64,000 nucleotides of DNA from Vibrio echinoideorum (GTDB lineage Bacteria > Pseudomonadota > Gammaproteobacteria > Enterobacterales > Vibrionaceae): positions 310,001-374,000 of the forward strand of contig NZ_AP025484.1 in NCBI RefSeq assembly GCF_024347455.1, written 5' to 3'. The position numbers were made by a program, and so were the translations under genes. The notes under the pieces are model-generated. The model was not told the DNA's origin. It searched no databases and saw nothing but the letters and a program-made list of their open reading frames with translations. Of the stretch, positions 1-64,000 are shown piece by piece (the first letter of the stretch is position 1; every line of letters begins with the position of its first letter).

Positions 1-3
1 AAT

Positions 4-1119
4 ATGCCGACAACAGAAGAAATTCAGATCAGCCAAGATCAAATCAGAAAGAACAAAGCAAACGTACTCGCTAAGATAAATCAGCAAGGGATCATGTCTC
101 AAGGGTTTCGTTTGGTTAACGTCAAAGATTACCAGCAGAAACTACAAGCACTGAAACAGAAAGTGGAAAACTTCGAGTACATGAATGCCGCTAACCAGCA
201 GCAAGATCAAGTTATCCTCGACATCATGACTCAAAAAGAGAAGATCCATAACTATTTGGATGAATCATCGAGTCAAAACTTGGCCAGCGGAAACCTCGAT
301 TTTGGTTCTCGAAATCAAGTCGCCAATGCCACGCTCAAGAAGAAGCAGCTTTTCATGATGTTTATGGAAACGGTCGAAGCTCAAGAGGCTCTAAAAGAAT
401 ATGCAGTTAAAGTGGCCTCTGTATGTAATGGAACTGTAAAACAGCCTCCGGGCGCTTACCTAGGGGTGAAAGATTTTCATGGTGCGCTAGACAAAATTAC
501 CAATCGTAAGCGTAACTATGATATTGGTGATCTGAAAGACGCGGCGCGTATGACGATAGTGTTTGAAACCTCGCAAGATATGGTCGCTGCAAAATCCATT
601 ATCGCCTTGTCGACAGAGTTCGATAAATTAAAGCACCACCAATCAGCAATGAAAGATCGTTATGGAACCAGTAAGGGTCAAAACGCTAAATTCAACTGTG
701 GGGCGACAGACGCAGGTTATAAAGATATAAAGTTCTTTCTAGAGATGGAGAACGGACATATTGGTGAGCTTCAACTTAACACCAAGAATATGATGGTAGC
801 CAAAAAGAATGGCCATATTATTTACGATATTCTACGTGACGGCGGGACGTTAGATAAGCCTTTCACTATTACTAATACGGAAGTCTTAGCAAAAGTGTCT
901 CGGAATATGAATGAAAAATGGTTCAATTTCATGAATACCCGAGTTCCAAAAGCGAGAGAAGATATTGCAAAAGTTCGACTGTTGGTAGACCGTCTGAATG
1001 GTAACCTTACAAAAGGCATAAACTCTTTGCTCGTTAACTTAGACGATATCAAAACACTTTCTGCCGTTAGTATATATATCTATGAGCAGGGCGATAACGC
1101 TAGGGCTTTACTTGATTAA
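4..1119 (+). CDS. RelA/SpoT-like nucleotidyltransferase-domain protein (possibly 5'-partial)
   Basis: This 371-residue protein has an N-terminal part likely to form a coiled coil (about residues 40-90, rich in Q, K and E) and a central part (about 150-280) that resembles the synthetase fold of RelA/SpoT proteins. Seen directly: a GDLKDAAR segment around D176, a GYKDI segment around Y239, and GELQLNT around E255 followed by a conserved-looking AKKNGHIIYDILR. In RelA-family enzymes the matching Asp, Tyr and Glu bind metal or substrate, so activity as a pyrophosphokinase (alarmone synthetase or toxin-like) is possible but inferred. No HD hydrolase domain is present. The ATG is only three bases from the window edge, so the true start and upstream partners may be missing. 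It ends in front of a hairpin terminator. It could instead be a degenerate family member. Confidence 0.6.
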   Translation: MPTTEEIQISQDQIRKNKANVLAKINQQGIMSQGFRLVNVKDYQQKLQALKQKVENFEYMNAANQQQDQVILDIMTQKEKIHNYLDESSSQNLASGNLDFGSRNQVANATLKKKQLFMMFMETVEAQEALKEYAVKVASVCNGTVKQPPGAYLGVKDFHGALDKITNRKRNYDIGDLKDAARMTIVFETSQDMVAAKSIIALSTEFDKLKHHQSAMKDRYGTSKGQNAKFNCGATDAGYKDIKFFLEMENGHIGELQLNTKNMMVAKKNGHIIYDILRDGGTLDKPFTITNTEVLAKVSRNMNEKWFNFMNTRVPKAREDIAKVRLLVDRLNGNLTKGINSLLVNLDDIKTLSAVSIYIYEQGDNARALLD

Positions 1120-1152
1120 GTAGCCGAGTCGTTGTGGTTATTCATCGCATAG

Positions 1153-1180
1153 AAAATCCGGATATAAAGCCGGATTTTTT
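1153..1180. terminator. bidirectional Rho-independent terminator
   Basis: Arms AAAATCCGG (1153-1161) and CCGGATTTTT (1170-1179) flank an 8-base loop, with a T-run on the plus side and A-rich sequence for the minus side. It lies between two convergent genes and can serve both. Confidence 0.8.
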
Positions 1181-2198
1181 ACGTTAGAGCATGATGGGAT
1201 GTTTCTTGCCTTTCTGCTGATTTTTGGAGAGAGTGGCTGCGCCTGTACTCTGGCGCTGTGATGCCAACCCAACCTTTGAAAGCACGATTAAAGTTGCTCA
1301 AATCACTGTAGCCAACTTGCCAGCTGATCTCTTGCACCGAAAGATCTGTTTCTTCGAGCAACTGTTTGGCTTTCTCTTCTCGAACCTGTTCTTTGGCTTT
1401 TTTAAAGAAGATATTTTCACTCTTTAGATTTCGTTGCAGTGTTCGTTTTGTCATTCCCAACATGGTTGCAAACCACTCTATGTTAAACCAAGGCAAAATT
1501 GCGTAGGTCTGGATTAACGTTTCGACTGACTGGTACCAATTTAATTCGCTGTCTTGCTCTGTTATTGCACGATAGTCATCAGGTAATGGAATCGTAATCG
1601 CCCCATATTGTTGTTCAAACTGAATATCAGAATTAAAGAAGTGTTTAGGTAATTTACGAGCCTTGTTGTTTGTAGAAACAAGCTTAGCGTGTGATGGCTG
1701 CCATCTGCTGTCTATAAATTTACGGCATAAGCTAATTACAGTAAGGGATCTAAACCACTCGGATTGTTCAAAACCAGATGTAGATGGGTGATAACAACTT
1801 CGATGGCATAGCCACCACAAGCCGTCTCTATACTCAGTCCATATAGTGACGTGGTTGTTCAAACTAGGCATTTCAGCGATCAAACAACGAATGGCTTGCT
1901 CTAACGATGTGCATTTCTCTATCTCATGGTGTAGCTGTGGTGACAGTTGTTCCAGAGACGTTTTACGACCGACCTCAATCCCTATCGAATAACCAAATTG
2001 ACGCTCAAGTCCATGAATGAAGCGAATCAAATCTTGCGTAGGAAGCCACTGATTAGATTGTGTTAGCTCAAGTGGCAAACCACATTCTATAGCGACACCG
2101 CGCCAATCAAGTGCTTCTTTATCGCAATACGCAATGTATGGGGCAATATTACTGGTAGAGCTCAATAGTATGTTAGTGGTGCGCGATGATGCTTTCAT
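1179..2198 (-). CDS. AraC-family transcriptional regulator (OruR/ArgR-like layout)
   Basis: This is a 339-residue regulator with a C-terminal AraC-type double helix-turn-helix at about residues 235-325 (WFATMLGMTKRTLQRNL, then DLSVQEISWQVGYSDLSNFNRAFKGWVG). The last part is the classic second HTH with its F-RAFK-W signature. The N-terminal 200 residues match the arabinose-binding-like domain found in AraC proteins such as OruR and ArgR, which bind small effectors. It is divergent from the serine hydrolase starting at 2292, with 93 bases between them, so control of that gene and the downstream barrel protein is a reasonable inference. The ligand is unknown. Its stop codon overlaps the shared terminator. 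Confidence 0.88.
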   Translation of the reverse strand: MKASSRTTNILLSSTSNIAPYIAYCDKEALDWRGVAIECGLPLELTQSNQWLPTQDLIRFIHGLERQFGYSIGIEVGRKTSLEQLSPQLHHEIEKCTSLEQAIRCLIAEMPSLNNHVTIWTEYRDGLWWLCHRSCYHPSTSGFEQSEWFRSLTVISLCRKFIDSRWQPSHAKLVSTNNKARKLPKHFFNSDIQFEQQYGAITIPLPDDYRAITEQDSELNWYQSVETLIQTYAILPWFNIEWFATMLGMTKRTLQRNLKSENIFFKKAKEQVREEKAKQLLEETDLSVQEISWQVGYSDLSNFNRAFKGWVGITAPEYRRSHSLQKSAERQETSHHALT

Positions 2199-2291
2199 TG
2201 TTGTTAGTGCTTACCTATAAATGTCACCAAATGACCTAATTAAGTGTAGCGTAACTCAATATACTTTTCCCAACCCAAAGAGGAGAAGAAT

Positions 2292-3677
2292 ATGAAACTT
2301 ACACCCATTGCCCTAATTATTTCATCACTCACGATTTCATCGCTTGCTGTGTCATCACTTGTCTTCGCAGAGATGGCTTTTGCAGAAAACCCAGTAGAAG
2401 CCGCGCTTAAGATTGAAGGCGCGCAGGTTATTCTACCTGTAAAAGATGCTCACCAATCTTTTTCTCCTGACTTCGTTGATTCTGCCCGCGAAAACTTCAA
2501 TAACTTCCATTGGCAAATGGGTGGAGACCACAGTGTTTACTACAACATGCACATGAGTGAATTCATGCCGACAGCTTTTGCTGCCCCGAATGCTGAATAC
2601 AAACCATTGGTTAAAAATATCGATTCACGCCTTGCTAAATTAACGGTAAACACCGAAACCAAAGGTGAGTTGACGATGGAGCAATACCTAGCGGACGAGC
2701 AGTTCCGAACTCAAGGTTTCATGTTAATTCACAAGGGTGAAATTGTTTATCAGGCTTACCCAGGAATGAGCCCAACAGACACCCATGTTTGGGCATCAAC
2801 AGCAAAGACGACGGTAGTCGCAGTAGTCGCAATGTTGGTTGAAGAAGGTAAAGTCGATCCTGAACAAGACATTACTTATTACATCCCTGAGTTAAAAGGG
2901 AGTAATTGGGAAGATCTCACTGTCCATCAAGTGCTCAACATGTCGACTGCGTTAGACAACGAAGAAACGCTTGAATCGATATTGAATCCGGACTCTGACG
3001 TAGTACGTTTTTTTGCTGCGTCATTCAATTCACCAAGAGCAAAAACCGGTGAGATGGAAACATGGATGAATGTTGCAAAAGGGGCTCAGAAACTGGAGGG
3101 CGAGAAAGCAGGTGATCATTTCCGCTATGCCTCAATCAATACCATGGTTTTGACCAAGCTAGTAGAAAACATTGAAAACAAGACTTGGACCGAAGTCTTT
3201 GAAGATCGTGTTTGGTCTAAGGTACATGCCCGTCAGCCTATGCAGTTCAACCTAACGCCAGATGGAATGGCGATTGCCGTCGGTTTGGTTTCGACAACAG
3301 TAGAAGATATGGCGCGCTGGGGCACTCTGTTTACGCCAAGCTGGAAAGCGGTGGCGGATGAGCCTGTCATCTCTCAAGCCGTAATTGATCGTATTCGCAA
3401 TAGCGGGGATCCAAAAGCCTTCGTAGGCACTAGCAAAGAGAGCGGTTCTGTTCATGCTTTTAACGAAAAGGCCGACTATAACGCTTATCAATTCGACTAT
3501 ATCTTCAATGACGGTGCGATGTCGAAAAGTGGCAACCTTGGCCAGTTTATTTATATCGATCCAGATCGTGATTTTGTAGGCGTGATGTTCTCAACCAACC
3601 CATACCATTCAGGTTTTGGTGAGAATAAAGGCCCGGCACTAATGCGCTCAGCAGCAAAACTACTTGCTGACAAGTAA
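2292..3677 (+). CDS. exported serine beta-lactamase-like hydrolase (class C / NylB type)
   Basis: The 461-residue protein belongs to the serine beta-lactamase/esterase family. The nucleophile motif STAK is at residues 169-172, the second motif Y279-A-S with the following IN matches the YxS/N of 6-aminohexanoate-dimer-hydrolase-like enzymes, and SKSGNLGQ near residue 410 stands for the third KTG-like motif. A hydrophobic N-terminus of about 30 residues is a signal peptide, so it acts in the periplasm. The family includes esterases, amidases and peptidases, and the substrate cannot be told. A ribosome site AGAGGAG precedes the ATG by about eight bases. It is followed 66 bases later by a barrel-like protein in the same direction. 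The signal peptide itself is built from a 15-base unit repeated three times (ISSLT, ISSLA, VSSLV). Confidence 0.85.
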   Translation: MKLTPIALIISSLTISSLAVSSLVFAEMAFAENPVEAALKIEGAQVILPVKDAHQSFSPDFVDSARENFNNFHWQMGGDHSVYYNMHMSEFMPTAFAAPNAEYKPLVKNIDSRLAKLTVNTETKGELTMEQYLADEQFRTQGFMLIHKGEIVYQAYPGMSPTDTHVWASTAKTTVVAVVAMLVEEGKVDPEQDITYYIPELKGSNWEDLTVHQVLNMSTALDNEETLESILNPDSDVVRFFAASFNSPRAKTGEMETWMNVAKGAQKLEGEKAGDHFRYASINTMVLTKLVENIENKTWTEVFEDRVWSKVHARQPMQFNLTPDGMAIAVGLVSTTVEDMARWGTLFTPSWKAVADEPVISQAVIDRIRNSGDPKAFVGTSKESGSVHAFNEKADYNAYQFDYIFNDGAMSKSGNLGQFIYIDPDRDFVGVMFSTNPYHSGFGENKGPALMRSAAKLLADK

Positions 3678-3743
3678 TCTATTTGTTACCTAACAGGATG
3701 TTCCAGGCTTCAAGGAGGAAGCAAGCGACTTTCGAGAGATATA

Positions 3744-4535
3744 ATGAAAAAGTTTGCTCTATTAATCCCGTTGAGTTTAGGTCTAACCCTTCCTGCACAT
3801 GCAGGTTCAGATTCCGAACGTGTTATCGATCCTGCTGATGTCACTAAAGTTTATACTCAAGCTGCATTGATGTTGAATGGTAGTTCAGATATCCAATTTC
3901 AAGGGCAAGTTTCTGGCGGTTTAGAAAACGGTCAACAGTTTGCCCTATTGGCTGAAGGGACGTTTGTCGATGAAAGCAACACAGCGCTTCGCGATCCAGA
4001 CAAATTCGGTACAGAGTATAGCAACTCTAGAATCCAGTACTTCCACGTCTTTGAAACGGGGACTAAAGCTACGCCTAAAGTGGGTCTTTCATTAGATTAT
4101 ATTAATACGCGCAACAGCATTAAAAATGACTTATTGTCGGTTGGCGGTGTTGTTGCGATTAACCCAGCTTATACCGGTGGATTTCTTGTATTTCCAAGAG
4201 CAGGGTTGATGACAGGTAGCATGGAGATCCCTGGTGTTACTTCATCTAAAGATGATTTAACGGGATACTCGCTTGGTTTGATTACCGCGAAGCATCTCGG
4301 TGACTCTGGCGCCTATGTGTCTTTAGTACCTGAGTGGCAGGATCTGTCTGGTGATGATATTGACATGCAAAACTTCTCATTTAAAACATCGTTAAATGTG
4401 CCTATGAACACTGCAAGAACTTGGTGGTTGAATACGCGTTATGACATTACCAAAGCGGATGTTGATGTGAAAGGTGTGTCAATGCCGAATGGTTGGCAAA
4501 CCGAGGCTTGGGTTGGTGTGAGATACTACTTCTAG
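3744..4535 (+). CDS. predicted outer-membrane beta-barrel protein, unknown function
   Basis: The 263-residue protein starts with a clear signal peptide (MKKFALLIPLSLGLTLPAHA). The rest alternates hydrophobic and polar residues in strand-like blocks and ends ...GWQTEAWVGVRYYF, a terminal aromatic residue typical of BAM-inserted outer membrane proteins. No known enzyme motif is visible. It lies 66 bases behind the exported serine hydrolase and before a strong terminator, so the two are probably co-transcribed. A role in letting a substrate in or a product out for that hydrolase is only a guess. No cysteine or lipobox is seen near the cleavage site. Confidence 0.7.
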   Translation: MKKFALLIPLSLGLTLPAHAGSDSERVIDPADVTKVYTQAALMLNGSSDIQFQGQVSGGLENGQQFALLAEGTFVDESNTALRDPDKFGTEYSNSRIQYFHVFETGTKATPKVGLSLDYINTRNSIKNDLLSVGGVVAINPAYTGGFLVFPRAGLMTGSMEIPGVTSSKDDLTGYSLGLITAKHLGDSGAYVSLVPEWQDLSGDDIDMQNFSFKTSLNVPMNTARTWWLNTRYDITKADVDVKGVSMPNGWQTEAWVGVRYYF

Positions 4536-4557
4536 CGATCTAATTAGCAAATAACCT

Positions 4558-4587
4558 AAAAAAGCCAGTCATCGTGACTGGCTTTTA
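4558..4587. terminator. bidirectional terminator
   Basis: Arms AAAGCCAGTCA (4561-4571) and TGACTGGCTTT (4575-4585) enclose a three-base loop. T-runs exist on both strands. It separates the barrel gene from the convergent ppsA. Confidence 0.9.
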
Positions 4588-4609
4588 TCGTTTAGGTACG
4601 CGTGAAGCG

Positions 4610-6982
4610 TTACTTATTGGCGACGTTACCAAGCTTCAACCACGTGTCGATAACCGTATCTGGGTTTAAAGAAACAGAGCTGATGCCTTGTTCCATTAAC
4701 CACTCGGCTAGGTCGTCATGGTCAGATGGGCCTTGGCCACAAATACCTACGTACTTACCCGCTTTCGCCGCTGCATCGATAGCCATTTTCAGCATCGCTT
4801 TAACTGCAGGGTTACGCTCGTCGAATAAGTGAGCAACGTCGCCTGAATCTCGGTCTAGGCCAAGTGTCAGCTGTGTCATGTCGTTTGAACCGATAGAGAA
4901 ACCATCGAAGTACTTCAAGAACTCATCAGCCAAAATCGCATTGGATGGAAGCTCACACATCATGATGACTTTCAGACCTTGGTCGCCACGACGCAGGTTA
5001 AACTTAGCCAGAATGTCGATAACCGATGCCGCTTCGCTTGGAGTACGAACGAATGGAATCATGATTTCAACGTTCTTCAATCCCATTTCGTTACGAACAC
5101 GTTTCAGCGCCTGAGTTTCAAGCTCGAAACAGTCTTCAAAGACTGGAGAGATGTAACGAGATGCACCACGGAAGCCCAGCATTGGATTCTCTTCATGTGG
5201 TTCAAACGTTTTACCGCCAACAAGGTTACTGTACTCGTTCGACTTAAAGTCAGACATACGTACGATTACACGCTTAGGCCAGAACGCAGAAGCGATGGTC
5301 GCGATGCCTTCCGTTAGCTTGCTTACGTAGAAATCGATAGGATCTTTATAACCACGAATGCGTTGGTTGATTTCTGCTTTGATCTCATCCGTTTGCTCAT
5401 CGAAGTTCAGCAGAGCTTTAGGGTGAATACCGATCATCTTGTTGATGATGAATTCAAGACGAGCAAGGCCAACACCTTCGTTCGGGATTTGAGCGAAGTC
5501 GAAGGCACGATCTGGGTTACCTACGTTCATCATTACTTTAGTTGGCAGCATTGGTAGCTCATCAACCTCAGAACGCTTGATCTCAAAGTCGAGTTCACCT
5601 TGATAAACGTAGCCAGTTTCGCCTTCAGAGCATGATATGGTCACGATATCACCATCGTTCAGACTACTTGTTGCTGTCCCACAACCTACTATTGCAGGAA
5701 TACCTAGCTCACGAGCAATGATTGCCGCGTGACAAGTACGGCCGCCACGGTTAGTCACAATTGCAGAGGCTTTCTTCATCACAGGTTCCCAGTCTGGGTC
5801 TGTCATGTCTGTTACCAGTACATCACCTTCTTGAACCAATGACATTTGGTCTAGAGAGTCAACTAAACGAACCGGTCCAGAACCGATACGTTGACCGATA
5901 GCACGGCCTTCAACCAAGACATCGGCCTTGTTGTTTAGCTCGTAACGCTCGATAACGTTTTGGTCGCTTTGAGAACATACGGTTTCAGGACGAGCTTGAA
6001 CGATGTAAAGCTTGCCGTCGATACCATCTTTTGCCCACTCGATGTCCATCGGACGTTGGTAGTGCTTCTCGATGATCATCGCTTGTTTTGCTAGCTCTTT
6101 GATCTCTTCATCGTTCAGTGAAAACTCGTTACGCTCTTGAGTATCCGTGTCGATGATATCAACTTGTTTACCGATCTCTTGGTTGGTTGAGTAGATCATC
6201 TTGATCAACTTAGAACCAAACGTCTTTTTAACGATAGGGTAGTGACCCGCTTCTAGCATTGGCTTGTGAACGTAGAACTCGTCTGGGTTCACAGCACCTT
6301 GTACAACCATTTCACCTAGGCCCCAAGAAGAGGTGATGAACACTACTTGGTCGAAGCCTGACTCAGTATCAAGCGTGAACATAACGCCTGAAGAAGCTTT
6401 GTCTGAGCGAACCATACGCTGGATGCCCGCAGACAAGGAAATGCCTCTGTGGTCAAAGCCTTGGTGTACTCGGTAAGAGATAGCGCGGTCGTTAAACAGA
6501 GAAGCGAATACGTGTTTAGTCGCTTCGATAACCGCATCGATACCTTTCACGTTAAGGAAGGTTTCTTGCTGGCCTGCAAAAGAAGCATCTGGAAGGTCTT
6601 CTGCCGTTGCAGATGAACGAACCGCAACAGACAATTCTTCGTTGCCTTCAATCAGTTCGCGGTAGTTATCACGGATATCTTGCTCTAGTGATTCTGGGAA
6701 TGGTGCGTCTAGAACCCATTGTCGAATTGTTGCACCTGTCTTACGCAGTGCGTCAACGTCTTCAACATCAAGCTCATCAAGGAGTTGGTGAATGCGCTCA
6801 TCAAGACCTTTGTAGTCAAGAAAGTTGTTAAACGCATAAGATGTGGTAGCAAAACCATTAGGTACTGATACGCCAGCGTTGGCTAGGTTAGAAACCATTT
6901 CGCCAAGTGAAGCATTCTTACCGCCGACTTTGTCGACATCTTCCATGGAAAGGCCATTGAACCATAGGGTGTTATTTTGCAT
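4610..6982 (-). CDS. ppsA: phosphoenolpyruvate synthase
   Basis: This 790-residue enzyme makes PEP from pyruvate, ATP and water (giving AMP and Pi), the entry step to gluconeogenesis from three-carbon compounds. The order of domains fits: an N-terminal nucleotide-binding PPDK-type domain ([11 protein letters not shown] near residue 20 and [19 protein letters not shown] near 123-141), a swivelling phosphohistidine domain with [21 protein letters not shown] (H418), and a C-terminal TIM-barrel PEP-binding domain with IGSNDMTQL and the GICGQGPSD cysteine loop near residue 750. The length is that of E. coli PpsA (792). The start at 6982 has GGAG upstream and gives the usual N-terminus. The divergent neighbour is its regulator PpsR. 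Confidence 0.98.
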
Positions 6983-7160
6983 TTATTTCTCCAGAAACAT
7001 AGCAAGCATTGTAGGGATTTAAAGGCAAACGATTACGTATCAGTTTAAAAAAATGTAAATTATTTTCAAAAGCTGTGGGGGACGTAATAGTCAGCAGGGT
7101 TTTGTTATATATATTATGGTTACCATCCTACTCAAAATAATTTTAAATATTAAATAAAAA

Positions 7161-7994
7161 ATGCAAATTGATATTCAAAGTCGTGATGTATTCTATGTTT
7201 CTGATGGAACGGCCATAACATGTGAGACTTTAGGGCATGTTGTTCTAGGTCAATTTCCTTTCAAAGCTAATGAAAAAACCTTTCCGTTTGTGGAAAGTGA
7301 GGACAAACTTTCTGATTTATTAAAAGAGATCGAAATTTCGTATCGTGATACCGGGTTAGAACCGTTGGTGTTTTTTTCGATTGTGATTCCCGATATCAAA
7401 GCGAAATTGCTTAAGGCACCAGCTCACTGTTATGACGTGTTGGAGAGTATCGTTCAAAAGGTTCAGGATGATATCCAGATGGCACCGGTTCCTAAGCTAC
7501 AGCGATCACGCAGTGTGAATAAGGATTCGGTAAAGTATTTCGATCGTATTGCCGCGATTGAGTACACGCTGGCTCATGATGATGGCATCACGCTGAAAGG
7601 GCTAGAAGAAGCCGATATCATTTTGCTTGGTGTTTCTCGAAGCGGTAAAACACCGACTAGCTTGTATATGGCGATGCAGTTTGGTTTACGCGTGGCGAAC
7701 TACCCATTTATTCATGATGATTTAGCGCGCTTGAAACTGTTGCCAGAGTTTGAGATTTATCGACATAAGCTGTTTGGCTTAACCATTGATGCCGAAAGGT
7801 TGACTGAAATTCGTGAGAATCGTTTAGCAGGCAGTGAGTACGCGAGTGACTCGCAATGCTTGTATGAGTTACAAACGGTAGAGGCGATGTTCCGCCGAGA
7901 AGCGATACCTTACATCAACACGTCCTCGTTATCGGTTGAGGAAATTTCGACGAGAATCTTGGAGCGTACAGGGTTGAGAAGACGCTTGCTCTGA
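7161..7994 (+). CDS. ppsR: PEP synthase regulatory protein (bifunctional kinase/pyrophosphorylase)
   Basis: The 277-residue protein is the DUF299 family member PpsR (E. coli YdiA). It switches PEP synthase off by ADP-dependent phosphorylation of a threonine near the catalytic histidine and reactivates it by phosphate-dependent pyrophosphorolysis. The N-terminus [10 protein letters not shown] and the P-loop GVSRSGKT (157-164) followed by [11 protein letters not shown] are diagnostic, as is [10 protein letters not shown]. It is divergent from ppsA with 178 bases between them, the usual arrangement. No Shine-Dalgarno is visible: the upstream 25 bases are almost all A and T, and an in-frame stop six bases before the ATG excludes a longer start. 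Translation may therefore be weak or depend on an unstructured AU-rich leader. Confidence 0.97.
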
Positions 7995-8017
7995 TAAAGG
8001 GGATTGAACCTTTAAAG

Positions 8018-8052
8018 AAACGAGAATCTCATTCGGTGAGATTCTCGTTTTT
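8018..8052. terminator. terminator after ppsR
   Basis: Perfect 14-base arms AAACGAGAATCTCA (8018-8031) and TGAGATTCTCGTTT (8037-8050) with loop TTCGG, followed by T-rich sequence. The UUCGG-like loop makes it stable. Confidence 0.92.
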
Positions 8053-8075
8053 ATTTATTTATTACTTGTTATTTT

Positions 8076-8115
8076 TTAACGAATTAACGAATTAACGAAT
8101 TAACGAATTAACGAA
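8076..8115. repeat. tandem repeat, five copies of TTAACGAA
   Basis: Five perfect 8-base copies run from 8076 to 8115. The last copy contains the stop codon and last sense codon (Arg) of the minus-strand glutaredoxin gene, so the array seems to have grown outward from the gene's 3' end. Confidence 0.9.
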
Positions 8116-8740
8116 GCAGCGATAGCTTAAGAGCTTCGCTTTGCTGTTCTAACCAACGTTCAAGCGCTGGTGGCCATGTGATGCTTGGTTCAACACAGAA
8201 ACCGCGCAGCATGGAGAAGTACACTGCTTGATCAATAAGCGGTAGCGACGACTCACCATTTTCTAAGTTCAGCAGAAGCTCGGCATCTTTCAATAATGGA
8301 TTAATCTGTTCAACGAATTGCGGTGTTTGCTCAATCAGTTTGTCGAAGTTGAGTTCTTCCGTCTCTTTGCTCGCGCGCCATGCAGCTTTACTTGCTTCGG
8401 ATTGGTATTCAGCAAGATCCAGTTTCCACCAACGTGGCAGACCGATGCGCTGACTTAATGGGAATGCACGGCTTTGGAACAGAGTGACTTGTTCAGATGG
8501 TACACGTTGTTCATCACTTGATTTCAAGTCCATGAAATAAGCGATGATATCTAAGCTTTCCGCCATGATAGAGCCGTCGTCTTTCTGTAAGACTGGCACC
8601 ATCTTTTTACCGATCAAATCGATAAGGGTTTGGGCATCATCATAATCCACAGAAATAAGATCGATATTCAAGCCTAGAGATTGAGCGATGTAGGCAACTC
8701 TTGCACAGAAAGGGCAGTGGTCGTAAATGTAAAGCTTCAT
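8108..8740 (-). CDS. grxB: glutaredoxin 2
   Basis: The 210-residue protein is a GrxB-type glutaredoxin: an N-terminal thioredoxin-like domain with the CPFC active site at residues 9-12 (YDHCPFCAR) and the cis-proline region KKMVPVLQKDDG, followed by an all-helical GST-like C-terminal domain. It reduces disulfides using glutathione in the cytoplasm. The start at 8740 is chosen over a longer reading frame because GAGGGA lies just upstream and it gives the canonical MKLYIYDHCPFC N-terminus. The C-terminal end lies in an 8-base tandem repeat. The gene is transcribed alone, toward the ppsR terminator. Confidence 0.95.
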   Translation of the reverse strand: MKLYIYDHCPFCARVAYIAQSLGLNIDLISVDYDDAQTLIDLIGKKMVPVLQKDDGSIMAESLDIIAYFMDLKSSDEQRVPSEQVTLFQSRAFPLSQRIGLPRWWKLDLAEYQSEASKAAWRASKETEELNFDKLIEQTPQFVEQINPLLKDAELLLNLENGESSLPLIDQAVYFSMLRGFCVEPSITWPPALERWLEQQSEALKLSLLR

Positions 8741-8912
8741 AGCTTCCCTCAGTTCATGGTCATTATAAGTATAAGATGATGCTAATGTAGCAGAAGTCCG
8801 AGCCGACAATAAGAGCTTGGCTTAAATAGTCATTGATTAGTTAGGGCGACCATCGTTACAAGCGTCTAACCCGATGGTAAATGAACATAGCCGGCAAGGG
8901 GGAATTACAGGC

Positions 8913-8972
8913 ACAAAAAAGGCTTTGGCTGCTCACTCTAATGCAGAAGAGTGAAGCTAACCAAAGCCTTAA
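8913..8972 (-). terminator. long hairpin terminator of the 52-residue gene
   Basis: Outer arms AAGGCTTTGG (8919-8928) and CCAAAGCCTT (8961-8970), plus an inner 7-base pair TCACTCT/AGAGTGA, form a long imperfect hairpin. On the minus strand it is followed by TTTTTT, so it terminates the gene ending at 9021. Confidence 0.8.
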
Positions 8973-9020
8973 TTTTGTTACCTTTAGCAGAGTGACAACT
9001 AAAAGAGCAGAGTGGTTAAA

Positions 9021-9179
9021 CTATGCTTTTTTAAGGTCTTGCGCTGGGTAAGTAAGCGTCATTGCGCCTTCTACCGTTGTAACGTGAACGTAGCCACCAC
9101 CAGCACTTAGGCCAGTCACTACCATTTCACCAAGATCAACACCTTTTGTTGCTACAACGCGATCGTCAACTGAAAACAC
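9021..9179 (-). CDS. small protein of 52 residues, unknown function
   Basis: A short reading frame on the minus strand starts with GTG at 9179 and ends with TAG at 9021-9023. AAGG lies eight bases upstream of this GTG; another in-frame GTG at 9188 would add three residues. The product begins MFSVDDRVVATKGVDLGEMV, has a glycine-rich middle (LSAGGGYVHV) and ends in KKA. It has no signal peptide or membrane segment. The strand-like alternation looks like a small beta-barrel or KOW/Tudor-like fold, but that is a guess. Good codon use, a ribosome site, a structured leader upstream and its own terminator downstream all support a real, independently expressed gene. I do not recognise the family. Confidence 0.72.
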   Translation of the reverse strand: MFSVDDRVVATKGVDLGEMVVTGLSAGGGYVHVTTVEGAMTLTYPAQDLKKA

Positions 9180-9207
9180 TTTACACACCTTCAATAAATT
9201 AAATAAG

Positions 9208-9275
9208 TACGACAGATATCGAAAGCGGATTTAAACAGATGACTTTCGAATCAACTAATCCGGTTATTTGTCGTA
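9208..9275 (-). promoter_or_regulatory. folded 5' leader of the 52-residue gene
   Basis: TACGACAGATA (9208-9218) can pair with TATTTGTCGTA (9265-9275), an 11-base stem with one G-U. Inside it CGAAAG (9220-9225) pairs with CTTTCG (9243-9248). It ends about 30 bases before the small gene's start, so it would be in its mRNA leader. Function is not known. Confidence 0.45.
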
Positions 9276-9343
9276 AGGATTAAATTTGGTTGTGAGTAAA
9301 TTGCGATGTCTTAAAAATCAGCTTGTTAACTTACCAAAGGAGT

Positions 9344-10324
9344 CTATTTATCCGCAGGATAAACGACACCAACTTGCTGGCGCATCTCTGTAATTAACTT
9401 GGAAACGGTTAAAGTACGCTTTGTTGTTTGAGCCTTGGTTACTTGATCGCCACGAATGCAATCGGCAAAAGCTTGCGCTTCGTAGCCCATCGAATTCTCA
9501 CTTTGGTGTTGAGTGAGGTTTTCAACACTGCCGTCTCGGTAGCGGATTTTTACGTCTGTGCACTCGGCAATATGATCGATGATGATCGCTCCGAGTTCGC
9601 CTTGGATCTCACTTGGCGCGTAAGAGTCGCTGACTTTGGAGTGAGCAAGCGTCACGTCAAATTCAGGGTACTGGAAGATCGCGCAGCCATGAGCATCAAC
9701 ACCTGACTCCAACAGCTTGGCTGAAGCTTGTGCGTTTTCGGGGTTACCAAACAGAGCAACCGTTGCTGCGACGCAATAGAAGCCAATATCGACCAATGAG
9801 CCGTTAGAGAAAGTTGGGTTGAAGGTGTTTGGGTTTTCACCGTTAAGGTATTTCTGATAACGAGATGAATATTGGCAGTAGTTGATGTGCGCTTTATGCA
9901 CCTTGCCGATTTTTTCTAATCCGAGTTGGATCTGTTTAAAGTTCGGTAGGAACTGAGATTTATATGCCTCAAACAGCACGACGCCGTTTTGCTCCGCGAC
10001 TTCAAACATTCGAGTCGCTTCATCAATATTCGACGCGACAGGCTTTTCACAAATGACATGCTTGCCGTGCTTCATCATTAAAATCGATTGCTCACAGTGC
10101 ATTGAGTTTGGAGACGCGATGTAAACCGCTGTTATTGTGCTGTCACTGGCTAATGCGTCGAGTGAGTCATAAGTCGTTTCAACGTCAAATTCTTGGGCGA
10201 ACTGTGCCGCGCTGTCTAAGTTTCGTGAATAAACCGCAGCAAGTTGCATCGATTGAGTTTCATGGGCAGCTTGAACAAACTTTTGTGTAATCCAATTGGT
10301 TCCAATTACAGCAAACTTAATCAT
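9344..10324 (-). CDS. Gfo/Idh/MocA-family NAD(P)-dependent oxidoreductase
   Basis: The 326-residue protein has an N-terminal Rossmann fold starting at the first residues (FAVIGTNWITQKFV, a variant of GxGxxG), the family motif HVICEKPVASN near residue 95 with the catalytic-region EKP lysine, and a C-terminal alpha/beta dimerisation domain. Members oxidise or reduce sugars, inositols and similar polyols with NAD(P). The glycine motif is unusual (GTNWIT instead of GxGxxG), which may alter cofactor preference. No sugar-transport genes lie next to it, so the substrate cannot be named. The ribosome site is weak (GGATACC). Confidence 0.9.
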   Translation of the reverse strand: MIKFAVIGTNWITQKFVQAAHETQSMQLAAVYSRNLDSAAQFAQEFDVETTYDSLDALASDSTITAVYIASPNSMHCEQSILMMKHGKHVICEKPVASNIDEATRMFEVAEQNGVVLFEAYKSQFLPNFKQIQLGLEKIGKVHKAHINYCQYSSRYQKYLNGENPNTFNPTFSNGSLVDIGFYCVAATVALFGNPENAQASAKLLESGVDAHGCAIFQYPEFDVTLAHSKVSDSYAPSEIQGELGAIIIDHIAECTDVKIRYRDGSVENLTQHQSENSMGYEAQAFADCIRGDQVTKAQTTKRTLTVSKLITEMRQQVGVVYPADK

Positions 10325-10532
10325 ATAGGTATCCAGTCGTTAGTGTATTGATTCTGCAGAGATAGTAGCACTCACGTCATCGAATGTGCTCGAGAATTGA
10401 GGAACAATTGTTATCCAAAGGCTGCCTTATATTAGCAATAGGGTGTAATTTAGCGTACTCGGAATCGGCTACGACGGTGCATAATGAAGGCATTTTTGCT
10501 AAGGTATTATGGAATTCAAACAAGGTAATGAT

Positions 10533-11015
10533 ATGCAAGTTCGGACAGCCAAGGTAACTGATATTCGCTCTATTTTAGCGCTTTCTGAGCAGATAAACCG
10601 CCAACATCATCTTGGCGCACCTATGGTGTTTGCACCACCGTCACGAAGCTTTGGAGACAGTGAAGAGTATTGGTTAGGGCTGATGATAGACCCGCAGGGC
10701 TCCTTCTTTGTTGCGGTTAAAAACGAACACGTTGTTGGTTTTCTTGCCGGCAAAGTGACGCAGAACAAAGGGGTGAGCTTTATTCAATCGCATAAGGTCG
10801 CGCGGGTGAATACGATTGTGGTTAGCGATGAAGCTCAGAGTCAAGGTGTCGGTAAGGCGTTGATGAAGTCATTCAACCAGTGGTCACAGGCTAGAGGTGC
10901 GATAGAGCTTCGTTTGGAAGTGATGGAGTTTAACCAGCAAGCTCAGAGTTTCTATGAGTCGTTAGGAATGGAAACTCAATCGCGAACCATGTCTATGAGC
11001 TTAGAGGAGATTTAG
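10533..11015 (+). CDS. GNAT-family N-acetyltransferase
   Basis: The 160-residue protein matches the GNAT fold: an N-terminal strand (MQVRTAKVTDI), the acetyl-CoA loop VVSDEAQSQGVGKALMKSF (a Q-x-x-G-x-G/A motif) near residue 105, and the late NQQAQSFYESLGM helix. It transfers acetyl groups from acetyl-CoA to an amine; the acceptor is unknown. I prefer the ATG at 10533 because AAGG lies about six bases upstream, whereas the longer frame from 10509 has no ribosome site. It ends two bases before the GTG of the L,D-transpeptidase gene, so the two form an operon. Confidence 0.88.
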   Translation: MQVRTAKVTDIRSILALSEQINRQHHLGAPMVFAPPSRSFGDSEEYWLGLMIDPQGSFFVAVKNEHVVGFLAGKVTQNKGVSFIQSHKVARVNTIVVSDEAQSQGVGKALMKSFNQWSQARGAIELRLEVMEFNQQAQSFYESLGMETQSRTMSMSLEEI

Positions 11016-11017
11016 GC

Positions 11018-11788
11018 GTGCGGTTGTTTTTATCTCTATTTACTTACTTAGTTTTGTCGACGCAGGTTTTATATGCCGCGGCGCCTCCAGCCTTGGATGA
11101 GTCTGTCATTGGGCAACAGTTAATTGTTGAAAAGATTGTTTCTGATGCAACGGCCATCGAAACGATTGTGTTTGAGTCTGCCCCTTCTCAATCTGAGCGT
11201 GTTCCAACATCCCCAGTAACCTCGAATTCTTTTGCTGATGGTTTTCTTGAAAATGATGCTATTGAAGGTAAAGTTAACGAACAAATCGCCCTGCAATCTC
11301 AAGGAACATCCCGCCGAATTTATACGACTCCAGATATCGACTCTGCAATAGATCCACAGTTACAAATGGTAACTTTGGTTAAGGTCGATAAATCTAAACG
11401 TAGGATGTATCTGCTTAAAGGGGATGAGGTCATTCAGGAATTTCGCATCGCGCTAGGCAAGAAGCCCAAAGGACACAAACGTTTTGAAGGGGATAACCGC
11501 ACGCCAGAAGGTCAATATCAACTTGATTACATTATGGAAGATTCTGAATTCTATCGCTCAGTACACATTAATTACCCACGTTCAACCGATAGACAATGGG
11601 CAAAGAAACACGATGTCGACCCAGGTGGGAATATTAAAGTTCATGGTATTAAAAATGGTGAATTGCGTTCACCTAGTTTTATCCAAAGCTTTGATTGGAC
11701 GGATGGTTGTATTGCACTGACCAACCAAGATATGGATCAGTTTATCGAGTTAGTTAAAATGGGTACTCCTATCCATATTGAATGGTAG
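11018..11788 (+). CDS. periplasmic L,D-transpeptidase (YkuD domain)
   Basis: The 256-residue protein starts with GTG, two bases after the acetyltransferase stop, with GAGGAGA as ribosome site inside that gene. It has a signal peptide (about residues 1-21) and a C-terminal YkuD catalytic domain from about residue 120. The motif HGIKNG is followed by WTDGCIALTN, matching the family's HG...S/T-x-GC signature with the catalytic cysteine. Such enzymes make 3-3 cross-links in peptidoglycan or attach proteins to it, and some hydrolyse such bonds. The 100-residue stretch between signal and catalytic domain has no recognisable fold and is low in hydrophobics. Confidence 0.9.
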   Translation: MRLFLSLFTYLVLSTQVLYAAAPPALDESVIGQQLIVEKIVSDATAIETIVFESAPSQSERVPTSPVTSNSFADGFLENDAIEGKVNEQIALQSQGTSRRIYTTPDIDSAIDPQLQMVTLVKVDKSKRRMYLLKGDEVIQEFRIALGKKPKGHKRFEGDNRTPEGQYQLDYIMEDSEFYRSVHINYPRSTDRQWAKKHDVDPGGNIKVHGIKNGELRSPSFIQSFDWTDGCIALTNQDMDQFIELVKMGTPIHIEW

Positions 11789-11856
11789 CACCCAGATTGT
11801 TTTTACTCGTCCAATTTAGACTTTTACTAATCTAACTTAAGTTTCACTTACCGAGC

Positions 11857-12594
11857 TTAGATTAACACTCGCCCTGCACTGAATATGGCAATCACCAAAA
11901 GCAATGCAATAGTGACAGGCTTGAATTTCTCTCCGCCAAACCTTTCGAACAATTTAGATCCGACATAGCCACCAAACATGCTGCTTGGCAAAAGTACAAT
12001 CGTAATCCAGACCACATCACGGTCGACTAAGCCCGCTATCGATGCTGAAACAAACGCACTCGAATCTGCTAATACAAAGAACGCGATAAGGCCAGCTCTG
12101 GCAATGTGAGGCTCTACTGGGCTTGCTAGTGCATGCGTTCCAACCGGAGGCCCAGACATTGAAGCCGCGCCGTTCATTACCCCAGCAAGGCTGCCGAGAA
12201 TATAGGGCGCAAACCTAGGTTCGCTTTGATACTGAAAGCCTTTGTAGATCATAAGTGCAGACGCAAAGATAAAAGCGCTGATGATCAAGATGATCGTGTC
12301 TTGGCTAACCGATTTGAGCAAGAGTAAGCCGACTGGAGTGAAGGCTAAACAAGGGATAAACACCTTTGAAACCCAGCGCCAATTAACCTGCTTTCGAACC
12401 TTTGGCAGCAATTGAATATTGCCGAGAAGGTCGATCAACATGAAAACAGGGACCAGTTCGATAACAGGGACGAACAACGCGCTTAATGGCAATGCCACTA
12501 AGGTGAAACCGAAACCTGAAAAGCCACGAACAATAGCGGCGAAAATGAAGATTGCACCCAAAATTGGGAAGGTTGGACTAAAAATGAGATCCAT
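11857..12594 (-). CDS. TSUP-family (TauE/SafE) membrane permease
   Basis: This 245-residue protein has about eight hydrophobic segments and belongs to the sulfite exporter TauE/SafE family. The N-terminal repeat begins IFIFAAIVRGFSGFGFTLVALPL, and the glycine-rich GSLAGVMNGAASMSGPP in the middle is the second half-repeat signature. Family members move sulfite, sulfoacetate or other organic anions, or small neutral compounds, across the inner membrane. The substrate is not revealed by its neighbours. The ribosome site is weak. Confidence 0.88.
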   Translation of the reverse strand: MDLIFSPTFPILGAIFIFAAIVRGFSGFGFTLVALPLSALFVPVIELVPVFMLIDLLGNIQLLPKVRKQVNWRWVSKVFIPCLAFTPVGLLLLKSVSQDTIILIISAFIFASALMIYKGFQYQSEPRFAPYILGSLAGVMNGAASMSGPPVGTHALASPVEPHIARAGLIAFFVLADSSAFVSASIAGLVDRDVVWITIVLLPSSMFGGYVGSKLFERFGGEKFKPVTIALLLVIAIFSAGRVLI

Positions 12595-12642
12595 AAATTA
12601 AGTAACCAATGAAGCTGTCTGTATAGAGCGAGCTAATGAAAC

Positions 12643-12676
12643 CAAGTGAGTAGCGGAATGTACTCCTACTCACTTG
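12643..12676. terminator. hairpin between GDPD and TSUP genes
   Basis: Perfect 11-base arms CAAGTGAGTAG (12643-12653) and CTACTCACTTG (12666-12676). No strong T-run follows on either strand, so termination is likely but weak. It would end the GDPD transcript. Confidence 0.5.
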
Positions 12677-12754
12677 TGTTTGCTACCTAATTTTCAGGTT
12701 TATTGGGGTTAATTTTGATGTCTCTTGAGGCGTGCTTTTGCGGTATTTACGAGG

Positions 12755-13474
12755 TCAATTTATAAAGTTGAATTGATTCGGAAAATCAGTAAATACAGCG
12801 TCTACTTTTGATAAAAGTCTGAAGTGAGACGGATCATTGACGGTGTAGCACCATGCTTGAATGTTTGCTTGGTTGAGCGTATCGAGATCGCTCTGGTTCA
12901 CATGTTCATAGTTCATGTGGCAGCTGAACGCTTTGACCTTATCGATAAGCATCAGGTCGGCTTGAGTCAATTGTTCTGTGATCACGCCAACTCGGTATCT
13001 CGATAAGTGGTGAGCCATTTCAGCAACGACTTGGTGACTGAAGCTAGACAGTAAGATCCTATCGGTATCCAGCGTTGAGCGGATCAATTCTGTGTGCAGA
13101 AGATCGACCACATGAGGTGCTTGGTGCTTACTATCGACCTTAATTTCCAGGTTAACACTAAGATCATGCGCTTCAACCAAGCTCAGCAGTTCTGTTAGAG
13201 TCAGTATTTTTTCACCTGCAAACTGTTCCGATTTCCAGCTACCAAAATCTAACAGACGCAGCTCTGCCAAGGTGTGTTCATCAACACGGCCTTTACCATC
13301 ACTACAACGTTCTAGTGTGTGATCGTGACAAACGACAAGTTGGTCGTCGAGAGTGACTTGAATATCCACTTCGACCCATTTCAAACCGAGTTTAACGGCC
13401 TGTTCAATGCTTGCTTTGGTATTTTCTGGGTGAGTACCTGCCACACCACGATGACCTACGATGATAGACGACAT
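12755..13474 (-). CDS. glycerophosphodiester phosphodiesterase (UgpQ-like)
   Basis: The 239-residue protein is a short cytoplasmic-type GDPD. It cleaves glycerophosphodiesters to glycerol-3-phosphate and an alcohol. Seen: HRG near residue 9 with PENT, EVDIQVTLDDQLVVCHDHTLERC (Glu, Asp and the second His), and EIKV; these form the usual metal and catalytic set. There is no signal peptide. I chose the ATG at 13474 because AGAAGGA is placed well upstream and the protein then starts MSSIIVGHRG, as in relatives. It ends with the hairpin at 12643-12676. Confidence 0.93.
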   Translation of the reverse strand: MSSIIVGHRGVAGTHPENTKASIEQAVKLGLKWVEVDIQVTLDDQLVVCHDHTLERCSDGKGRVDEHTLAELRLLDFGSWKSEQFAGEKILTLTELLSLVEAHDLSVNLEIKVDSKHQAPHVVDLLHTELIRSTLDTDRILLSSFSHQVVAEMAHHLSRYRVGVITEQLTQADLMLIDKVKAFSCHMNYEHVNQSDLDTLNQANIQAWCYTVNDPSHFRLLSKVDAVFTDFPNQFNFIN

Positions 13475-13628
13475 AATTAATCCTTCTTTAAGACGCATCG
13501 TAAATATTTATTAAATATCAGTTTTCTCTATTACGCCAGAGCAATCGTGAAGCCAAATAGCCGTGTTGTGACTCTGCTAATGAAAGCGGTTGATTAGACT
13601 TGTCACTTATTGTGATTCTTATCTACGA

Positions 13629-13654
13629 AAAAGCCTCTCGATGGAGAGGCTTTC
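13629..13654. terminator. hairpin terminator upstream of GDPD / after 2OG oxygenase
   Basis: Arms AAAGCCTCTC (13630-13639) and GAGAGGCTTT (13644-13653) with a 4-base loop. On the minus strand the stem is followed by TTTCG; it terminates the oxygenase gene ending at 13699. Confidence 0.8.
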
Positions 13655-13698
13655 GATGAAATAGGCTCTGGATAAGATAGAGATTGGGTTGGCTTAGC

Positions 13699-14301
13699 TT
13701 AGTGTGCGATGTCCAATTGGTTGTCTTTCACGCCGTTAATTCGGAACCAACCAGCTATACTGAATCGCTCTGTGTTGGTTGGCAGAACCTCGTGTGGGAA
13801 CTGTTCAGACAAGAATACCAACAGTCGACCACCCTTTGGTGGAATGGTCGCAATGTGATTGTCTTTTAGATCGTAAACCACGAGCTCTCCTGCGTCTTCC
13901 TCTGACCATTCGTCATTCATGTAGAACACGGTAGTTAGACGGCGGTTTTCATTGCCTTTGAAGCAATCTAAATGCTTCTGGTAGAAGTCGCCTTTTTCGT
14001 ATTTCGCAAAGTGCGCTTCGTACTCGAACAGACCCAGAAAGAACGCTTGGTTTGCTTCTAAACGGATTTGTTCCATTTTGTCTAGGAACAAAGATGCGGG
14101 TTCGCCCATATCGCGGCGCACCCACTGAATTTTGTCACTACGAATCGTTGTTTCTCTTGCTACTTCATCATTACGGCCGATCCTAGCCTTTTTCCAGTTC
14201 TCTGGAATGCAATCCCTCAATGCCACCACTTCTTCTTGAGTTAAGAAGTCATCCCAAACGAAATAACCTTGGGTAGAAAGAGCATCGATTAATTGGTTCA
14301 T
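13699..14301 (-). CDS. 2-oxoglutarate/Fe(II)-dependent oxygenase, prolyl-4-hydroxylase-like
   Basis: The 200-residue protein has the double-stranded beta-helix of 2OG-Fe(II) oxygenases. The iron ligands are visible as H-x-D in YQKHLDCF, about residue 110, and the distal His in FPHEVLPT, with the 2OG-binding Arg in ERFSIAGWFR. Such bacterial proteins hydroxylate amino acids or proteins; the substrate here is unknown. The frame could start nine bases earlier with GTG, but the ATG at 14301 is better placed behind GAGTG. It is a single gene with a terminator downstream. Confidence 0.9.
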   Translation of the reverse strand: MNQLIDALSTQGYFVWDDFLTQEEVVALRDCIPENWKKARIGRNDEVARETTIRSDKIQWVRRDMGEPASLFLDKMEQIRLEANQAFFLGLFEYEAHFAKYEKGDFYQKHLDCFKGNENRRLTTVFYMNDEWSEEDAGELVVYDLKDNHIATIPPKGGRLLVFLSEQFPHEVLPTNTERFSIAGWFRINGVKDNQLDIAH

Positions 14302-14471
14302 GTATAGCACTCAGACAATAAAATAGAGGCGCATATATAGTCCGAATAACTCGTGCTAACAAATCACGTATTTTGTCGTCACGACTAATGTTGATAGTTT
14401 GCTGGTGAAGATAAGAGAGAGGATCAACCGAAAAGAAAAGTGAGCCAATTTAAAGGCTCACTTCTGTTGGA

Positions 14472-15509
14472 TTATCGTCCGGTTGTTCCTTTAGCTAGTG
14501 CTTTGATTCGGACGACTTCGAATGGTCGAGTACCAGTATCTTTACCGTTGTTTAATGCAGCCGTTCGATCAAGTTGATTGACCGTTACGTAAATATAACC
14601 GTCAGGGCCAAATGACATGCCATCAGGCCAAGTTTGGTTGTCTGATAGTGTGGCAATAATTCGGTACCCTTTTGGTGTAGATACACCAATTGCATTACTC
14701 TCTATATCAGTAATATAAACGTTCTGATCACTGTCTACAGTAATGCCATCTGAATAAGGTTTATCAGCGTATTTTTTAATATTGGTTGCGACTGTTTTAC
14801 CATTATTATCAAACTCACTCGCTTTAACACGGTAAATTGTATGGCCGTTGACAGCGCCGAAATAAACCCATTCATAAGATGGATCAATCGTGATTGGGTT
14901 TAACGCAAAACCGGTTTTACTGTCAGCTCTCATAGACGGGTGATTTTCTGCTACTCGTACAGCTTCCCCAGTATTGAGGTCAACGGTTACAAAGGCTGGA
15001 ATGGCTTCACTTTTTAGATCGTTCTGGGTCATATCAGCAATGATAATACGTTGTCTTTTTTGGTCTAAAGCAAAGTCTTGTAGGAAGCTTGTCGGTTTTA
15101 AAACTGAATCCGGTATTTCAATCGTTTTTACCAACGTTTCATTGCGAGTATCCCAGCCCGTTACGGTATGAGTTGCTAGATCGAGAATCCATGCGACTCC
15201 GTTGTCATCGGTACGAATAGCAATGACGGCTTTAAATAGAGAGTCATTACCTTGTGCATACTTCATCGTTGGGTATGGGGTCTGATTTCCTGCCACGCTT
15301 AATTCGATTACTTTGGTCGAAGGGTGGTCGAGTGGATGAACGCTCAGTAATAAACGTCCATCCGGTGTAATTGAAGGGTTTCCCGGACGTTCAGTCATGG
15401 TCGCAACAACCGTTGCTTGTTTTAGTGTTGGCATGAGTTCTGTCGCAGCTTGCGCATAAGTGGATAAAAGAGTGCTCGCAAGAATTGTGTTGATTATTGT
15501 TTTTTTCAT
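14472..15509 (-). CDS. exported major-royal-jelly/yellow-family beta-propeller protein
   Basis: The 345-residue protein has a signal peptide (MKKTIINTILASTLLSTYAQA) and then beta-propeller blades. Segments such as FLQDFALDQKRQRIIIADM, FVTVDLNTGEAVRV and NPITIDPSYEWVYFGAVNG resemble the bacterial branch of the major royal jelly protein family, and also SMP-30-type propellers. Bacterial members are exported and their substrates are largely unknown; lactonase or binding roles are both possible. The ATG at 15509 is preceded by AGGGGA and gives a proper signal peptide, so I prefer it over the ATG 54 bases upstream. Confidence 0.82.
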   Translation of the reverse strand: MKKTIINTILASTLLSTYAQAATELMPTLKQATVVATMTERPGNPSITPDGRLLLSVHPLDHPSTKVIELSVAGNQTPYPTMKYAQGNDSLFKAVIAIRTDDNGVAWILDLATHTVTGWDTRNETLVKTIEIPDSVLKPTSFLQDFALDQKRQRIIIADMTQNDLKSEAIPAFVTVDLNTGEAVRVAENHPSMRADSKTGFALNPITIDPSYEWVYFGAVNGHTIYRVKASEFDNNGKTVATNIKKYADKPYSDGITVDSDQNVYITDIESNAIGVSTPKGYRIIATLSDNQTWPDGMSFGPDGYIYVTVNQLDRTAALNNGKDTGTRPFEVVRIKALAKGTTGR

Positions 15510-15563
15510 TGTGTTCCCCTTGATAATTGACGCAAATGTTACCAATGGGTTAATAATCATCAA

Positions 15564-15866
15564 CAGTGCTGCATTTGTTACACTTTCAAAATTATTTTGA
15601 TAATAGACTTAAATTTCTTCTTTAAGATGCATAGTGTTTTCAAGAGTGTTGTGAATTTAATGCTTTAAAATCAGCATGATTGCAAATTCTCCTGTCATTT
15701 AAGGTTTTTTTTATTCAAGAAGTAGGCTCGTCTTTTGTTATCTGTATCCGTAATTCTGCGTTCAAAAAATCATATTTTATTTATCTTTGCTATATTCTGG
15801 TTAGACCACTTGTTACTGGATTGTTAGTTCTATCCAGTAGGCAGGGATAAAAAATAGGAATACCGT
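15564..15866. other. intergenic region with possible operators
   Basis: This AT-rich stretch lies between divergent genes. It holds TTCTGGTTAGACCACTT (15795-15811), close to the FadR consensus, and a perfect 8-base inverted repeat TACTGGAT/ATCCAGTA (15814-15821, 15832-15839). No small gene is evident. Confidence 0.4.
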
Positions 15867-16655
15867 TTGCAACTTCATACCATTAAAGGCTATATCCAAG
15901 ACATATATCTCGTAGAGTACCCAGACAAGTTGCTCTTGCTAGATGGCGCTTGTCGGGCAGATATCCCTCATCTCAGATCTTTCATTGAAGACCAGCTCAA
16001 TCGCCAATTTAATGATTTACATACAGTGGTGGTCACGCACATGCACCCTGACCATGCAGGGGCAGCGCACAAGCTCAGACAATTGACTCATTGTAATTTG
16101 GTCGCAGCGAATCGAGATAGGGATTGGTATCACGGTGTTGATGGGGTATTGATGCACCTTGCGGACCTTGCGTTGGCTCGATGGATGGCAAATCGATTGG
16201 GAAAACCTAAAGCGAATCTGTGGTATTCAAGAAAGTTGAAGCCGGATTACAAGCTGTCGGATGGAGATAGCATTCCGGGGTTTGACGACTGGTTAGTTCT
16301 GGAAACGCCAGGCCATACCGACAGAGACCTTTCCGTCTATTGCCCATCGCACAGTGTCGCGTATGTGGCTGACCTGATGGTGGACGTTAAAAAGAAGTTG
16401 ATTCCACCTTTCCCCATTTTTCATCCTAATAAATATCGAAAATCAGTATCTCGTATTTATGACCTACAGGTCGATACCTTGCTGGTGGCACATGGTGGGC
16501 AAGTGGATTTCAATGAAAAAGCCTTTGAACACTTACTGATGAGTGCTCCAAGAAGACCTGTTACTCATTGGCGTGTGACTAAAATCAAACTTAAGGGCTT
16601 GATTAAATCGGTTTGGCGGTCTGGTTATAAAGATAAAAACAGTCGGCACAAATGA
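15867..16655 (+). CDS. metallo-beta-lactamase-fold hydrolase
   Basis: The 262-residue protein is an MBL-fold hydrolase. The zinc motif THMHPDHAG (HxHxDH) is near residue 58, followed by ETPGHTDRDLSVY with a further His, VADLMVD with the bridging Asp, and AHGGQVD with the last His. Known members hydrolyse thioesters, lactones and other esters in the cytoplasm. No signal peptide is present. The start appears to be TTG at 15867 with AGGA eight bases upstream; no in-frame ATG exists near the N-terminus. A FadR-like site upstream would fit a thioesterase-type role, but this is a guess. Confidence 0.85.
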   Translation: MQLHTIKGYIQDIYLVEYPDKLLLLDGACRADIPHLRSFIEDQLNRQFNDLHTVVVTHMHPDHAGAAHKLRQLTHCNLVAANRDRDWYHGVDGVLMHLADLALARWMANRLGKPKANLWYSRKLKPDYKLSDGDSIPGFDDWLVLETPGHTDRDLSVYCPSHSVAYVADLMVDVKKKLIPPFPIFHPNKYRKSVSRIYDLQVDTLLVAHGGQVDFNEKAFEHLLMSAPRRPVTHWRVTKIKLKGLIKSVWRSGYKDKNSRHK

Positions 16656-16656
16656 T

Positions 16657-16684
16657 AAAGGCCAGTCTTTAAGACTGGCCTTTA
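16657..16684. terminator. terminator between MBL gene and rimB
   Basis: A palindrome with arms AAAGGCCAGTCTT and AAGACTGGCCTTT lies between convergent genes. T-runs are short on both sides, so it may act bidirectionally but modestly. Confidence 0.75.
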
Positions 16685-16725
16685 TGTTTGCGTTGTTGAA
16701 CCACTAAAGCCGTGGAGCGGCTAAG

Positions 16726-17154
16726 TTAGTGAGTAAGTAGAAACTCACCCGCTGGATCAACAATCACTTTGTCACTCATACCCTGACGACCAAGCAACAT
16801 CATATAAGTCATATCTTGACGGTTACTGAGTGTGAGGTCGATAAGCCATTGCTTACCGCCAATACGCAATAATGTTTCAATCACACAGCGAGTTTCTACT
16901 TCACCGTTGGAAGACTTGATATTCTTGCTCGCTTTCAATTTAGCCGTGCAACGAATCGTCTCTTCTAGGTGATAAACATCTGGGTGCAAATCGAATTCTA
17001 CGAAACGCTCGCCATCTTCTTTAAAACACAAAAGGTTGTCTACGTGTAGAGAAGACGTTTTAGCCCCCGTATCAACACGTGTATGTAGTCCAGTTATCCC
17101 TAACTCTGGTAAGCAAAGTGCTTCAGTATTCCCTATGATCATTTTATTGTTCAT
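16726..17154 (-). CDS. rimB: retropepsin-like ATP-independent protease RimB
   Basis: The 142-residue protein belongs to the retropepsin-like family once called DUF785. The motif DTGAKTSSLH near residue 28 is the active-site Asp-Thr-Gly, and the C-terminal half repeats a pepsin-like fold (LLGRQGMSDKVIVDPAGEFLL). In Pseudomonas, RimB trims poly-glutamate tails that RimK adds to ribosomal protein S6. It lies directly downstream of rimK in the same direction, as expected. I chose the ATG at 17154 because GGA is correctly spaced; a start 15 bases earlier is possible. Confidence 0.88.
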   Translation of the reverse strand: MNNKMIIGNTEALCLPELGITGLHTRVDTGAKTSSLHVDNLLCFKEDGERFVEFDLHPDVYHLEETIRCTAKLKASKNIKSSNGEVETRCVIETLLRIGGKQWLIDLTLSNRQDMTYMMLLGRQGMSDKVIVDPAGEFLLTH

Positions 17155-17186
17155 GTCATTTCCAATCATGAGTAAATGGCTGTTAA

Positions 17187-18092
17187 TTAGCCTTTTCCAC
17201 GAGTACGGTTAGCGTTTGGTTTTGCATTTTTTTCGATACATTCGAAAATCATGTTTGCTACATCTTTGCCTGTCGCTTTCTCAATACCTTCTAAGCCAGG
17301 AGAAGAGTTAACTTCCATTACAACTGGGCCATTCTTAGATTGTAGAATATCAACGCCACATAGGTTTAAACCCATGATTTTCGCAGCATTGATTGCTGTA
17401 GCGCGCTCTTCTTTGGTTAGTTTAACCAGTTGAGCTGTGCCTCCACGGTGCAAGTTAGAGCGAAATTCACCCTCACCAGCTTGGCGTTTCATTGCGGCAA
17501 TCACTTTATTGCCAACAACAAAACAGCGAATGTCGGCGCCATTTGCTTCTTCAATGAACTCTTGAACCAAGATGTTCGCTTTTAAGCCCATGAATGCTTC
17601 GATAACGCTTTCAGCTGCTTTGTTTGTTTCTGCTAGAACAACGCCGATACCTTGAGTACCTTCAAGAAGCTTGATGACCAGTGGCGCGCCACCTACGTTT
17701 TTGATCAAGTCTTGAATTTTGTCTGGGCGGCTAGCGAAACCTGTTTTTGGTAAGCCAATACCTTTACGAGACAACAATTGCAGTGAGCGCAGTTTGTCGC
17801 GAGAACGACTAATAGCCACTGACTCATTGATACAAAAAGTGCCCATCATTTCGAATTGGCGAACAACCGCAGTGCCGTAAAAGGTAATGGAAGCGCCAAT
17901 ACGTGGGATTACAGCATCGTATTGAGGTAGCTCTTCACCCATGTAGCGAATCTTCGGATTGTTACTCGCGATATCTATATCACAGTGCAGCGTGTCGATA
18001 ACATCGACATGGTGACCACGAGCTTCACCTGCTGCTTTTAAGCGAGAAGTAGAGTATAGATTTTCGTTGCGAGAAAGAATTGCGATACGCAT
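17187..18092 (-). CDS. rimK: ribosomal protein S6 glutamate ligase RimK
   Basis: The 301-residue ATP-grasp enzyme adds glutamate residues to the C-terminus of ribosomal protein S6, altering ribosome function. Seen: the N-terminal [18 protein letters not shown], the ATP-grasp lysine segment [19 protein letters not shown] near residue 140, [17 protein letters not shown], and the magnesium-binding [15 protein letters not shown] near residue 260. The length matches E. coli RimK (300). AAGGAAACGCC precedes the ATG. It is the first gene of a two-gene unit with rimB. Confidence 0.97.
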
Positions 18093-18308
18093 GGCGTTTC
18101 CTTAGTTAATACCTGATTGGTAACTGCAAATAAATGAGTTGTTAGCTGAGCTTTCAGTTTTTCTGAGGCTCTTTGCTTGCTTCGGGGCGAACCTTAAGGC
18201 TTTTCGTTTAACTAAGAAAACGAATTAAATTTGTCGAGTCGATAACGGAAATTTATCAAGTGTGTGAGCTATTGGTACAGCAGGGTTGAGAGGGTGTTTG
18301 GAATGGAA

Positions 18309-18370
18309 AAGCGAGTTGAGACCTAACTCATATTGGGGGTAGGAGCCTATTAGGTTGCACTCAACTCGCG
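18309..18370 (-). terminator. hairpin downstream of a 32-residue ORF
   Basis: Arms GCGAGTTGAG (18311-18320) and CTCAACTCGC (18360-18369), with a second 6-base pair ACCTAA/TTAGGT inside. On the minus strand it is followed by TTTTCC, so it reads as a terminator for a minus-strand transcript. Confidence 0.6.
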
Positions 18371-18393
18371 TTAACTCGGTGCTAAAAAGTGTA

Positions 18394-18492
18394 CTAATAA
18401 CGCCAGTTACATAGCTCTATAAGTGTTCGTAGTGCTTCTCTTTCGAGCTTGCTACAGGTGCTTTTTAGCTTATTAAGATAGTATTTTCTCAT
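18394..18492 (-). CDS. possible 32-residue basic small protein
   Basis: An ATG at 18492 opens a 33-codon frame ending in TAG at 18394. AGAGAAG is about nine bases upstream. The product starts MRKYYLNKLKSTCSKLEREA and ends LCNWRY. It is basic, amphipathic and has two cysteines. It is followed by a hairpin terminator at 18309-18370. The rest of the 600-base gap from rimK to the SgrR-like gene holds no longer frame. I do not recognise it. The terminator and ribosome site argue for a real transcript, either a small mRNA or an sRNA. Confidence 0.45.
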   Translation of the reverse strand: MRKYYLNKLKSTCSKLEREALRTLIELCNWRY

Positions 18493-18694
18493 GATGATTA
18501 CTTCTCTTGTATTAGGCTTTGGTAGGAACTTTGAGTTCCTTGCTGACCTACTAATTATGGTTGTTTAATAGGAAGTAATAAACAGATGGGTTTTTATTAA
18601 AGCGTTCCTATTTTTGTCTTTTATCGTCACTTTAAGACAAATGTGTTTTATAATTGGCTTTATGAGGAAAGGTTATTTCTAAAAGGTTCATTAT

Positions 18695-20479
18695 TTGTCT
18701 GATCTAAACATGATGCGTTACTACACAAGGCTGGATTCGTTCGAGCCTAACATCTCACACTCGGTTACCTTGACTGAGGTTGCAGACAAGCTGTTTACTA
18801 GTTTGCGCCATGCGCGAACCTTGTTAGGCAAGATGCATCAGGCTGAGTGGGTAGTGTGGGAGCCTAAAGTGGGACGGAATCAACGTTCTAACCTGACATT
18901 ACGTTTTAGTAATCAAGAAATGACTCAACATGTTGCCAGTAAATTGATAGAGCAGGGCAAATACGAAAAAGCACTTTCTATTTTGGAAGATGACCGGGCT
19001 GTATTTGGCGCTCTTCTCCAAGAAACTTCCGGTGCGACGATTCGAGAAGGGTTACTGCACGTTCAATTAACTTACAAACGTAAGTTTGAGGACTTGTTCC
19101 CGCATCATATTCACCGCAGTAGTGAACGGTTTTTGATCAGGCAAGTGTTCAGTTGCCTAGTCACTTGTAATGGCAAGGGGAAGTTGAAGCCTGAACTTGC
19201 ACATCATTGGGAATATGATTCTGAGAAGTTGGTTTGGACTTTCTATTTGCGCCCCGGTCTCACTTTTCACGATGGTCAACCCGTCGACGCCAAACAGCTA
19301 GTATCGTTGTTTACCGCTTTACAACCGCTACCTTTCTATCAGACAGAGCTAGCTCATGTTGCTTCGGTTTACAGTGAGCAGCCGTTAAGGATCAGCTTCC
19401 AACTGACCAAGGCCGATACTGGTTTTGCTGGCTTGCTTGCTGGCGTTAAGTATTCAATTCAACCTGCTGCCCAAGTGACCCGTGAGCCATCGCCATTAAA
19501 TTCGGTATCTCATGCTGTTATTGGAACAGGGCCCTTCAAAGTGGTTGAGACCAATAATGAACGTATCAAACTCGCGGCATTTGAACATTATTATGGCTGT
19601 CGTTCTTTAACGGATGAGGTCACCATTTGGCAATTTGAAGAATCAATGTCGGGCAGTGCTCGTTTTGATGACAGCCAAATGCAAGTGTCACCTTATGAAG
19701 ACTCGTCTTGTTTTCATCAACTCGGAAAAAGCGATGCGGAGCTGGTGTCTGCAGAGACTGATGGCCTTCGTAGCCGGATCGAAGATGGCTGTTTGTTTAT
19801 CCTGTTCAATCAGAACTCAACGGCAAACTCGTTGAGCGATGAGCAGCGTAAATACCTCTCCGGGCTCGCCAGTCCGCAAGCTATTTTGTCTCAATTGGAA
19901 CAAAATCAAGGGTTGTTCAGCGTGTCTTTAGCTCAGAATATATTGCCAAGCTGGCAAAAATTGTATCGAACGCCGTCGAAAGAAGTTCAACTACCTAAAA
20001 AGATGACCATAGCCGTTTACAATTACTACGCCCTATATAGATGTGCTATTTGTGTATCTGACATATTGAAACGATATGGTGTCGAAGTTGAGGTAAATAC
20101 CTACAGTTTTCGAGAACTGGCTCAGCTATCTCAGAGTGGTGACCTTAAAGAAGACTTGGTGTTGTGTAACCTCAATCTCGATGACAATGCACCTTCTTCA
20201 CTGTTCTCGTGGTTGATGAATGATCCTGTTTTGCACTCTGCACTAGGAGAGATGAACAGCGATTGGCTGAAGCAGCGCTTAGATCATCATAAGGCATCGG
20301 TTGAACTGCCGAATTACTTGGCAGAGTTGGAGCCCGTTGCATCGACGCTGATCTCGGATTATTGGTTAGTGCCTATGTTCCATCACCTACAAACCGTGCG
20401 TTTCCAAGGTATTCTGAAGAATGTAGCCATCACGAACTGGGGTTGGCCAGATTTCAAGAATGTATGGTCTGCGGATTAA
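18695..20479 (+). CDS. SgrR-family transcriptional regulator with solute-binding domain
   Basis: The 594-residue protein has an N-terminal SgrR-type DNA-binding domain of about 115 residues (VTLTEVADKLFTSLRHARTLLGKMHQAEWVVWEPKVGR is the helix-turn-helix) joined to a periplasmic-binding-protein-type domain of family 5 (LTFHDGQPVDAKQLV and GTGPFKV). In E. coli SgrR responds to sugar-phosphate stress and activates sgrS; here no sugar transporter lies adjacent, so its target is unknown. The start is either TTG at 18695, with AAGG nine bases upstream, or ATG at 18710; the TTG has the better ribosome site. There is no signal peptide, so the binding domain is a cytoplasmic sensor. Confidence 0.88.
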   Translation: MSDLNMMRYYTRLDSFEPNISHSVTLTEVADKLFTSLRHARTLLGKMHQAEWVVWEPKVGRNQRSNLTLRFSNQEMTQHVASKLIEQGKYEKALSILEDDRAVFGALLQETSGATIREGLLHVQLTYKRKFEDLFPHHIHRSSERFLIRQVFSCLVTCNGKGKLKPELAHHWEYDSEKLVWTFYLRPGLTFHDGQPVDAKQLVSLFTALQPLPFYQTELAHVASVYSEQPLRISFQLTKADTGFAGLLAGVKYSIQPAAQVTREPSPLNSVSHAVIGTGPFKVVETNNERIKLAAFEHYYGCRSLTDEVTIWQFEESMSGSARFDDSQMQVSPYEDSSCFHQLGKSDAELVSAETDGLRSRIEDGCLFILFNQNSTANSLSDEQRKYLSGLASPQAILSQLEQNQGLFSVSLAQNILPSWQKLYRTPSKEVQLPKKMTIAVYNYYALYRCAICVSDILKRYGVEVEVNTYSFRELAQLSQSGDLKEDLVLCNLNLDDNAPSSLFSWLMNDPVLHSALGEMNSDWLKQRLDHHKASVELPNYLAELEPVASTLISDYWLVPMFHHLQTVRFQGILKNVAITNWGWPDFKNVWSAD

Positions 20480-20644
20480 TATTTCTAACTAAATAGATTC
20501 ACTATTCTTTTCTAGCCGATCTCGGCAGGTCCACATATAGCCAAAATATAAATTACACTAACCGGTTTACTTTTTCGTTTTGCTATGTAAACTAATCAGT
20601 GTAGTTTTTGCGTTGGGATAGACCCAATGATTAAAGAGATACCA

Positions 20645-21706
20645 ATGAAAAAATATCTATTACCGATTTTAGGAGTACTTGCCGTGGTCGCTATCGTAAG
20701 CACAGGTTCACAATCAAACGACAATCTAGATAAGCTTCCGAAGAAGTTTATTAACAGTGAGTTGGAATACAAATCGGGTATGTCTGATATTTTTTCAATC
20801 TTGAAAGCTTACGTGACTGTGGAAAGGAATGAGCCGGTGCCACGAGCTGCATTGCCTCTGAAACCGATGACAGCCGAGCAACTGATCGAAGAACAAGACG
20901 ATGTTGCTTACCGCTTGGGTCACTCTAGCGTGATGATGAAGCTGGATGGCAAGCTAGTGATGACTGATCCTGTGTTCAGTGATCGCGCATCGCCAGTGCA
21001 ATGGATGGGGCCAAAGCGCTTCCATCCAACACCAATCTCATTACAAGAACTGCCTGATATTGATGTGGTAGTGATCAGCCACGATCACTACGACCATTTA
21101 GACAAAGGTGCCGTAAAGGTATTAGCAGACAAAGTAGGGACATTTTTGGTGCCACTCAGAGTCGGTGCTCTACTAGAAAAGTGGGGCGTGGATAAAGCAA
21201 AGATAATTGAGTTGAACTGGTGGGAGTCGGCAACCGTTGCTGATATCGAGTTCACTTTGACGCCGACACAACATTTTTCTGGGCGTGGCTTACTTGATCG
21301 TGACCAAACACTGTGGGGGAGTTGGGTCATTAACGCTTCAGATAAGAAAGTCTTCTTTAGCGGTGACTCTGGTTACTTCAACGGCTTTAAAGAGATTGGT
21401 GAGCGTTTCGGACCGTTTGATTTAACCATGGTTGAAACGGGCGCGTATAATTCACTCTGGGCGGATATTCATATGTTCCCAGAGCAAAGCGTTCAAGCGC
21501 ACATTGACCTTAAAGGTAAGGTGATGATGCCAATCCACAACAGCACGTTTGACCTTTCTATGCACGATTGGCAAGACCCAATGGAGCAAGCACTGACGAT
21601 AAGCAAAGAGCGAGACGTGAAAATGGTGAGCCCTGTGATGGGTGAACGCCTAGTGATCGCAGAGCCAGTCCCCGTTCAAGCGTGGTGGAAACTAGCATCG
21701 AATTAG
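20645..21706 (+). CDS. exported MBL-fold hydrolase (UlaG/NAPE-PLD-like)
   Basis: The 353-residue protein begins with a signal peptide or membrane anchor (MKKYLLPILGVLAVVAIVSTGS). It then shows the metallo-beta-lactamase motif VVISHDHYDHLDKG (HxHxDH), LTPTQHFSGRG, FFSGDSGY and PIHNSTFDL. The order and the YRLGHSSVMMKLDGK segment match the NAPE-PLD/UlaG branch of the fold, which includes phospholipases and lactonases. The start at 20645 has GAGAT five bases upstream and gives a clean signal peptide; an ATG 18 bases earlier is possible. A short tandem repeat begins at its last codons. Confidence 0.85.
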   Translation: MKKYLLPILGVLAVVAIVSTGSQSNDNLDKLPKKFINSELEYKSGMSDIFSILKAYVTVERNEPVPRAALPLKPMTAEQLIEEQDDVAYRLGHSSVMMKLDGKLVMTDPVFSDRASPVQWMGPKRFHPTPISLQELPDIDVVVISHDHYDHLDKGAVKVLADKVGTFLVPLRVGALLEKWGVDKAKIIELNWWESATVADIEFTLTPTQHFSGRGLLDRDQTLWGSWVINASDKKVFFSGDSGYFNGFKEIGERFGPFDLTMVETGAYNSLWADIHMFPEQSVQAHIDLKGKVMMPIHNSTFDLSMHDWQDPMEQALTISKERDVKMVSPVMGERLVIAEPVPVQAWWKLASN

Positions 21707-21765
21707 AGCTGTTACCTAATTAGAACTGGCATCTAATTAAAACGGTCATCTAAGTTAGAGGTAGC
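21693..21765. repeat. degenerate 17-18 base tandem repeat over a stop codon
   Basis: About four imperfect copies of a unit like CATCTAATTAGAACTGG begin in the last codons of the hydrolase gene (the AATTAG stop region) and run into the intergenic space. It looks like expansion of the 3' end of the gene. Confidence 0.6.
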
Positions 21766-21798
21766 CATACCGCTAATCTATATCAAATCAGCTCATAC

Positions 21799-21838
21799 AA
21801 AAAACGCCACCGATCGTACGATTCGGTGGCGTTTTTTT
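21799..21838. terminator. terminator after the MBL hydrolase
   Basis: Arms AAAACGCCACCGA (21801-21813) and TCGGTGGCGTTTT (21823-21835) with flanking A- and T-runs. Bidirectional in form. A second hairpin GATCGGCT/AGCCGATC follows at about 21851-21877, serving the convergent marR gene. Confidence 0.92.
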
Positions 21839-21902
21839 CATCTTTCTAAAGATCGGCTTTGTTTCAAAGAGCCGATCTATTTCTAATCACTCATTCTCTA
21901 GA

Positions 21903-22328
21903 TCAGTTTTCTAGATTGTGAGCCATCTTGCTCGCGATCTTTCGAAACTGTTCTAACTCATCGTCGGCCATGCCTTTGGTCATTCTCTTCAGCATTTCAC
22001 GATCAATATTCGCGACCTTATTCATGATCTCTTGACCCTTATCGGTCAGAACCAATAACTGGCTGCGCTTGTCTTCGGGATTAGGCGATTTCTTCACAAG
22101 TTCCTGACTGATCAACGCGTTAACGAGCCTAGTGACTTGCGCCTTATCGCGGTTTAGGAAGTGTGCAATATCAATAGAAGTACATGGAGACTTCTTGGTA
22201 ATGATCTTCATTACACGAATATTCATTGGCGCGATGTCAGAGTCCAAACTCTCAATCTGTTCACTCATTTGACGTTTCAAAGAGTGTACCAAACGAAAGA
22301 TGGATTCTAGCGATGTGTTATCAGACAT
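21903..22328 (-). CDS. MarR-family transcriptional regulator
   Basis: The 141-residue protein is a MarR-type winged helix repressor. The DNA-recognition helix lies in CTSIDIAHFLNRDKAQVTRLVNALISQELV, and the wing is NPEDKRSQLLVLTDKGQEIM, the family's DxRSxxLxLTxxG signature. AAGGA precedes the ATG. It is divergent from a DUF2798 membrane protein gene, and two palindromes in the 98-base gap are its likely operators, so autoregulation and control of the neighbour are expected. No ligand-binding residues can be read with confidence. Confidence 0.95.
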   Translation of the reverse strand: MSDNTSLESIFRLVHSLKRQMSEQIESLDSDIAPMNIRVMKIITKKSPCTSIDIAHFLNRDKAQVTRLVNALISQELVKKSPNPEDKRSQLLVLTDKGQEIMNKVANIDREMLKRMTKGMADDELEQFRKIASKMAHNLEN

Positions 22329-22348
22329 AAACGATCCTTAGAAATCTA

Positions 22349-22391
22349 GTTGACAATATCAACCACTTTATTTATAGTTGACATTATCAAC
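22349..22391. promoter_or_regulatory. paired MarR operators
   Basis: Two near-identical palindromes, GTTGACAATATCAAC (22349-22363) and GTTGACATTATCAAC (22377-22391), lie 28 bases centre to centre between the divergent marR and DUF2798 genes. The form (15 bases, GTTGA/TCAAC arms) is typical of MarR sites. Confidence 0.85.
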
Positions 22392-22426
22392 TTAATTGTT
22401 CGTAAATTCAAGACAGGAATATAGAT

Positions 22427-22918
22427 ATGACGATTCAAGCAACATTAACGCCAACTCTTCCTGAGCAAAAAGCCACGCCTGTATTGCACAAAGCTTTGGT
22501 CATGATGAGTTTAATGCTGACGATTGGCGGCAGTTTAACAGCGGTTATGACTTACATGAATGTTGGATTCGGTGAGGCATTCATCGGCAATTGGCTATCA
22601 TCGTTAGCGCTTGCTGTCGTGATTATGATGCCAATCGGCATAGTGATGATGACTTTGGTGACTAAAGTCACTGCTAAGGCGTTGCCCAATTACGGCGAGA
22701 AAGCTCGCAACCTAATCGTGGGATTGATTATGGCTTTTATCATGGAGTCCATCATGGCATTTGTAACAGCGGCAAATAATATTGGATTTTCGGATCCATC
22801 GGCGTTTACCAGTGGATGGTTTAATGGATTTATTGCTGCGCTTCCTATTGGCCTTACGATCATGGTCGTGATGTCGATGACGGTTAAACCTAAGCTCGAA
22901 CGATTCATGAAGAGCTAG
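22427..22918 (+). CDS. tandem DUF2798 membrane protein
   Basis: The 163-residue protein has four hydrophobic segments in two similar pairs, each like the DUF2798 family (a helix, then GNWLSSLALAVVIMMPIG or SGWFNGFIAALPIGLTIMV). The repeated FxxGWxxxxxxAxPIGxxxM pattern marks both halves. The role of DUF2798 proteins is unknown; many lie next to MarR regulators, as here. It is the first gene of a likely two-gene unit with a DUF3861 protein, driven from the MarR-controlled region. Confidence 0.85.
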   Translation: MTIQATLTPTLPEQKATPVLHKALVMMSLMLTIGGSLTAVMTYMNVGFGEAFIGNWLSSLALAVVIMMPIGIVMMTLVTKVTAKALPNYGEKARNLIVGLIMAFIMESIMAFVTAANNIGFSDPSAFTSGWFNGFIAALPIGLTIMVVMSMTVKPKLERFMKS

Positions 22919-22952
22919 CCAAAATAATTTTTAAGCATTGCAGGAGATCCAC

Positions 22953-23258
22953 ATGACAGCACTCACAGGCAAACACAATAACTACCGTATCACTATCGAA
23001 GAAGTGAACATCAAAGAAGATCGTGAACTGCAAACCATGCAGTTTGAAATTGAAGACAGAGAGAATATGTTTGCGATTGTTGAGAAGATCAAACAAGACA
23101 GCGGCTTAGACGAGCAATCAGCAACGCGACTAGGGGTGAGCATTCGATTACTCGGCCCAATGATGATGCAAGACAGAAAGCACCCTCTGTTTGTTGATTT
23201 CATGCCTCATTTCAGAAACTTCATGCAGAATCTGAAGAAGACGTTAAAAGGGCAATAA
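22953..23258 (+). CDS. DUF3861 family protein
   Basis: The 101-residue cytoplasmic protein begins YRITIEEVNIKED after a short N-terminus and ends FMPHFRNFMQNLKKTLK, matching the DUF3861 family, of unknown function. Start 22953 is chosen because AGGAG lies seven bases upstream; a frame 15 bases longer has no such site. It follows the DUF2798 gene by 34 bases and precedes a terminator, so it belongs to the MarR-controlled unit. Confidence 0.85.
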   Translation: MTALTGKHNNYRITIEEVNIKEDRELQTMQFEIEDRENMFAIVEKIKQDSGLDEQSATRLGVSIRLLGPMMMQDRKHPLFVDFMPHFRNFMQNLKKTLKGQ

Positions 23259-23284
23259 AGCCTAGTCATCAGTAGTACGCTTAG

Positions 23285-23313
23285 AAAGCCAGTAATCAAT
23301 TTACTGGCTTTTT
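23285..23313 (+). terminator. terminator after DUF3861 gene
   Basis: Arms AAAGCCAGTAA (23285-23295) and TTACTGGCTTT (23301-23311), loop of five bases, then a T-run. Confidence 0.92.
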
Positions 23314-23465
23314 CCTTATTGAAATCAACATAGTTTTATGTAGTTACGTTTAGAATATGCGAAAATTGATGGTTGAATTTTCGGTGTTGGTTCGTTGTTT
23401 AATTGTCTATTCAAGCTTCAAGAAATCCGATATTATACTGGTCATAAAACTAAAGGTGGTATTAT

Positions 23466-24230
23466 ATGACAAATGTATTTGAGCAAGCAGCTGAAGAACT
23501 GCTGAGTCGCCGCGTCGCGGGAACTAAAGCACCAAGATTGGACGAACAGTATCGTCCGAATAACTTGGAAGATGCGTTGAAAATTCAAGCATCAATGATT
23601 GACCTTCAGAGCGATAAAGTAGGTGGGTGGAAGTGTTTACTGCCTCTTGCTGAAGAGAAGTTTATTGTTGCGCCTATCTTTTCGGGCAGTATTCAACAAG
23701 GTGAGGTTTGTGAACTGTTTGCAGACAACAACGTTGTTCGTGTAGAACCTGAAATTGCTTTTACTCTTGCAAAGAGCCTGCCTGCAAACCCAGAAGGTTA
23801 CAGTGAAGAGCAAATCAATGAAGCGATTGGTTCTTGCCATATGGCTCTTGAATTAATGCAATCTCGCTTTGCTGATGACAGCGGTGCCGAGTTCTATGAA
23901 AGACTTGCTGACGGCCTAGTAAACCAAGGCTTGTTCATCGGCCCTGAGATTGATCGCGAAAAAGCGTTCACCTCTGCTGAGATCAGTATTGAAGTAACTC
24001 AAGGCGAGCAAGTTCAAGCATTTGACGGTAAGCACCCGAATACACTGCCACCAAGCCCAATCTACTGGCTGATTAACTACATGACGCGTCGTGGTGTTGA
24101 TTTCCAAGCGGGTGAAGCAATCATCACGGGTTCTTACTGCGGTATCGTAGAAATGGAATTCGATAAGCTAACGACATTCCATTACCAAGATATTGGCGAA
24201 TACCAAGTAACGTTTAAGCAGAAACGCTAA
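23466..24230 (+). CDS. 2-keto-4-pentenoate hydratase/FAH-family enzyme
   Basis: The 254-residue protein belongs to the fumarylacetoacetate hydrolase superfamily in the hydratase/decarboxylase branch (MhpD, DmpE, DmpH types). Seen: VGGWKCLLP (in place of GYKIG-like), VEPEIAFTLAKSLP with the metal-binding E-x-E, and TGSYCGIVEM near the C-terminus. Enzymes of this branch use a divalent metal to hydrate or decarboxylate 2-oxo-4-enoic acids. No aromatic ring-cleavage genes are nearby, so the substrate is unsure. AGGTGG precedes the ATG. Confidence 0.85.
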   Translation: MTNVFEQAAEELLSRRVAGTKAPRLDEQYRPNNLEDALKIQASMIDLQSDKVGGWKCLLPLAEEKFIVAPIFSGSIQQGEVCELFADNNVVRVEPEIAFTLAKSLPANPEGYSEEQINEAIGSCHMALELMQSRFADDSGAEFYERLADGLVNQGLFIGPEIDREKAFTSAEISIEVTQGEQVQAFDGKHPNTLPPSPIYWLINYMTRRGVDFQAGEAIITGSYCGIVEMEFDKLTTFHYQDIGEYQVTFKQKR

Positions 24231-24291
24231 TTACGTTTACCTGCTAAGTTTACAAAAACGCTAGCTTCTATTGGCGCACTATCTATTATCG

Positions 24292-24327
24292 AAAGGCTAT
24301 TTACTGACTAGTAAATAGCCTTTTTTA
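24292..24327 (+). terminator. terminator after hydratase gene
   Basis: Arms AAGGCTATTTAC (24293-24304) and GTAAATAGCCTT (24311-24322) followed by T-run. Strong hairpin. Confidence 0.92.
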
Positions 24328-24376
24328 TTAAGTGATGTTCAATAGGGTTCTTATTACTTTGCATTTAATTGGGCGC

Positions 24377-24400
24377 TTAGACGTTTAGACGTTTAGACGT
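24377..24400. repeat. three copies of TTAGACGT
   Basis: Three perfect 8-base copies lie in the leader of the antiporter gene, about 60 bases before its likely start. Confidence 0.85.
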
Positions 24401-24460
24401 TGACAAGTTCTAAGTGTGACATTAGTCTCTCTTCTCCCTGTTCTATTGCGTTGTCGTTCC

Positions 24461-25819
24461 ATGTCTAATTCGAAAAATTCTAATGCTGTAATTGCACCTT
24501 CTGCAGTTGCACTTATCCCTCTGATTGTTTTCCTTTCGCTGTTTATTGGCGTAGGTACGTACTTGTCCTTGCAAGGCGTTGACTTTGCGTTCTATCAGCT
24601 TCCAGCTCCGATTGCGGCTTTGCCTGCGGTGATGTTGGCGCTGTTACTAAGCAAAGATAAATTGAACCGTGCTATCGAGCAATTCCTGAGTGGAGTCGGT
24701 CACAAAGACATTATTGCAATGTGTATGATCTACCTATTGGCGGGTGCTTTTGCGGCTGTGGCTAAAGCGTCTGGTGGCGTTGACGCGACCGTAAACCTTG
24801 GCCTATCTGCTATTCCAACCAGCATGATTCTGCCGGGTATCTTCCTTATTTCTGCTTTCATCGCAACAGCAATGGGCACTTCGATGGGTACCATCGCTGC
24901 GGTTGCACCTGTGGCGTTAGGCATTGCAGATTCAGCAGGCATGAGCATTCCACTGACAGCAGGTGTTGTTTTGAGTGGTGCGATGTTTGGTGACAACCTG
25001 TCTATCATCTCTGATACCACCATTGCCGCGACACGTTCGCAAGGCTGTGAGATGAGAGATAAGTTTAAAGAGAACATCCGCATTGCACTTCCAGCTGCTC
25101 TTATCGCGATTGTTATCTTTGCTTTTAACAGCACTGCAACTCAGGTTCCTGAAACAGGCCCAATCGAGTGGCTGAAAGTACTGCCGTACATCACTATTTT
25201 GATTCTTGCTGTATCGGGCATGAATGTGTTCGTTGTGCTGACAATTGGTATCTTGCTGGCGGGTGGTGTAAGTCTAGGTTCTGTTGAGAACTACGGTTTG
25301 ACCGATTACGCTCAAGATATCTATGCTGGCTTTGGCAACATGCAGGAGATCTTCTTACTGTCGATGTTGATTGGTGGTTTGAGTGAGCTAATGCGTCGCC
25401 AAGGTGGACTGGCGTTTCTGACTAACTTAGTGAGCGGTTTGATTCGTGCGTTTGGTTCTTCACACTCTAAGCAAGCCAATGGCAGTGCGAGTGAGCTCGG
25501 TATTGCTGGCTTGGTATCAATGGTGAACCTATGTACGGCAAACAATACGGTAGCGATTATTGTATCTGGCAGCGTGGCTCGCCAATTAGCTGAAGAAAAT
25601 AACGTGTCTCCACGTCGCTCTGCCAGCTTATTGGATATCTTCTCTTGTGTGATTCAAGGCGTACTGCCTTATGGTGCGCAGGTGTTGCTATTAGGTTCAG
25701 TATTTAACTTGTCTCCCTTGGATATTGTGGCTAACTCTTACTACTGTTTTGCTCTTGCGATCGTGGCTGTGTTTGCCGTGTTTATCAAGCATCCAGCGCG
25801 CCAAGTAGCTAAAGCTTAG
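24461..25819 (+). CDS. NhaC-type Na+/H+ antiporter family protein
   Basis: The 452-residue polytopic membrane protein has around eleven hydrophobic segments and matches the Na+/H+ antiporter NhaC family (two family domains, N-terminal and main). The segment SGAMFGDNLSIISDTTIAATRSQGCEM near residue 180 is the family signature, with conserved Asp residues. It likely exchanges ions or charged organic compounds across the inner membrane. The start is uncertain: ATG at 24461 gives the usual N-terminus but has no Shine-Dalgarno; a GTG at 24416 would add 15 residues and also lacks one. A strong terminator follows. Confidence 0.9.
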   Translation: MSNSKNSNAVIAPSAVALIPLIVFLSLFIGVGTYLSLQGVDFAFYQLPAPIAALPAVMLALLLSKDKLNRAIEQFLSGVGHKDIIAMCMIYLLAGAFAAVAKASGGVDATVNLGLSAIPTSMILPGIFLISAFIATAMGTSMGTIAAVAPVALGIADSAGMSIPLTAGVVLSGAMFGDNLSIISDTTIAATRSQGCEMRDKFKENIRIALPAALIAIVIFAFNSTATQVPETGPIEWLKVLPYITILILAVSGMNVFVVLTIGILLAGGVSLGSVENYGLTDYAQDIYAGFGNMQEIFLLSMLIGGLSELMRRQGGLAFLTNLVSGLIRAFGSSHSKQANGSASELGIAGLVSMVNLCTANNTVAIIVSGSVARQLAEENNVSPRRSASLLDIFSCVIQGVLPYGAQVLLLGSVFNLSPLDIVANSYYCFALAIVAVFAVFIKHPARQVAKA

Positions 25820-25856
25820 TACCAACTTATCAAGCTTAGTCATCATTGATTTCGAT

Positions 25857-25882
25857 AGAAGGCTCCGCAAGGAGCCTTTTTT
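25857..25882 (+). terminator. terminator after antiporter gene
   Basis: Arms AAGGCTCC (25859-25866) and GGAGCCTT (25871-25878) with a 4-base loop and following T6. Confidence 0.92.
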
Positions 25883-25931
25883 GTGCCTGTTCTGAATGGG
25901 CAGACAATTAAGGCTTGATTTGAGGTTAAAG

Positions 25932-25959
25932 AAAACCGCCTGTGAATGAAGGCGGTTTT
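25932..25959. terminator. terminator of the isochorismatase-like gene
   Basis: Arms AAAACCGCC (25932-25940) and GGCGGTTTT (25951-25959); the minus-strand side is followed by a T-containing tract. It closes the gene ending at 25968. Confidence 0.85.
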
Positions 25960-25967
25960 GAATTTAG

Positions 25968-26528
25968 TTAAAGCAGGTTCTCAAGTTCATTCGCGGACGC
26001 GACATTTGCATAGCCAAAGCTAAGAGCAACCATAAATGCAGCGTGGACATGCGCTGCTGACACGGTAATGCCGTTGAATTCCATATCTAACGTTGTGCAA
26101 GCGTCGTGCGCTACATGGCACTCATAGCCTAAATCGGTAGCTGCGCGAGTTACAGCATCAATACACATGTGGCTCATTGCGCCGACAATGATCAGTTTTT
26201 CAATTCCTTTTGCCTTCAGTACTTCGTTCAGCTCTGTTTCTCTAAAGCTGTTTATTTGATGTTTTACAATCACAAGTTCACCTTCTTGAGGTGCGACACT
26301 GTTGTGGATTTGAGCACCGTTTGAGCCCGGCTGGAAGAAGGGCGCCTCATTGGTTGGGAACTCATGACGAACATGAACAATAGGAAGCTGTTTCTTTCTA
26401 AATGCGGTTAGTAATTGAGAGCCTTTTTGGGCTGCTTTTTCTGTCTCAGACAGCGGCCATTTCGCTCCCTCGTATGAAGGGAAGTAGTCATTTTGAAAGT
26501 CGATAAGTAGTAGTGCAGTGTTTGTCAT
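25968..26528 (-). CDS. isochorismatase-like cysteine hydrolase
   Basis: The 186-residue protein has the three catalytic residues of the isochorismatase-like fold: Asp in LLIDFQNDYF (D near residue 9), Lys in VKHQINSF near residue 85, and Cys in GAMSHMCIDAVTRAA near residue 118. Family members include nicotinamidases, N-carbamoylsarcosine amidases and other amidohydrolases; the exact substrate cannot be told. Start 26528 fits the family and leaves out 35 upstream codons that look unlike it. It is divergent from a GlxA-like AraC regulator, a common arrangement in which the regulator controls the hydrolase. Confidence 0.9.
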   Translation of the reverse strand: MTNTALLLIDFQNDYFPSYEGAKWPLSETEKAAQKGSQLLTAFRKKQLPIVHVRHEFPTNEAPFFQPGSNGAQIHNSVAPQEGELVIVKHQINSFRETELNEVLKAKGIEKLIIVGAMSHMCIDAVTRAATDLGYECHVAHDACTTLDMEFNGITVSAAHVHAAFMVALSFGYANVASANELENLL

Positions 26529-26605
26529 AGTCCATACCTTTGTATTTAGTGTATTGCGGTGTAGGAATATTATGAATACTCTGTATTTTTTATCGCACGT
26601 CAAAA

Positions 26606-27598
26606 ATGACAGACTATATGGCAATAGTGACAAAATCAGTAATGGTCGAAATCATCGACTATCCAGGTTCTCTTCAGAGTGCAGTGTTCGGGGTGAAAGA
26701 GTTTCTTCAGATGGCCAATAGCCTTGATCCTTCCAATGAACAGGTTCAGTTTCATGTTGAGATTAAGCCTCACGATGACTTGGCTTGTTCAACCGGCCAT
26801 TCAATAGGCACCTTACAAGACAGTTCAACCTTTGGTTCAAAGGCCGATATCATTTTATTGCCGCCAAACTTAGATGGTCGCTACTACCTAGAGCCGGATG
26901 AAAGGCTGTTAGATTACCTTGTTGAGTCTCATCAACGAGGGTCGATACTGTGCTCGGCATGTGCGGGCGTGTTTATTTTGGCGAAGACGGGGCTACTGCA
27001 AGGTCGAACCGTGACAACCCATTGGCAAGCACAACAAAAGTTCTCGGCTCTCTATTCGGACATCGATGTCGATATCGACAAAATCTTGATTGATGACGCT
27101 GACATCATCACAGCTGGTGGTTTGATGTCGTGGATGGATCTGGCTTTGTCTATCCTGACAAAATACACGACTCCGACCAATACTCGTAATCTAGGTAAGT
27201 ATCTCGTACTTGATACTGGGTTGAGGGAACAGCGCTATTATCAGAGTTTTACGCCGAATTATGCTCACGGTAATGACAAGATTGTATCGGTGCAGCACTT
27301 TATTCAGAAAAACTACCACTTATCTTTAACTCTTGATCAGTTGGCTGAAGAAGCGTTCATGACCCGAAGAACTTTTATCCGTCAATTTACTAAAGCAACT
27401 ACCTTTACGCCGATCAATTACATCCAACATGTGCGTATTCAAAGTGCCTGTGAACTACTGGAAAGTTCTCATAAACCGGTAGATCAAATCAGCTATTTAG
27501 TCGGCTATGAAGACGTAAATAGCTTTCGAAAAGTCTTTTTGAAAATCATCGGCTTAACACCATCAAGATTTCGTTCTAGATTTCTCGCCGAGGAATGA
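26606..27598 (+). CDS. GlxA-like AraC regulator with DJ-1/PfpI domain
   Basis: The 330-residue regulator has an N-terminal DJ-1/PfpI-like domain (about 10-190) and a C-terminal AraC double helix-turn-helix (about 230-325, ending VDQISYLVGYEDVNSFRKVFLKIIGLTPSRFR). The nucleophile-elbow segment SILCSACAGVFILAKTGLLQGR keeps a cysteine, though DJ-1 regulators are usually not enzymes. It is divergent from the isochorismatase-like gene, whose expression it probably controls. No ribosome site is visible; the start could be 26606, 26618 or 26642. Confidence 0.9.
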   Translation: MTDYMAIVTKSVMVEIIDYPGSLQSAVFGVKEFLQMANSLDPSNEQVQFHVEIKPHDDLACSTGHSIGTLQDSSTFGSKADIILLPPNLDGRYYLEPDERLLDYLVESHQRGSILCSACAGVFILAKTGLLQGRTVTTHWQAQQKFSALYSDIDVDIDKILIDDADIITAGGLMSWMDLALSILTKYTTPTNTRNLGKYLVLDTGLREQRYYQSFTPNYAHGNDKIVSVQHFIQKNYHLSLTLDQLAEEAFMTRRTFIRQFTKATTFTPINYIQHVRIQSACELLESSHKPVDQISYLVGYEDVNSFRKVFLKIIGLTPSRFRSRFLAEE

Positions 27599-27713
27599 TT
27601 TACCATGGATTGATAGTTAATACCTATCGTTCAGGTTCGCGTGGTCGTTTTGTTCGTATCTGCCTGCGACTTGATATTTAAATTATTTTTCCTCGAACCT
27701 AAATGGAACTTTG

Positions 27714-28778
27714 ATGCTCGCGATTCCTTTGCCATTCGTTGCTGCTCTGCTGTTATTCATCACGGCCGTTTTACTTCGATATCGTTACCCACAAACAAGT
27801 CAAAAATCATTTTTGTTTATCATGTTGTGCGCGTTAATGATTACTGTTGTTGGGTTACGTTGGACGGTGGATATCGCATTGTTTCGCTTCCTACAGCCAG
27901 TTCTAGGGGCAAGCGTACCTGCAACAGCATGGCTTTGCTTTGCGGGGGCTCACCGAAGTAAACCCAGCGCACATTTTCATTGGTTAGGTCCAGTGGCTGT
28001 TCTGATTGGCTCACTTTTTTATCAACATATTTGGGGTGGGGCGATAGATATATTGCTGATCTCGCTATATTTTGGCTATGGCTGCTTGTTGTTGAAATCA
28101 TCGTTTAACTTTCCAGAGCACGTTAGACTGAGTGATGTATTGAATGTGTTATATGCTGAGCGTGCGGCTGGTGTAGTTCTGTTGTTTTCAGCTCTAGTGG
28201 ATGGCATTATCTCGTATGATATTTTGCTGCTCAATGCGCAACACACTGATTTGATTCTATCCGTTAGCTACTTAGTTCTTATCCCCGCGATTGTAGGGGC
28301 TGTGATTGTTGTCAGCACTAGTACGTCTCCTGATCTGGAACAAAACCAACAGCAGAATGAACGTCTAACGTTGACTTGCTTAGCTGAAGACGCTGGTACG
28401 CTTGTGACATCATCAATAAGCTTAAAGGAAGGTGAAGAAGCCACACAGATCGTCGCTAAGTTTGATGAGTTGATGAAAGATCATCAGGTGTTTAAAGATC
28501 CTGATCTGTCTCTTAACCGATTGGCGAGAAAGCTCGGTATTCCGGCTCGGAAAGTATCGTATGCGGTTAATCAAATCCACCACGAGAACCTTTCGAAGGT
28601 GATCAACACCTATCGAATAGAACATGCCAAGACTCTATTGAAGCACAGTGATAGAACGATCACGGACATCTTTCTCAGTTCTGGCTTTCAAACTAAATCT
28701 AATTTCAATCGAGAGTTTTCGAGAATAACGGGGCAAACTCCGAGTGAGTATCGGAGCTTGCCAAAAACATCAGCTTGA
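27714..28778 (+). CDS. AraC-family regulator with N-terminal membrane segments
   Basis: The 354-residue protein has six to seven hydrophobic segments in its first 210 residues and a C-terminal AraC helix-turn-helix pair (about 255-350, with NRLARKLGIPARKVSYAVN and TITDIFLSSGFQTKSNFNREFSRITGQTPSEYR). This layout is that of a membrane-bound one-component regulator. The signal and target are unknown. The ATG at 27714 follows a TTG; TGGA is a weak ribosome site. It ends eight bases from a convergent esterase gene, with no terminator hairpin seen between them. Confidence 0.88.
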   Translation: MLAIPLPFVAALLLFITAVLLRYRYPQTSQKSFLFIMLCALMITVVGLRWTVDIALFRFLQPVLGASVPATAWLCFAGAHRSKPSAHFHWLGPVAVLIGSLFYQHIWGGAIDILLISLYFGYGCLLLKSSFNFPEHVRLSDVLNVLYAERAAGVVLLFSALVDGIISYDILLLNAQHTDLILSVSYLVLIPAIVGAVIVVSTSTSPDLEQNQQQNERLTLTCLAEDAGTLVTSSISLKEGEEATQIVAKFDELMKDHQVFKDPDLSLNRLARKLGIPARKVSYAVNQIHHENLSKVINTYRIEHAKTLLKHSDRTITDIFLSSGFQTKSNFNREFSRITGQTPSEYRSLPKTSA

Positions 28779-28786
28779 GCGCGTGT

Positions 28787-29812
28787 TTACTGTTCTAGAA
28801 AGCTAACGATGTCAGATAACACCTGTTGATGAAGTTTTTTGCGTGTGGTCTCTACGCCATCTTTACAAATAATACCATCGCCAGGGACTTCTTCTTCAAG
28901 CATCGCTTCTGCCCCAGGTTTGCAGCTTTGAATGAAGCTGAAATGGGTAGCGCTTTCATAGACCTTATAGCGTCTTAAATTAAGGGGCATGTGCTCTGCA
29001 ATGTAGCCAGACTCCAAGGCTTGAGGTAAGTCCCCAATATCAATACCAGCGGCCAATACTAGGGTTGGTACATTGACGTCATTTAGGCTGCGTACTGAAA
29101 AACTCCGCGCAAGCCCTAAATCAAGACTTACAACGCGCTGTATTCTAGGATCTGAAAGGTCTTTATTGTTTGGCTCTGTAACTTGAATTTTTGACAGCCC
29201 TAACTCTGCAGAAAGCCCACAGGTACGCGGGTTAGGGTATTTTAGGCACTCAACCTCTAAAGCTGCTCTATCGATTTTCGCCCCCGCTAATTGCATCACT
29301 GTCCAACCTCCCAATGAATGCCCGATTGCCGAAATTTGGTCAGTATTAATGGCGTGTTTCCACTGAGCTTCGGTTAGTAGGTGATTAAGGATTCGTGTGA
29401 TATCGCGAGGCCTTTCCCACCATTTGGCCGCCTGCTGAGGCGATTGGTTATAAGTCGTGGTTCCCGGATGATTAGCAGCAGCGACGATGTATCCGCGATG
29501 GGCAAGCTCTGTCGCTAACCAATTTTGATTGCGCCAGTTTCCTCTATAGCCATGCGACAACAGTACTACGGGGAATTTTCCTTGTTGGAGTTTGGCTCCT
29601 TTTATGACCTTGGTACCGATAAATGCTGGATTGTCCCCAATAAGAACAGTGTCTGAATCGTCTAAAGTTGGATACCAAATTGCGGTGTTGAGTGGGCGTT
29701 CTAGATTATTAGAGGTATTGGGTAAGGTGATTTGGGTGAATCCAACACTAGAAGCGAGGGCCGAAGTGCAAATAGAAAGTAGAATTGCGAACAGTAAGTG
29801 TGTCCATTTCAT
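28787..29812 (-). CDS. exported alpha/beta hydrolase (dienelactone-hydrolase/PAF-AH-like)
   Basis: The 341-residue protein has a signal peptide (MKWTHLLFAILLSICTSALA) and an alpha/beta-hydrolase fold. The oxyanion region VVLLSHGYRG and the nucleophile elbow AIGHSLGG (Ser near residue 160) are clear, and ATHFSFIQ near residue 300 carries the catalytic His. Relatives in the dienelactone hydrolase or PAF acetylhydrolase-like group cleave esters and lipids in the periplasm. Four cysteines (such as VECLKYPNPRTCG) could form disulfides. Start 29812 has GGAG upstream and gives a clean signal peptide. Confidence 0.88.
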   Translation of the reverse strand: MKWTHLLFAILLSICTSALASSVGFTQITLPNTSNNLERPLNTAIWYPTLDDSDTVLIGDNPAFIGTKVIKGAKLQQGKFPVVLLSHGYRGNWRNQNWLATELAHRGYIVAAANHPGTTTYNQSPQQAAKWWERPRDITRILNHLLTEAQWKHAINTDQISAIGHSLGGWTVMQLAGAKIDRAALEVECLKYPNPRTCGLSAELGLSKIQVTEPNNKDLSDPRIQRVVSLDLGLARSFSVRSLNDVNVPTLVLAAGIDIGDLPQALESGYIAEHMPLNLRRYKVYESATHFSFIQSCKPGAEAMLEEEVPGDGIICKDGVETTRKKLHQQVLSDIVSFLEQ

Positions 29813-29873
29813 GGGGTTTGCTCCAATTGAGGTCATTGGAGCTAATATGCGTTAAAGCTAGGTATAACGAGAC

Positions 29874-29911
29874 CTCAAACACGATCGAGGACGCCCTAAA
29901 TCGTGTTTGAG
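29874..29911. repeat. perfect 12-base inverted repeat (hairpin)
   Basis: CTCAAACACGAT (29874-29885) pairs perfectly with ATCGTGTTTGAG (29900-29911). It lies between the tandem MFS and esterase genes. There is no T-run, so it may be a weak terminator or a processing or protein-binding site. Confidence 0.7.
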
Positions 29912-29937
29912 TACAAACTTAGCTATTTTGGATGTGC

Positions 29938-31134
29938 CTAATTCAGTTTCTTAGTCACGAACTCTTTGTTTCTGACCATTAGCCACATTAATCCGCCTAG
30001 AATTCCCACCGATAATTGGATAAAGCCTAGGTTTTCAATTAGAGAATCTGGGCGTATTGAAACCAACACCATGCCAAGTGAGCCACAAATCATGCTGAAG
30101 AACTGGATCAGTGCGACGGCAGAACCTGTGTCGTGATCTTGCTGATTTAGCATTAAATTAGTGCCGGGCACTCTCATTATGATGGCCATTAAAGTGGCGG
30201 GAGCTGCGATAAATGCGAAGAACCAAGGTGACAATCCACCTACAGTTAGCGTGAAGATTCCTGCGATTGCCAGTAGAGCAAAACACCCTGTAATCACTTT
30301 TTGAACTGGCATTCGATAGGACAACTTCATATAAATGGTTGGCCCGAATGAGGCGCACAACGCATTAAATGCGAAAGCGTAGCTGAATTGCTGCTCGGTT
30401 AATCCGAAGTCATTGATGTAGATATAAGAGCCGGCGGCCAGAAAACCCATCAGTGCCATTGGTGTGATAGAGAAGATCACCAGCAATTTGACGAAAGATC
30501 GGTTTTTCATGACCACGCCCATTCTTCCCCATGAACGGAACATAGAACCTTGGTACTTGGTTTCGAGCGTCTCTCGATAGCAGCAAGCTAATACTGACGC
30601 GAACGCACCAAAAACAGCGAGAGTGACGAACATCATTCTCCAAGACGCGATTTTCAGTAGGAACGCCCCAAATACCGGCGCGACCATTGGCGCGATGATC
30701 ACCAGTGACATGATGGTCGCCATGATCTTTTCACGTTCTCGGCCGTCATAAAGGTCTTTCACGATGGCGGTTGCGATAACGGTGATGGCACTGCCCGCAA
30801 AAGCTTGGAATATACGAGCACCAATTAACTGCTCGATGCTATTGGTCATGGCACATATTACACTTGCCACCATATAGCTCGCTAATCCAATCAATAGGAT
30901 CGGCTTACGACCAAACTTTTCGCTGAGCGGCCCCCAGAACAACAGACCGAAGGCATAGGTAACGAAGTAGCTGCTCAGGGTTAGATTGACCATCGATTGG
31001 TCAGTGTTAAACACCTCTACCATTTGTGGTAGTGCAGGTAAATAAAGGTCGATGGTCAATGGAGGAAACGCACTGATGATGACGAGGAAAAATAGCATGC
31101 CGGTTTTACCCAGTACTGGTTGTGGTTTCTTCAA
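29938..31134 (-). CDS. Bcr/CflA-family MFS multidrug efflux transporter
   Basis: The 398-residue protein has twelve hydrophobic segments and the drug:H+ antiporter signatures of the Bcr/CflA group. The N-terminus FPPLTIDLYLPALPQMVEVF is typical of it, and the loop between segments 2 and 3 reads GPLSEKFGRKPILLIG (motif A, GxLxDxxGRK). It probably exports drugs or other small molecules. The start is TTG at 31134, with GGGAGA at a good distance upstream. It is transcribed in the same direction as the esterase, separated by a hairpin. Confidence 0.92.
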   Translation of the reverse strand: MKKPQPVLGKTGMLFFLVIISAFPPLTIDLYLPALPQMVEVFNTDQSMVNLTLSSYFVTYAFGLLFWGPLSEKFGRKPILLIGLASYMVASVICAMTNSIEQLIGARIFQAFAGSAITVIATAIVKDLYDGREREKIMATIMSLVIIAPMVAPVFGAFLLKIASWRMMFVTLAVFGAFASVLACCYRETLETKYQGSMFRSWGRMGVVMKNRSFVKLLVIFSITPMALMGFLAAGSYIYINDFGLTEQQFSYAFAFNALCASFGPTIYMKLSYRMPVQKVITGCFALLAIAGIFTLTVGGLSPWFFAFIAAPATLMAIIMRVPGTNLMLNQQDHDTGSAVALIQFFSMICGSLGMVLVSIRPDSLIENLGFIQLSVGILGGLMWLMVRNKEFVTKKLN

Positions 31135-31471
31135 GGTATCTCCCTGTTATCCAAGAAAGGCGTTTATTCGATAGGATATTGGTTTACAGAAGGTTTTAAG
31201 CACTTCAGACATGAAGGACGGATTCACTACAGAATGTAGTGAACAGACTTTAAGAGCTTGTCTTTGTGCTTAATTGTATTACAAAATATTATCACTTTTA
31301 TGGATAACGAGTTCAACCAGTTAGTGGTAGGGATAGGCTGTAATAGTCACGGTACATTTTAATTACTAGTGACCTTGTATTCGCTAGTGGCCTTGTAATA
31401 GCTGGTGACATTGTAATGGCTAACGATATTGTAATACTCAACGAAACCACAATGCCCAACGACTTGGCTTG
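31135..31471. other. intergenic region with 18-base tandem repeat
   Basis: Nothing coding is clear here. The 3' part (31366-31455) is a degenerate tandem repeat of an 18-base unit, listed separately. The remaining 230 bases are AT-rich with no evident hairpin. Confidence 0.5.
31366..31455. repeat. degenerate 18-base tandem repeat, about five copies
   Basis: Units such as CTAGTGGCCTTGTAATAG and CTGGTGACATTGTAATGG follow one another at exact 18-base spacing for about 90 bases, becoming weaker toward the end. The array runs up to the 3' end of the gene at 31472. Confidence 0.75.
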
Positions 31472-31852
31472 TTATCTTTTCTTTGGGCGTTTTTCGACTA
31501 AGCCGTTGCGCTCTAGACCACGTCTTACGCTGCTGCAAAGTTTTCCAAAGCGACGCAGTTCTTCGAAGTTAGGGCCTTGGCCAATCAAAATGTTGTGTTC
31601 CCAATACATCAATTCGCTGTCGACCATTTCTAACAACTTTTTAGAACAACCAGAGCAGTTGCCTTTTGGCCCACAGATAAACGTCTCTGATTCATATAGA
31701 GGGAGTTCGTTTTTAACTTCTTCAATCAAGCTCAGCATTGCAGAGTTTAAGTCTGGCTTTTTAGTGATGATTGGTTGTAAGCCAGATGCTTGTGCAGTAG
31801 CTAAAGGTGTAGGTGGTGTGTTCGATTGCAAATTCAAAGCAGCTGATGACAT
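31472..31852 (-). CDS. conserved-looking protein with C-x5-C-x2-C motif
   Basis: The 126-residue protein has no signal peptide. Its N-terminal 33 residues are low-complexity (T, P, A), then comes a predicted helical domain with CGPKGNCSGCSKKLL (C60, C66, C69) and a further Cys at 106. Such a cluster could bind zinc or an iron-sulfur cluster, but this is inferred. The tail is strongly basic (KRPKKR). GAGG precedes the ATG. It stands alone between a repeat-rich intergenic region and an RluA-type gene. I do not recognise its family. Confidence 0.7.
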   Translation of the reverse strand: MSSAALNLQSNTPPTPLATAQASGLQPIITKKPDLNSAMLSLIEEVKNELPLYESETFICGPKGNCSGCSKKLLEMVDSELMYWEHNILIGQGPNFEELRRFGKLCSSVRRGLERNGLVEKRPKKR

Positions 31853-31961
31853 ATCAAAGGCCTCAAGGAAAGAAGAAGTGGAGCATGCTACTCGTCACAA
31901 GAAAATGAACCTTGATGTAGTGCAATAAGCGTGGATAACTATCCGAAAGAGGTAGGAGTCA

Positions 31962-31991
31962 CAAATGGTTGTGACTCCTTTCTATAAAGCG
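31962..31991. terminator. terminator after the pseudouridine synthase gene
   Basis: AGGAGTCACAA (31964-31974) and TTGTGACTCCT (31979-31989) pair perfectly across a 4-base loop. T-runs are short. Confidence 0.7.
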
Positions 31992-32058
31992 CGGAACTGC
32001 CGAAACTAATTATCAAAATGTGCAGGTGAGAACGCGTTATTAAGGAAAGCGAGAGCGT

Positions 32059-33771
32059 TTAGAACTCTGCGTCGAACTGGAACACCATCCACTCTTTTGT
32101 CACTGGGTGGTGCAGAGCAAGCCTTTCTGCATGTAAGTGCAGTCGGTCGGCTTTGTTGCCATACAGTCCATCACCCAAAATAGGCATGTTAAGCCCTTCT
32201 TCATGTGAACAGTGAACACGCAATTGGTGCGTACGACCCGTTTTCGGGTGCAGATAAACCTTGGTGGTGTCTTGGTTTCGCTCAATCACTTCCCACTTGG
32301 TTTCAGCGTGTTTGCCATGTTCAAAGCAAACAATCTGACGAGGACGATCGTATAAGTCACCACGCATTGGCAAGCAAACATAACCTTCATCTTGATCTAA
32401 AACGCCTTCAATCATTGCTACGTATCGCTTCTCAACTTCACGAATAATGAATTGCTTCTGTAAGCTTTTGTTCGCGCGTCGTGTAAGAGCGAATATCAAG
32501 ATGCCAGAGGTGGCCATATCTAAGCGGTGGATAACAAATGGCCCTTCTACATTAGGGTGCATTTCTTGAACACGTGTGTAGGCCGAGTCTTTAATTGTTT
32601 TTCCCGGTACTGATAGAAAACCTGCTGGCTTATGTACCACGACGATGTGCTCATCTTGGAACAGAATATCGAGGTCTTTACCTTCTGCTGGGTTTTCTAA
32701 CAATGGGTTTGGATCCACCTCAAGGCCTTTCATCATATGGCCGAGAATCGGAACACATTTACTCTGACAAGAGGCATAGTATTTCTTGTGCTTGCGGATT
32801 TCTGATTTCGGGGAACGCCCCCACCAAAATTCAGCCAATGCCAATGGTGTGTAACCGTTCAAATACGCGTATTGCAGAAGCTTTGGTGCGGCACATTCGC
32901 CAGAACCTGCTGGTGGTATCTTGTTGGGGGTGTCTTCAAAGATCTGGTTAAGATCTTCAATGTTTCCTTCCGCATTCTGGAAAGCGTATTGTGAAAACAG
33001 TTTGTGTTGGAGCTGATGAGAAAGGTGTGCTCTTTGCTCTTTGAGTTCTGCCAGTTGAGTGGTGAACACATCAACTTTAGTTTGCAGTTCATTCAGAATT
33101 TGTTCCCAGTTGAGCTTAAGATATTTCTGCTGATTTTTGTCGGCAACACTGGCCTTGTTTAACTCGTTATTCAGTTGTTCAAAGGCCTGCTCATCAAGGT
33201 TTTCTTTACCTTGCTCACGTTGTTCTTTGCGTGTTTTTCGGCCTTCAATAATCAATAGACGTTGAGCTTCAATTTCTTGCTCTGCCTGTGCTTTCTGTTG
33301 TGCTAATTGTTCACACAGCTCAAGGTATTCAGCGTTCACTTGCAGCGCTTTAAATTTCGCATTCACAGCCATCATGTCGGCCGTGTCTTGATGGAAAAAG
33401 CTATCGCTACTTAACATGTCAAATACAGGCGGTACAAAGTGAGGCAATAGGTTTTGGTCGGCTATTTTCCCTGAAAAAGCAGAGAAATACCCCAATTCAC
33501 CTTCGGGGCTTTTCACCAATAACACACCAAACATCTTGCCGCGGCCAGCGTCAGACTCTAACCCGAAGTCATGTTGCCAATCGGTTTGTGTCTCTAGGTA
33601 TTGTTGAAGCTGGTGTGAGGCGAATTCACACAATGGATGCGGCTCGTAATAGAACGGGAAGGTGAAACGCTCAGGCAACGAATATGACTCGATCGGCTGT
33701 TGAAAGCGAGTGAAGCAATCCTCAGGTGTGTGGCTATTGTCTGAAGCGTGCGTTGGTTTTGATGAGTGCAT
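32059..33771 (-). CDS. RluA-family pseudouridine synthase with long N-terminal extension
   Basis: The 570-residue protein carries an RluA-type pseudouridine synthase domain in its last 210 residues. The catalytic motif is FVIHRLDMATSGILIF (HRLD, with the nucleophilic Asp), and KTGRTHQLRVH with LGDGLYG are further family signatures. Known members modify uridines in rRNA or tRNA. The N-terminal 350 residues are unusual: a central coiled-coil-like stretch (about 155-265, rich in E, Q, K and L) followed by a segment with KKYYASCQSKCVPILGHMM. A similar long form exists in other vibrios from memory. The exact RNA target is unknown. Confidence 0.9.
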   Translation of the reverse strand: MHSSKPTHASDNSHTPEDCFTRFQQPIESYSLPERFTFPFYYEPHPLCEFASHQLQQYLETQTDWQHDFGLESDAGRGKMFGVLLVKSPEGELGYFSAFSGKIADQNLLPHFVPPVFDMLSSDSFFHQDTADMMAVNAKFKALQVNAEYLELCEQLAQQKAQAEQEIEAQRLLIIEGRKTRKEQREQGKENLDEQAFEQLNNELNKASVADKNQQKYLKLNWEQILNELQTKVDVFTTQLAELKEQRAHLSHQLQHKLFSQYAFQNAEGNIEDLNQIFEDTPNKIPPAGSGECAAPKLLQYAYLNGYTPLALAEFWWGRSPKSEIRKHKKYYASCQSKCVPILGHMMKGLEVDPNPLLENPAEGKDLDILFQDEHIVVVHKPAGFLSVPGKTIKDSAYTRVQEMHPNVEGPFVIHRLDMATSGILIFALTRRANKSLQKQFIIREVEKRYVAMIEGVLDQDEGYVCLPMRGDLYDRPRQIVCFEHGKHAETKWEVIERNQDTTKVYLHPKTGRTHQLRVHCSHEEGLNMPILGDGLYGNKADRLHLHAERLALHHPVTKEWMVFQFDAEF

Positions 33772-34069
33772 ATTATTGTCGTCTTACTACTTATATCGTG
33801 GTGATAAATGGCTGTGAGTCTACTGTGTATGATAAAAGAGCTCTGAAACACAGTACAAGGCGGCGATTCTACTCTTTATCGAAAAGCGCCTCAAATAAGA
33901 AATGGCTCAATGACTAGATACAACAACTATGGTCTGCAATGCAAAAATCACGAGTAAGGCTTGATAACCATAAATTGATGGGTGGCTTCTCGTTTTTAAT
34001 CATAGAAGACAATTTAGAAAAAGAACGATGTTAGCCTTGCCGCTTTCTTGTTCCAACTAAGGTAACGTT

Positions 34070-34522
34070 ATGATTCCACTTAATACTTCCATCGTGGCTG
34101 GTGTCGCTCTTTCTGAGATCGACGGACAAACGAAAATGCTATTAATGAAGCGTGTGAAAGGCGAATTTTGGTGCCACGTCGCAGGCTCGATTGAGGCGGG
34201 TGAAACAGGCTGGCAAGCCATCGTTCGTGAGTTTGAAGAAGAAACCCAAATTGAAGTGGAAGCCCTGTATAACGCGCAGTTTCTTGAGCAGTTTTACGAA
34301 GCTCACGTTAATGTGATTCAGTTGATCCCTGTTTTTGCAGTGATATGCCCACCGAATCAAGAGGTAGAGCTGAATGATGAACATACCGAGTATCGTTGGT
34401 GCAATTTAGATGAAGCGAAAGCGTTAGCACCGTTTCCAAACCAACATGCGGTCTACGATCATATCTGGTCGTATTTTGTCGATAAGACAGTCAATCCGCT
34501 TTACCGAGTGAAGCTGAATTAG
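34070..34522 (+). CDS. Nudix hydrolase
   Basis: The 150-residue protein holds a complete Nudix box, GSIEAGETGWQAIVREFEEE followed by T (G-x5-E-x7-RE-x2-EE), at about residues 42-64. It uses a metal to cleave a nucleoside diphosphate linked to another group; the sequence does not reveal the substrate. AAGGTAACGTT precedes the ATG. It appears to be a single gene, convergent with a deaminase gene 48 bases away. Confidence 0.92.
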   Translation: MIPLNTSIVAGVALSEIDGQTKMLLMKRVKGEFWCHVAGSIEAGETGWQAIVREFEEETQIEVEALYNAQFLEQFYEAHVNVIQLIPVFAVICPPNQEVELNDEHTEYRWCNLDEAKALAPFPNQHAVYDHIWSYFVDKTVNPLYRVKLN

Positions 34523-34570
34523 CGTTACCCAGTTAATAGGTCAATATGCCAACTGACCAAAAACGACGAG

Positions 34571-34996
34571 TTAAGACTTACCAAGATACGGGATTAGAAA
34601 GGCACTCACTTGTGCTTGGTATAACCCTACATCAACCTTCACGCCATGCGACTCAAGTATCGCAACACCACGACCATTATTACGAGGGTCTGGATCTAGC
34701 ATCGCCACTACAACATGTTTGACGCCTGCTTTAACAAGAGTGTTGGCGCAAGCGGGTGTTCTGCCTACAAATGAACATGGCTCTAATGTTACGTAAGCGG
34801 TAACGCCTTCCATTTTTCCATCATAGTGATTCAAAGCTTCGACCTCGGCGTGGTTTCCCCCGACCTTTTGTGTGTACCCAACAGACACTACCTTAGCGTT
34901 CTTAACCAAAACACAGCCCACAGGCGGGTTTGGTTGACAATCGGGTAGGGCTTGGAGCGAAGCTTCAAGAGCTTGCAGCATGTATTGTTGGTTCAT
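34571..34996 (-). CDS. stand-alone RibD-like deaminase domain protein
   Basis: The 141-residue protein matches only the deaminase half of RibD, which deaminates a pyrimidine intermediate in riboflavin synthesis. The zinc site is complete: HAEVEAL (His and catalytic Glu) near residue 49 and PCSFVGRTPAC near residue 73-83. NPPVGCVLV is also typical. The C-terminal reductase half of RibD is absent, so it either works with a separate reductase or serves a different substrate. It is a single gene facing the Nudix hydrolase. Confidence 0.85.
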   Translation of the reverse strand: MNQQYMLQALEASLQALPDCQPNPPVGCVLVKNAKVVSVGYTQKVGGNHAEVEALNHYDGKMEGVTAYVTLEPCSFVGRTPACANTLVKAGVKHVVVAMLDPDPRNNGRGVAILESHGVKVDVGLYQAQVSAFLIPYLGKS

Positions 34997-35080
34997 GGTC
35001 GTTACTCAGTATGACGAGAGAGCGCAGCAGTTAGTGACCGCGTGCGGTTGATGACTTGGTTAGTTACTAACTTACTAAGC

Positions 35081-35115
35081 TAATAAGTAATAAGTAATAA
35101 GTAATAAGTAATAAG
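35081..35115. repeat. five copies of TAATAAG
   Basis: Five perfect 7-base copies lie in the 236-base gap between the deaminase gene and the nucleotidyltransferase gene. Confidence 0.92.
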
Positions 35116-35121
35116 TGGGGC

Positions 35122-35247
35122 ATGTTCGATCTGATTGGGCTTTTAGTCAATGGTTTTAGCTGTAGAGTCGACCGATTTACCGGAGAAGCCGAACTCGATT
35201 TACCTGCGGATATTATTGAGTTAAGTGAGGCTCTACTCAATATTTAA
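35122..35247 (+). CDS. possible 41-residue ORF or gene remnant
   Basis: An ATG at 35122, right after the TAATAAG array, opens a frame of 41 codons to TAA at 35247. The product begins MFDLIGLLVNGFSC and has a polar, acidic second half (TGEAELDLPADIIELSEALLNI). GGGG lies only one base before the ATG, too close for good initiation. It overlaps the end of the convergent gene by 15 bases. It may be the tail of an older gene cut off by the repeat array. Confidence 0.3.
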   Translation: MFDLIGLLVNGFSCRVDRFTGEAELDLPADIIELSEALLNI

Positions 35248-35781
35248 TTTTGGCCAATGGATTAGCCAGTTTTTAGATTGGACTCTTTGATCAAACACGG
35301 CGCGACTGCGATTAGGGTTCGGTGTGATTTTTAAATCAAACAAGCTCTTTAAACCAAAAGCAGAAATACATTCGATCTCCCCTGTGAGATTTTGCTGTAC
35401 GGCAACCGCTGTCTCTTTTTCAGGCCAATAACTCATCGCATCTAATGAGCTTGAGTAGGGTTTGTCGCCATTTCTGATGTGCATGCTGGCTTGATTGCGA
35501 ACTTGCCAATTTAGTTCAGGTAACCGTTGTTTAAGCAGATCCTCGTATCGAAGACCCGATTCGTAGGAGGTATCAATGGGATCAAAGTAGATCACATCAA
35601 TATCATTGAGTGGAGTCGGGGAGTCAAAGTCATGCAAGTGATCCCAAACGAGATTTCTCACAAAGCCTGCGGCGACATAGCACTGTGGCAAACCCAGTTG
35701 ACATACACACCCTAAAATCTGCATTCGCAAGGGATCTTGTTTGGTCAACCTGACAACGCTGTTAGCGAATGGCTCGGACAT
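35233..35781 (-). CDS. nucleotidyltransferase-like family protein (PF06042-type)
   Basis: The 182-residue protein matches the NTP_transf_6 (formerly DUF925) family. CYVAAGFVRNLVWDHLH and LNDIDVIYFD are the family signatures, the latter carrying the D-x-D metal-binding pattern of nucleotidyltransferases. Its reaction is not known. The ATG follows directly on the stop codon of the upstream monooxygenase gene (TAAATG), so the two are translationally linked. Confidence 0.88.
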   Translation of the reverse strand: MSEPFANSVVRLTKQDPLRMQILGCVCQLGLPQCYVAAGFVRNLVWDHLHDFDSPTPLNDIDVIYFDPIDTSYESGLRYEDLLKQRLPELNWQVRNQASMHIRNGDKPYSSSLDAMSYWPEKETAVAVQQNLTGEIECISAFGLKSLFDLKITPNPNRSRAVFDQRVQSKNWLIHWPKLNIE

Positions 35782-36069
35782 TTATGAGGTGGTAACGTCG
35801 GTTATTTGATAATGACGAGTCACGTTCTTTGAGATGTCACCCCACTCAGAAGCTTTTACGCGCTGTTGATGGGCTTCGAATGCCTCTCTACTGACGAATT
35901 CTTCATACACTTCAAAACGATGAGGTTGAAGTGTGCTTTGACTGACTCGAAACACGATACAACCAGGTTCTTCCAGTGTCAGTTCTTTGTGTACAACCAA
36001 GGCTTGTGTGACGGCTTCGAGGTCTTTGTCTGGCACTAGAATATGCCCTTGCAGAATTACTTTACTCAT
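35782..36069 (-). CDS. antibiotic biosynthesis monooxygenase (ABM) domain protein
   Basis: The 95-residue protein is a single ABM ferredoxin-like domain (GHILVPDKDLEAVTQALVVHKELTLEEPGCIVF, then FEVYEEFVSREAFEAHQ). Members are small dimeric monooxygenases or heme- or quinone-modifying enzymes, such as YgiN; some only bind ligands. Start 36069 is chosen for its better spaced GGA. It is the first gene of a two-gene unit with the nucleotidyltransferase-like gene. Confidence 0.88.
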   Translation of the reverse strand: MSKVILQGHILVPDKDLEAVTQALVVHKELTLEEPGCIVFRVSQSTLQPHRFEVYEEFVSREAFEAHQQRVKASEWGDISKNVTRHYQITDVTTS

Positions 36070-36094
36070 AATTACGTCCATTTAATTTTATTCA

Positions 36095-36385
36095 TTACGG
36101 CTTTTTTCTATCAAAAGCTCTATCCGTTACAAACATAATCCCATTTTGATGTTGTGACGTACAGGCTAATGTGGCGATTATTTGTTCGCATTGAATACAG
36201 TGCTGGTTACAGCGTAACTTTAGAGGCGATGTGAGCAATAAAAAATAAGACGTTGGAACTAAATCCGCGTTGGTCCGGTCTATTAAATACGTATCATTGA
36301 ACTGTATTGATACTGAAATGAATTTGTCATCTGAGAGAACTAATCTAAATCTCGAACAACGGCTTAAGATATTAAATTGAGCCAT
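36095..36385 (-). CDS. doubtful 96-residue ORF
   Basis: A minus-strand frame of 96 codons starts at ATG 36385. The product has six cysteines, several in CNQHCIQCEQIIATLAC, but no recognisable domain, and there is no ribosome site before the ATG. It lies just upstream of the monooxygenase gene. It may be chance or a lineage-specific gene. Confidence 0.25.
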   Translation of the reverse strand: MAQFNILSRCSRFRLVLSDDKFISVSIQFNDTYLIDRTNADLVPTSYFLLLTSPLKLRCNQHCIQCEQIIATLACTSQHQNGIMFVTDRAFDRKKP

Positions 36386-36543
36386 AGTTGATAACTAGGT
36401 CATACTTTAATGTAAATGGTACTCAAAACTCTATAAATTTTGTGATTTGTATCATTGATCTGGACATCAAACACCGTTAGATTCGAATGGTTGGCAATAA
36501 AAATAGCTCATGAAGAGCAGTTAAAGAAAAGGAAATATCCCTT

Positions 36544-36627
36544 ATGAAAAAAATGAGAAGAGCACAGCTTCATCGCGTTCGTATCCAATACTGGAAAGAC
36601 ACAGCGAAAGAAGCTTCAAAGAAATAA
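36544..36627 (+). CDS. possible 27-residue basic small protein
   Basis: ATG at 36544 opens a 27-codon frame ending in TAA at 36627. AAAGGAAAT lies about eight bases upstream, a good ribosome site. The product starts MKKMRRAQLHRVRIQYWKD and ends in KEASKK, so it is very basic with one Trp-containing helix. I do not recognise it. It lies in a 600-base gap without other genes. Confidence 0.5.
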   Translation: MKKMRRAQLHRVRIQYWKDTAKEASKK

Positions 36628-36985
36628 GCTTTAAATCATAAAGCTTAAAAATAAAAAAGCTGAAAAGCTTAATCAAATGTAAAACGTAGCAAATCGATTT
36701 CATTAGCACTCTCAAGGACCTTCATCTGGTCGGCGACTAAAGAAATCATCCCCCAAAGAGCTGACAGGCATTAATAATAATGCAATTCAATGTCAGCTCA
36801 TTAATACCTCCTCTTAGATTCTCTTGTTGCTTCACTCTGTTACTCCCAACTAAAACCTCTTTGTCCCTTTGTTCTTGTTACCCATCTCTGTATTCGCAAA
36901 GTCGTGATCAAAAAAAGCTCCCGATTTCTCAGAAGCTTTGATTTTAGATTTAGTATCTGATGTTATCCGATAAGGATAGATGACT
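36628..36985. other. intergenic region with two hairpins
   Basis: GAGCTGACA (36758-36766) and TGTCAGCTC (36791-36799) pair around an inner GCATTA/TAATGC stem, giving a two-part hairpin without a T-run. A terminator for the ABC operon follows at about 36911-36939. Nothing else is evident. Confidence 0.55.
36911..36939 (-). terminator. terminator of the GntR-ABC operon
   Basis: On the minus strand AAAGCT and AGCTTT flank an inner CTGA/TCGG stem with a GAAA loop, followed by T7. It lies just after the permease stop codon. Confidence 0.8.
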
Positions 36986-37843
36986 CTATCGTTGGAACAA
37001 CGTCTTCAAGCTTACATCGTCCGTTCTATTCAATTTAAGGCTCAGTAGATAACCACCAACACCAATCAATGCGTAAATACCTAAAGATAAGATAGGCGCT
37101 TCTGCAATCGCGCTGAATGGGTTGCTTGCTATGAGCACATTCATTGGTAATGACGCGATAAGAGATAGGAAGTCATTGATGCCATAGAACCCAAACACGG
37201 CGACAGAGAGGAACTTAATCGCATAGCTTGAGATGAAAATGACAAGCAGCGGAGAGTTCACCAGCTGCGAAATAGCTAGAGTGACAGTTGCCAGTGGCAA
37301 TAAAACCAGTGCAACTAACATCATTCTTCCAAAAAACACGACCCAGTTACTCAGCACATAAAACAGAGATTGCTGCTCAACCAATAGTGCCAGTTGTTGC
37401 TCACTTGAGACGTTCAATATCCAGAATAGAAAATCTGCGAACAGTACTAACAACGCACAGATAGCCGGAATAACCACTAAACCGAAGCCTAGCTTCACGC
37501 CGTGAGTCATTGCGTTGGATACCGGCATACTTCTCCAAAACATTGAACTGCCTTCTTGGCGTTCTTTACGTAGCGTTTTAGGGATATATAGCGTCGACAG
37601 GATCAGTGAAATAAGGCCCGCGCCGAAGTAAATCACTGAGTTGAGATCTTGTGCGAACTCTCTGTGGATGTCGCTCACGTCACCGTTCACTTGCATTTCG
37701 AAGAAAAACTCATGTTGCGCTGCGCCATTAAAGAACAGACCAACGAACAGTAAGAAACCACATAATGCGACAAACAAAGGCAATCGAGTGTTAACTTTAT
37801 GCTCGATGAGTTCTTTTTCTAGCATGTAAAAACTTGGATGCAT
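36986..37843 (-). CDS. ABC-2-type transporter permease
   Basis: The 285-residue protein has six or seven hydrophobic segments (about 22-40, 70-90, 115-145, 160-185, 195-220, 250-270) and a short cytoplasmic N-terminus (MHPSFYMLEKELIEH). It looks like the membrane part of a YtrB/YtrC-type ABC exporter. Its ATG overlaps the last base of the ATP-binding gene's stop, so the two are translationally coupled. The substrate is unknown; related systems respond to cell-wall-acting antibiotics. Confidence 0.85.
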   Translation of the reverse strand: MHPSFYMLEKELIEHKVNTRLPLFVALCGFLLFVGLFFNGAAQHEFFFEMQVNGDVSDIHREFAQDLNSVIYFGAGLISLILSTLYIPKTLRKERQEGSSMFWRSMPVSNAMTHGVKLGFGLVVIPAICALLVLFADFLFWILNVSSEQQLALLVEQQSLFYVLSNWVVFFGRMMLVALVLLPLATVTLAISQLVNSPLLVIFISSYAIKFLSVAVFGFYGINDFLSLIASLPMNVLIASNPFSAIAEAPILSLGIYALIGVGGYLLSLKLNRTDDVSLKTLFQR

Positions 37844-38697
37844 TATGCCTTCTCCGTCTGTGTTGCAAGGAATAGATCTGCGAGACCAACGTTATAGATG
37901 TTACCCAGTGATTCAACCTGCGCTTTGTATTGACCTTCTAATAGCCACTTAGTCGTCCCTAGCCCTGATTGTGAGGTCAGTGGGTTGAGTTTTTGAATCT
38001 CGCTTGAATGGTTGTTTGCGACTTCGATAATGAAATAGTCGTGCTCGATGTCTTCCATGCTCTTTTGTAGTACACAATGACCTTGCTTCAAAATCAGTAC
38101 ATCCGTTAATAGGTGTTCAATTTCTGAAACCTCATGGCTCGCAATGATCATGGCGCGTTCGCCATCGTGGAACCATTCTAATAGGTGGCGATAAAAAGTA
38201 TCGCGGTACAGCAAATCTAAGCCCAGCGTTGGCTCATCTAATATCAACACTTGAGTGTCAGTCGCGATGATGATCGCGAGATGAAGTTGAACTTTCATCC
38301 CTTTAGAAAGCTGTTTGATCTTAGAAGAGAGCTTAATGTTGGTGCTGCTTAACGTCAGCTCTGCTTTTTGTTTGTTGAAGCTAGGGTGCACACCTTGTGT
38401 GTATCTAAGCAGCTGTTTAACGGTCATCCACTCTGGTAACACGTTAACATCTGAAATATACGATAAATGCTGCATGAGCTCTGCGTGCTGGTGGATAGGG
38501 TGGTAGCCGTTTACTTCAATCTCACCTTGATAGTTGTGGCCACCAAGCAGTGATTTGATCAGTGTAGATTTACCCGCGCCATTGTGGCCCAGAAGCCCAA
38601 GTACTTGCCCTGGCTTTAACTCGAAGTTGATGTTCTCGACACCCACTTGGTTCGAATAGGTTTTGGTTACGTTTTTCACTGAAAGTAAAGTACTCAT
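37843..38697 (-). CDS. ABC transporter ATP-binding protein
   Basis: The 284-residue protein has the expected ATPase motifs: Walker A GHNGAGKST near residue 36, the signature IKQLSKGMKVQLHLA (an SKGMK variant of LSGGQ), Walker B VLILDEPTLGLD, and the switch His in IASHEVSE. It drives the neighbouring permease. The LSKGMKQ-type signature is common in YtrB-like exporters. It overlaps the GntR gene by four bases (ATGA) and the permease by one. Confidence 0.95.
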   Translation of the reverse strand: MSTLLSVKNVTKTYSNQVGVENINFELKPGQVLGLLGHNGAGKSTLIKSLLGGHNYQGEIEVNGYHPIHQHAELMQHLSYISDVNVLPEWMTVKQLLRYTQGVHPSFNKQKAELTLSSTNIKLSSKIKQLSKGMKVQLHLAIIIATDTQVLILDEPTLGLDLLYRDTFYRHLLEWFHDGERAMIIASHEVSEIEHLLTDVLILKQGHCVLQKSMEDIEHDYFIIEVANNHSSEIQKLNPLTSQSGLGTTKWLLEGQYKAQVESLGNIYNVGLADLFLATQTEKA

Positions 38698-39065
38698 GAC
38701 TTGTCCTTTATATGTTGTGCTAGCTGTTTCACGAGTTCTTCGACACTCATATCAATGATGCGTAGCGTCTCAGCGATGGCTGGGATCTGGGTGTTGATGA
38801 ATGATTGGTGCGCAGACTCTTTCAATTTTTGAAGTGCCCCTTCAGCCACATACATGCCTTGGCCACGCTTTTTCTCTACCAAGTCTTCATCCACCAGTAA
38901 CTGATAGCTTTTCATGACAGTAAGGTGGTTGATCTTGAGATCAGCGGCAACAGCACGCACTGAAGGTAACGCTTGTTGCTCTAACCAAACACCTTGAAGA
39001 ATTTGGTCGCTGATCTTTGTAGCAAGCTGCCTAAAGATCGGTTGATCGTCTTTCCATTCGGTCAT
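38694..39065 (-). CDS. GntR-family regulator, YtrA subfamily
   Basis: The 123-residue protein has an N-terminal GntR winged helix (PIFRQLATKISDQILQGVWLEQQALPSVRAVAADLKINHLTVMKSYQLLVDEDLVEKKRGQGMYV) and a short C-terminal helical tail, the YtrA type. It is the first gene of an operon with the ABC transporter ATPase and permease, so it presumably represses them until a signal arrives. A perfect palindrome 16 bases before its ATG is the likely operator. No ribosome site is visible, which may limit its own level. Confidence 0.93.
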   Translation of the reverse strand: MTEWKDDQPIFRQLATKISDQILQGVWLEQQALPSVRAVAADLKINHLTVMKSYQLLVDEDLVEKKRGQGMYVAEGALQKLKESAHQSFINTQIPAIAETLRIIDMSVEELVKQLAQHIKDKS

Positions 39066-39080
39066 AATTAAAACTGCATG

Positions 39081-39102
39081 GTGTTATACATGTGTATAAC
39101 AC
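39081..39102. promoter_or_regulatory. perfect palindromic GntR/YtrA operator
   Basis: Arms GTGTTATACA (39081-39090) and TGTATAACAC (39093-39102) are perfectly complementary across a TG centre. The site overlaps the promoter region right in front of the GntR gene and is the type bound by YtrA-like repressors. Confidence 0.85.
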
Positions 39103-39287
39103 TAACCTATTTGTTAGAATTGGCAAGCTCTTTATTGGTCTTGAGAAGGTAAACCTATTAGAAGTATTTGATGGTAGAGGCTTGGAACGAGGAGAAGATG
39201 TTGAAGTACCTGTCATTTCACTTCGACTTATCGTTTGGTTATCATTTCGATAATCTGTTGTCGCTTGATGAAAGGTTAGGCATATTT

Positions 39288-39351
39288 CCTGTGAGCTCTG
39301 AAGCAGTCGCCTTTAGTACGTAATTTCAGTTGGCTAAATTGAGCTCACAGG
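39288..39351. repeat. perfect 11-base inverted repeat with 42-base loop
   Basis: CCTGTGAGCTC (39288-39298) and GAGCTCACAGG (39341-39351) pair perfectly. The element lies just downstream of the EAL gene's stop at 39374. No T-run follows; role unknown. Confidence 0.65.
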
Positions 39352-39373
39352 TAGTTAAGTTTGACGAAAGTGA

Positions 39374-41116
39374 TCAGTTCGTTGTGCTTTGAGGTCTGCT
39401 GTATAAGTAACCTTGATGTAAGTTGTAGCCCAACTGACACAAGATATATTGTTGTTTGCGGGTCTCTACACCTTCGTAAATCATCGTGATGTTTGATAGT
39501 CGCCCAATTTCTGAGATGTTGAGTAACACACCTTGATGGTGCTCACCCGATTCAATGTCTTTGACGAAACAACGATCCAGCTTCAAGTACGTTGGATCAA
39601 TAGCACTAATGATTTCGATGTTATTGTTTCCTGTACCAAAATCATCCAATGCGATTGTAATACCTAATTTTTTGATTTCTTTGATGTTATCGATGACTTC
39701 GCATCCGTAGCCGATATTCGAGTATTCAGTGATTTCGACAACAAATTCGTTCGCCTCCATTGCCATTAGATGTTCTTTAACCTTTTCAAAGTTGGTACCG
39801 ACTAATGAACTTGGACAGACATTGACACCATAAATTTCGTGGCTGTTATGCGACTTGGCATTTCTGACCGTTTCAATGATCAAAATAGTATGGAAGGTGA
39901 GTAAATTGGTACGTCTCATGGTATCGATGAAACTCAAGACTCCGACGTTACGCACTCTAGTTAACAATTCATAATATAAAACGCTGTTGTCTTCAGTGTT
40001 GATGATCGGCTCTTCTTCAAAAGAAATGTGTCTCCAACGAAGCATATAAACGACGAAACCAACAATATAAGAGTGATAAAGCAGTGTTGCTAACAAAAGC
40101 GAGAGTGCGACCCACAGTACAACAATGTCATCGCTGTAAAATGTGATAGTTGCACCAGTAGGTAAAGTGGTTTGATAAATCGACTGACTGTTTTCACCTA
40201 AGTAAAGAATATGAAAACCATTCTTTTGGATGGCAACTGAATCTACAAGTAGTGGTAGCAATGAATTCCTGTAGCGGGCTTCGATAGCGCGTTTAGATAT
40301 ACGTGCGATGAGATCTATATCTTCTTCAGGGGATGAAAAGCGCGAATAAGCAAAATCGAGACTGTCGTAAAACTCGTCAATTTTATCGAGGTCTACCATC
40401 TTTGAGCGTGTAGTGGAGATGTAGCATGAACCGCGTGGGGTTGTCATGACAAGCGAGTCAAGGTTGAGTGAGTGTCTCATCGCGTGCACGGCACCTTCGC
40501 TTTCGCAGCCATAACTCATGACTTCTTCCGCTATTTGCTTAGTATTTTCACTGTATTCGTCTGCAATTTTCGTCGTATAAAGGATTTGGAAAAGGTAGAC
40601 AACGAATAAGATAAACGAAGAAACAGTGAACACGAGAATCAAAGCTCTGATGAAATCTCTGTGGTAAGTGTTAAGCATCAGCTTTAACATTTCGATGTGG
40701 TTAGGCTTGAATTGATTGATGTTGTACTTGGGGGCGATGCGGTTTGTTGAGCTTTTATCGAGGTCAATGAAGTAGCCAACCTTATAAAGGTTAGATATAA
40801 GTTCATTATTGTTATTAAATTTTGCTTTCTCACATAGACTTCGATATTTCTTCCGTATAGAGGCAATAATATTTTTCAATGCGTATAAACTGAACTCTTC
40901 ATCAAAATGTGCTTTAAAAGATTCCTCTACATCTCTAGCAGATTGCGGGTTTGATATTGATGAGTTTTCAATTAAGTATTTAAAAACAAAGCTCTCTTTA
41001 CTATTGAGGCTTTCCTCTGATATCTTATTACTGTCGATCTTGATATAAATCTTTTCTTCATTATAAATCAGTTGCAAGCTCTCATTATTGTTGTTTATAT
41101 TGAAAGAATAGTGCAT
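39374..41116 (-). CDS. membrane protein: ToxR-like winged helix, CSS-like periplasmic domain, EAL phosphodiesterase
   Basis: This 580-residue protein combines three parts. Residues about 35-118 read like a ToxR/OmpR-type winged helix: SKESFVFKYLIEN, then SLYALKNIIASIRKKYRSL, then a wing ending NLYKVGYFIDLD. A hydrophobic segment at 156-180 and another at 331-358 enclose a 150-residue periplasmic domain with C204 and C231 (GSCYIS), like the CSS domain of E. coli PdeB-type proteins. The C-terminal EAL domain keeps E383, N432, E461, D491-D492, K512, E548 and Q568, so cyclic-di-GMP hydrolysis is likely. The DNA-binding half is on the cytoplasmic side. No neighbouring gene forms an obvious operon with it. 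Confidence 0.85.
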   Translation of the reverse strand: MHYSFNINNNNESLQLIYNEEKIYIKIDSNKISEESLNSKESFVFKYLIENSSISNPQSARDVEESFKAHFDEEFSLYALKNIIASIRKKYRSLCEKAKFNNNNELISNLYKVGYFIDLDKSSTNRIAPKYNINQFKPNHIEMLKLMLNTYHRDFIRALILVFTVSSFILFVVYLFQILYTTKIADEYSENTKQIAEEVMSYGCESEGAVHAMRHSLNLDSLVMTTPRGSCYISTTRSKMVDLDKIDEFYDSLDFAYSRFSSPEEDIDLIARISKRAIEARYRNSLLPLLVDSVAIQKNGFHILYLGENSQSIYQTTLPTGATITFYSDDIVVLWVALSLLLATLLYHSYIVGFVVYMLRWRHISFEEEPIINTEDNSVLYYELLTRVRNVGVLSFIDTMRRTNLLTFHTILIIETVRNAKSHNSHEIYGVNVCPSSLVGTNFEKVKEHLMAMEANEFVVEITEYSNIGYGCEVIDNIKEIKKLGITIALDDFGTGNNNIEIISAIDPTYLKLDRCFVKDIESGEHHQGVLLNISEIGRLSNITMIYEGVETRKQQYILCQLGYNLHQGYLYSRPQSTTN

Positions 41117-41902
41117 AGCTCAACTCCTAAGCGATAGTTATTATATTTACGTGATTGATATGTAATGACTGGGATTTTAAATCAACCCAAGAGTCCTTTC
41201 TAAATAACATAACTAAAATGTCACTATTTCCTCTCAAGATGTTGATACTAATCGCAGAATTTGGATTTCAATTAAAGGTTATAGAGATGCTCATCCAAAA
41301 CTTGAATTTATAAATGAAAGTCGATGATTTACAAGGGATAAAGGGGATTTATCTCTTTGTTTTAGAATTTATCCATTTCACACCTTACATTTCATAGCTT
41401 TCACACTGAAGTTTAGGGCTTGCTAATGTAGGGTTTGTTTTTATTCTTTAGGTCTATTGGTATGTGAGATTTATCAGACGTTTTCAAGATAAAACCAAAT
41501 TGTTAAGAATGACAACCTATTCATAATATATAAATGATCTTATAATTTGATGGAGAGGTAAGTCGATATTTATTGATGTAAATATTAATAGCGAGTGGTG
41601 GAATGATTTTTTATTTGGATTTTTTGATGAAATCGATTGGTTTGTCTATTTAGCCCGATTTATAGTGATATGAAGGAGAAAGGTTTTTCCATTTTTACGT
41701 AAAGTATTTTTTGGATGTATTGTTAACAGTATATTTTTTAGTATTTTAAGAAAAACCTCCCCCATGTTTAATGTTTTGGACTTTTCCCATATTTAATATA
41801 TTTGGTTACCTTTTAATTAAATAATGGTTTTGTCAGTATGTCGCTATTTATATTGGAGGGTAGTCACAGTCTTTGAGTTAAGATCTGTTGCTTAATTACT
41901 GA
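41117..41902. other. long AT-rich intergenic region
   Basis: This 786-base gap upstream of the wHTH-EAL gene is clearly more AT-rich than its surroundings. It contains a direct repeat CCCATGTTTAAT (41761-41772) and CCCATATTTAAT (41786-41797), 25 bases apart. No coding frame with good support is seen. AT-rich DNA of this sort is often bound by H-NS-like proteins. Confidence 0.5.
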
Positions 41903-42382
41903 TTAACATGCTCCATCAAGAACAACAATTTGTGGTTCTTTTTCTGGTTGGTAAAGAACCTGGCAGAAATCCCCTTCAGGTGAATAGGTGTAACTGTCGG
42001 TATCAAATGAGATAGCGGCTACCCTCTCAGCGTTGCTGTCTGGAACGACTTCCTTGTTTATCACGTGAAGCTCGGTTCTATCGATGTTTAACAACCTTCT
42101 CAATGAGTCGACATAGGCTATCGGATAACCATGACAAACGTAGTAGGTTTCAACTTCTGTTTTCTCAACATAGTTACATTGACCCTCGACACCCGCAATG
42201 GCTGACTTAGCGTAAATCATGTCGATACCAGTACGCAGGTTACCTGCCACATCGTGAATTTTACTTGCGCGCGCATTTCCTTGTATGCCTAAGAACTTCA
42301 CCATCGCAGCGGCAGAAACTAGGCCTAGAATGGCTAAGCAGATGATAAGTTCCAATATAGTGAAGCCGCGCTGTGTTCTCAT
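41903..42382 (-). CDS. type IV pilin-like prepilin
   Basis: The 159-residue protein begins with a prepilin leader MRTQRG followed by the mature N-terminus FTILELIICLAILGLVSAAAMV, with the key Glu at position 5 of the mature form. The long hydrophobic helix then leads to a globular domain with cysteines at about 69, 83 and 146 and a terminal Cys (DGAC). It looks like an MSHA- or type II secretion-type minor pilin. No pilus or secretion genes flank it, so it is an orphan that would depend on machinery encoded elsewhere. Confidence 0.85.
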   Translation of the reverse strand: MRTQRGFTILELIICLAILGLVSAAAMVKFLGIQGNARASKIHDVAGNLRTGIDMIYAKSAIAGVEGQCNYVEKTEVETYYVCHGYPIAYVDSLRRLLNIDRTELHVINKEVVPDSNAERVAAISFDTDSYTYSPEGDFCQVLYQPEKEPQIVVLDGAC

Positions 42383-42604
42383 GTTGACTACTTTTGTTAA
42401 TACTATTAAGGACTTGGCATAGAGTAATCGAAAACGTTATGCCATTACAGTTTGTAGGTATAAGTGCCGTACAATATTTCTATTGGTTATTTTAATTATT
42501 TTCATTTAAAACAACAGGTTAGGTTTATTTTCAGTGGCTTTATCACAAATGTAAGCTTGTGTAAGCATCTGTGCTCATATCTAAATGGTAAGAAGCGTTA
42601 TTTA

Positions 42605-44563
42605 TCATTGCTTTAAGCCTTGATTTTCGGTCAAAAATTGGCTTTCCACTTGGTTTGAAGGAATAGCTTTGCTGAATAAAAAACCTTGTAAGTACTGATA
42701 ACCACATTCGATTAAGAAAGCTTTCTGCGTTTCTGTTTCGACTCCCTCTGCAATGACTTTGAGCCCTAATTTTTCACAAATTGCATGGGTAGCTTGAACA
42801 ATCGCTTTACTCCCTTTGTGTGAGCCGTGGACAAAGCTCTTATCGAGCTTAACGGTGCTAATGGGCAAGTCATGGAGCATCGAGAGTGACGAGTACCCCG
42901 TGCCAAAGTCATCAAGGTGAAGTTCAACCCCTAGTTTAGAAATGTCACTTAATGCTTGTCTAACTTCACCGTGTTTAAAGATCATTGAAGATTCTGTGAT
43001 CTCAAGAGCGATACTTTGAGGTTGTATATTATAAAAGTTGAGCATCGCTGATAGCTGTTGGGCGAAGCTGGCGTGCATCTGGATACTTGAGATATTGATG
43101 CTCATCATTAACTGGTTATCAAACTCTCGATGCCACATCGATAGCTGTTTAAGTGCAGAATTGAGAACCCACTTTCCAAGCGGTACTATCTGCCCGGTCT
43201 CTTCCGCCAAAGTAATGAACTCATCTGGAGCTATGTTACCCAAGTCTTCATCGGACCATCGGAGCAGAGCTTCAAATCCTTTCACTTTATCGCTGTTGGT
43301 GTTCATGATCGGTTGGTAATGCAAAGTGAGGTCATCATTTTCTAAGGCTTGGGCCAAGCGATGACGGATTTCAACTTTGCGATGAAGAGTTTGCGCTAAG
43401 TCAGGAGTGAATGTCTGGAAGCGGTTTCGACCGTTAGCTTTGGCAATATGCATCGCCATACCCGCTTGCTTCAACAATGATTCTTGATCGACGGCATTAT
43501 CTGGGAAATGTGCGGTACCGATACTGCACCCCACAGACAGCGTGCCAATACCACTGATGTGGAAACTTCGGTTTAGTGCGTCAATAATGCGAGAACAGAG
43601 TAGCGGGATATTGTGGTTACGGCAGTTATGAGCGATTACGATGAACTCATCGCCCCCAAATCGACCGATCATGCAGGTTTCGTCGACCAGTTGTTTAAGA
43701 CGTTCACCAACTTGTTTGAGCAGTTGGTCACCTGCACTGTGTCCGTAGGTGTCATTGACTAATTTGAAGCCATCAAGATCCACAAACATTAATTCAAATG
43801 GCGCACGATAGGCGATGCTGGTTTCTAATAAGTTAGTGATACCCCTGCGATTATACAGTTCGGTTAAACAATCGTGTTCAGCGTTGTATTTTGCTTTTAT
43901 TAGGCGCTCTTTCTGCTTTGTTGTGCATGTAAGGTTCAACAGTAATTCACTTTTATCGAATAGCCATTTGCCTTGAACATCAAAGTGATGAGTCTTTTCA
44001 TCAATTTTGCAGCTGACTTCCTCTAATACCTCGCCTCCCTTACGTGCGTAAAATAACCACTGTGCAGCAATCTCTTCGCTTGAAACGAAATCAGAGAGGG
44101 TGGTGAACGGGCAACCATAGTTTTGATAAAATGCTGAGTTAGCACTCACTATCTTCCCCGACTTATCAAATAAGAGGGATAGATTCGCACCGTCAGAACA
44201 TGCCAGATCATGCTTGAGGCTACCTTCTTCAGCAATGACTTGAACCAGCATTCCAGTGCGGCCATCGGTCAATGGGATTCCTGAAAATAAACACAATGCC
44301 CGCTTAGAAATGTATTTGGGCGTAAAATTCCACCATGTTTTGATGCTTTCATGACGTAGAAATTGTCTTTGGTATTCTTCCAATGTCGCTTCGATCGCTT
44401 TAGACATCTCGATGCCGAAATCGCGAGATGTTAGTTCAAATAAAGATTCAGACTCCCAGAGAGGGAGGGCGCTGCTGTTTGCCCAAGTTATTCTCTTATT
44501 ATCAATGTCATATATCCAAATAGGACACTTGAGATGTTCGAAAGGTTGATAACTGGTCATCAT
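42605..44563 (-). CDS. PAS-GGDEF-EAL cyclic-di-GMP protein
   Basis: The 652-residue cytoplasmic protein has two N-terminal PAS-like regions (about 5-90 and 130-215), a GGDEF domain (about 225-385, intact GRFGGDEF) and a C-terminal EAL domain (about 395-640, with GFEALLRW, ALEITESSMIF, LDDFGTGYSSLS, VKLDKSFV and IAEGVET). Both catalytic signatures are complete, so it could make, break or balance cyclic-di-GMP. No RxxD inhibitory site stands five residues before GGDEF. There are no membrane segments. Residues of PAS cofactor binding cannot be read. Confidence 0.93.
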   Translation of the reverse strand: MMTSYQPFEHLKCPIWIYDIDNKRITWANSSALPLWESESLFELTSRDFGIEMSKAIEATLEEYQRQFLRHESIKTWWNFTPKYISKRALCLFSGIPLTDGRTGMLVQVIAEEGSLKHDLACSDGANLSLLFDKSGKIVSANSAFYQNYGCPFTTLSDFVSSEEIAAQWLFYARKGGEVLEEVSCKIDEKTHHFDVQGKWLFDKSELLLNLTCTTKQKERLIKAKYNAEHDCLTELYNRRGITNLLETSIAYRAPFELMFVDLDGFKLVNDTYGHSAGDQLLKQVGERLKQLVDETCMIGRFGGDEFIVIAHNCRNHNIPLLCSRIIDALNRSFHISGIGTLSVGCSIGTAHFPDNAVDQESLLKQAGMAMHIAKANGRNRFQTFTPDLAQTLHRKVEIRHRLAQALENDDLTLHYQPIMNTNSDKVKGFEALLRWSDEDLGNIAPDEFITLAEETGQIVPLGKWVLNSALKQLSMWHREFDNQLMMSINISSIQMHASFAQQLSAMLNFYNIQPQSIALEITESSMIFKHGEVRQALSDISKLGVELHLDDFGTGYSSLSMLHDLPISTVKLDKSFVHGSHKGSKAIVQATHAICEKLGLKVIAEGVETETQKAFLIECGYQYLQGFLFSKAIPSNQVESQFLTENQGLKQ

Positions 44564-44730
44564 GTTGAACTCTGCATACTGATATTCTGGTCGAACGACG
44601 TTTACTGAGCTTATCCATTCAGTTGGTCGCTTATCGAATTGGATTCTGACGTTTAATAGCCAGTAAGAAACCGTGTGTTAATGAAAATAACGTCTTAAAG
44701 AAAAACATTATTTTCAACAAGAAACACGTG

Positions 44731-45288
44731 TTAAAGGCTTAGAGATCGGATGATCTTGGTCACTTTACCTTTTGGACTGGTTTTAATGACATAGCCTTTC
44801 TTGTCTTCAAACATCTCACCATCGATGAAGTGCCATCCATTTGCGTTTTCTATGATTTCTTTGGGGAAGTTATCGTCGAACATAGAATGGTTTGGGTACA
44901 CCGTTTCAATGGCTTCGAACAACAGTTGAGCTTCATCTCGATTGGTAACCACAAAGCCCTCTTTTAGGCACATAGTTAACTCTGGCAGAGGTTGAGTGGT
45001 AAAGGGTTCTGTCATTGAACCTAATACACCGTTATGTGAGTAAAATCGATATGAGCCAGAGCTGCTCTCGCTGCCGTCTGGTGATTTAATGTAAGGTGTC
45101 GCGTTATAGAAATCACAGGTAAAGGCCATCTTTTGAATAATGCTGCTTTGTGGGACGACTTGAATGTCTATCCAAGACCTAACTTGCTCTTGAATCTTGT
45201 TGGCCATTTCTTGCTTATAGGTATCAGCCACTAAAGGTGTTGAGACGAAAGCAACAGCGGTCAGTAACAATGGAAGCGATTTTTTCAT
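44731..45288 (-). CDS. exported protein of unknown function
   Basis: The 185-residue protein starts MKKSLPLLLTAVAFVSTPLVADT, a clear signal peptide. The mature part has two cysteines (about 59 and 109) that could pair, and ends in a lysine-rich KGYVIKTSPKGKVTKI segment. No domain is recognised. It is divergent from the two-component system starting at 45824, with a 535-base gap that carries a palindrome, so it may be a target of that system. The ATG at 45288 gives the signal peptide; a frame 102 bases longer is in track but lacks family sense. Confidence 0.65.
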   Translation of the reverse strand: MKKSLPLLLTAVAFVSTPLVADTYKQEMANKIQEQVRSWIDIQVVPQSSIIQKMAFTCDFYNATPYIKSPDGSESSSGSYRFYSHNGVLGSMTEPFTTQPLPELTMCLKEGFVVTNRDEAQLLFEAIETVYPNHSMFDDNFPKEIIENANGWHFIDGEMFEDKKGYVIKTSPKGKVTKIIRSLSL

Positions 45289-45823
45289 TTTAAAGTGGCC
45301 CAGTGAGGAAAGTAATGATTGCCAGATATTGGTTCTACTTATTATTGGGTTGGATGTTACTTGAAGAATATATGGCTTAACAGACTCCACCTTACGTTCA
45401 GCAATCTAAAGCACTGCTTCCAAGTTGAAGCAATCGTTTTCTTTATGTTTTGGTTGTTGTTGGTTAGCGTTTTAATCTTTTAATGTGAGGATTTCTAGTG
45501 ATATTAACCAGCATATCATTAGTGTATGGATGGTTGGTTCGAACGGGTTTTGTAAACATCTAAAATGTAAGTGTAAGTAAGAAAATAAAGCAAATGTAAG
45601 GGGCGTAAAGCCACTTAAAACTGGAGAAGATATTCGCTCTGAACTGCGATATTTACGTAAACTAGGGCGAACTGATAGCTCGTCGCTATGTTTTGTAAAT
45701 GTATATTTACAAAAGCGATCATTATGTTTTGCGTACGGTAAAATTAATGCTCTAATAACAGCATTGAGGATATATGAGCAGTATATATACTGCCTTCGCT
45801 TTTAATAAATACGGGTGATAGGA
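45289..45823. other. divergent control region upstream of two-component genes
   Basis: This 535-base gap lies between an exported protein gene and the response regulator gene. It has several TGTAAG/GTAAA-like direct repeats at about 45551-45620 and a palindrome at 45691-45714. No gene is visible. Confidence 0.5.
45691..45714. promoter_or_regulatory. 10-base-arm palindrome upstream of the response regulator
   Basis: TTTTGTAAAT (45691-45700) and ATTTACAAAA (45705-45714) are perfectly complementary with a GTAT spacer. It lies 110 bases before the response regulator start and may bind that regulator or a global regulator. Confidence 0.6.
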
Positions 45824-46513
45824 ATGTCGAAAACCAAAGTGCTCATTGTCGAAGATGACCAAGAGATAGCTCGTTTAACCACACTTTATCTCGAAGCTGA
45901 AGGTTACAATGTTAGCGTGGTTCATGAGGGGAATTTGGCTCTTGATGCAATCCGAAATATCGAACCAGATTTAGTTTTATTGGATTTAATGCTCCCTGGT
46001 ATGAACGGTGCACAGATTTGTCGTCAAGCTCGTGAGTTTTATAATGGAATGATCTTGGTACTGACGGCCTCTGCTGATGAAATGAGTGAAGTAAGTTTAT
46101 TCAAATTTGGTGCCGACGATTACGTCGCAAAGCCAATTCGTGGTCATGCCTTATTAGCGCGAATTGAAGCGCTGTTACGTAGAGCTTCCCCTGTTATCAC
46201 CGCTCAAGAAATAGCCCCTGAAAAGCAATGTGATATTGTGATCAATACGACCGCCCAAAGTGCCACTCTGTATGGTCAGAACCTCAAACTTACTTCTGCT
46301 GAGTTTGAAATCTTAAATCTTCTGGTTAATAACATCAGTCAAGTCGTTACTCGAGACCAATGTTGTCAGCTATTTAGAGGGATTGATTACGCTTTTAATG
46401 ATCGTTCTATTGATATGCGAGTCTCCGGTTTAAGACGAAAACTACGCATTCACGCAAAAGACAAACAGTTGATCCGTACGGTTCGCAATAAGGGGTACAT
46501 GCTGGTTGCGTAA
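45824..46513 (+). CDS. OmpR-family response regulator (RstA-like)
   Basis: The 229-residue protein has a receiver domain with the acidic pair in VLIVEDDQE, the phosphorylated Asp D54 (VLLDLMLPGMNG) and the Lys in YVAKPIRG, followed by an OmpR-type winged helix (LKLTSAEFEILNLLVNN ... SGLRRKLRI ... IRTVRNKGYML). It is the partner of the kinase whose start overlaps its end. I prefer ATG 45824; a start nine bases earlier is possible. Sequence similarity to RstA is a memory-based impression. Confidence 0.93.
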   Translation: MSKTKVLIVEDDQEIARLTTLYLEAEGYNVSVVHEGNLALDAIRNIEPDLVLLDLMLPGMNGAQICRQAREFYNGMILVLTASADEMSEVSLFKFGADDYVAKPIRGHALLARIEALLRRASPVITAQEIAPEKQCDIVINTTAQSATLYGQNLKLTSAEFEILNLLVNNISQVVTRDQCCQLFRGIDYAFNDRSIDMRVSGLRRKLRIHAKDKQLIRTVRNKGYMLVA

Positions 46514-47855
46514 GTTCATAACGGCGAAACTTCGTTCTGTTTCGATGTTTGCTCGATTGTATCTTGGGATTGTGGTTGGTATGTCGGCAACGATCTTTTT
46601 GTTTGTGAACCTAGGTGAAGGGCACATGCGAAGAACCGAGATCGAAACTTTCTTAAATGATGGTATTTACTTCGTTGAGCAGTATACCCGTCAGCACAAT
46701 CAATATAATTCACTGTATAAAGAACTCGATAGAACAGGCTACCAACAATTTTATATCTTCAATTTACGCCTGTTAGATAATTGGTCGGGAGAGGCTCCCT
46801 GCCAACGATGCGAGTTATTTACCACTTTAAATGGTGTACCCATATATCTCAGTGATAACGATCTGTACTCGGCGGTGTTTCAACTTCCAAATTCTAAATT
46901 TAGTTTCGCGTTCAGTGAGGTAGGGGATTTTTTCTCTCCTGAAATTGAATGGTATGAAGATTCAGAAAGAAACTTTCTACTTGGGCTTTTGTTCGCCATT
47001 ATTGTCGCGATCGGCGCAAGTGTTTACTTACCTGTGAGGCGTTTTCAAGAAAGAATCGAGTTGCTGGTTGAGAAGCAAAAACAGTTTGGTCGAGGGAAAC
47101 TCAGTACTCGTTCTGATCTAGACGACATTCATCCTGTGTCAGATTTGGCCAGCAGCTTTAACTTCATGGCTGAAGAGATCGAGAGCAAAGTGAAACAAAG
47201 CCACATCTTTGCTCAAGCTATTCCACATGAGGTGCGCACCCCGCTCAGTCGTATTCAGCTGGCGACCGATATTCTAAGAAGGGGAGCCCCCGACCATCAT
47301 CAGGCGCTTTTCGATGATATTGATACCTACATTGAGGATATCAACGATCTCACTTCAGAAATTATCATGCTGTCGAAGTTGAATGTCATGGATAACTCAT
47401 TCTTTGAGCTCGTTAAAGTGACCTCTGACCTTCATGAGTACTGTCTCGATCGTATTCGTTACTCTCAGTTAGATAATGTGCTCTTTGAATCCAAAGTAGG
47501 GCAAGATTGCAAGATTAAGTGTGATTGCTCAATGGCACGTTTGGTCTTCGATAATATTCTCAAAAACGCGGGTAATTACACGCGTGATGAGGTGTGGATG
47601 ACACTGGATGAGAATTCAGAAAATTGGTTAGTGGTTATTGAAGATAATGGTTCTGGAATTCTAGAAGACAGTCGTGATGAAGTGTTTCTTCCGTTTTCCC
47701 GTCTAGATTCAAGCAGAACCTCAACAACGGGTGGTTTGGGGTTAGGCCTTGCTATTGCTATGTCGGCCGCTAAAAAGCTTGCTTGGGATATCAAAGTTGA
47801 CAATAGCAACTATGGCGGTGCTAAGTTCAGTATCGTGATTTCGAAGGTACAGTAA
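46506..47855 (+). CDS. sensor histidine kinase (RstB-like) with CxxC in its periplasmic domain
   Basis: The 449-residue kinase has a membrane segment at about 18-36, a periplasmic domain (about 37-155), a second membrane segment (157-175), a HAMP region, a HisKA domain with the phospho-accepting H241 (IPHEVRTPLSR), and a HATPase domain (NILKNAGNYT, VIEDNGSGI, GGLGLGLAI). The periplasmic part contains APCQRCELF, a C99-x2-C102 pair that could sense redox state or bind metal; this is inferred. The start used is TTG overlapping the regulator stop by eight bases; an ATG at 46545 would remove 13 residues. Confidence 0.92.
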   Translation: MRKFITAKLRSVSMFARLYLGIVVGMSATIFLFVNLGEGHMRRTEIETFLNDGIYFVEQYTRQHNQYNSLYKELDRTGYQQFYIFNLRLLDNWSGEAPCQRCELFTTLNGVPIYLSDNDLYSAVFQLPNSKFSFAFSEVGDFFSPEIEWYEDSERNFLLGLLFAIIVAIGASVYLPVRRFQERIELLVEKQKQFGRGKLSTRSDLDDIHPVSDLASSFNFMAEEIESKVKQSHIFAQAIPHEVRTPLSRIQLATDILRRGAPDHHQALFDDIDTYIEDINDLTSEIIMLSKLNVMDNSFFELVKVTSDLHEYCLDRIRYSQLDNVLFESKVGQDCKIKCDCSMARLVFDNILKNAGNYTRDEVWMTLDENSENWLVVIEDNGSGILEDSRDEVFLPFSRLDSSRTSTTGGLGLGLAIAMSAAKKLAWDIKVDNSNYGGAKFSIVISKVQ

Positions 47856-47896
47856 GCGGGTCTATTTGCAGACATTTACTCGCGAGTAAAGATTGT

Positions 47897-48064
47897 ATGT
47901 TAGCTGATACTGTTCATATACAAGTTTCCAACGTTGATATACTCGTTTCTAACGCTAATATATTAGCTTCTAACGCGTATGTATTAGCTTCTAACGCGTA
48001 TGTATTAGTTTCTAGCGCTGATGTATTAGCCTTCAACACCTATCTATCAGCGGGTAATGCTTAG
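47897..48064 (+). CDS. possible 55-residue repeat protein
   Basis: An ATG at 47897 opens a frame of 55 codons ending at 48064. It is built from a 21-base tandem repeat, so the product has seven-residue repeats like VLASNAY and VSNANIL, rich in A, S, N and V. The repeats all keep one frame open, which is notable but could follow from a 21-base unit lacking stops. There is no convincing ribosome site. It may be non-coding minisatellite DNA. Confidence 0.3.
   Translation: MLADTVHIQVSNVDILVSNANILASNAYVLASNAYVLVSSADVLAFNTYLSAGNA
47917..48050. repeat. degenerate 21-base tandem repeat, about six copies
   Basis: Units like TGTATTAGCTTCTAACGCGTA repeat at 21-base spacing, two of them nearly identical in the middle and the outer ones decayed. 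It lies between the histidine kinase and the following terminator. Confidence 0.85.
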
Positions 48065-48070
48065 ATAAAT

Positions 48071-48098
48071 GAAAGCCACGGTTGATGCCGTGGCTTTC
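48071..48098. terminator. terminator between kinase and GNAT genes
   Basis: Arms AAAGCCACGG (48072-48081) and CCGTGGCTTT (48088-48097) between convergent genes. Confidence 0.85.
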
Positions 48099-48130
48099 AT
48101 TTATGTTCTACATAGAAATGGCGAGTGTTG

Positions 48131-48667
48131 TTATCGCTTCGAGCGATGAAGTCCATAAATAGCATGGTCTATGATGCGACCATTCAAGTTCTCGTTACAA
48201 GTGATGATGCCTTCCAGTGTGAAATGTAAGCGCTCACAAACTTTACGGCTACTCATGTTCTCAGTGGCGGCTGATATCTCAATCTTTTCCATATCTAACT
48301 CATTGAAAGCAATATCAATCAGTTTTTTAACCACACGAGTGACGATGCCTTTGCCTTGTTGAGTCTGTGACACCCAATAGCCAATCGTTACCTTCCTGGT
48401 ATTGTGGTCGATGGTATTGAAACTGCAGTTACCGACGATCTTCCCTTGATACACGATGGCACATGTCATGCTTTTCCCTTCAGCATAATCGTGTAACGAA
48501 CGCTGGATAAAAATCCTAAAGTCTTGCTCTGTTTTACAGTGCGGTGGCCATGCTAACCATTGGCTAAGGTATTCATTTTGGCTTTGTGAATAGTCAGCGT
48601 AATGGGTAGCAAAGCTTTCTTCGACCAATGCGATGGAGAGTTCTTCGTCTATAACAGTTTCGAACAT
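48131..48667 (-). CDS. RimL/RimJ-type GNAT N-acetyltransferase
   Basis: The 178-residue protein is a GNAT of the RimL/YdaF type that acetylates protein N-termini or other amines. The acetyl-CoA loop is IGYWVSQTQQGKGIVTRVVKKLI (Q-x-x-G-K-G) near residue 110, followed by EKIEISAATENMSSRKVCERLHF. Start 48667 is chosen because GAGGA lies about ten bases upstream; the longer frame begins with unrelated residues. It faces the two-component genes across a terminator. Confidence 0.9.
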   Translation of the reverse strand: MFETVIDEELSIALVEESFATHYADYSQSQNEYLSQWLAWPPHCKTEQDFRIFIQRSLHDYAEGKSMTCAIVYQGKIVGNCSFNTIDHNTRKVTIGYWVSQTQQGKGIVTRVVKKLIDIAFNELDMEKIEISAATENMSSRKVCERLHFTLEGIITCNENLNGRIIDHAIYGLHRSKR

Positions 48668-48891
48668 ACGTGTTTTTGTCCTCGGTTGGTTTGAAAATGT
48701 ACGATTAACAGCAGGATATAATGTCGCATAATAAACAATATGCAACAACTTGTAGCGCGAATATTACGTGATACGTTAGTTCTATCACGAAACTCGTTAA
48801 ACCTTACAATAGTTGTGTATATAATCATTAGCTATGCATTAGTATTGGCATCCTAAACATATAAAAACTATAAAAATGCTAGGCTTAAATA

Positions 48892-50157
48892 ATGATTCAA
48901 CATTGCCAGAATGTAACCGTAGACCTTAGAAAGGCTCTATTTGGTATTGCGAAGGCGCTTGATAACGTCGGTTTTGAAAGCAAAAATCATGGACAAAGGG
49001 TGGGCTACATCGCGTATCGATGTGCTCTGAGTGTCGGATGGGAAGAAGAACAGGCGCAACTTGCGTTCTCATTGGGGTTAATTCACGACTGTGGTGTATC
49101 GCAAATTGATGAGCAGCTCAGCCTGACTTCAGGGTTTGTTCCAGATGCGAGCTATCACCATTGTCAAAAGGGTTATCAAATCCTAAAAGAGTGCCCGGTT
49201 CTTTCTATATTCGCTAAGCCGGTGCTTTATCACCATACCCCTTGGGTTGAGCTTAAGGCGATGCCGATCAGCGAGTTAGAAAAGGAGTTGGCTGCGATTG
49301 TCATGTTAGCAGACCGGGTCGACTACCTTTACGGCATCACTTCTTCAGATCGGTATGGGAACCTGACTCCAGATGGCAAGGCGAGCATTATTGAATGCTT
49401 GACTGAACAAGTGGATGAAATGTTCGAAACCAACCTCGTTCAACATATGTGTGAATTGGTCGATCTGGATGATTTTTGGTTTTCGATGGAAATACCCTAC
49501 ATCGAAAATATGAGGGATAACTTTGAACCGGTGCCCTTCTTTTCTCAACAAATGTCATTGGATGAGACGGTTGCCTTTGCTGAATTTATTGCCAATGTTG
49601 TTGATACAAAGAGTTCATTTACTTTTAAGCACTCCTTAAAGGTAGGCCAACTCTCTGAGTACTTAGCCAAGCAACTGGGTTATTCATATAAAACTCAACG
49701 AAAGCTCTATTTAGCAGGGTTGGTTCACGATATAGGTAAACTGCAAACGCCAAATAACATTCTGCATAAGCCGGATTTACTGACTGAAGAAGAGTACTGT
49801 TGTATTAAGCGGCACGCGACGGACACTCGATTTGCATTGCAGGAATTATTTAGTTCTCCACAAATTTGTCAGTGGGCATCCAATCATCATGAACGCTTAG
49901 ACGGTTCTGGCTACCCTATGGGAAAAACGGCTGAAGAGTTAGACCAACCGAGTCGGATCGTCGCAGTGGTAGATGTGTTCCAAGCATTATCTCAATCACG
50001 CCCTTATCGTGCAGGTATGACGTTAGAACAGACGATGGCTATCTTGAGGGACTACGTCGATAATTATAAGTTGGATCGAGAAGTGTTTGAGTGCCTTGAA
50101 AAACACGCACAATACTGTTTTGAATTATCGACTGATAAAAGAATGTTTGCGTTTTAA
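48892..50157 (+). CDS. HD-GYP phosphodiesterase with extra N-terminal HD domain
   Basis: The 421-residue protein has an N-terminal HD-like domain (about 20-160, with GLIHDCGVSQ) that lacks the GYP part, and a C-terminal HD-GYP domain (about 235-400). The latter has HDIGK, HHERLDGSGYPMG and RIVAVVDVFQALSQSRPYRAGM, all hallmarks of an active cyclic-dinucleotide phosphodiesterase. From memory, V. cholerae VCA0681-type proteins, which hydrolyse 3'3'-cGAMP, have a similar size, so either c-di-GMP or cGAMP is possible. No sensory or membrane domain is seen. Confidence 0.92.
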   Translation: MIQHCQNVTVDLRKALFGIAKALDNVGFESKNHGQRVGYIAYRCALSVGWEEEQAQLAFSLGLIHDCGVSQIDEQLSLTSGFVPDASYHHCQKGYQILKECPVLSIFAKPVLYHHTPWVELKAMPISELEKELAAIVMLADRVDYLYGITSSDRYGNLTPDGKASIIECLTEQVDEMFETNLVQHMCELVDLDDFWFSMEIPYIENMRDNFEPVPFFSQQMSLDETVAFAEFIANVVDTKSSFTFKHSLKVGQLSEYLAKQLGYSYKTQRKLYLAGLVHDIGKLQTPNNILHKPDLLTEEEYCCIKRHATDTRFALQELFSSPQICQWASNHHERLDGSGYPMGKTAEELDQPSRIVAVVDVFQALSQSRPYRAGMTLEQTMAILRDYVDNYKLDREVFECLEKHAQYCFELSTDKRMFAF

Positions 50158-50255
50158 CGCTAGTGAATGCTTATTGGTTGTGAGGCGTTGGTGTGATGCA
50201 CTTGTTCGCCATGCGTTTTCAGTCATGTTGTTAGATAAATGACTAAGCACCAGAA

Positions 50256-50288
50256 AAAAAAGCGATAGCCTCGGCTATCGCTTTTTTA
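50256..50288. terminator. terminator between HD-GYP and PTS genes
   Basis: Arms AAAGCGATAGCC and GGCTATCGCTTT with a three-base loop and long A/T runs on both sides. Works for both convergent transcripts. Confidence 0.92.
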
Positions 50289-50348
50289 ATGGGGGCTTTC
50301 AGGAGCTAAACATCAGCAAGAGCTAAAGGTTAAGACCTAAAAATTGAG

Positions 50349-50798
50349 CTAGTATCGCTTTAAGATCTCGATGATCTCTTGTTCTGTTTCCGCTGCGATG
50401 ATGGCATCAATGTCTTCATCATTTTGGAACAGCTCTGAAAGCGCCATAATGGTATGGATATGGCTATCGGAATCCATTGCCGCCAGAGTAATCGAGAGGT
50501 AAACGTCACCGTTGTCTTCTGATTCTAAATCGACACCGTTTTTGAACACCGTCAACTGAAGAGATGCTTCGTTTACGCCGTCTTCTGGGCGAGCGTGAGG
50601 CATCGCAATCTTTGGTGCTAGAACATAGTACGCGCCAATGTCTTTATGCTTTTGCTTAATCGCTTCAACATAGCTTGCTTCAATTTTGTTACTTGCTAGC
50701 AGTGTTGAACAGGTCACATCAAGCGCAGCATCAACCGTTAGGTTCTCTTCAGAGTTGATGATAACGCCTTGGTTACCAATTAAATCGAACAGGCTCAT
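50349..50798 (-). CDS. PTS IIA component, mannitol/fructose/ascorbate type
   Basis: The 149-residue protein is a PTS EIIA type-2 domain. IAMPHARPEDGV near residue 69 holds the phosphorylated His. It passes phosphate from HPr to the IIB protein. Its ATG overlaps the IIC gene's stop (ATGA), so it is translationally coupled. The acidic C-terminus (EDIDAIIAAETEQEIIEIL) is common for these proteins. Confidence 0.93.
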   Translation of the reverse strand: MSLFDLIGNQGVIINSEENLTVDAALDVTCSTLLASNKIEASYVEAIKQKHKDIGAYYVLAPKIAMPHARPEDGVNEASLQLTVFKNGVDLESEDNGDVYLSITLAAMDSDSHIHTIMALSELFQNDEDIDAIIAAETEQEIIEILKRY

Positions 50799-52051
50799 GA
50801 AACAATCCATCCTAGAATCAGACCAACGACACCGAAGTCAAAGTCAGCAAATGTTGTTGCTTCAAGACCGAGGCCACCAAGAACTGGAAGTAGAAGCATT
50901 GGTAGGAAAGAGATACATAGGCCTTGAGTGAAAGAACCTAAGATAGCACCACGTAGACCGCCAGTTGCATTACCGTAAACGCCAGCTGCACCACCTACAA
51001 AGAAGTGTGGAACTACGCCCGCTACAATGATTGTCCAACCAAGTGCGCCTTGTACTGCCATTGCTAGTAGACCTGCTGCGAAAGAACAAAGGAAGCCGAT
51101 AAGTACCGCGTTTGGTGCTACAGGGAATACCATTGGGCAGTCTAGAGCAGGTTTTGCGCCTGGTACTAGCTTGTCTGAAATACCTTTAAATGCAGGTACA
51201 ATTTCAGCAATCAACATCTTCACACCTTGCAGTACGATGTAGACACCACCAGCAAAGATAAGAGACTGCATGAAGGTGAATACGACCCAGTTTTGACCGC
51301 TAGAAACCGTTTCTACAAACTCGCCGCCAGCAATAATAGATGCAAGCATGAAGAAGATAGCCATTGTTGTTGCAACAGCAACCGGCGTATCACGTAGGAA
51401 CATTAAGCTTTTTGGAACTTGGATATCTTCTGTTGTTTTCGATGTGTCACCGAATTTGCTACCAATGAAGCCCGATACGATGTAAGAAAGGGTAGAGAAG
51501 TGACCGATAGCAAGTTGGTCTGTACCCATTACTTTTTCAGTGTACTTCTGGCCCAATGCAGGCATCACAACCATCAGTGTGCCGACAAGAATTGCACCAA
51601 TAGCCACTAAAACGGTTCCTTCGATACCAGCTGAAGACAGAATAACTGCCACTAGCATCGACATAAACATGGTGTGGTGACCCGTTAAGAAAATATATTT
51701 TAAAGGAGTTAAACGAGCCAATAAAATATTCACAACAAATGCAAAGAACATGATTAGAGCCATTTCATAACCGAATGCTTCTTGTGCTAATGCAACAATC
51801 GCTTCGTTATTTGGAATAACACCATGTACACCGAATGCTTCTGTAAATACAACTGAGAAGTTATTTAGAGCGCCAACAAGAGCACCAGCACCAAAACCTA
51901 AAATTAGGAAACCCATTACAGTTTTAATGGTGCCTTTTAGAATGGTAGAAATATCGGCTTTCTGAGCAACAAGGCCAATGAAAGCAATTAAACCTACCAT
52001 GATTGCTGGCTCTTTTAATAAGCCGAGCATGAACTCGAAAAAGTTTTGCAT
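50795..52051 (-). CDS. PTS IIC component, ascorbate (UlaA/SgaT) family
   Basis: The 418-residue polytopic membrane protein matches the UlaA-type IIC family, which carries L-ascorbate or related sugars across the inner membrane. Typical are TGHHTMFMSMLVA near residue 130, the DTSKTTEDIQVPKSLMFLRD loop, and GAAGVYGNATGGLRGAI near the end. It is flanked by its IIB and IIA partners. Whether the sugar is ascorbate is not certain, as no ulaD/E/G-like catabolic genes are adjacent. Confidence 0.92.
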   Translation of the reverse strand: MQNFFEFMLGLLKEPAIMVGLIAFIGLVAQKADISTILKGTIKTVMGFLILGFGAGALVGALNNFSVVFTEAFGVHGVIPNNEAIVALAQEAFGYEMALIMFFAFVVNILLARLTPLKYIFLTGHHTMFMSMLVAVILSSAGIEGTVLVAIGAILVGTLMVVMPALGQKYTEKVMGTDQLAIGHFSTLSYIVSGFIGSKFGDTSKTTEDIQVPKSLMFLRDTPVAVATTMAIFFMLASIIAGGEFVETVSSGQNWVVFTFMQSLIFAGGVYIVLQGVKMLIAEIVPAFKGISDKLVPGAKPALDCPMVFPVAPNAVLIGFLCSFAAGLLAMAVQGALGWTIIVAGVVPHFFVGGAAGVYGNATGGLRGAILGSFTQGLCISFLPMLLLPVLGGLGLEATTFADFDFGVVGLILGWIVS

Positions 52052-52061
52052 AATTTTGACC

Positions 52062-52331
52062 TTACATGAAAGTTTTTAGTTGTTCTTCGATTGATGCTTT
52101 GTCAAAAATATTTTTAAGGCTGATGATGTTTTCTTTTCCGCCTTCTTTTAGTTGGTTTGCAATGTCTGTTGCTGCTACCCAAATATCAGCGTTGCTTGAT
52201 GCTGCAGATGATAGATCTTCATGATCAATTTCAGCTTCGAAGCCAATTTTTTTAGCCACTTCTTTTACTGCCATTTCCATCATAAGTGAAGTACCAAGGC
52301 CGTTACCGCAAACTACAAGGATCTTTTTCAT
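52062..52331 (-). CDS. PTS IIB component, ascorbate-type
   Basis: The 89-residue protein is an UlaB-like IIB domain with the phosphorylated Cys in ILVVCGNGLGTSLMMEM (C8). It takes phosphate from IIA and gives it to the incoming sugar. It is the first gene of the IIB-IIC-IIA unit, with ten bases to the IIC gene. Upstream lies a control region with an inverted repeat. Confidence 0.95.
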   Translation of the reverse strand: MKKILVVCGNGLGTSLMMEMAVKEVAKKIGFEAEIDHEDLSSAASSNADIWVAATDIANQLKEGGKENIISLKNIFDKASIEEQLKTFM

Positions 52332-52421
52332 AATATTTGTCTCAATTGGATTTTAAGGGTTGAGAAACTTTGTTCTCTTATTGTGTGGAATCATAGTAAT
52401 GGAAATATTGGCATTTCAATA

Positions 52422-52464
52422 AGATCTGCATCACAAAGTCAAAATGAGATTGTGATGAAGATCT
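52422..52464. promoter_or_regulatory. 15-base inverted repeat in front of the PTS operon
   Basis: AGATCTGCATCACAA (52422-52436) and TTGTGATGAAGATCT (52450-52464) are inverted copies with one mismatch, 13 bases apart. Each contains TGTGAT followed by AGATCT, partly like a CRP half-site, but the symmetric arrangement suggests a dedicated regulator. Confidence 0.7.
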
Positions 52465-52615
52465 CGTTAATTTGTAGCAAAGATACAGAGTGAGACTTTG
52501 ATCAAATTTAACTTTTCACTCGAATATGCAACGTATTTTATTGTGAATGGTGTGCTTAATTATTTGAGGCGTTAGGGTATAAATGTCGAGAGGATTTATT
52601 GAGGAAAATGAGAAA

Positions 52616-53101
52616 TTAATCGTATCTGCCGTAATCGGTAAGCATTTTCTTAAGCATGCTATTAACGTCTTTGGTCTTCTTACTTCTTTTTGTTAATTGG
52701 CTAAGAGAGGTTGGTTTTGGTGTTTCAATTTTTTCGTTATCAACATATTCAACTTTGTCTTTCATTTTTTGTACTGCAGGTAATAGCATGCGAATCTCTT
52801 CGTTATTAGAGTTCGTCAGTACAACAATATTTTCAGACTCGACTTGCGCGATAGTCAGAATACCATGTTTTACGGATTCAACTTTTTCCCCAATCATAAT
52901 TGACTCAGGAGCTATTGAACGATCGGTAAGTTGACCTGTACGTAATTTAGCCGCACTGATAGCGCGGATATTTCCGGTATTTTCAAACGCAACAATAACA
53001 GTATGAGTATTATAATATTCAACTACTGTCACATAGCCATGTCTATTTGTTTTGAATCTAGCTCCATTGTTCATGTCGTGCGGAGCTTCCATTTTTTTCA
53101 C
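52616..53101 (-). CDS. protein with phage-type G-rf-tn domain, unknown function
   Basis: The 161-residue protein begins with GTG at 53101 after AGAGGA. Residues about 13-65 (GARFKTNRHGYVTVVEYYN, then VIVAFENTG, then LRTGQLTDRS) resemble a small domain that in phages often accompanies HNH homing endonucleases and AP2-type proteins. A second, weaker copy follows (IMIGEKVESVKHGILTIAQ ... VVLTNSNNEEIRML). The tail is basic (TKRSKKTKDVNSMLKKML). There is no nuclease domain. It lies upstream of the PTS operon in the same direction, separated by the palindromic region, so it may regulate or simply neighbour it. Confidence 0.65.
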   Translation of the reverse strand: MKKMEAPHDMNNGARFKTNRHGYVTVVEYYNTHTVIVAFENTGNIRAISAAKLRTGQLTDRSIAPESIMIGEKVESVKHGILTIAQVESENIVVLTNSNNEEIRMLLPAVQKMKDKVEYVDNEKIETPKPTSLSQLTKRSKKTKDVNSMLKKMLTDYGRYD

Positions 53102-53420
53102 GTGTGTCCTCTCTTAGTCTCGATGGCTGTTATATCTAATCAGCTCTATTAGTTTTTATAGATAATGAGTTGGTGAGATCATACAAAGTATATACGTATC
53201 TAAACTTAAGATGAATCTTGAAGTACCGTGAAATGAGGCAGAGCACAGAAAAGGGATAAGAATCACACAGAATTAACCGAATGATTACGTTCGTGCCTTT
53301 AAAGGCTTAACAACCCAAATTCAAACTCATACAGCTTGTTTACAGCTTATGAAGCACGTAAATGATGATAAACACCGCGTTTTGTTTAATCCTTGACCGC
53401 GCGATCGTTTGCGTTAAAAA

Positions 53421-53436
53421 TGTGATGAAAGTCTCA
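53421..53436 (+). promoter_or_regulatory. CRP-like site upstream of nupC leader
   Basis: TGTGATGAAAGTCTCA matches TGTGA-N6-TCACA with one mismatch and has A/T flanks (AAAAA before, CTTAA after). Nucleoside transporters are classic CRP targets, so this site probably drives the following leader and gene. Confidence 0.65.
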
Positions 53437-53454
53437 CTTAACTGTCTATACTTC

Positions 53455-53551
53455 TCTTCCGGTTTTAAGCCGGTGCTTAGCCAATACAAGCCGTCACATG
53501 GATATGTGAATGACCCCACGGACCGGACCAGCTACGTTCCACTGCTTGTAT
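53455..53551 (+). promoter_or_regulatory. structured RNA leader of nupC (candidate riboswitch or attenuator)
   Basis: A first hairpin of CCGG type (about 53459-53473) is followed by an element closed by ATACAAGC (53484-53491) with GCTTGTAT (53544-53551), 8 perfect pairs. Inside are CACAT/ATGTG (within 53495-53508) and CCGT/ACGG. The helix ends directly before the ribosome site of the upstream ORF. I do not recognise it as a known riboswitch class. Confidence 0.55.
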
Positions 53552-53565
53552 AAGGTGATCTTTAC

Positions 53566-53685
53566 ATGAACAACTCGTTGTTACATTCGCTAACGTTGTT
53601 AGCTCCTTCATCGCGTAGCGTTTTGCTTGCGGTTCTTTGTCCTATTCCTTTGATGTCATTCGTTTGGCTCATGTTTACTCTTTAA
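53566..53685 (+). CDS. 39-residue upstream ORF (possible leader peptide)
   Basis: ATG 53566 has AAGGTGAT seven bases upstream, a good ribosome site. The 39-codon frame ends with TAA at 53685, 18 bases before the nupC ATG and overlapping its ribosome-site region (TAAGGA). The product starts MNNSLLHSLTLLAPSSRS and continues hydrophobic with Leu, Val and Pro. It may be a leader peptide or a small membrane peptide. Leader-peptide status is inferred. Confidence 0.5.
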   Translation: MNNSLLHSLTLLAPSSRSVLLAVLCPIPLMSFVWLMFTL

Positions 53686-53703
53686 GGATTACTAGGACAC
53701 ATT

Positions 53704-54912
53704 ATGAATATTCTATTTGGTTTTGTCGGTGTTCTTTCACTGATTGCTTGTGCGTACCTGTTATCTGAAAGTCGCTCTTCGATTAACTGGAAAACAGTGT
53801 CTCGAGCATTACTACTTCAAATCGGTTTTGCCGCCTTGGTATTGTACTTCCCGTGGGGACAATTGGCGCTAACGAGCATGAGCAATGGTGTTTCAAGCCT
53901 ACTTGGTTTTGCGGATGCTGGTATCGCTTTCCTATTCGGTGATCTGGCTACTGAAGGTTTCATTTTCGCGATTCGCGTACTTCCAATCATTATCTTCTTC
54001 AGTGCTTTAATCTCTGCGCTATATTACTTAGGCGTCATGCAAAAAGTGATTCAAATCTTGGGTGGAGCAGTGCAAAAACTGCTTGGGACAAGTAAAGCTG
54101 AATCGCTGGTAGCAACCGGTAATATTTTCCTTTCTCAGGGTGAGTCTCCTCTTCTTATTCGTCCATTTTTAAAGTCTATGACTCGTTCTGAACTGTTTGC
54201 GGTAATGGCAGGCGGTATGGCATCGGTAGCTGGTAGTGTGCTTGGTGGCTATGCTGGCCTTGGTGTTGAGCTTAAATACTTGATCGCAGCAAGTTTCATG
54301 GCGGCTCCGGGTAGCTTGTTGATGGCGAAGATCATTGTTCCTGAGCGCAGTACGCCTAGCGACTATGAGCATATCGAGCTTGATAGAGCAGACCAAAGCA
54401 ACGTGATTGACGCATTGGCTAGCGGCGCGATGAACGGTATGAAAGTCGCAGTAGCGGTAGGTACTATGTTGATTGCATTCGTGAGTGTGATTGCCATGGT
54501 GAACACGGGCCTAGAAAGCCTAGGTGAAACGTTCGGTTTTGCTGGCATTACCCTGCAAGCTATCTTTGGTTACCTGTTCTCACCACTAGCATGGTTAATT
54601 GGTATCCCGAGTGATGAAGTGTTAATGGCAGGTTCTTACATCGGTCAGAAAATCGTAATGAACGAGTTTGTTGCTTTCATCGACTTCGTTGAAAATAAAG
54701 CGCTGCTATCTGAACACAGCCAAGTGATTGTGACTTTTGCTTTGTGTGGTTTTGCTAACATTGGCTCTATCGCGATTCAACTGGGTTCGATTGGTGTTAT
54801 GGCGCCAGAGCGTCGTGCTGAAGTGGCAAACTTAGGCTTGAAAGCGGTGGCGGCAGGTACGTTAGCAAACTTAATGAGTGCTTGTTTAGCGGGTATCTTC
54901 ATCCTGCTTTAA
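53704..54912 (+). CDS. nupC: NupC-family concentrative nucleoside transporter
   Basis: The 402-residue protein is a CNT-type Na+- or H+-coupled nucleoside importer. Seen: an N-terminal pair of helices, RVLPIIIFFSALISALYYLGVMQ near residue 93, GNIFLSQGESPLLIRPFLKSMTRSELF near residue 140 (substrate-binding region, QG/E-SP), MAAPGSLLMAKIIVPE near residue 198 and FALCGFANIGSIAIQLGSIGVMAP near the C-terminus. Length and motifs fit V. cholerae NupC. AGGA lies six bases before the ATG. It is preceded by a CRP-like site, a foldable leader and a 39-codon ORF. Confidence 0.95.
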   Translation: MNILFGFVGVLSLIACAYLLSESRSSINWKTVSRALLLQIGFAALVLYFPWGQLALTSMSNGVSSLLGFADAGIAFLFGDLATEGFIFAIRVLPIIIFFSALISALYYLGVMQKVIQILGGAVQKLLGTSKAESLVATGNIFLSQGESPLLIRPFLKSMTRSELFAVMAGGMASVAGSVLGGYAGLGVELKYLIAASFMAAPGSLLMAKIIVPERSTPSDYEHIELDRADQSNVIDALASGAMNGMKVAVAVGTMLIAFVSVIAMVNTGLESLGETFGFAGITLQAIFGYLFSPLAWLIGIPSDEVLMAGSYIGQKIVMNEFVAFIDFVENKALLSEHSQVIVTFALCGFANIGSIAIQLGSIGVMAPERRAEVANLGLKAVAAGTLANLMSACLAGIFILL

Positions 54913-54956
54913 GTCGCAGTCAGTGATTTAGCCCACTGACACAAGTTACAAAATAG

Positions 54957-55007
54957 AAAGCGGACACATTTCTTGCGGATTAAACGTAAGAGGGTGTTCG
55001 CTTTTTT
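54957..55007 (+). terminator. terminator after nupC
   Basis: Arms AAAGCGGACAC (54957-54967) and GTGTTCGCTTT (54994-55004) with a 26-base loop, followed by T-run. Confidence 0.8.
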
Positions 55008-55130
55008 GTACCTGTTGATTAAGCATAACCAAGCTTTCGTTAACCATTGTCGCTTGTTATGGCGAGTAAAAGCTCACTCTGAAGAGTAATAGAGCCAGTG
55101 GCTTTTATCCGATATACTTGAATATCATTA

Positions 55131-55229
55131 GGTTGCGATTAATAGCATTCGGCTTCGATTAAGAACTCCGGTTTCGATTAAGAATATTCGGTTTCGACTA
55201 AGCACATCCGCTTTCGACTAAGAATAATG
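55131..55229. repeat. degenerate 19-20-base tandem repeat, five copies
   Basis: Units like GGTTTCGATTAAGAATATTC repeat five times in the leader region upstream of the 89-residue membrane protein. Spacing alternates 19-20 bases. Confidence 0.8.
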
Positions 55230-55261
55230 GCAACCAAGCCCAATAAATCAAAGGTTTCCCC

Positions 55262-55531
55262 ATGAACATGCGCGTTCTCATCGGTCTTATTGCCACCTTC
55301 ATTGGCTTGTTTGCGATGGTTTATCTTATTGCTGGTGGTACTCAGTTTCCTGTCTACCAGTGGCCACAAGAGGCTTATCTCGGTTTGGTCTTCAGCATCG
55401 TATGGGGCACTGGCGTCGCAGCATCGGTGGCGTACTTCTTCTCGGCATTGGTGTTTGTGACTATCGCGGTGGTTTGCTATGCGATTGGTTATAAGATCGG
55501 TGGGCTCTTTTCTAGCAAGTCAGAAGCATAA
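55262..55531 (+). CDS. small predicted membrane protein, unknown function
   Basis: The 89-residue protein has three hydrophobic segments (about 4-25, 38-58 and 60-80) and a short polar C-terminus. AAAGG is eight bases before the ATG. No family is recognised. It is a single gene behind a repeat array. Confidence 0.6.
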   Translation: MNMRVLIGLIATFIGLFAMVYLIAGGTQFPVYQWPQEAYLGLVFSIVWGTGVAASVAYFFSALVFVTIAVVCYAIGYKIGGLFSSKSEA

Positions 55532-55568
55532 AACAGAAGTTTAAACGTACACTTTTGCATTTTCTTTT

Positions 55569-55601
55569 AGGGTTAACGTTCGCCTTAACCCTCTCTTAAC
55601 C
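55569..55601 (+). promoter_or_regulatory. PmrA/QseB-like box upstream of the RND operon
   Basis: CTTAAC (55584-55589) and CTTAAC (55595-55600) are spaced by five bases, an 11-base period typical for OmpR-family regulators such as PmrA. A hairpin-like GGGTTAA/TTAACCC partly overlaps. A possible -10 (TATCTT) follows at about 55611, so the box lies at the -35 position, as in PmrA-activated promoters. Confidence 0.6.
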
Positions 55602-55644
55602 TCAAACTCGTTATCTTGTCTCCATTCTTACAGGAGACAAGAAG

Positions 55645-57093
55645 ATGAAATTGAATCTTCCTTTAAAACATTCCCTTATTTCACTTGCTCTGATTGGTTT
55701 GATCGGTTGCACCACAACCAGTCAGGCTGATTATGTTTCGTTAGCTGAACAGAATACCAATCAGACACAACAAACACTGCTTGCGCAGTTGATACAGCAA
55801 GCATCAGCCGAACAAGCCTTTAATAAACAAACCTCTAATAAACAAGCACTAGAGGCTGAGAATCTGCAACTTACCGATTTAGTGAATACCCCAGAGCTTG
55901 ATCTTTATATCGAGCGTGCGCTTCAAAACAGCCCGAGCCTTCAACAAAGTATCACTGCCTTAAAAATAGCGTACGCGCAACAAGGTGTGACGTCAGGCGA
56001 CCGCCTACCGACTGTAGATGCGAGCTTTTCTGGTAAAGCTGACGAGGGCACCAACGGCTCAAGCACGACTGAAACCTACACCACCGAAGTGACCGTCGGT
56101 TGGGAATTGGATCTGTGGCAGAAGTTAGCAGACACAAACAACGCCGCATTAAAAGATATCGCGACGTCTCAAGCTAACCTTCAGGGCGCTCAAGATCTTT
56201 TGGTCGCGAGTGTGATGAGAGGTTGGCTTGATATCAGTTTGAAGCAGCAGCTCGTCGATATCGAAACGCAGCGCTTAGTGATTCTAGAAAACAACGAAGA
56301 GCTTGTTCTTGAGCGTTATCGCGCAGGGCTAGGCAGCCTTGAAGATCTTGATAACGCGAAAACAAGCAGCGCATCGACTCAGGCAACTTTAGCTGATTAC
56401 CGCGAGCAGCTTGCACAAAGCCGACGTGAATTGGTTTTGTTAACCGGGCAGTGGAGTGGTGAATCTGATCAAGCTTCATTAGCTGAACTCGGTTCATTTC
56501 CAACCATCATTAACCCGCTAGACAACATGCCGACGCAAGATCTAGCAGGGCGTCCGGATCTGCAAGCGGCTTTCTTTAATATTGAAGCGGAAACACTACG
56601 TGCCGATGCCGCATACAAAGCGATGCTGCCGTCGATCAGCTTATCTGCAAGCCTAACCGATATGGCGGAATCTCCGAGCGAAGCGCTGCTTACCGGGCCT
56701 TTGTGGAGTGCGCTTGGCCAAGTATCGGCACCACTGTTTCAAGGTGGCAAGCTGAAAGCCCAAGCAGAGATTGCTGACTTAACCACAGAAACCAGTTACT
56801 GGGCTTACCAAGAAACATTGCTTAGTGCGGTAAATGAAGTGGAGAACGCGATGGGTCAAGAGTCGTCATTAACGCTTCAACAGCAACACCTAACGAATGC
56901 CTTGGTGAGCGCACAACGCAGCTTCACCAGCTATGAAGAGAAATACCGTCAGGGTTTGGTCGACATTTTTGATCTACTTACTGTTCAGCAACAAACCTAC
57001 GACCTTGAAGCGCAGCTTACACAAACCATTTATAACCGTCTCGTAAACCGAATTGATTTAGGCCTAGCTCTGGGCTTGGGAGTATCTTCATGA
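55645..57093 (+). CDS. RND efflux outer membrane lipoprotein (NodT/OprM type)
   Basis: The 482-residue protein is the outer membrane channel of a tripartite pump. The signal peptide ends in a lipobox LIGC (Cys about residue 22). TolC-family repeats and helical hairpins follow, with ERALQNSPSLQQSITALKIAY early in the first repeat and YRQGLVDIFDLLTVQQQTYDLEAQ in the second. It is the first gene of an operon with the adaptor, whose ATG overlaps its stop (ATGA). A PmrA-like box lies upstream. Confidence 0.94.
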   Translation: MKLNLPLKHSLISLALIGLIGCTTTSQADYVSLAEQNTNQTQQTLLAQLIQQASAEQAFNKQTSNKQALEAENLQLTDLVNTPELDLYIERALQNSPSLQQSITALKIAYAQQGVTSGDRLPTVDASFSGKADEGTNGSSTTETYTTEVTVGWELDLWQKLADTNNAALKDIATSQANLQGAQDLLVASVMRGWLDISLKQQLVDIETQRLVILENNEELVLERYRAGLGSLEDLDNAKTSSASTQATLADYREQLAQSRRELVLLTGQWSGESDQASLAELGSFPTIINPLDNMPTQDLAGRPDLQAAFFNIEAETLRADAAYKAMLPSISLSASLTDMAESPSEALLTGPLWSALGQVSAPLFQGGKLKAQAEIADLTTETSYWAYQETLLSAVNEVENAMGQESSLTLQQQHLTNALVSAQRSFTSYEEKYRQGLVDIFDLLTVQQQTYDLEAQLTQTIYNRLVNRIDLGLALGLGVSS

Positions 57094-58373
57094 AACTGAA
57101 CACCATCACAATTGCCATCACTCTAGTGGCTGGTTCAAGCATCTTTGCTGCCCTTGCTTACAACGGTTCTCAAGTGGCTCCTGCTCCTCAAAAGGCGAAT
57201 GAACTAACGGTTTCCGAGCCTCAGGCTATGGCTGTTGACACTAAGTCTATTGAAACTATGTCTGTTGACACTCAGTCTCTCGAAATGACGCCTGTTGAAA
57301 CGACAATTTTGTCTGCATCGCAACAGCAACAAGTGTCAGTGGTACTTGCCACTCTTGGTGACTACCAAGCAGAGGTCGTGGGCTACGGAGAAGCGAAGTC
57401 GCGTTACGAATTGATGTTTTCAACGGAAGTTGGTGGCCGAGTAGAAACGATCAGCTCGCAGTTTGAAACTGGACAAGTGATTAGCGAAGGTGACGTGATC
57501 GCTAATATCGATTCGACCAGTTACCTACAAGCAGTGACGCAAGCAAAGGCCAATGTTGCTCAAGCTCAACTGGATTTATTGGAAGAGCAAAGACAAGGCG
57601 AACAAGCTAAGTCTGAATGGCAACGCTCTGGTTTGTCCGGCGAGCCTGATTCGCCTTTGGTATTGCGTAAGCCCCAATTAGCACAAGTTACCGCAGCTCT
57701 AGAAAACGCCAAGTTAGAACTAGTTAAGGCTCAGCAAGACCTCGAAAAAACAACATTAGTTGCCCCTTTTGATTCGTTGGTTGTGAGCCGTGATGTTCAA
57801 CCGGGAAGCTATGCACAAACGGGTACCCAGATAGCTACTTTATACAGTATCGATGAAGTTGAGGTTTCTGTGCCCCTGTCTGAAAGCCAATGGTTGAGCT
57901 TACCGAATAGCGATAACACGCAATTGAAAGTACAACCGTGGTCCGTAACGTTGTCGAGTTCTGATGGTCAATACCAATGGCAAGGTTATGTTGAACGAGT
58001 TGAGCAACATTTGCAGCAAGATACTCGTCAACGTTCGTTGATCGTGAAAGTCGATAATCCTTTGGAACAACAGAAAGATCTTTATCCGGGCACATTCGTT
58101 AAAGCAACGATCTCGGGTAAGCAACTCACTCAATTGTGGGAACTGCCCGCGTCTGCAATTTCACAGCAGGGCGACCTGTGGTTTGTTGATGCAAATGGTC
58201 AACTGTCTAAATTGAATGTGGATGTTGAGTTTGAGAAGGGCGGTTTGATTTATGTTGATCCAAGTAAATTAAGTAATCAAACAATATCAAATGGCAACAG
58301 TATTCAAATAGTAAAACGGCCTTTGAGTAGCTTCAAAACTGGCATGACTGTGCTGGCTAAGGCTGAGGGCTAA
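57090..58373 (+). CDS. RND periplasmic adaptor (membrane fusion protein)
   Basis: The 427-residue protein links the inner-membrane pump to the outer-membrane channel. It has a hydrophobic N-terminus, a linker with a ten-residue tandem repeat (MAVDTKSIET / MSVDTQSLEM) at about 45-75, a lipoyl-like half-motif (GGRVETISSQFETGQVISEGDVIANID), a helical hairpin, the second lipoyl half (TTLVAPFDSLVVSRDVQPGSY) and a beta-barrel domain. It overlaps the channel gene by four bases. The long variable N-terminal linker is unusual. Confidence 0.93.
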   Translation: MKLNTITIAITLVAGSSIFAALAYNGSQVAPAPQKANELTVSEPQAMAVDTKSIETMSVDTQSLEMTPVETTILSASQQQQVSVVLATLGDYQAEVVGYGEAKSRYELMFSTEVGGRVETISSQFETGQVISEGDVIANIDSTSYLQAVTQAKANVAQAQLDLLEEQRQGEQAKSEWQRSGLSGEPDSPLVLRKPQLAQVTAALENAKLELVKAQQDLEKTTLVAPFDSLVVSRDVQPGSYAQTGTQIATLYSIDEVEVSVPLSESQWLSLPNSDNTQLKVQPWSVTLSSSDGQYQWQGYVERVEQHLQQDTRQRSLIVKVDNPLEQQKDLYPGTFVKATISGKQLTQLWELPASAISQQGDLWFVDANGQLSKLNVDVEFEKGGLIYVDPSKLSNQTISNGNSIQIVKRPLSSFKTGMTVLAKAEG

Positions 58374-58375
58374 TC

Positions 58376-61300
58376 ATGTCTAATGAGCTGAAATCTAACA
58401 ACCAAGCGAATAGTAACCAGACGTCGAACAAGCCGCATACGGGCGCAATCGCATGGTTTGCAAATAATTCCGTGGCTGCGAATCTATTGTTAATCGGCGT
58501 AATTATTATTGGCGTGTTATCGCTTAACTCATTACGTAAAGAAGCGTTCCCAAGTCTTGAACCCGATGTCGTGACTGTTTCTGTTACTTACGACAGTGGT
58601 GACCCAGTTCAAGCCGAAGAAGGCTTGGCAATCAAGATTGAAGATGCGTTAGAAACAGTGCCTGGAATTAAGCGTATAACGTCAACCTCTGATGCGAATG
58701 GTAGCCACATTTCGATTGAAAAAACGAGCGCCTACAATCTCGATACTTTGTTGACTGACGTGAAGACCAAGGTTGATGCGATTAACAACTTGCCTGCTGA
58801 CGCTGACAATCCTGTGATTGATAAAGCCCGAATGCAAGATCATGCGTTGTGGGTTCAGCTCTATGGTGATGCTGACAGGGCGACACTACAAAGCTTAGCT
58901 GAGCAATTGAAGTCTGACTTATTGAGCCAGTCTGCGATTAGTGATTTGGAAATCAAGGCTAAGGCCGATCCAATGATCTCGGTCGAGGTCGATGAGAATA
59001 AACTACAAGCATATGGCTTAACACTGACTGACGTATCTGAAGCTATCAATGCGGAATCGTCAGCTGCTATTTCAACGAGCCTTCGTAATGGTGAAAAAAC
59101 CGTTCGTTTGAAGGTATCTGAGCAGGCGTATGAACTGCAAGATTTCAATGCAATTCCGGTTATGACGGCGGCTGATGGTACGCAAATAACATTGGGTGAC
59201 ATCGCTGACGTTGAAGACATGTTTGCTGACGATACTTTCGTTCTATCTCGTTACAACCAGCAAAACGCTATGGCAATTGAGATTGTAATGGATGAGTACG
59301 GCGATGTTGTTAGCATCGTTGAGCAAGCTCAGCAAGTGGTCGAACGTTGGGAAAGCAACAACATGTTGCCAAACGATGTAGAGATCGAAACGTGGTACGA
59401 CAAAAGTACCATGATCAAAGATCGTTTAAGTCTATTAGTGAAGAATGCACTAACGGGTATTGCGTTAGTGTTCATCGTGTTAGCCGTATTCCTTAATGTT
59501 CGTGTCGCTTTCTGGGTGGCTGCAGGTTTACCGTTTGTATTCTTTGGCACCATGTTTTTCATGACAGATACCTTCATGGGTTTAACCATCAATGAAATGA
59601 CGACCTTTGGTTTCATTATGGCGCTCGGAATTGTGGTCGATGACGCGGTGGTGGTAGGAGAAAGTATCTATTCCACACGCAAAGAAGAAGGGGACTCGAT
59701 AGGCAGTACCATTAGAGGAACCATGAAAGTGGCGTCACCAACTATATTTGGTGTGTTAACGACCGTCGTTGCCTTTCTAGCATTGGCCAATGTTGAAGGT
59801 AAAATGGGGCAGATTTATGCTCAATTTGGCACCGTCGTTACTATTTGCTTGTTGCTGTCATTGGTTGAATCAAAGTTCATCCTCCCATCGCATCTGGCAC
59901 ACATAAATACTAAGCGTAGTGACAAGAAGGGATTGTGGGCTCGCATTCAACATGCCGCGGATTCCGGATTAGGTTGGTTTAACAAACGTATCTATTGCCC
60001 GGCTATTGAATGGGCACTAAAACTGCGTTACGCCGTGGTAATGGTTTTCTTGTCGCTGCTTATCTTGGTTGCTGGGCTACCGATGACGGGTGCGGTTCGT
60101 GTGGCTTTCTTCCCTGATATGCCGGGTGACACCGTTACAGCTGATATGTCGATGCAGAACGATGCCAGCTTTGGTCAAACACAGCAAAACTTGTTAGTGC
60201 TTGAAGCGGCAGTGACGGAAACTGATGAAACACTGAGAGCTCAATATGGCGCTCAAGGTGAACCATCAGAACTGCTTAGCCTTCAAGTTATCGCGGATGC
60301 AGATGATTCTGGCCAAGTGAGAATCGAATTGGATGGTGACAGTGTTTATACGTCGAACGAATTTGCAGATTTGTGGCAAGAAACCGTTGGTCAAATGGAA
60401 GGCGTTAAGAAACTTAAAGTTTTGTCTAAAATTGAAATGGTCGACAACTTCAAAGTTGAGCTGAAAGCGTGGAATGAAGAATCGGTCACGGCTGCGGGCA
60501 ATGAGTTTTTAACCAAACTTCAATCGATTGACGGTGTCAGTGGTATTGATCATAACTTGGACCTTGGTGAGCCGCAGTATCGCTTTGAATTAACACCACA
60601 AGGCCGTGCATTAGGTTTTGATACCGCAAGCCTTTCACAGCAAGTACTGCAAGCGTTTGGCGGCGATATTGTTCAGCAATTCCAACGTGGTAAGGATGAA
60701 GTGAAAGTTCGAGTTCGCTATCCAGAATCTGATCGTCAAACCATTGCTGATATTAAGCAATCTAGTGTGAGAACCAACGATGGTACGGTTGTGCCTTTGA
60801 GTACGGTTGCTGAAGTACATTCAGATTACCAAGTATCAGAGATCACACGTATTGATAGCCAACGCGCGGTTTACATCAGTGCAGTATTGGACAAAGACGT
60901 CGTTGCACCTGCAGAATTGGTTCATCAACTGCAAGATACTTTGGTTCCCGATTTAGAAGCGCAATATCCAGGGTTAACGGTCGATTTTGCAGGTGAAACC
61001 GAAGAGCAAGAAGAGACGGCCAGCTCAATGATGAGCATGTTTGTACTCGCGATGATTGCTATCTATACCTTACTTGCTATCCCATTGAAGTCTTACATTC
61101 AGCCAGTGATCATCATGACGGCAATTCCATTTGGTATTGTGGGTGCAATTTTAGGACACTGGTGGAATGACTTAACAATCAGTATCCTATCGTTAAACGG
61201 TATCCTTGCGTTGAGTGGCGTGGTGGTGAATGACAGCTTGTTGTTGGTTTCTCGTTTCAATGAGCTAATCAAAGAGCAGGGCAAGTCGGTTCACGATGCA

Positions 61301-61564
61301 ATTGTTGAAGCGTGTTCTGGTCGACTAAGAGCCGTGTTACTCACATCGGTCACCACGTTCGCAGGTTTGACGCCATTGTTGAGCGAAACGTCTTTACAGG
61401 CTCAGTTCCTTATTCCAGCAGCTGCTGCGTTAGGCTATGGTATTTTGTTTGCTACGTTCATTACGTTGATTTTGACTCCAGCGTTATTAATGATTCAGTG
61501 CGAAATTAAGTCACTGATACTTAAAGTGACTCATCGAGTTAAAGGCGTTGAACAAACCGCTTAA
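58376..61564 (+). CDS. RND-family inner membrane efflux pump
   Basis: The 1062-residue protein has the twelve membrane segments and two large periplasmic loops of AcrB-like pumps. The proton-relay motif region MALGIVVDDAVVVGESIYSTR near residue 415 has the conserved double Asp, and LNGILALSGVVVNDSLLLVSRFNEL near residue 950 mirrors it. The short cytoplasmic N-terminus is rich in N and S. It uses proton influx to drive export of drugs, bile salts or similar compounds. GAGG precedes its ATG. Confidence 0.95.
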   Translation: MSNELKSNNQANSNQTSNKPHTGAIAWFANNSVAANLLLIGVIIIGVLSLNSLRKEAFPSLEPDVVTVSVTYDSGDPVQAEEGLAIKIEDALETVPGIKRITSTSDANGSHISIEKTSAYNLDTLLTDVKTKVDAINNLPADADNPVIDKARMQDHALWVQLYGDADRATLQSLAEQLKSDLLSQSAISDLEIKAKADPMISVEVDENKLQAYGLTLTDVSEAINAESSAAISTSLRNGEKTVRLKVSEQAYELQDFNAIPVMTAADGTQITLGDIADVEDMFADDTFVLSRYNQQNAMAIEIVMDEYGDVVSIVEQAQQVVERWESNNMLPNDVEIETWYDKSTMIKDRLSLLVKNALTGIALVFIVLAVFLNVRVAFWVAAGLPFVFFGTMFFMTDTFMGLTINEMTTFGFIMALGIVVDDAVVVGESIYSTRKEEGDSIGSTIRGTMKVASPTIFGVLTTVVAFLALANVEGKMGQIYAQFGTVVTICLLLSLVESKFILPSHLAHINTKRSDKKGLWARIQHAADSGLGWFNKRIYCPAIEWALKLRYAVVMVFLSLLILVAGLPMTGAVRVAFFPDMPGDTVTADMSMQNDASFGQTQQNLLVLEAAVTETDETLRAQYGAQGEPSELLSLQVIADADDSGQVRIELDGDSVYTSNEFADLWQETVGQMEGVKKLKVLSKIEMVDNFKVELKAWNEESVTAAGNEFLTKLQSIDGVSGIDHNLDLGEPQYRFELTPQGRALGFDTASLSQQVLQAFGGDIVQQFQRGKDEVKVRVRYPESDRQTIADIKQSSVRTNDGTVVPLSTVAEVHSDYQVSEITRIDSQRAVYISAVLDKDVVAPAELVHQLQDTLVPDLEAQYPGLTVDFAGETEEQEETASSMMSMFVLAMIAIYTLLAIPLKSYIQPVIIMTAIPFGIVGAILGHWWNDLTISILSLNGILALSGVVVNDSLLLVSRFNELIKEQGKSVHDAIVEACSGRLRAVLLTSVTTFAGLTPLLSETSLQAQFLIPAAAALGYGILFATFITLILTPALLMIQCEIKSLILKVTHRVKGVEQTA

Positions 61565-61738
61565 TAAAGGCTAGGCTAGATGCTATTAAGATTAAGATTA
61601 AGATTAAGATGATATAGCTTGGTGGCATCTAGGTTAAAGGTATTTGGATTAATGCTTGCTGGCTTACTCTAAGCGGTATTAGCCTGTTTATATTCACTAA
61701 AGGTTACCCCATTACAGGGAATAATAGAGGTCGTCATA
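61565..61738. other. gap with ATTAAG repeat
   Basis: The first part has about four copies of ATTAAG (61585-61608) soon after the pump's stop codon. No terminator hairpin is visible, so the two-component genes may be partly co-transcribed with the pump. Confidence 0.55.
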
Positions 61739-62449
61739 ATGGCAGAATCCGCCACCAATAAACTCACAGATAAACTTCAACTGCTTTTGGTTGAAGACGA
61801 CCTCGATTTGGCTACTGCGGTTATTGATTACCTAGATCTGGAAGATATTCAATGCGACCACGCGGCGAATGGATTAGCTGGACTCAATCTCATTGAAACA
61901 AACCGCTATGACGCGGTGATCCTCGATCTTAACTTACCAAAAATGAACGGCTTACAAGTCTGCGAAAACTTAAGGTCACAAGGCATTGATACGCCAGTAT
62001 TGATGCTCACAGCGCGGGATACCCTTGACGACAAGCTGACCGGTTTTTCCAAAGGGGCTGATGATTATTTGGTGAAGCCGTTTGCAATGGAAGAGCTGAT
62101 TGTGCGAGCACAAGTCTTGGCAAAACGGCGCAGTGGTCAGGTAAGCCGCTTATCCGTTTGTGATTTAGACATCGACCTTAAACAACATCAAGCTTGTCGT
62201 GCTAACTCCCCTTTGAAGCTTTCACCGACAGCTTTGAAAATATTAGAAATATTGATGCGATCTAGCCCCACCCCAGTTTCGCGAGAGACGATCATGCAAG
62301 GTGTGTGGGGGGATGAACAACCGGACAGCAACAGCTTAAAAGTACATATCTTTAATCTGCGTAAACAAGTGGATGGCGAGCAAGAGAATAAATTACTGCA
62401 TACCATTGCTGGCAAAGGATTTGCGATTAAGGAGTTACCAGAAGGATGA
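61739..62449 (+). CDS. OmpR-family response regulator linked to the RND pump
   Basis: The 236-residue protein has a receiver domain (LLLVEDDLDLA, phosphorylated D63 in ILDLNLPKMNG, YLVKPFAMEEL) and an OmpR-type winged helix (KLSPTALKILEILMRSS ... SNSLKVHIFNLRKQVDG ... LHTIAGKGFAI). It resembles the QseB/PmrA branch. It overlaps the kinase gene by four bases (ATGA). A PmrA-like box upstream of the RND operon is a good candidate target. Confidence 0.94.
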   Translation: MAESATNKLTDKLQLLLVEDDLDLATAVIDYLDLEDIQCDHAANGLAGLNLIETNRYDAVILDLNLPKMNGLQVCENLRSQGIDTPVLMLTARDTLDDKLTGFSKGADDYLVKPFAMEELIVRAQVLAKRRSGQVSRLSVCDLDIDLKQHQACRANSPLKLSPTALKILEILMRSSPTPVSRETIMQGVWGDEQPDSNSLKVHIFNLRKQVDGEQENKLLHTIAGKGFAIKELPEG

Positions 62450-63699
62450 AGATTAGGCCAAGTTTAAGAATCTACGTTTTGCTGGCGATTCTGGTCACGG
62501 GAGTGACGACCATTCTGGTGCTATCGGCATTGAGCATAAACTACTTTATCTCGGGTATGGATGTGGCTATGCGTGGCTCTATGATTGCTCAAGCTCAGCA
62601 AGAGGTCGTGAAGCCCGGTAAGTCGGTGACCAATCAAGAGTTTACGGTTGCAACGCAATGGAGCGATTTACCACAAGGTATTCAATCTCATATTGAGCAG
62701 AGTAATGTTGAGTTAAACGTCATCTCAAAAAAGGTTCTTGGCAAGTCAATCTTCGCACCGCCAAAAGAGGGTTACTTTGTGATGAAAGTGATGAAGGGAG
62801 ATGAAGAACGCTATGTTTCAGCTGTGTTTGACCAAACACGGGATCATTTCTTAGAAGACAAAGCGCTTCCTCACTTTGTCACTATCTTGTTGACTGCGTT
62901 AGCCGCGATTGTTTTGTTCTTTGCCATTTTAGTTTTGATACTTCGCAAGGTCGCATCGCCCGTTGAACAGCTAAAAAATTGGGCTAAGTCGTTAGATAAA
63001 GATAACCTCAACGAGCCAACCCCAGATTTTCATTTTAGTGAGTTGAACACCTTAGCTAATATCATTCGCGATAGCTTAAGCTCAGTTCAAAGTGGTTTAG
63101 AGCGAGAGCAAAAGTTTTTGGGTTATGCCAGCCACGAGTTACGCACACCCATTGCGGTCACAAGAACCAATAGTGAGCTGCTAGAGAAGTTGATTCAAAA
63201 GGGCAAGAGCCCAGAAAAGCAGCTTGAAGTGATAGACCGAATCAAGCGCGCTGGTTTCACCATGACAGATTTGACTGAAACCTTGTTGTGGTTAACTCGA
63301 CAGCAAGATAAAGACCTGCCCGTGGAGAGCACTCATCTTGGTGAGCTACTGCAACAGATTAACCACGACTTAACCTACTTACTGAGTGGAAAGGCTGTGA
63401 TTGTGAACCTTGAAAGCGACGATACGCGCTGTGAGTTACCACTGGGGCTAACTCGCATTGTGCTGACCAACTTGATTCGAAATGCCTTTCAACACACTGA
63501 CAGCGGTACTGTGGATATCGTCCAGTCGGGTTCTAAAGTCACTATAGTTAACCACAATACCGATGGCACTATAGAAGATAATCATTTGGGCTTTGGCTTG
63601 GGTCTTGAGCTAACTGAAAAGCTGCTCGCGCAATATCAATGGCAATACCATAACCAAGAGTTGGCTGGTGGACGTGAAGTGTGGGTGGATTTCTCGTAA
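62446..63699 (+). CDS. sensor histidine kinase linked to the RND pump
   Basis: The 417-residue kinase has two membrane segments (about 12-34 and 143-168) enclosing a periplasmic domain of about 110 residues, a HAMP-like region, HisKA with H230 in GYASHELRTPIA, and a HATPase domain (LTNLIRNAFQHTDSG ... GFGLGLELTEKLL). The DxGxG box appears replaced by a short loop, NHNTDGTIEDN, a variation seen in some kinases. It pairs with the response regulator, whose stop it overlaps. Confidence 0.92.
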   Translation: MKIRPSLRIYVLLAILVTGVTTILVLSALSINYFISGMDVAMRGSMIAQAQQEVVKPGKSVTNQEFTVATQWSDLPQGIQSHIEQSNVELNVISKKVLGKSIFAPPKEGYFVMKVMKGDEERYVSAVFDQTRDHFLEDKALPHFVTILLTALAAIVLFFAILVLILRKVASPVEQLKNWAKSLDKDNLNEPTPDFHFSELNTLANIIRDSLSSVQSGLEREQKFLGYASHELRTPIAVTRTNSELLEKLIQKGKSPEKQLEVIDRIKRAGFTMTDLTETLLWLTRQQDKDLPVESTHLGELLQQINHDLTYLLSGKAVIVNLESDDTRCELPLGLTRIVLTNLIRNAFQHTDSGTVDIVQSGSKVTIVNHNTDGTIEDNHLGFGLGLELTEKLLAQYQWQYHNQELAGGREVWVDFS

Positions 63700-64000
63700 T
63701 GCACTGGCGCGACCGTTTTAAGGTGTATTGGTATCATCGAAAGCAGACTAATCGTTGGCAGGGCGATAAAGCTAAGTCTTTAGGTTGGACAAGCGAAGAG
63801 AGCCAATTATGTCGCTTCGAAGTTATCGCTCGCTCGGCCGATTTTGAGAAGAAAAGTGTTTTGGATTTGGGCTGTGGTTATGGAGAGTTGTTTGAACTGC
63901 TCGATAGTATCTATCGCATTCAATCGTACACTGGAGTTGATCAACATGCAGACTTTCTTAAGAAGGCAAAGCAAAACTACACCGAAGCACGCTGCGAATT
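63699..64000 (+). CDS. class I SAM-dependent methyltransferase, 3'-partial at the window edge
   Basis: The ATG at 63699 overlaps the kinase stop (TAATG) and opens a frame that runs to the end of the window, about 100 codons. The motif VLDLGCGYGELFELL is SAM-binding motif I, and YTGVDQHADFLKKAK is motif II. The rest, and so the target, lie beyond the window. Its close linkage suggests co-transcription with the two-component system. Confidence 0.85.
   Translation, partial: MHWRDRFKVYWYHRKQTNRWQGDKAKSLGWTSEESQLCRFEVIARSADFEKKSVLDLGCGYGELFELLDSIYRIQSYTGVDQHADFLKKAKQNYTEARCE

Follow-up and report, generated by a model that had tools for sequence, protein, structure and literature searches.

The leader of nupC in Vibrio echinoideorum raises the question of what a conserved RNA-like stretch, set directly in front of a ribosome site and a short upstream open reading frame (uORF), does for the transporter gene that follows. 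The leader lies within a 64,000-nt stretch of contig NZ_AP025484.1 (here called the window), and an initial annotation had read it as an undescribed riboswitch or attenuator, in which folding of the RNA controls the leader ORF and, through it, the transporter. Our comparative analysis indicates a structured cis-regulatory RNA that is most likely an orphan riboswitch.

The features on which this reading was built are present in the window (Table 1): the CRP-like TGTGA-N6-TCTCA, the 68-base element with its two closing strands, and the ribosome site of a 39-codon ORF, which follows the element directly. The order is CRP-like site, TATACT box, small hairpin, 68-nt element, Shine-Dalgarno sequence (SD), uORF and nupC. 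The further statement that the uORF stop overlaps the nupC ribosome-site region is true in a loose sense only: the stop ends 18 nt upstream of the nupC ATG and 8 nt upstream of the nupC AGGA. The 161-aa neighbour of the leader (52616-53101, minus strand) matched no Pfam or NCBIfam family above cut-off.

Table 1. Features of the nupC leader, numbered by position in the window.
Feature	Position	Strand	Remarks
CRP-like site TGTGA-N6-TCTCA	53421..53436	+	9/10 consensus bases; DNA-level control, outside the RNA
TATACT, probable -10 box	53447..53452	+	from sequence; one of three weak promoter-scan matches
Small hairpin CCGGTT/AGCCGG, probable RNA 5' end	53459..53473	+	weak
GCC, possible anti-SD (P0)	53480..53482	+	CC complementary to SD GG in most loci
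Conserved RNA element, aptamer-like domain, 68 nt	53484..53551	+	comparative
P1 5' strand ATACAAGC	53484..53491	+	closes the element
P2	53492..53512	+	53492-53497 with 53506-53509 and 53511-53512; bulge 53510
P2 apical ANGGA	53498-53502	+	place of the variable P2b insert
P3	53515..53526	+	53515-53516 with 53525-53526; loop ANGGA 53518-53522
Unpaired CC-A-GC	53528..53532	+	element C45, C46, G48, C49 invariant in alignment A4
P1 3' strand GCTTGTAT	53544..53551	+	adjoins the ribosome site
uORF SD AAGGTG	53552..53557	+	begins at the base right after the element
uORF, 39 codons, 39 aa, MNNSLLHSLTLLAPSSRSVLLAVLCPIPLMSFVWLMFTL	53566..53685	+	
Terminator-like hairpin (53610-53633) and U-rich tail	53610..53641	+	inside the uORF; weak
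nupC, CNT nucleoside transporter	53704..54912	+	TIGR00804, E 1.8e-138; Pfam PF07662, PF01773, PF07670

Taken as single sequences, both the 68-mer (z -1.31) and the 281-nt leader (z -0.39) fold unremarkably, so that the case for the element rests on comparison; the inner stems of the minimum-energy fold differ from the conserved ones and were dropped for the comparative P2 and P3. A scan of the window against the 4227 families of Rfam 15 gave none at or above gathering threshold at the element, a permissive search of the leader (E up to 10) returned two snoRNA matches only, far below gathering, and at 12 loci of both subtypes described below there was again no match at the element; the two matches that these loci did give, a tRNA and a c-di-GMP-I riboswitch, lie outside it. 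The riboswitch (L201, 869-959, minus strand, 51.3 bits) belongs to a record of an uncultured Pseudoalteromonas and lies ~3.6 kb downstream of that record's CBU_0592-type element. Among open-licence PMC papers, which provide limited evidence, we found the element described nowhere, and the passages on nupC that came up concern expression or transport, none of them a leader RNA.

Matches to the 300-nt leader were obtained by BLASTN in 118 of 196 genomes of the genus. At all 104 loci read from among these matches the nupC match adjoins the element, the core of which is nearly invariant between variable flanks; within the genus no letter of either P1 strand differs. A covariance model built from 65 sequences (R1) identified one copy in the genome of the window, 183 of 296 genomes of the family (5/13 genera) and 42 of 295 genomes of the order (8/99 genera); a second model (R2), built from 91 matches with the divergent ones included, identified 60 of 394 order genomes (11/114 genera) and 6 of 118 genomes in the family of one distant match, the samples used for the two models overlapping one another. 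Across the wider class both models returned the window's own genome only (R1, 1/369; R2, 1/274), under a stricter filter with which weak matches may be lost. One genome gave a second match of 27 bits beside transposase-like ORFs (L180), which looks like chance. For alignment A1, 4 of the 69 distinct elements were left out (L012, L073, L100 and L102), and the set A3 takes in L055, L061, L064 and L099.

Within the genus alone, none of 15 RNAalifold pairs showed a change on both sides; covariation emerged, in P2 and in an additional helix P4, once other genera were added. The absence of covariation, which the initial annotation had named as a refutation, would thus apply to the genus by itself and does not apply to the wider set. 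Alignment A4 (MAFFT, 59 chosen sequences, other genera included) was fitted to no structure, and in it P1, P2 and P3 together were paired in 88.8% of cells, compared with 85.5% when the 3' letters were redealt (0/500 as high) and at most 36.9% when the partners were slid. The covariation score was 0.149 against 0.103 for shuffled alignments, and six pairs exhibited both-sided changes against 3.5 in shuffles that ignore relatedness (7/500); a control slid by +3 also gave six such pairs, but its cells numbered 18 rather than 36 and its score was 0.036. The best-supported helix is P2, with 99.7% of A4 cells paired and both-sided changes in three of its six pairs. Among 92 distinct cores it occurs as UCAC/GUGA (62), UCUC/GAGA (11), UCAU/GUGA (8) and UUUC/GAGA (6), and more rarely as UUUC/GAAA, UAAC/GUUA and CCAC/GUGA (one each, the last with a C-A mismatch), with L172 and L196 unassigned to any version. 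Insertions of a variable hairpin, P2b, are confined to a single site in the apical loop of P2: the inserts measure 16-62 nt, and 16 of 21 are more stable than 95% of their own shuffles. P1 is paired in 89.0% of A4 cells. A-U and U-A replace each other in its two outer pairs, pair 1 is left open in 26 of 58 sequences, and pairs 3-8 never change on both sides. Families f25 and f12 show no clear distal counterpart to the 5' strand of P1. P3 reaches 72.0% in A4, with two near-constant C-G pairs and inner pairs in some clades only.

Further pairings were considered from the invariance of the bases involved, namely a putative short alternative P1' (G7-C8 with G48-C49) and a putative GGA-CC pseudoknot. 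Bases ahead of P1 could possibly pair with the SD in most loci (P0; GCC/GGU, CCC/GGG, CACCUU/AAGGUG); convincing as this appears by eye, the cognate pairs were no better than permuted ones, with permutations as good in 2411 of 5000 (50 distinct pairs) and 2242 of 5000 (38), and P0 stays no more than a possibility. With covarying stems and a place outside Rfam, the structured leader RNA that had been proposed is borne out: to judge from the alignments, the element is almost certainly a conserved, structured RNA. The same data bear on the notion that the stretch is a DNA operator, for instance for CytR, or is conserved by chance with its fold incidental. A conserved CRP-like site nearby and P1 strands identical throughout the genus would suit an operator, but the both-sided changes keep pairing and inserts of 16-62 nt are tolerated at one place, and we give this explanation hardly any credence.

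As for transcription, 78 of 91 loci have a CRP-like site that agrees with the consensus at 8 or more of 10 bases, which exceeds chance, given 6% of mononucleotide shuffles; none of the five f10 loci in this 91-locus set has one. Most loci also have a TATA[ACT]T box upstream, and in most vibrio-type loci the distance from the CRP-like site to TATACT is nearly constant. The centre of the site falls ~30 nt before the start predicted from TATACT, the usual CRP site being centred at -41.5; this placement is unusual for activation and could mark repression or another promoter. At the probable 5' end of the RNA some hairpin can form in 63 of 91 loci, compared with 37% of shuffles, a weak signal.

The element accompanies a particular transporter gene. 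Of the 78 genus genomes lacking a leader match, 16 were searched with the NupC of the window: the best homologue showed 54-56% identity in 14 and there was none at E 1e-20 in two, whereas at element-bearing loci of the genus the NupC identity is 72% or more (L074 excepted). R2 detected no element at nine NupC homologues of element-free genomes. Comparison of these loci indicates linkage of the element to one nupC ortholog. At L074 the nupC match consists of two overlapping partial pieces, and the gene looks broken or truncated beside an intact element.

The position of the element is tied to a start codon: in 82 of 91 loci this codon follows 14-24 nt (median 20) after GCUUG in the distal strand of P1, as found by a script that looked only 12-33 nt downstream. 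Imposing P1 lowered the modelled SD access at 14 of 23 chosen loci and raised it at 4, the mean being 0.32 with P1 formed and 0.41 with the P1 5' strand unpaired. Translational control of the next ORF is what we consider likely. Another role at the RNA level, as a binding site for some other protein or for a small RNA that base-pairs with it, or as an element of processing or stability, would accommodate the long invariant single-stranded stretches and the invariant inner P1 pairs; the placement, however, follows the start codon and not the transcript start, and we hold such a role to be distinctly improbable.

Which ORF follows the element differs between lineages. At 26 of the 104 nupC loci nupC comes directly, with no uORF, and starts 8-11 nt past the base aligned to 53556 (18 of 85 loci in a smaller set), whilst at 77 a gap of 118-206 nt precedes it, L074 being unclassified; because of these direct loci and those of the second subtype below, the uORF is a feature of some lineages only. 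Where it occurs, its stop tends to reach nupC: in the nupC set of A3 with an ATG after the element, 45 of 60 loci have the stop no more than 20 nt from the nupC start, where mononucleotide shuffles would give 8.5, although these loci are related and the 45 are therefore not independent. Among the 15 exceptions are family f2, whose uORF stops 113-193 nt short of nupC, a clade of five with ATG ORFs of 1-7 codons, and L082, which falls outside ±20 nt only through taking the first ATG (the next gives -8). Family f25 has no clear uORF. A clade comprising L055, L056, L058, L061 and L064 keeps the core, without an SD after P1 and without the usual ATG uORF; in L058 a GTG ORF of 31 codons ends 7 nt before nupC. 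In L033 in-frame QPLFT repeats have extended the uORF to 59 codons, with the stop still near nupC.

The uORF of the window's clade has a pN/pS of 0.22 (19 distinct sequences; 0.31 with three more divergent ones) and that of genus g11 one of 0.20 (5 sequences), with 0.37, 0.73 and 0.84 in three other groups; this comparison argues that the uORF is genuine and under purifying selection in two clades. Inside the window's uORF the terminator-like hairpin has a predicted energy of -8.4 kcal/mol, with 1 of 30 shuffles as good; as a general feature an intrinsic terminator was rejected, such hairpins being present in 17 of 30 regions and often no better than shuffles. The uORF leaders contain an excess of C over G, with a median ratio of 1.52 compared with 0.81 within nupC, which would suit Rho, but the ratio for the window is 1.15.

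An alternative is leader-peptide attenuation, in which ribosomes translating the uORF would do the sensing, through its codons or the nascent peptide, and the fold upstream would do no more than set initiation. In its favour are the purifying selection seen in two clades, the recurrent stop at nupC and the hairpin in the window's uORF; yet the 26 direct nupC loci and the loci of the second subtype have no uORF, the uORF peptides differ in sequence between clades, and 13 of the 30 regions have no terminator-like hairpin. We regard attenuation of this kind as improbable.

In the second subtype (families f10, f17 and f7) the element is followed directly not by nupC but by a gene of ~87 codons, and the two encoded proteins that were scanned belong to NCBIfam NF047864, the CBU_0592 family of membrane proteins (E 7.3e-30 and 4.8e-29). 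A pattern scan of named genomes yielded 19 stretches, of which 14 are elements by model and sequence; all 14 precede a CBU_0592-type gene, 13 of these ORFs being found by script and aligning with 60-70% identity to the first, and the start of the one at L191 being read by eye. The stretches L187, L190, L193, L198 and L200 had no R2 match at E 1 and were taken as chance. Titles of the CBU_0592-type records include Rheinheimera, Thalassotalea, Agarivorans and Alginatibacterium. All 26 CBU_0592-type rows can form an extra helix around P3, P4, as a perfect 5-bp helix with strands 5-6 nt before and 4-7 nt after the core, the best register having been chosen without a shuffled control and several of the 26 rows being one genome twice. 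P4 occurs in five versions: CGUCC/GGACG, CGCUC/GAGCG, GAUCC/GGAUC, UGUCC/GGACA and CGCCC/GGGCG. In L208 a long additional segment separates P4 from the distal strand of P1, with AGCTTGGAG still adjoining the start codon.

No CBU_0592 gene was detected in 11 of 12 nupC-type genomes tested; the twelfth (L235, family f12) has a CBU_0592 gene without the element in addition to its nupC-type element. Eight of nine CBU_0592-type genomes have a NupC of 52-60% identity, and the nupC loci of three such genomes contained no element. The AlphaFold model of CBU_0592 comprises three helices (mean pLDDT 78). A SemiSWEET-like half transporter was considered and rejected: Foldseek gave no match at E <= 0.001, and SemiSWEET chains appeared at E 3.4 and above, among unrelated helical proteins. 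Under the name CBU_0592 no paper was found in the open-licence PMC literature. If the element is a riboswitch, it would provide a functional lead for these proteins: sharing the switch with nupC would make this small three-helix membrane family a candidate transporter of the same compound, as would its absence from 11 of the 12 nupC-type genomes.

Both apical loops of the core suggest the strongest rival of the riboswitch reading, a leader of the CsrA type: a CsrA/RsmA dimer would bridge the P2 and P3 ANGGA loops and repress the next ORF, with no small-molecule ligand. ANGGA occurs in 79 of 89 P2 loops and 79 of 89 P3 loops, where only the preceding A is informative since the search pattern required GGA, and the two motifs start 18-21 nt apart in 69 of 89; this fits the preference of CsrA given in a review (PMC7652899), for ANGGAN hexaloops and for sites optimally more than 18 nt apart. 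Against this, in 20 of 89 the P2b helix displaces the first GGA from its hairpin loop, a GGA lies in the SD region in one of the 89 rows with a 3' strand (L156), CC-N-GC and the P1 strands are conserved though CsrA should not need them, and the element appears in no other genome of the two class-wide samples. Some CBU_0592-type loci do have a GGA in the SD (GGAG). In sum, CsrA-type control is unlikely in our estimate.

The reading that we prefer, and which we place somewhat above an even chance, is that of a riboswitch-like cis-acting RNA in which an aptamer-like sensor of 68 nt switches off translation of the next ORF. Within it, P1 would enclose P2 and P3 with their two ANGGA loops and the unpaired CC-N-GC, and the P2/P3 core with its conserved unpaired bases would be the sensor that stabilises P1. 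With P1 formed, and probably held by ligand, the ribosome site 3' of P1 would be harder to reach and the next ORF would not be started, so that the RNA would presumably work as an OFF switch. In the window the direct target would be the 39-codon uORF: if translated, its ribosomes would finish 18 nt before nupC and could serve nupC by coupling or reinitiation, and ribosomes on the uORF may also prevent Rho or the terminator-like hairpin from ending transcription. The same element would gate nupC directly in other species, or the CBU_0592 membrane protein. The reading of the initial annotation, a leader ORF gated by the fold and through it the transporter, is thus the best model for this locus, whilst its uORF step belongs to some lineages only.

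In favour of the riboswitch-like model we count the placement of the element just before the start codon of nupC and of CBU_0592, two unrelated families; its deep conservation combined with tolerated helix inserts; the covariation of P2, in A4 and in the 92 cores, and of P4; the element-free genomes without this nupC ortholog (16 of 78 searched); and the lower modelled SD access, the uORF stop at nupC and the selection on the uORF. Counted against it are the unremarkable single-sequence fold, the 0/15 pairs of the genus-only alignment, the constancy of P1 pairs 3-8, the frequently open pair 1 and the failure of P0 to covary, along with the missing distal P1 of f25 and f12, the +3 slide, the uORF exceptions and the pairs of ANGGA loops.

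That the ligand is a small molecule seems rather probable, and a nucleoside or nucleotide would be a natural guess. The fullest version of the model, in which a new riboswitch class of one Gammaproteobacteria order, with two architectures, senses a nucleoside-derived metabolite and turns the next ORF off, and in which a translated uORF in many vibrios converts a start-codon switch into a coupled one, is tentative and, taken jointly, falls a little short of an even chance. Should the element be a riboswitch, it would constitute a new class with a cheap path to ligand identification. It would also offer one sensor acting side by side on a transporter gene directly and via a coupled uORF, making the role of uORFs under riboswitches testable.

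Among known systems, the NAD+-II (pnuC), xanthine (NMT1) and purine riboswitches adjoin genes for nucleoside or nucleobase transport. The element differs from them in matching none of the 4227 Rfam families, a comparison made by Rfam scan only. In glgC, a target of CsrA, a GGA site overlaps the SD, whereas nearly all nupC-type loci have no GGA over the SD. The two ANGGA loops ~20 nt apart near a ribosome site do resemble the leaders repressed by CsrA/RsmA, as these are presented in PMC7652899, from which the P2b inserts, the extra invariant bases and the extra covarying stems set the element apart. A further likeness is to orphan riboswitch candidates from comparative genomics, described in PMC8632094 as conserved 5'-leader RNAs with covarying stems near transporter genes: the present element is likewise a conserved 5'-leader RNA with covarying stems that adjoins a transporter gene, and one of these candidates, proX, is proposed to occlude a ribosome site. 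By gene mention these motifs are distinct from ours, nupC having 0 occurrences in PMC8632094 and PMC11109978. For the uORF, the comparison is with the B12 riboswitch of Mycobacterium tuberculosis ppe2: the cobalamin aptamer and its sequence are unrelated to the element, and Rfam finds no known riboswitch in the window. According to PMC11260477, the ppe2 riboswitch is a compact OFF switch at the level of translation that acts first on a translated uORF, uPPE2, on the translation of which the downstream gene depends, and it thereby supplies a precedent for the riboswitch-gated uORF that we propose ahead of nupC.
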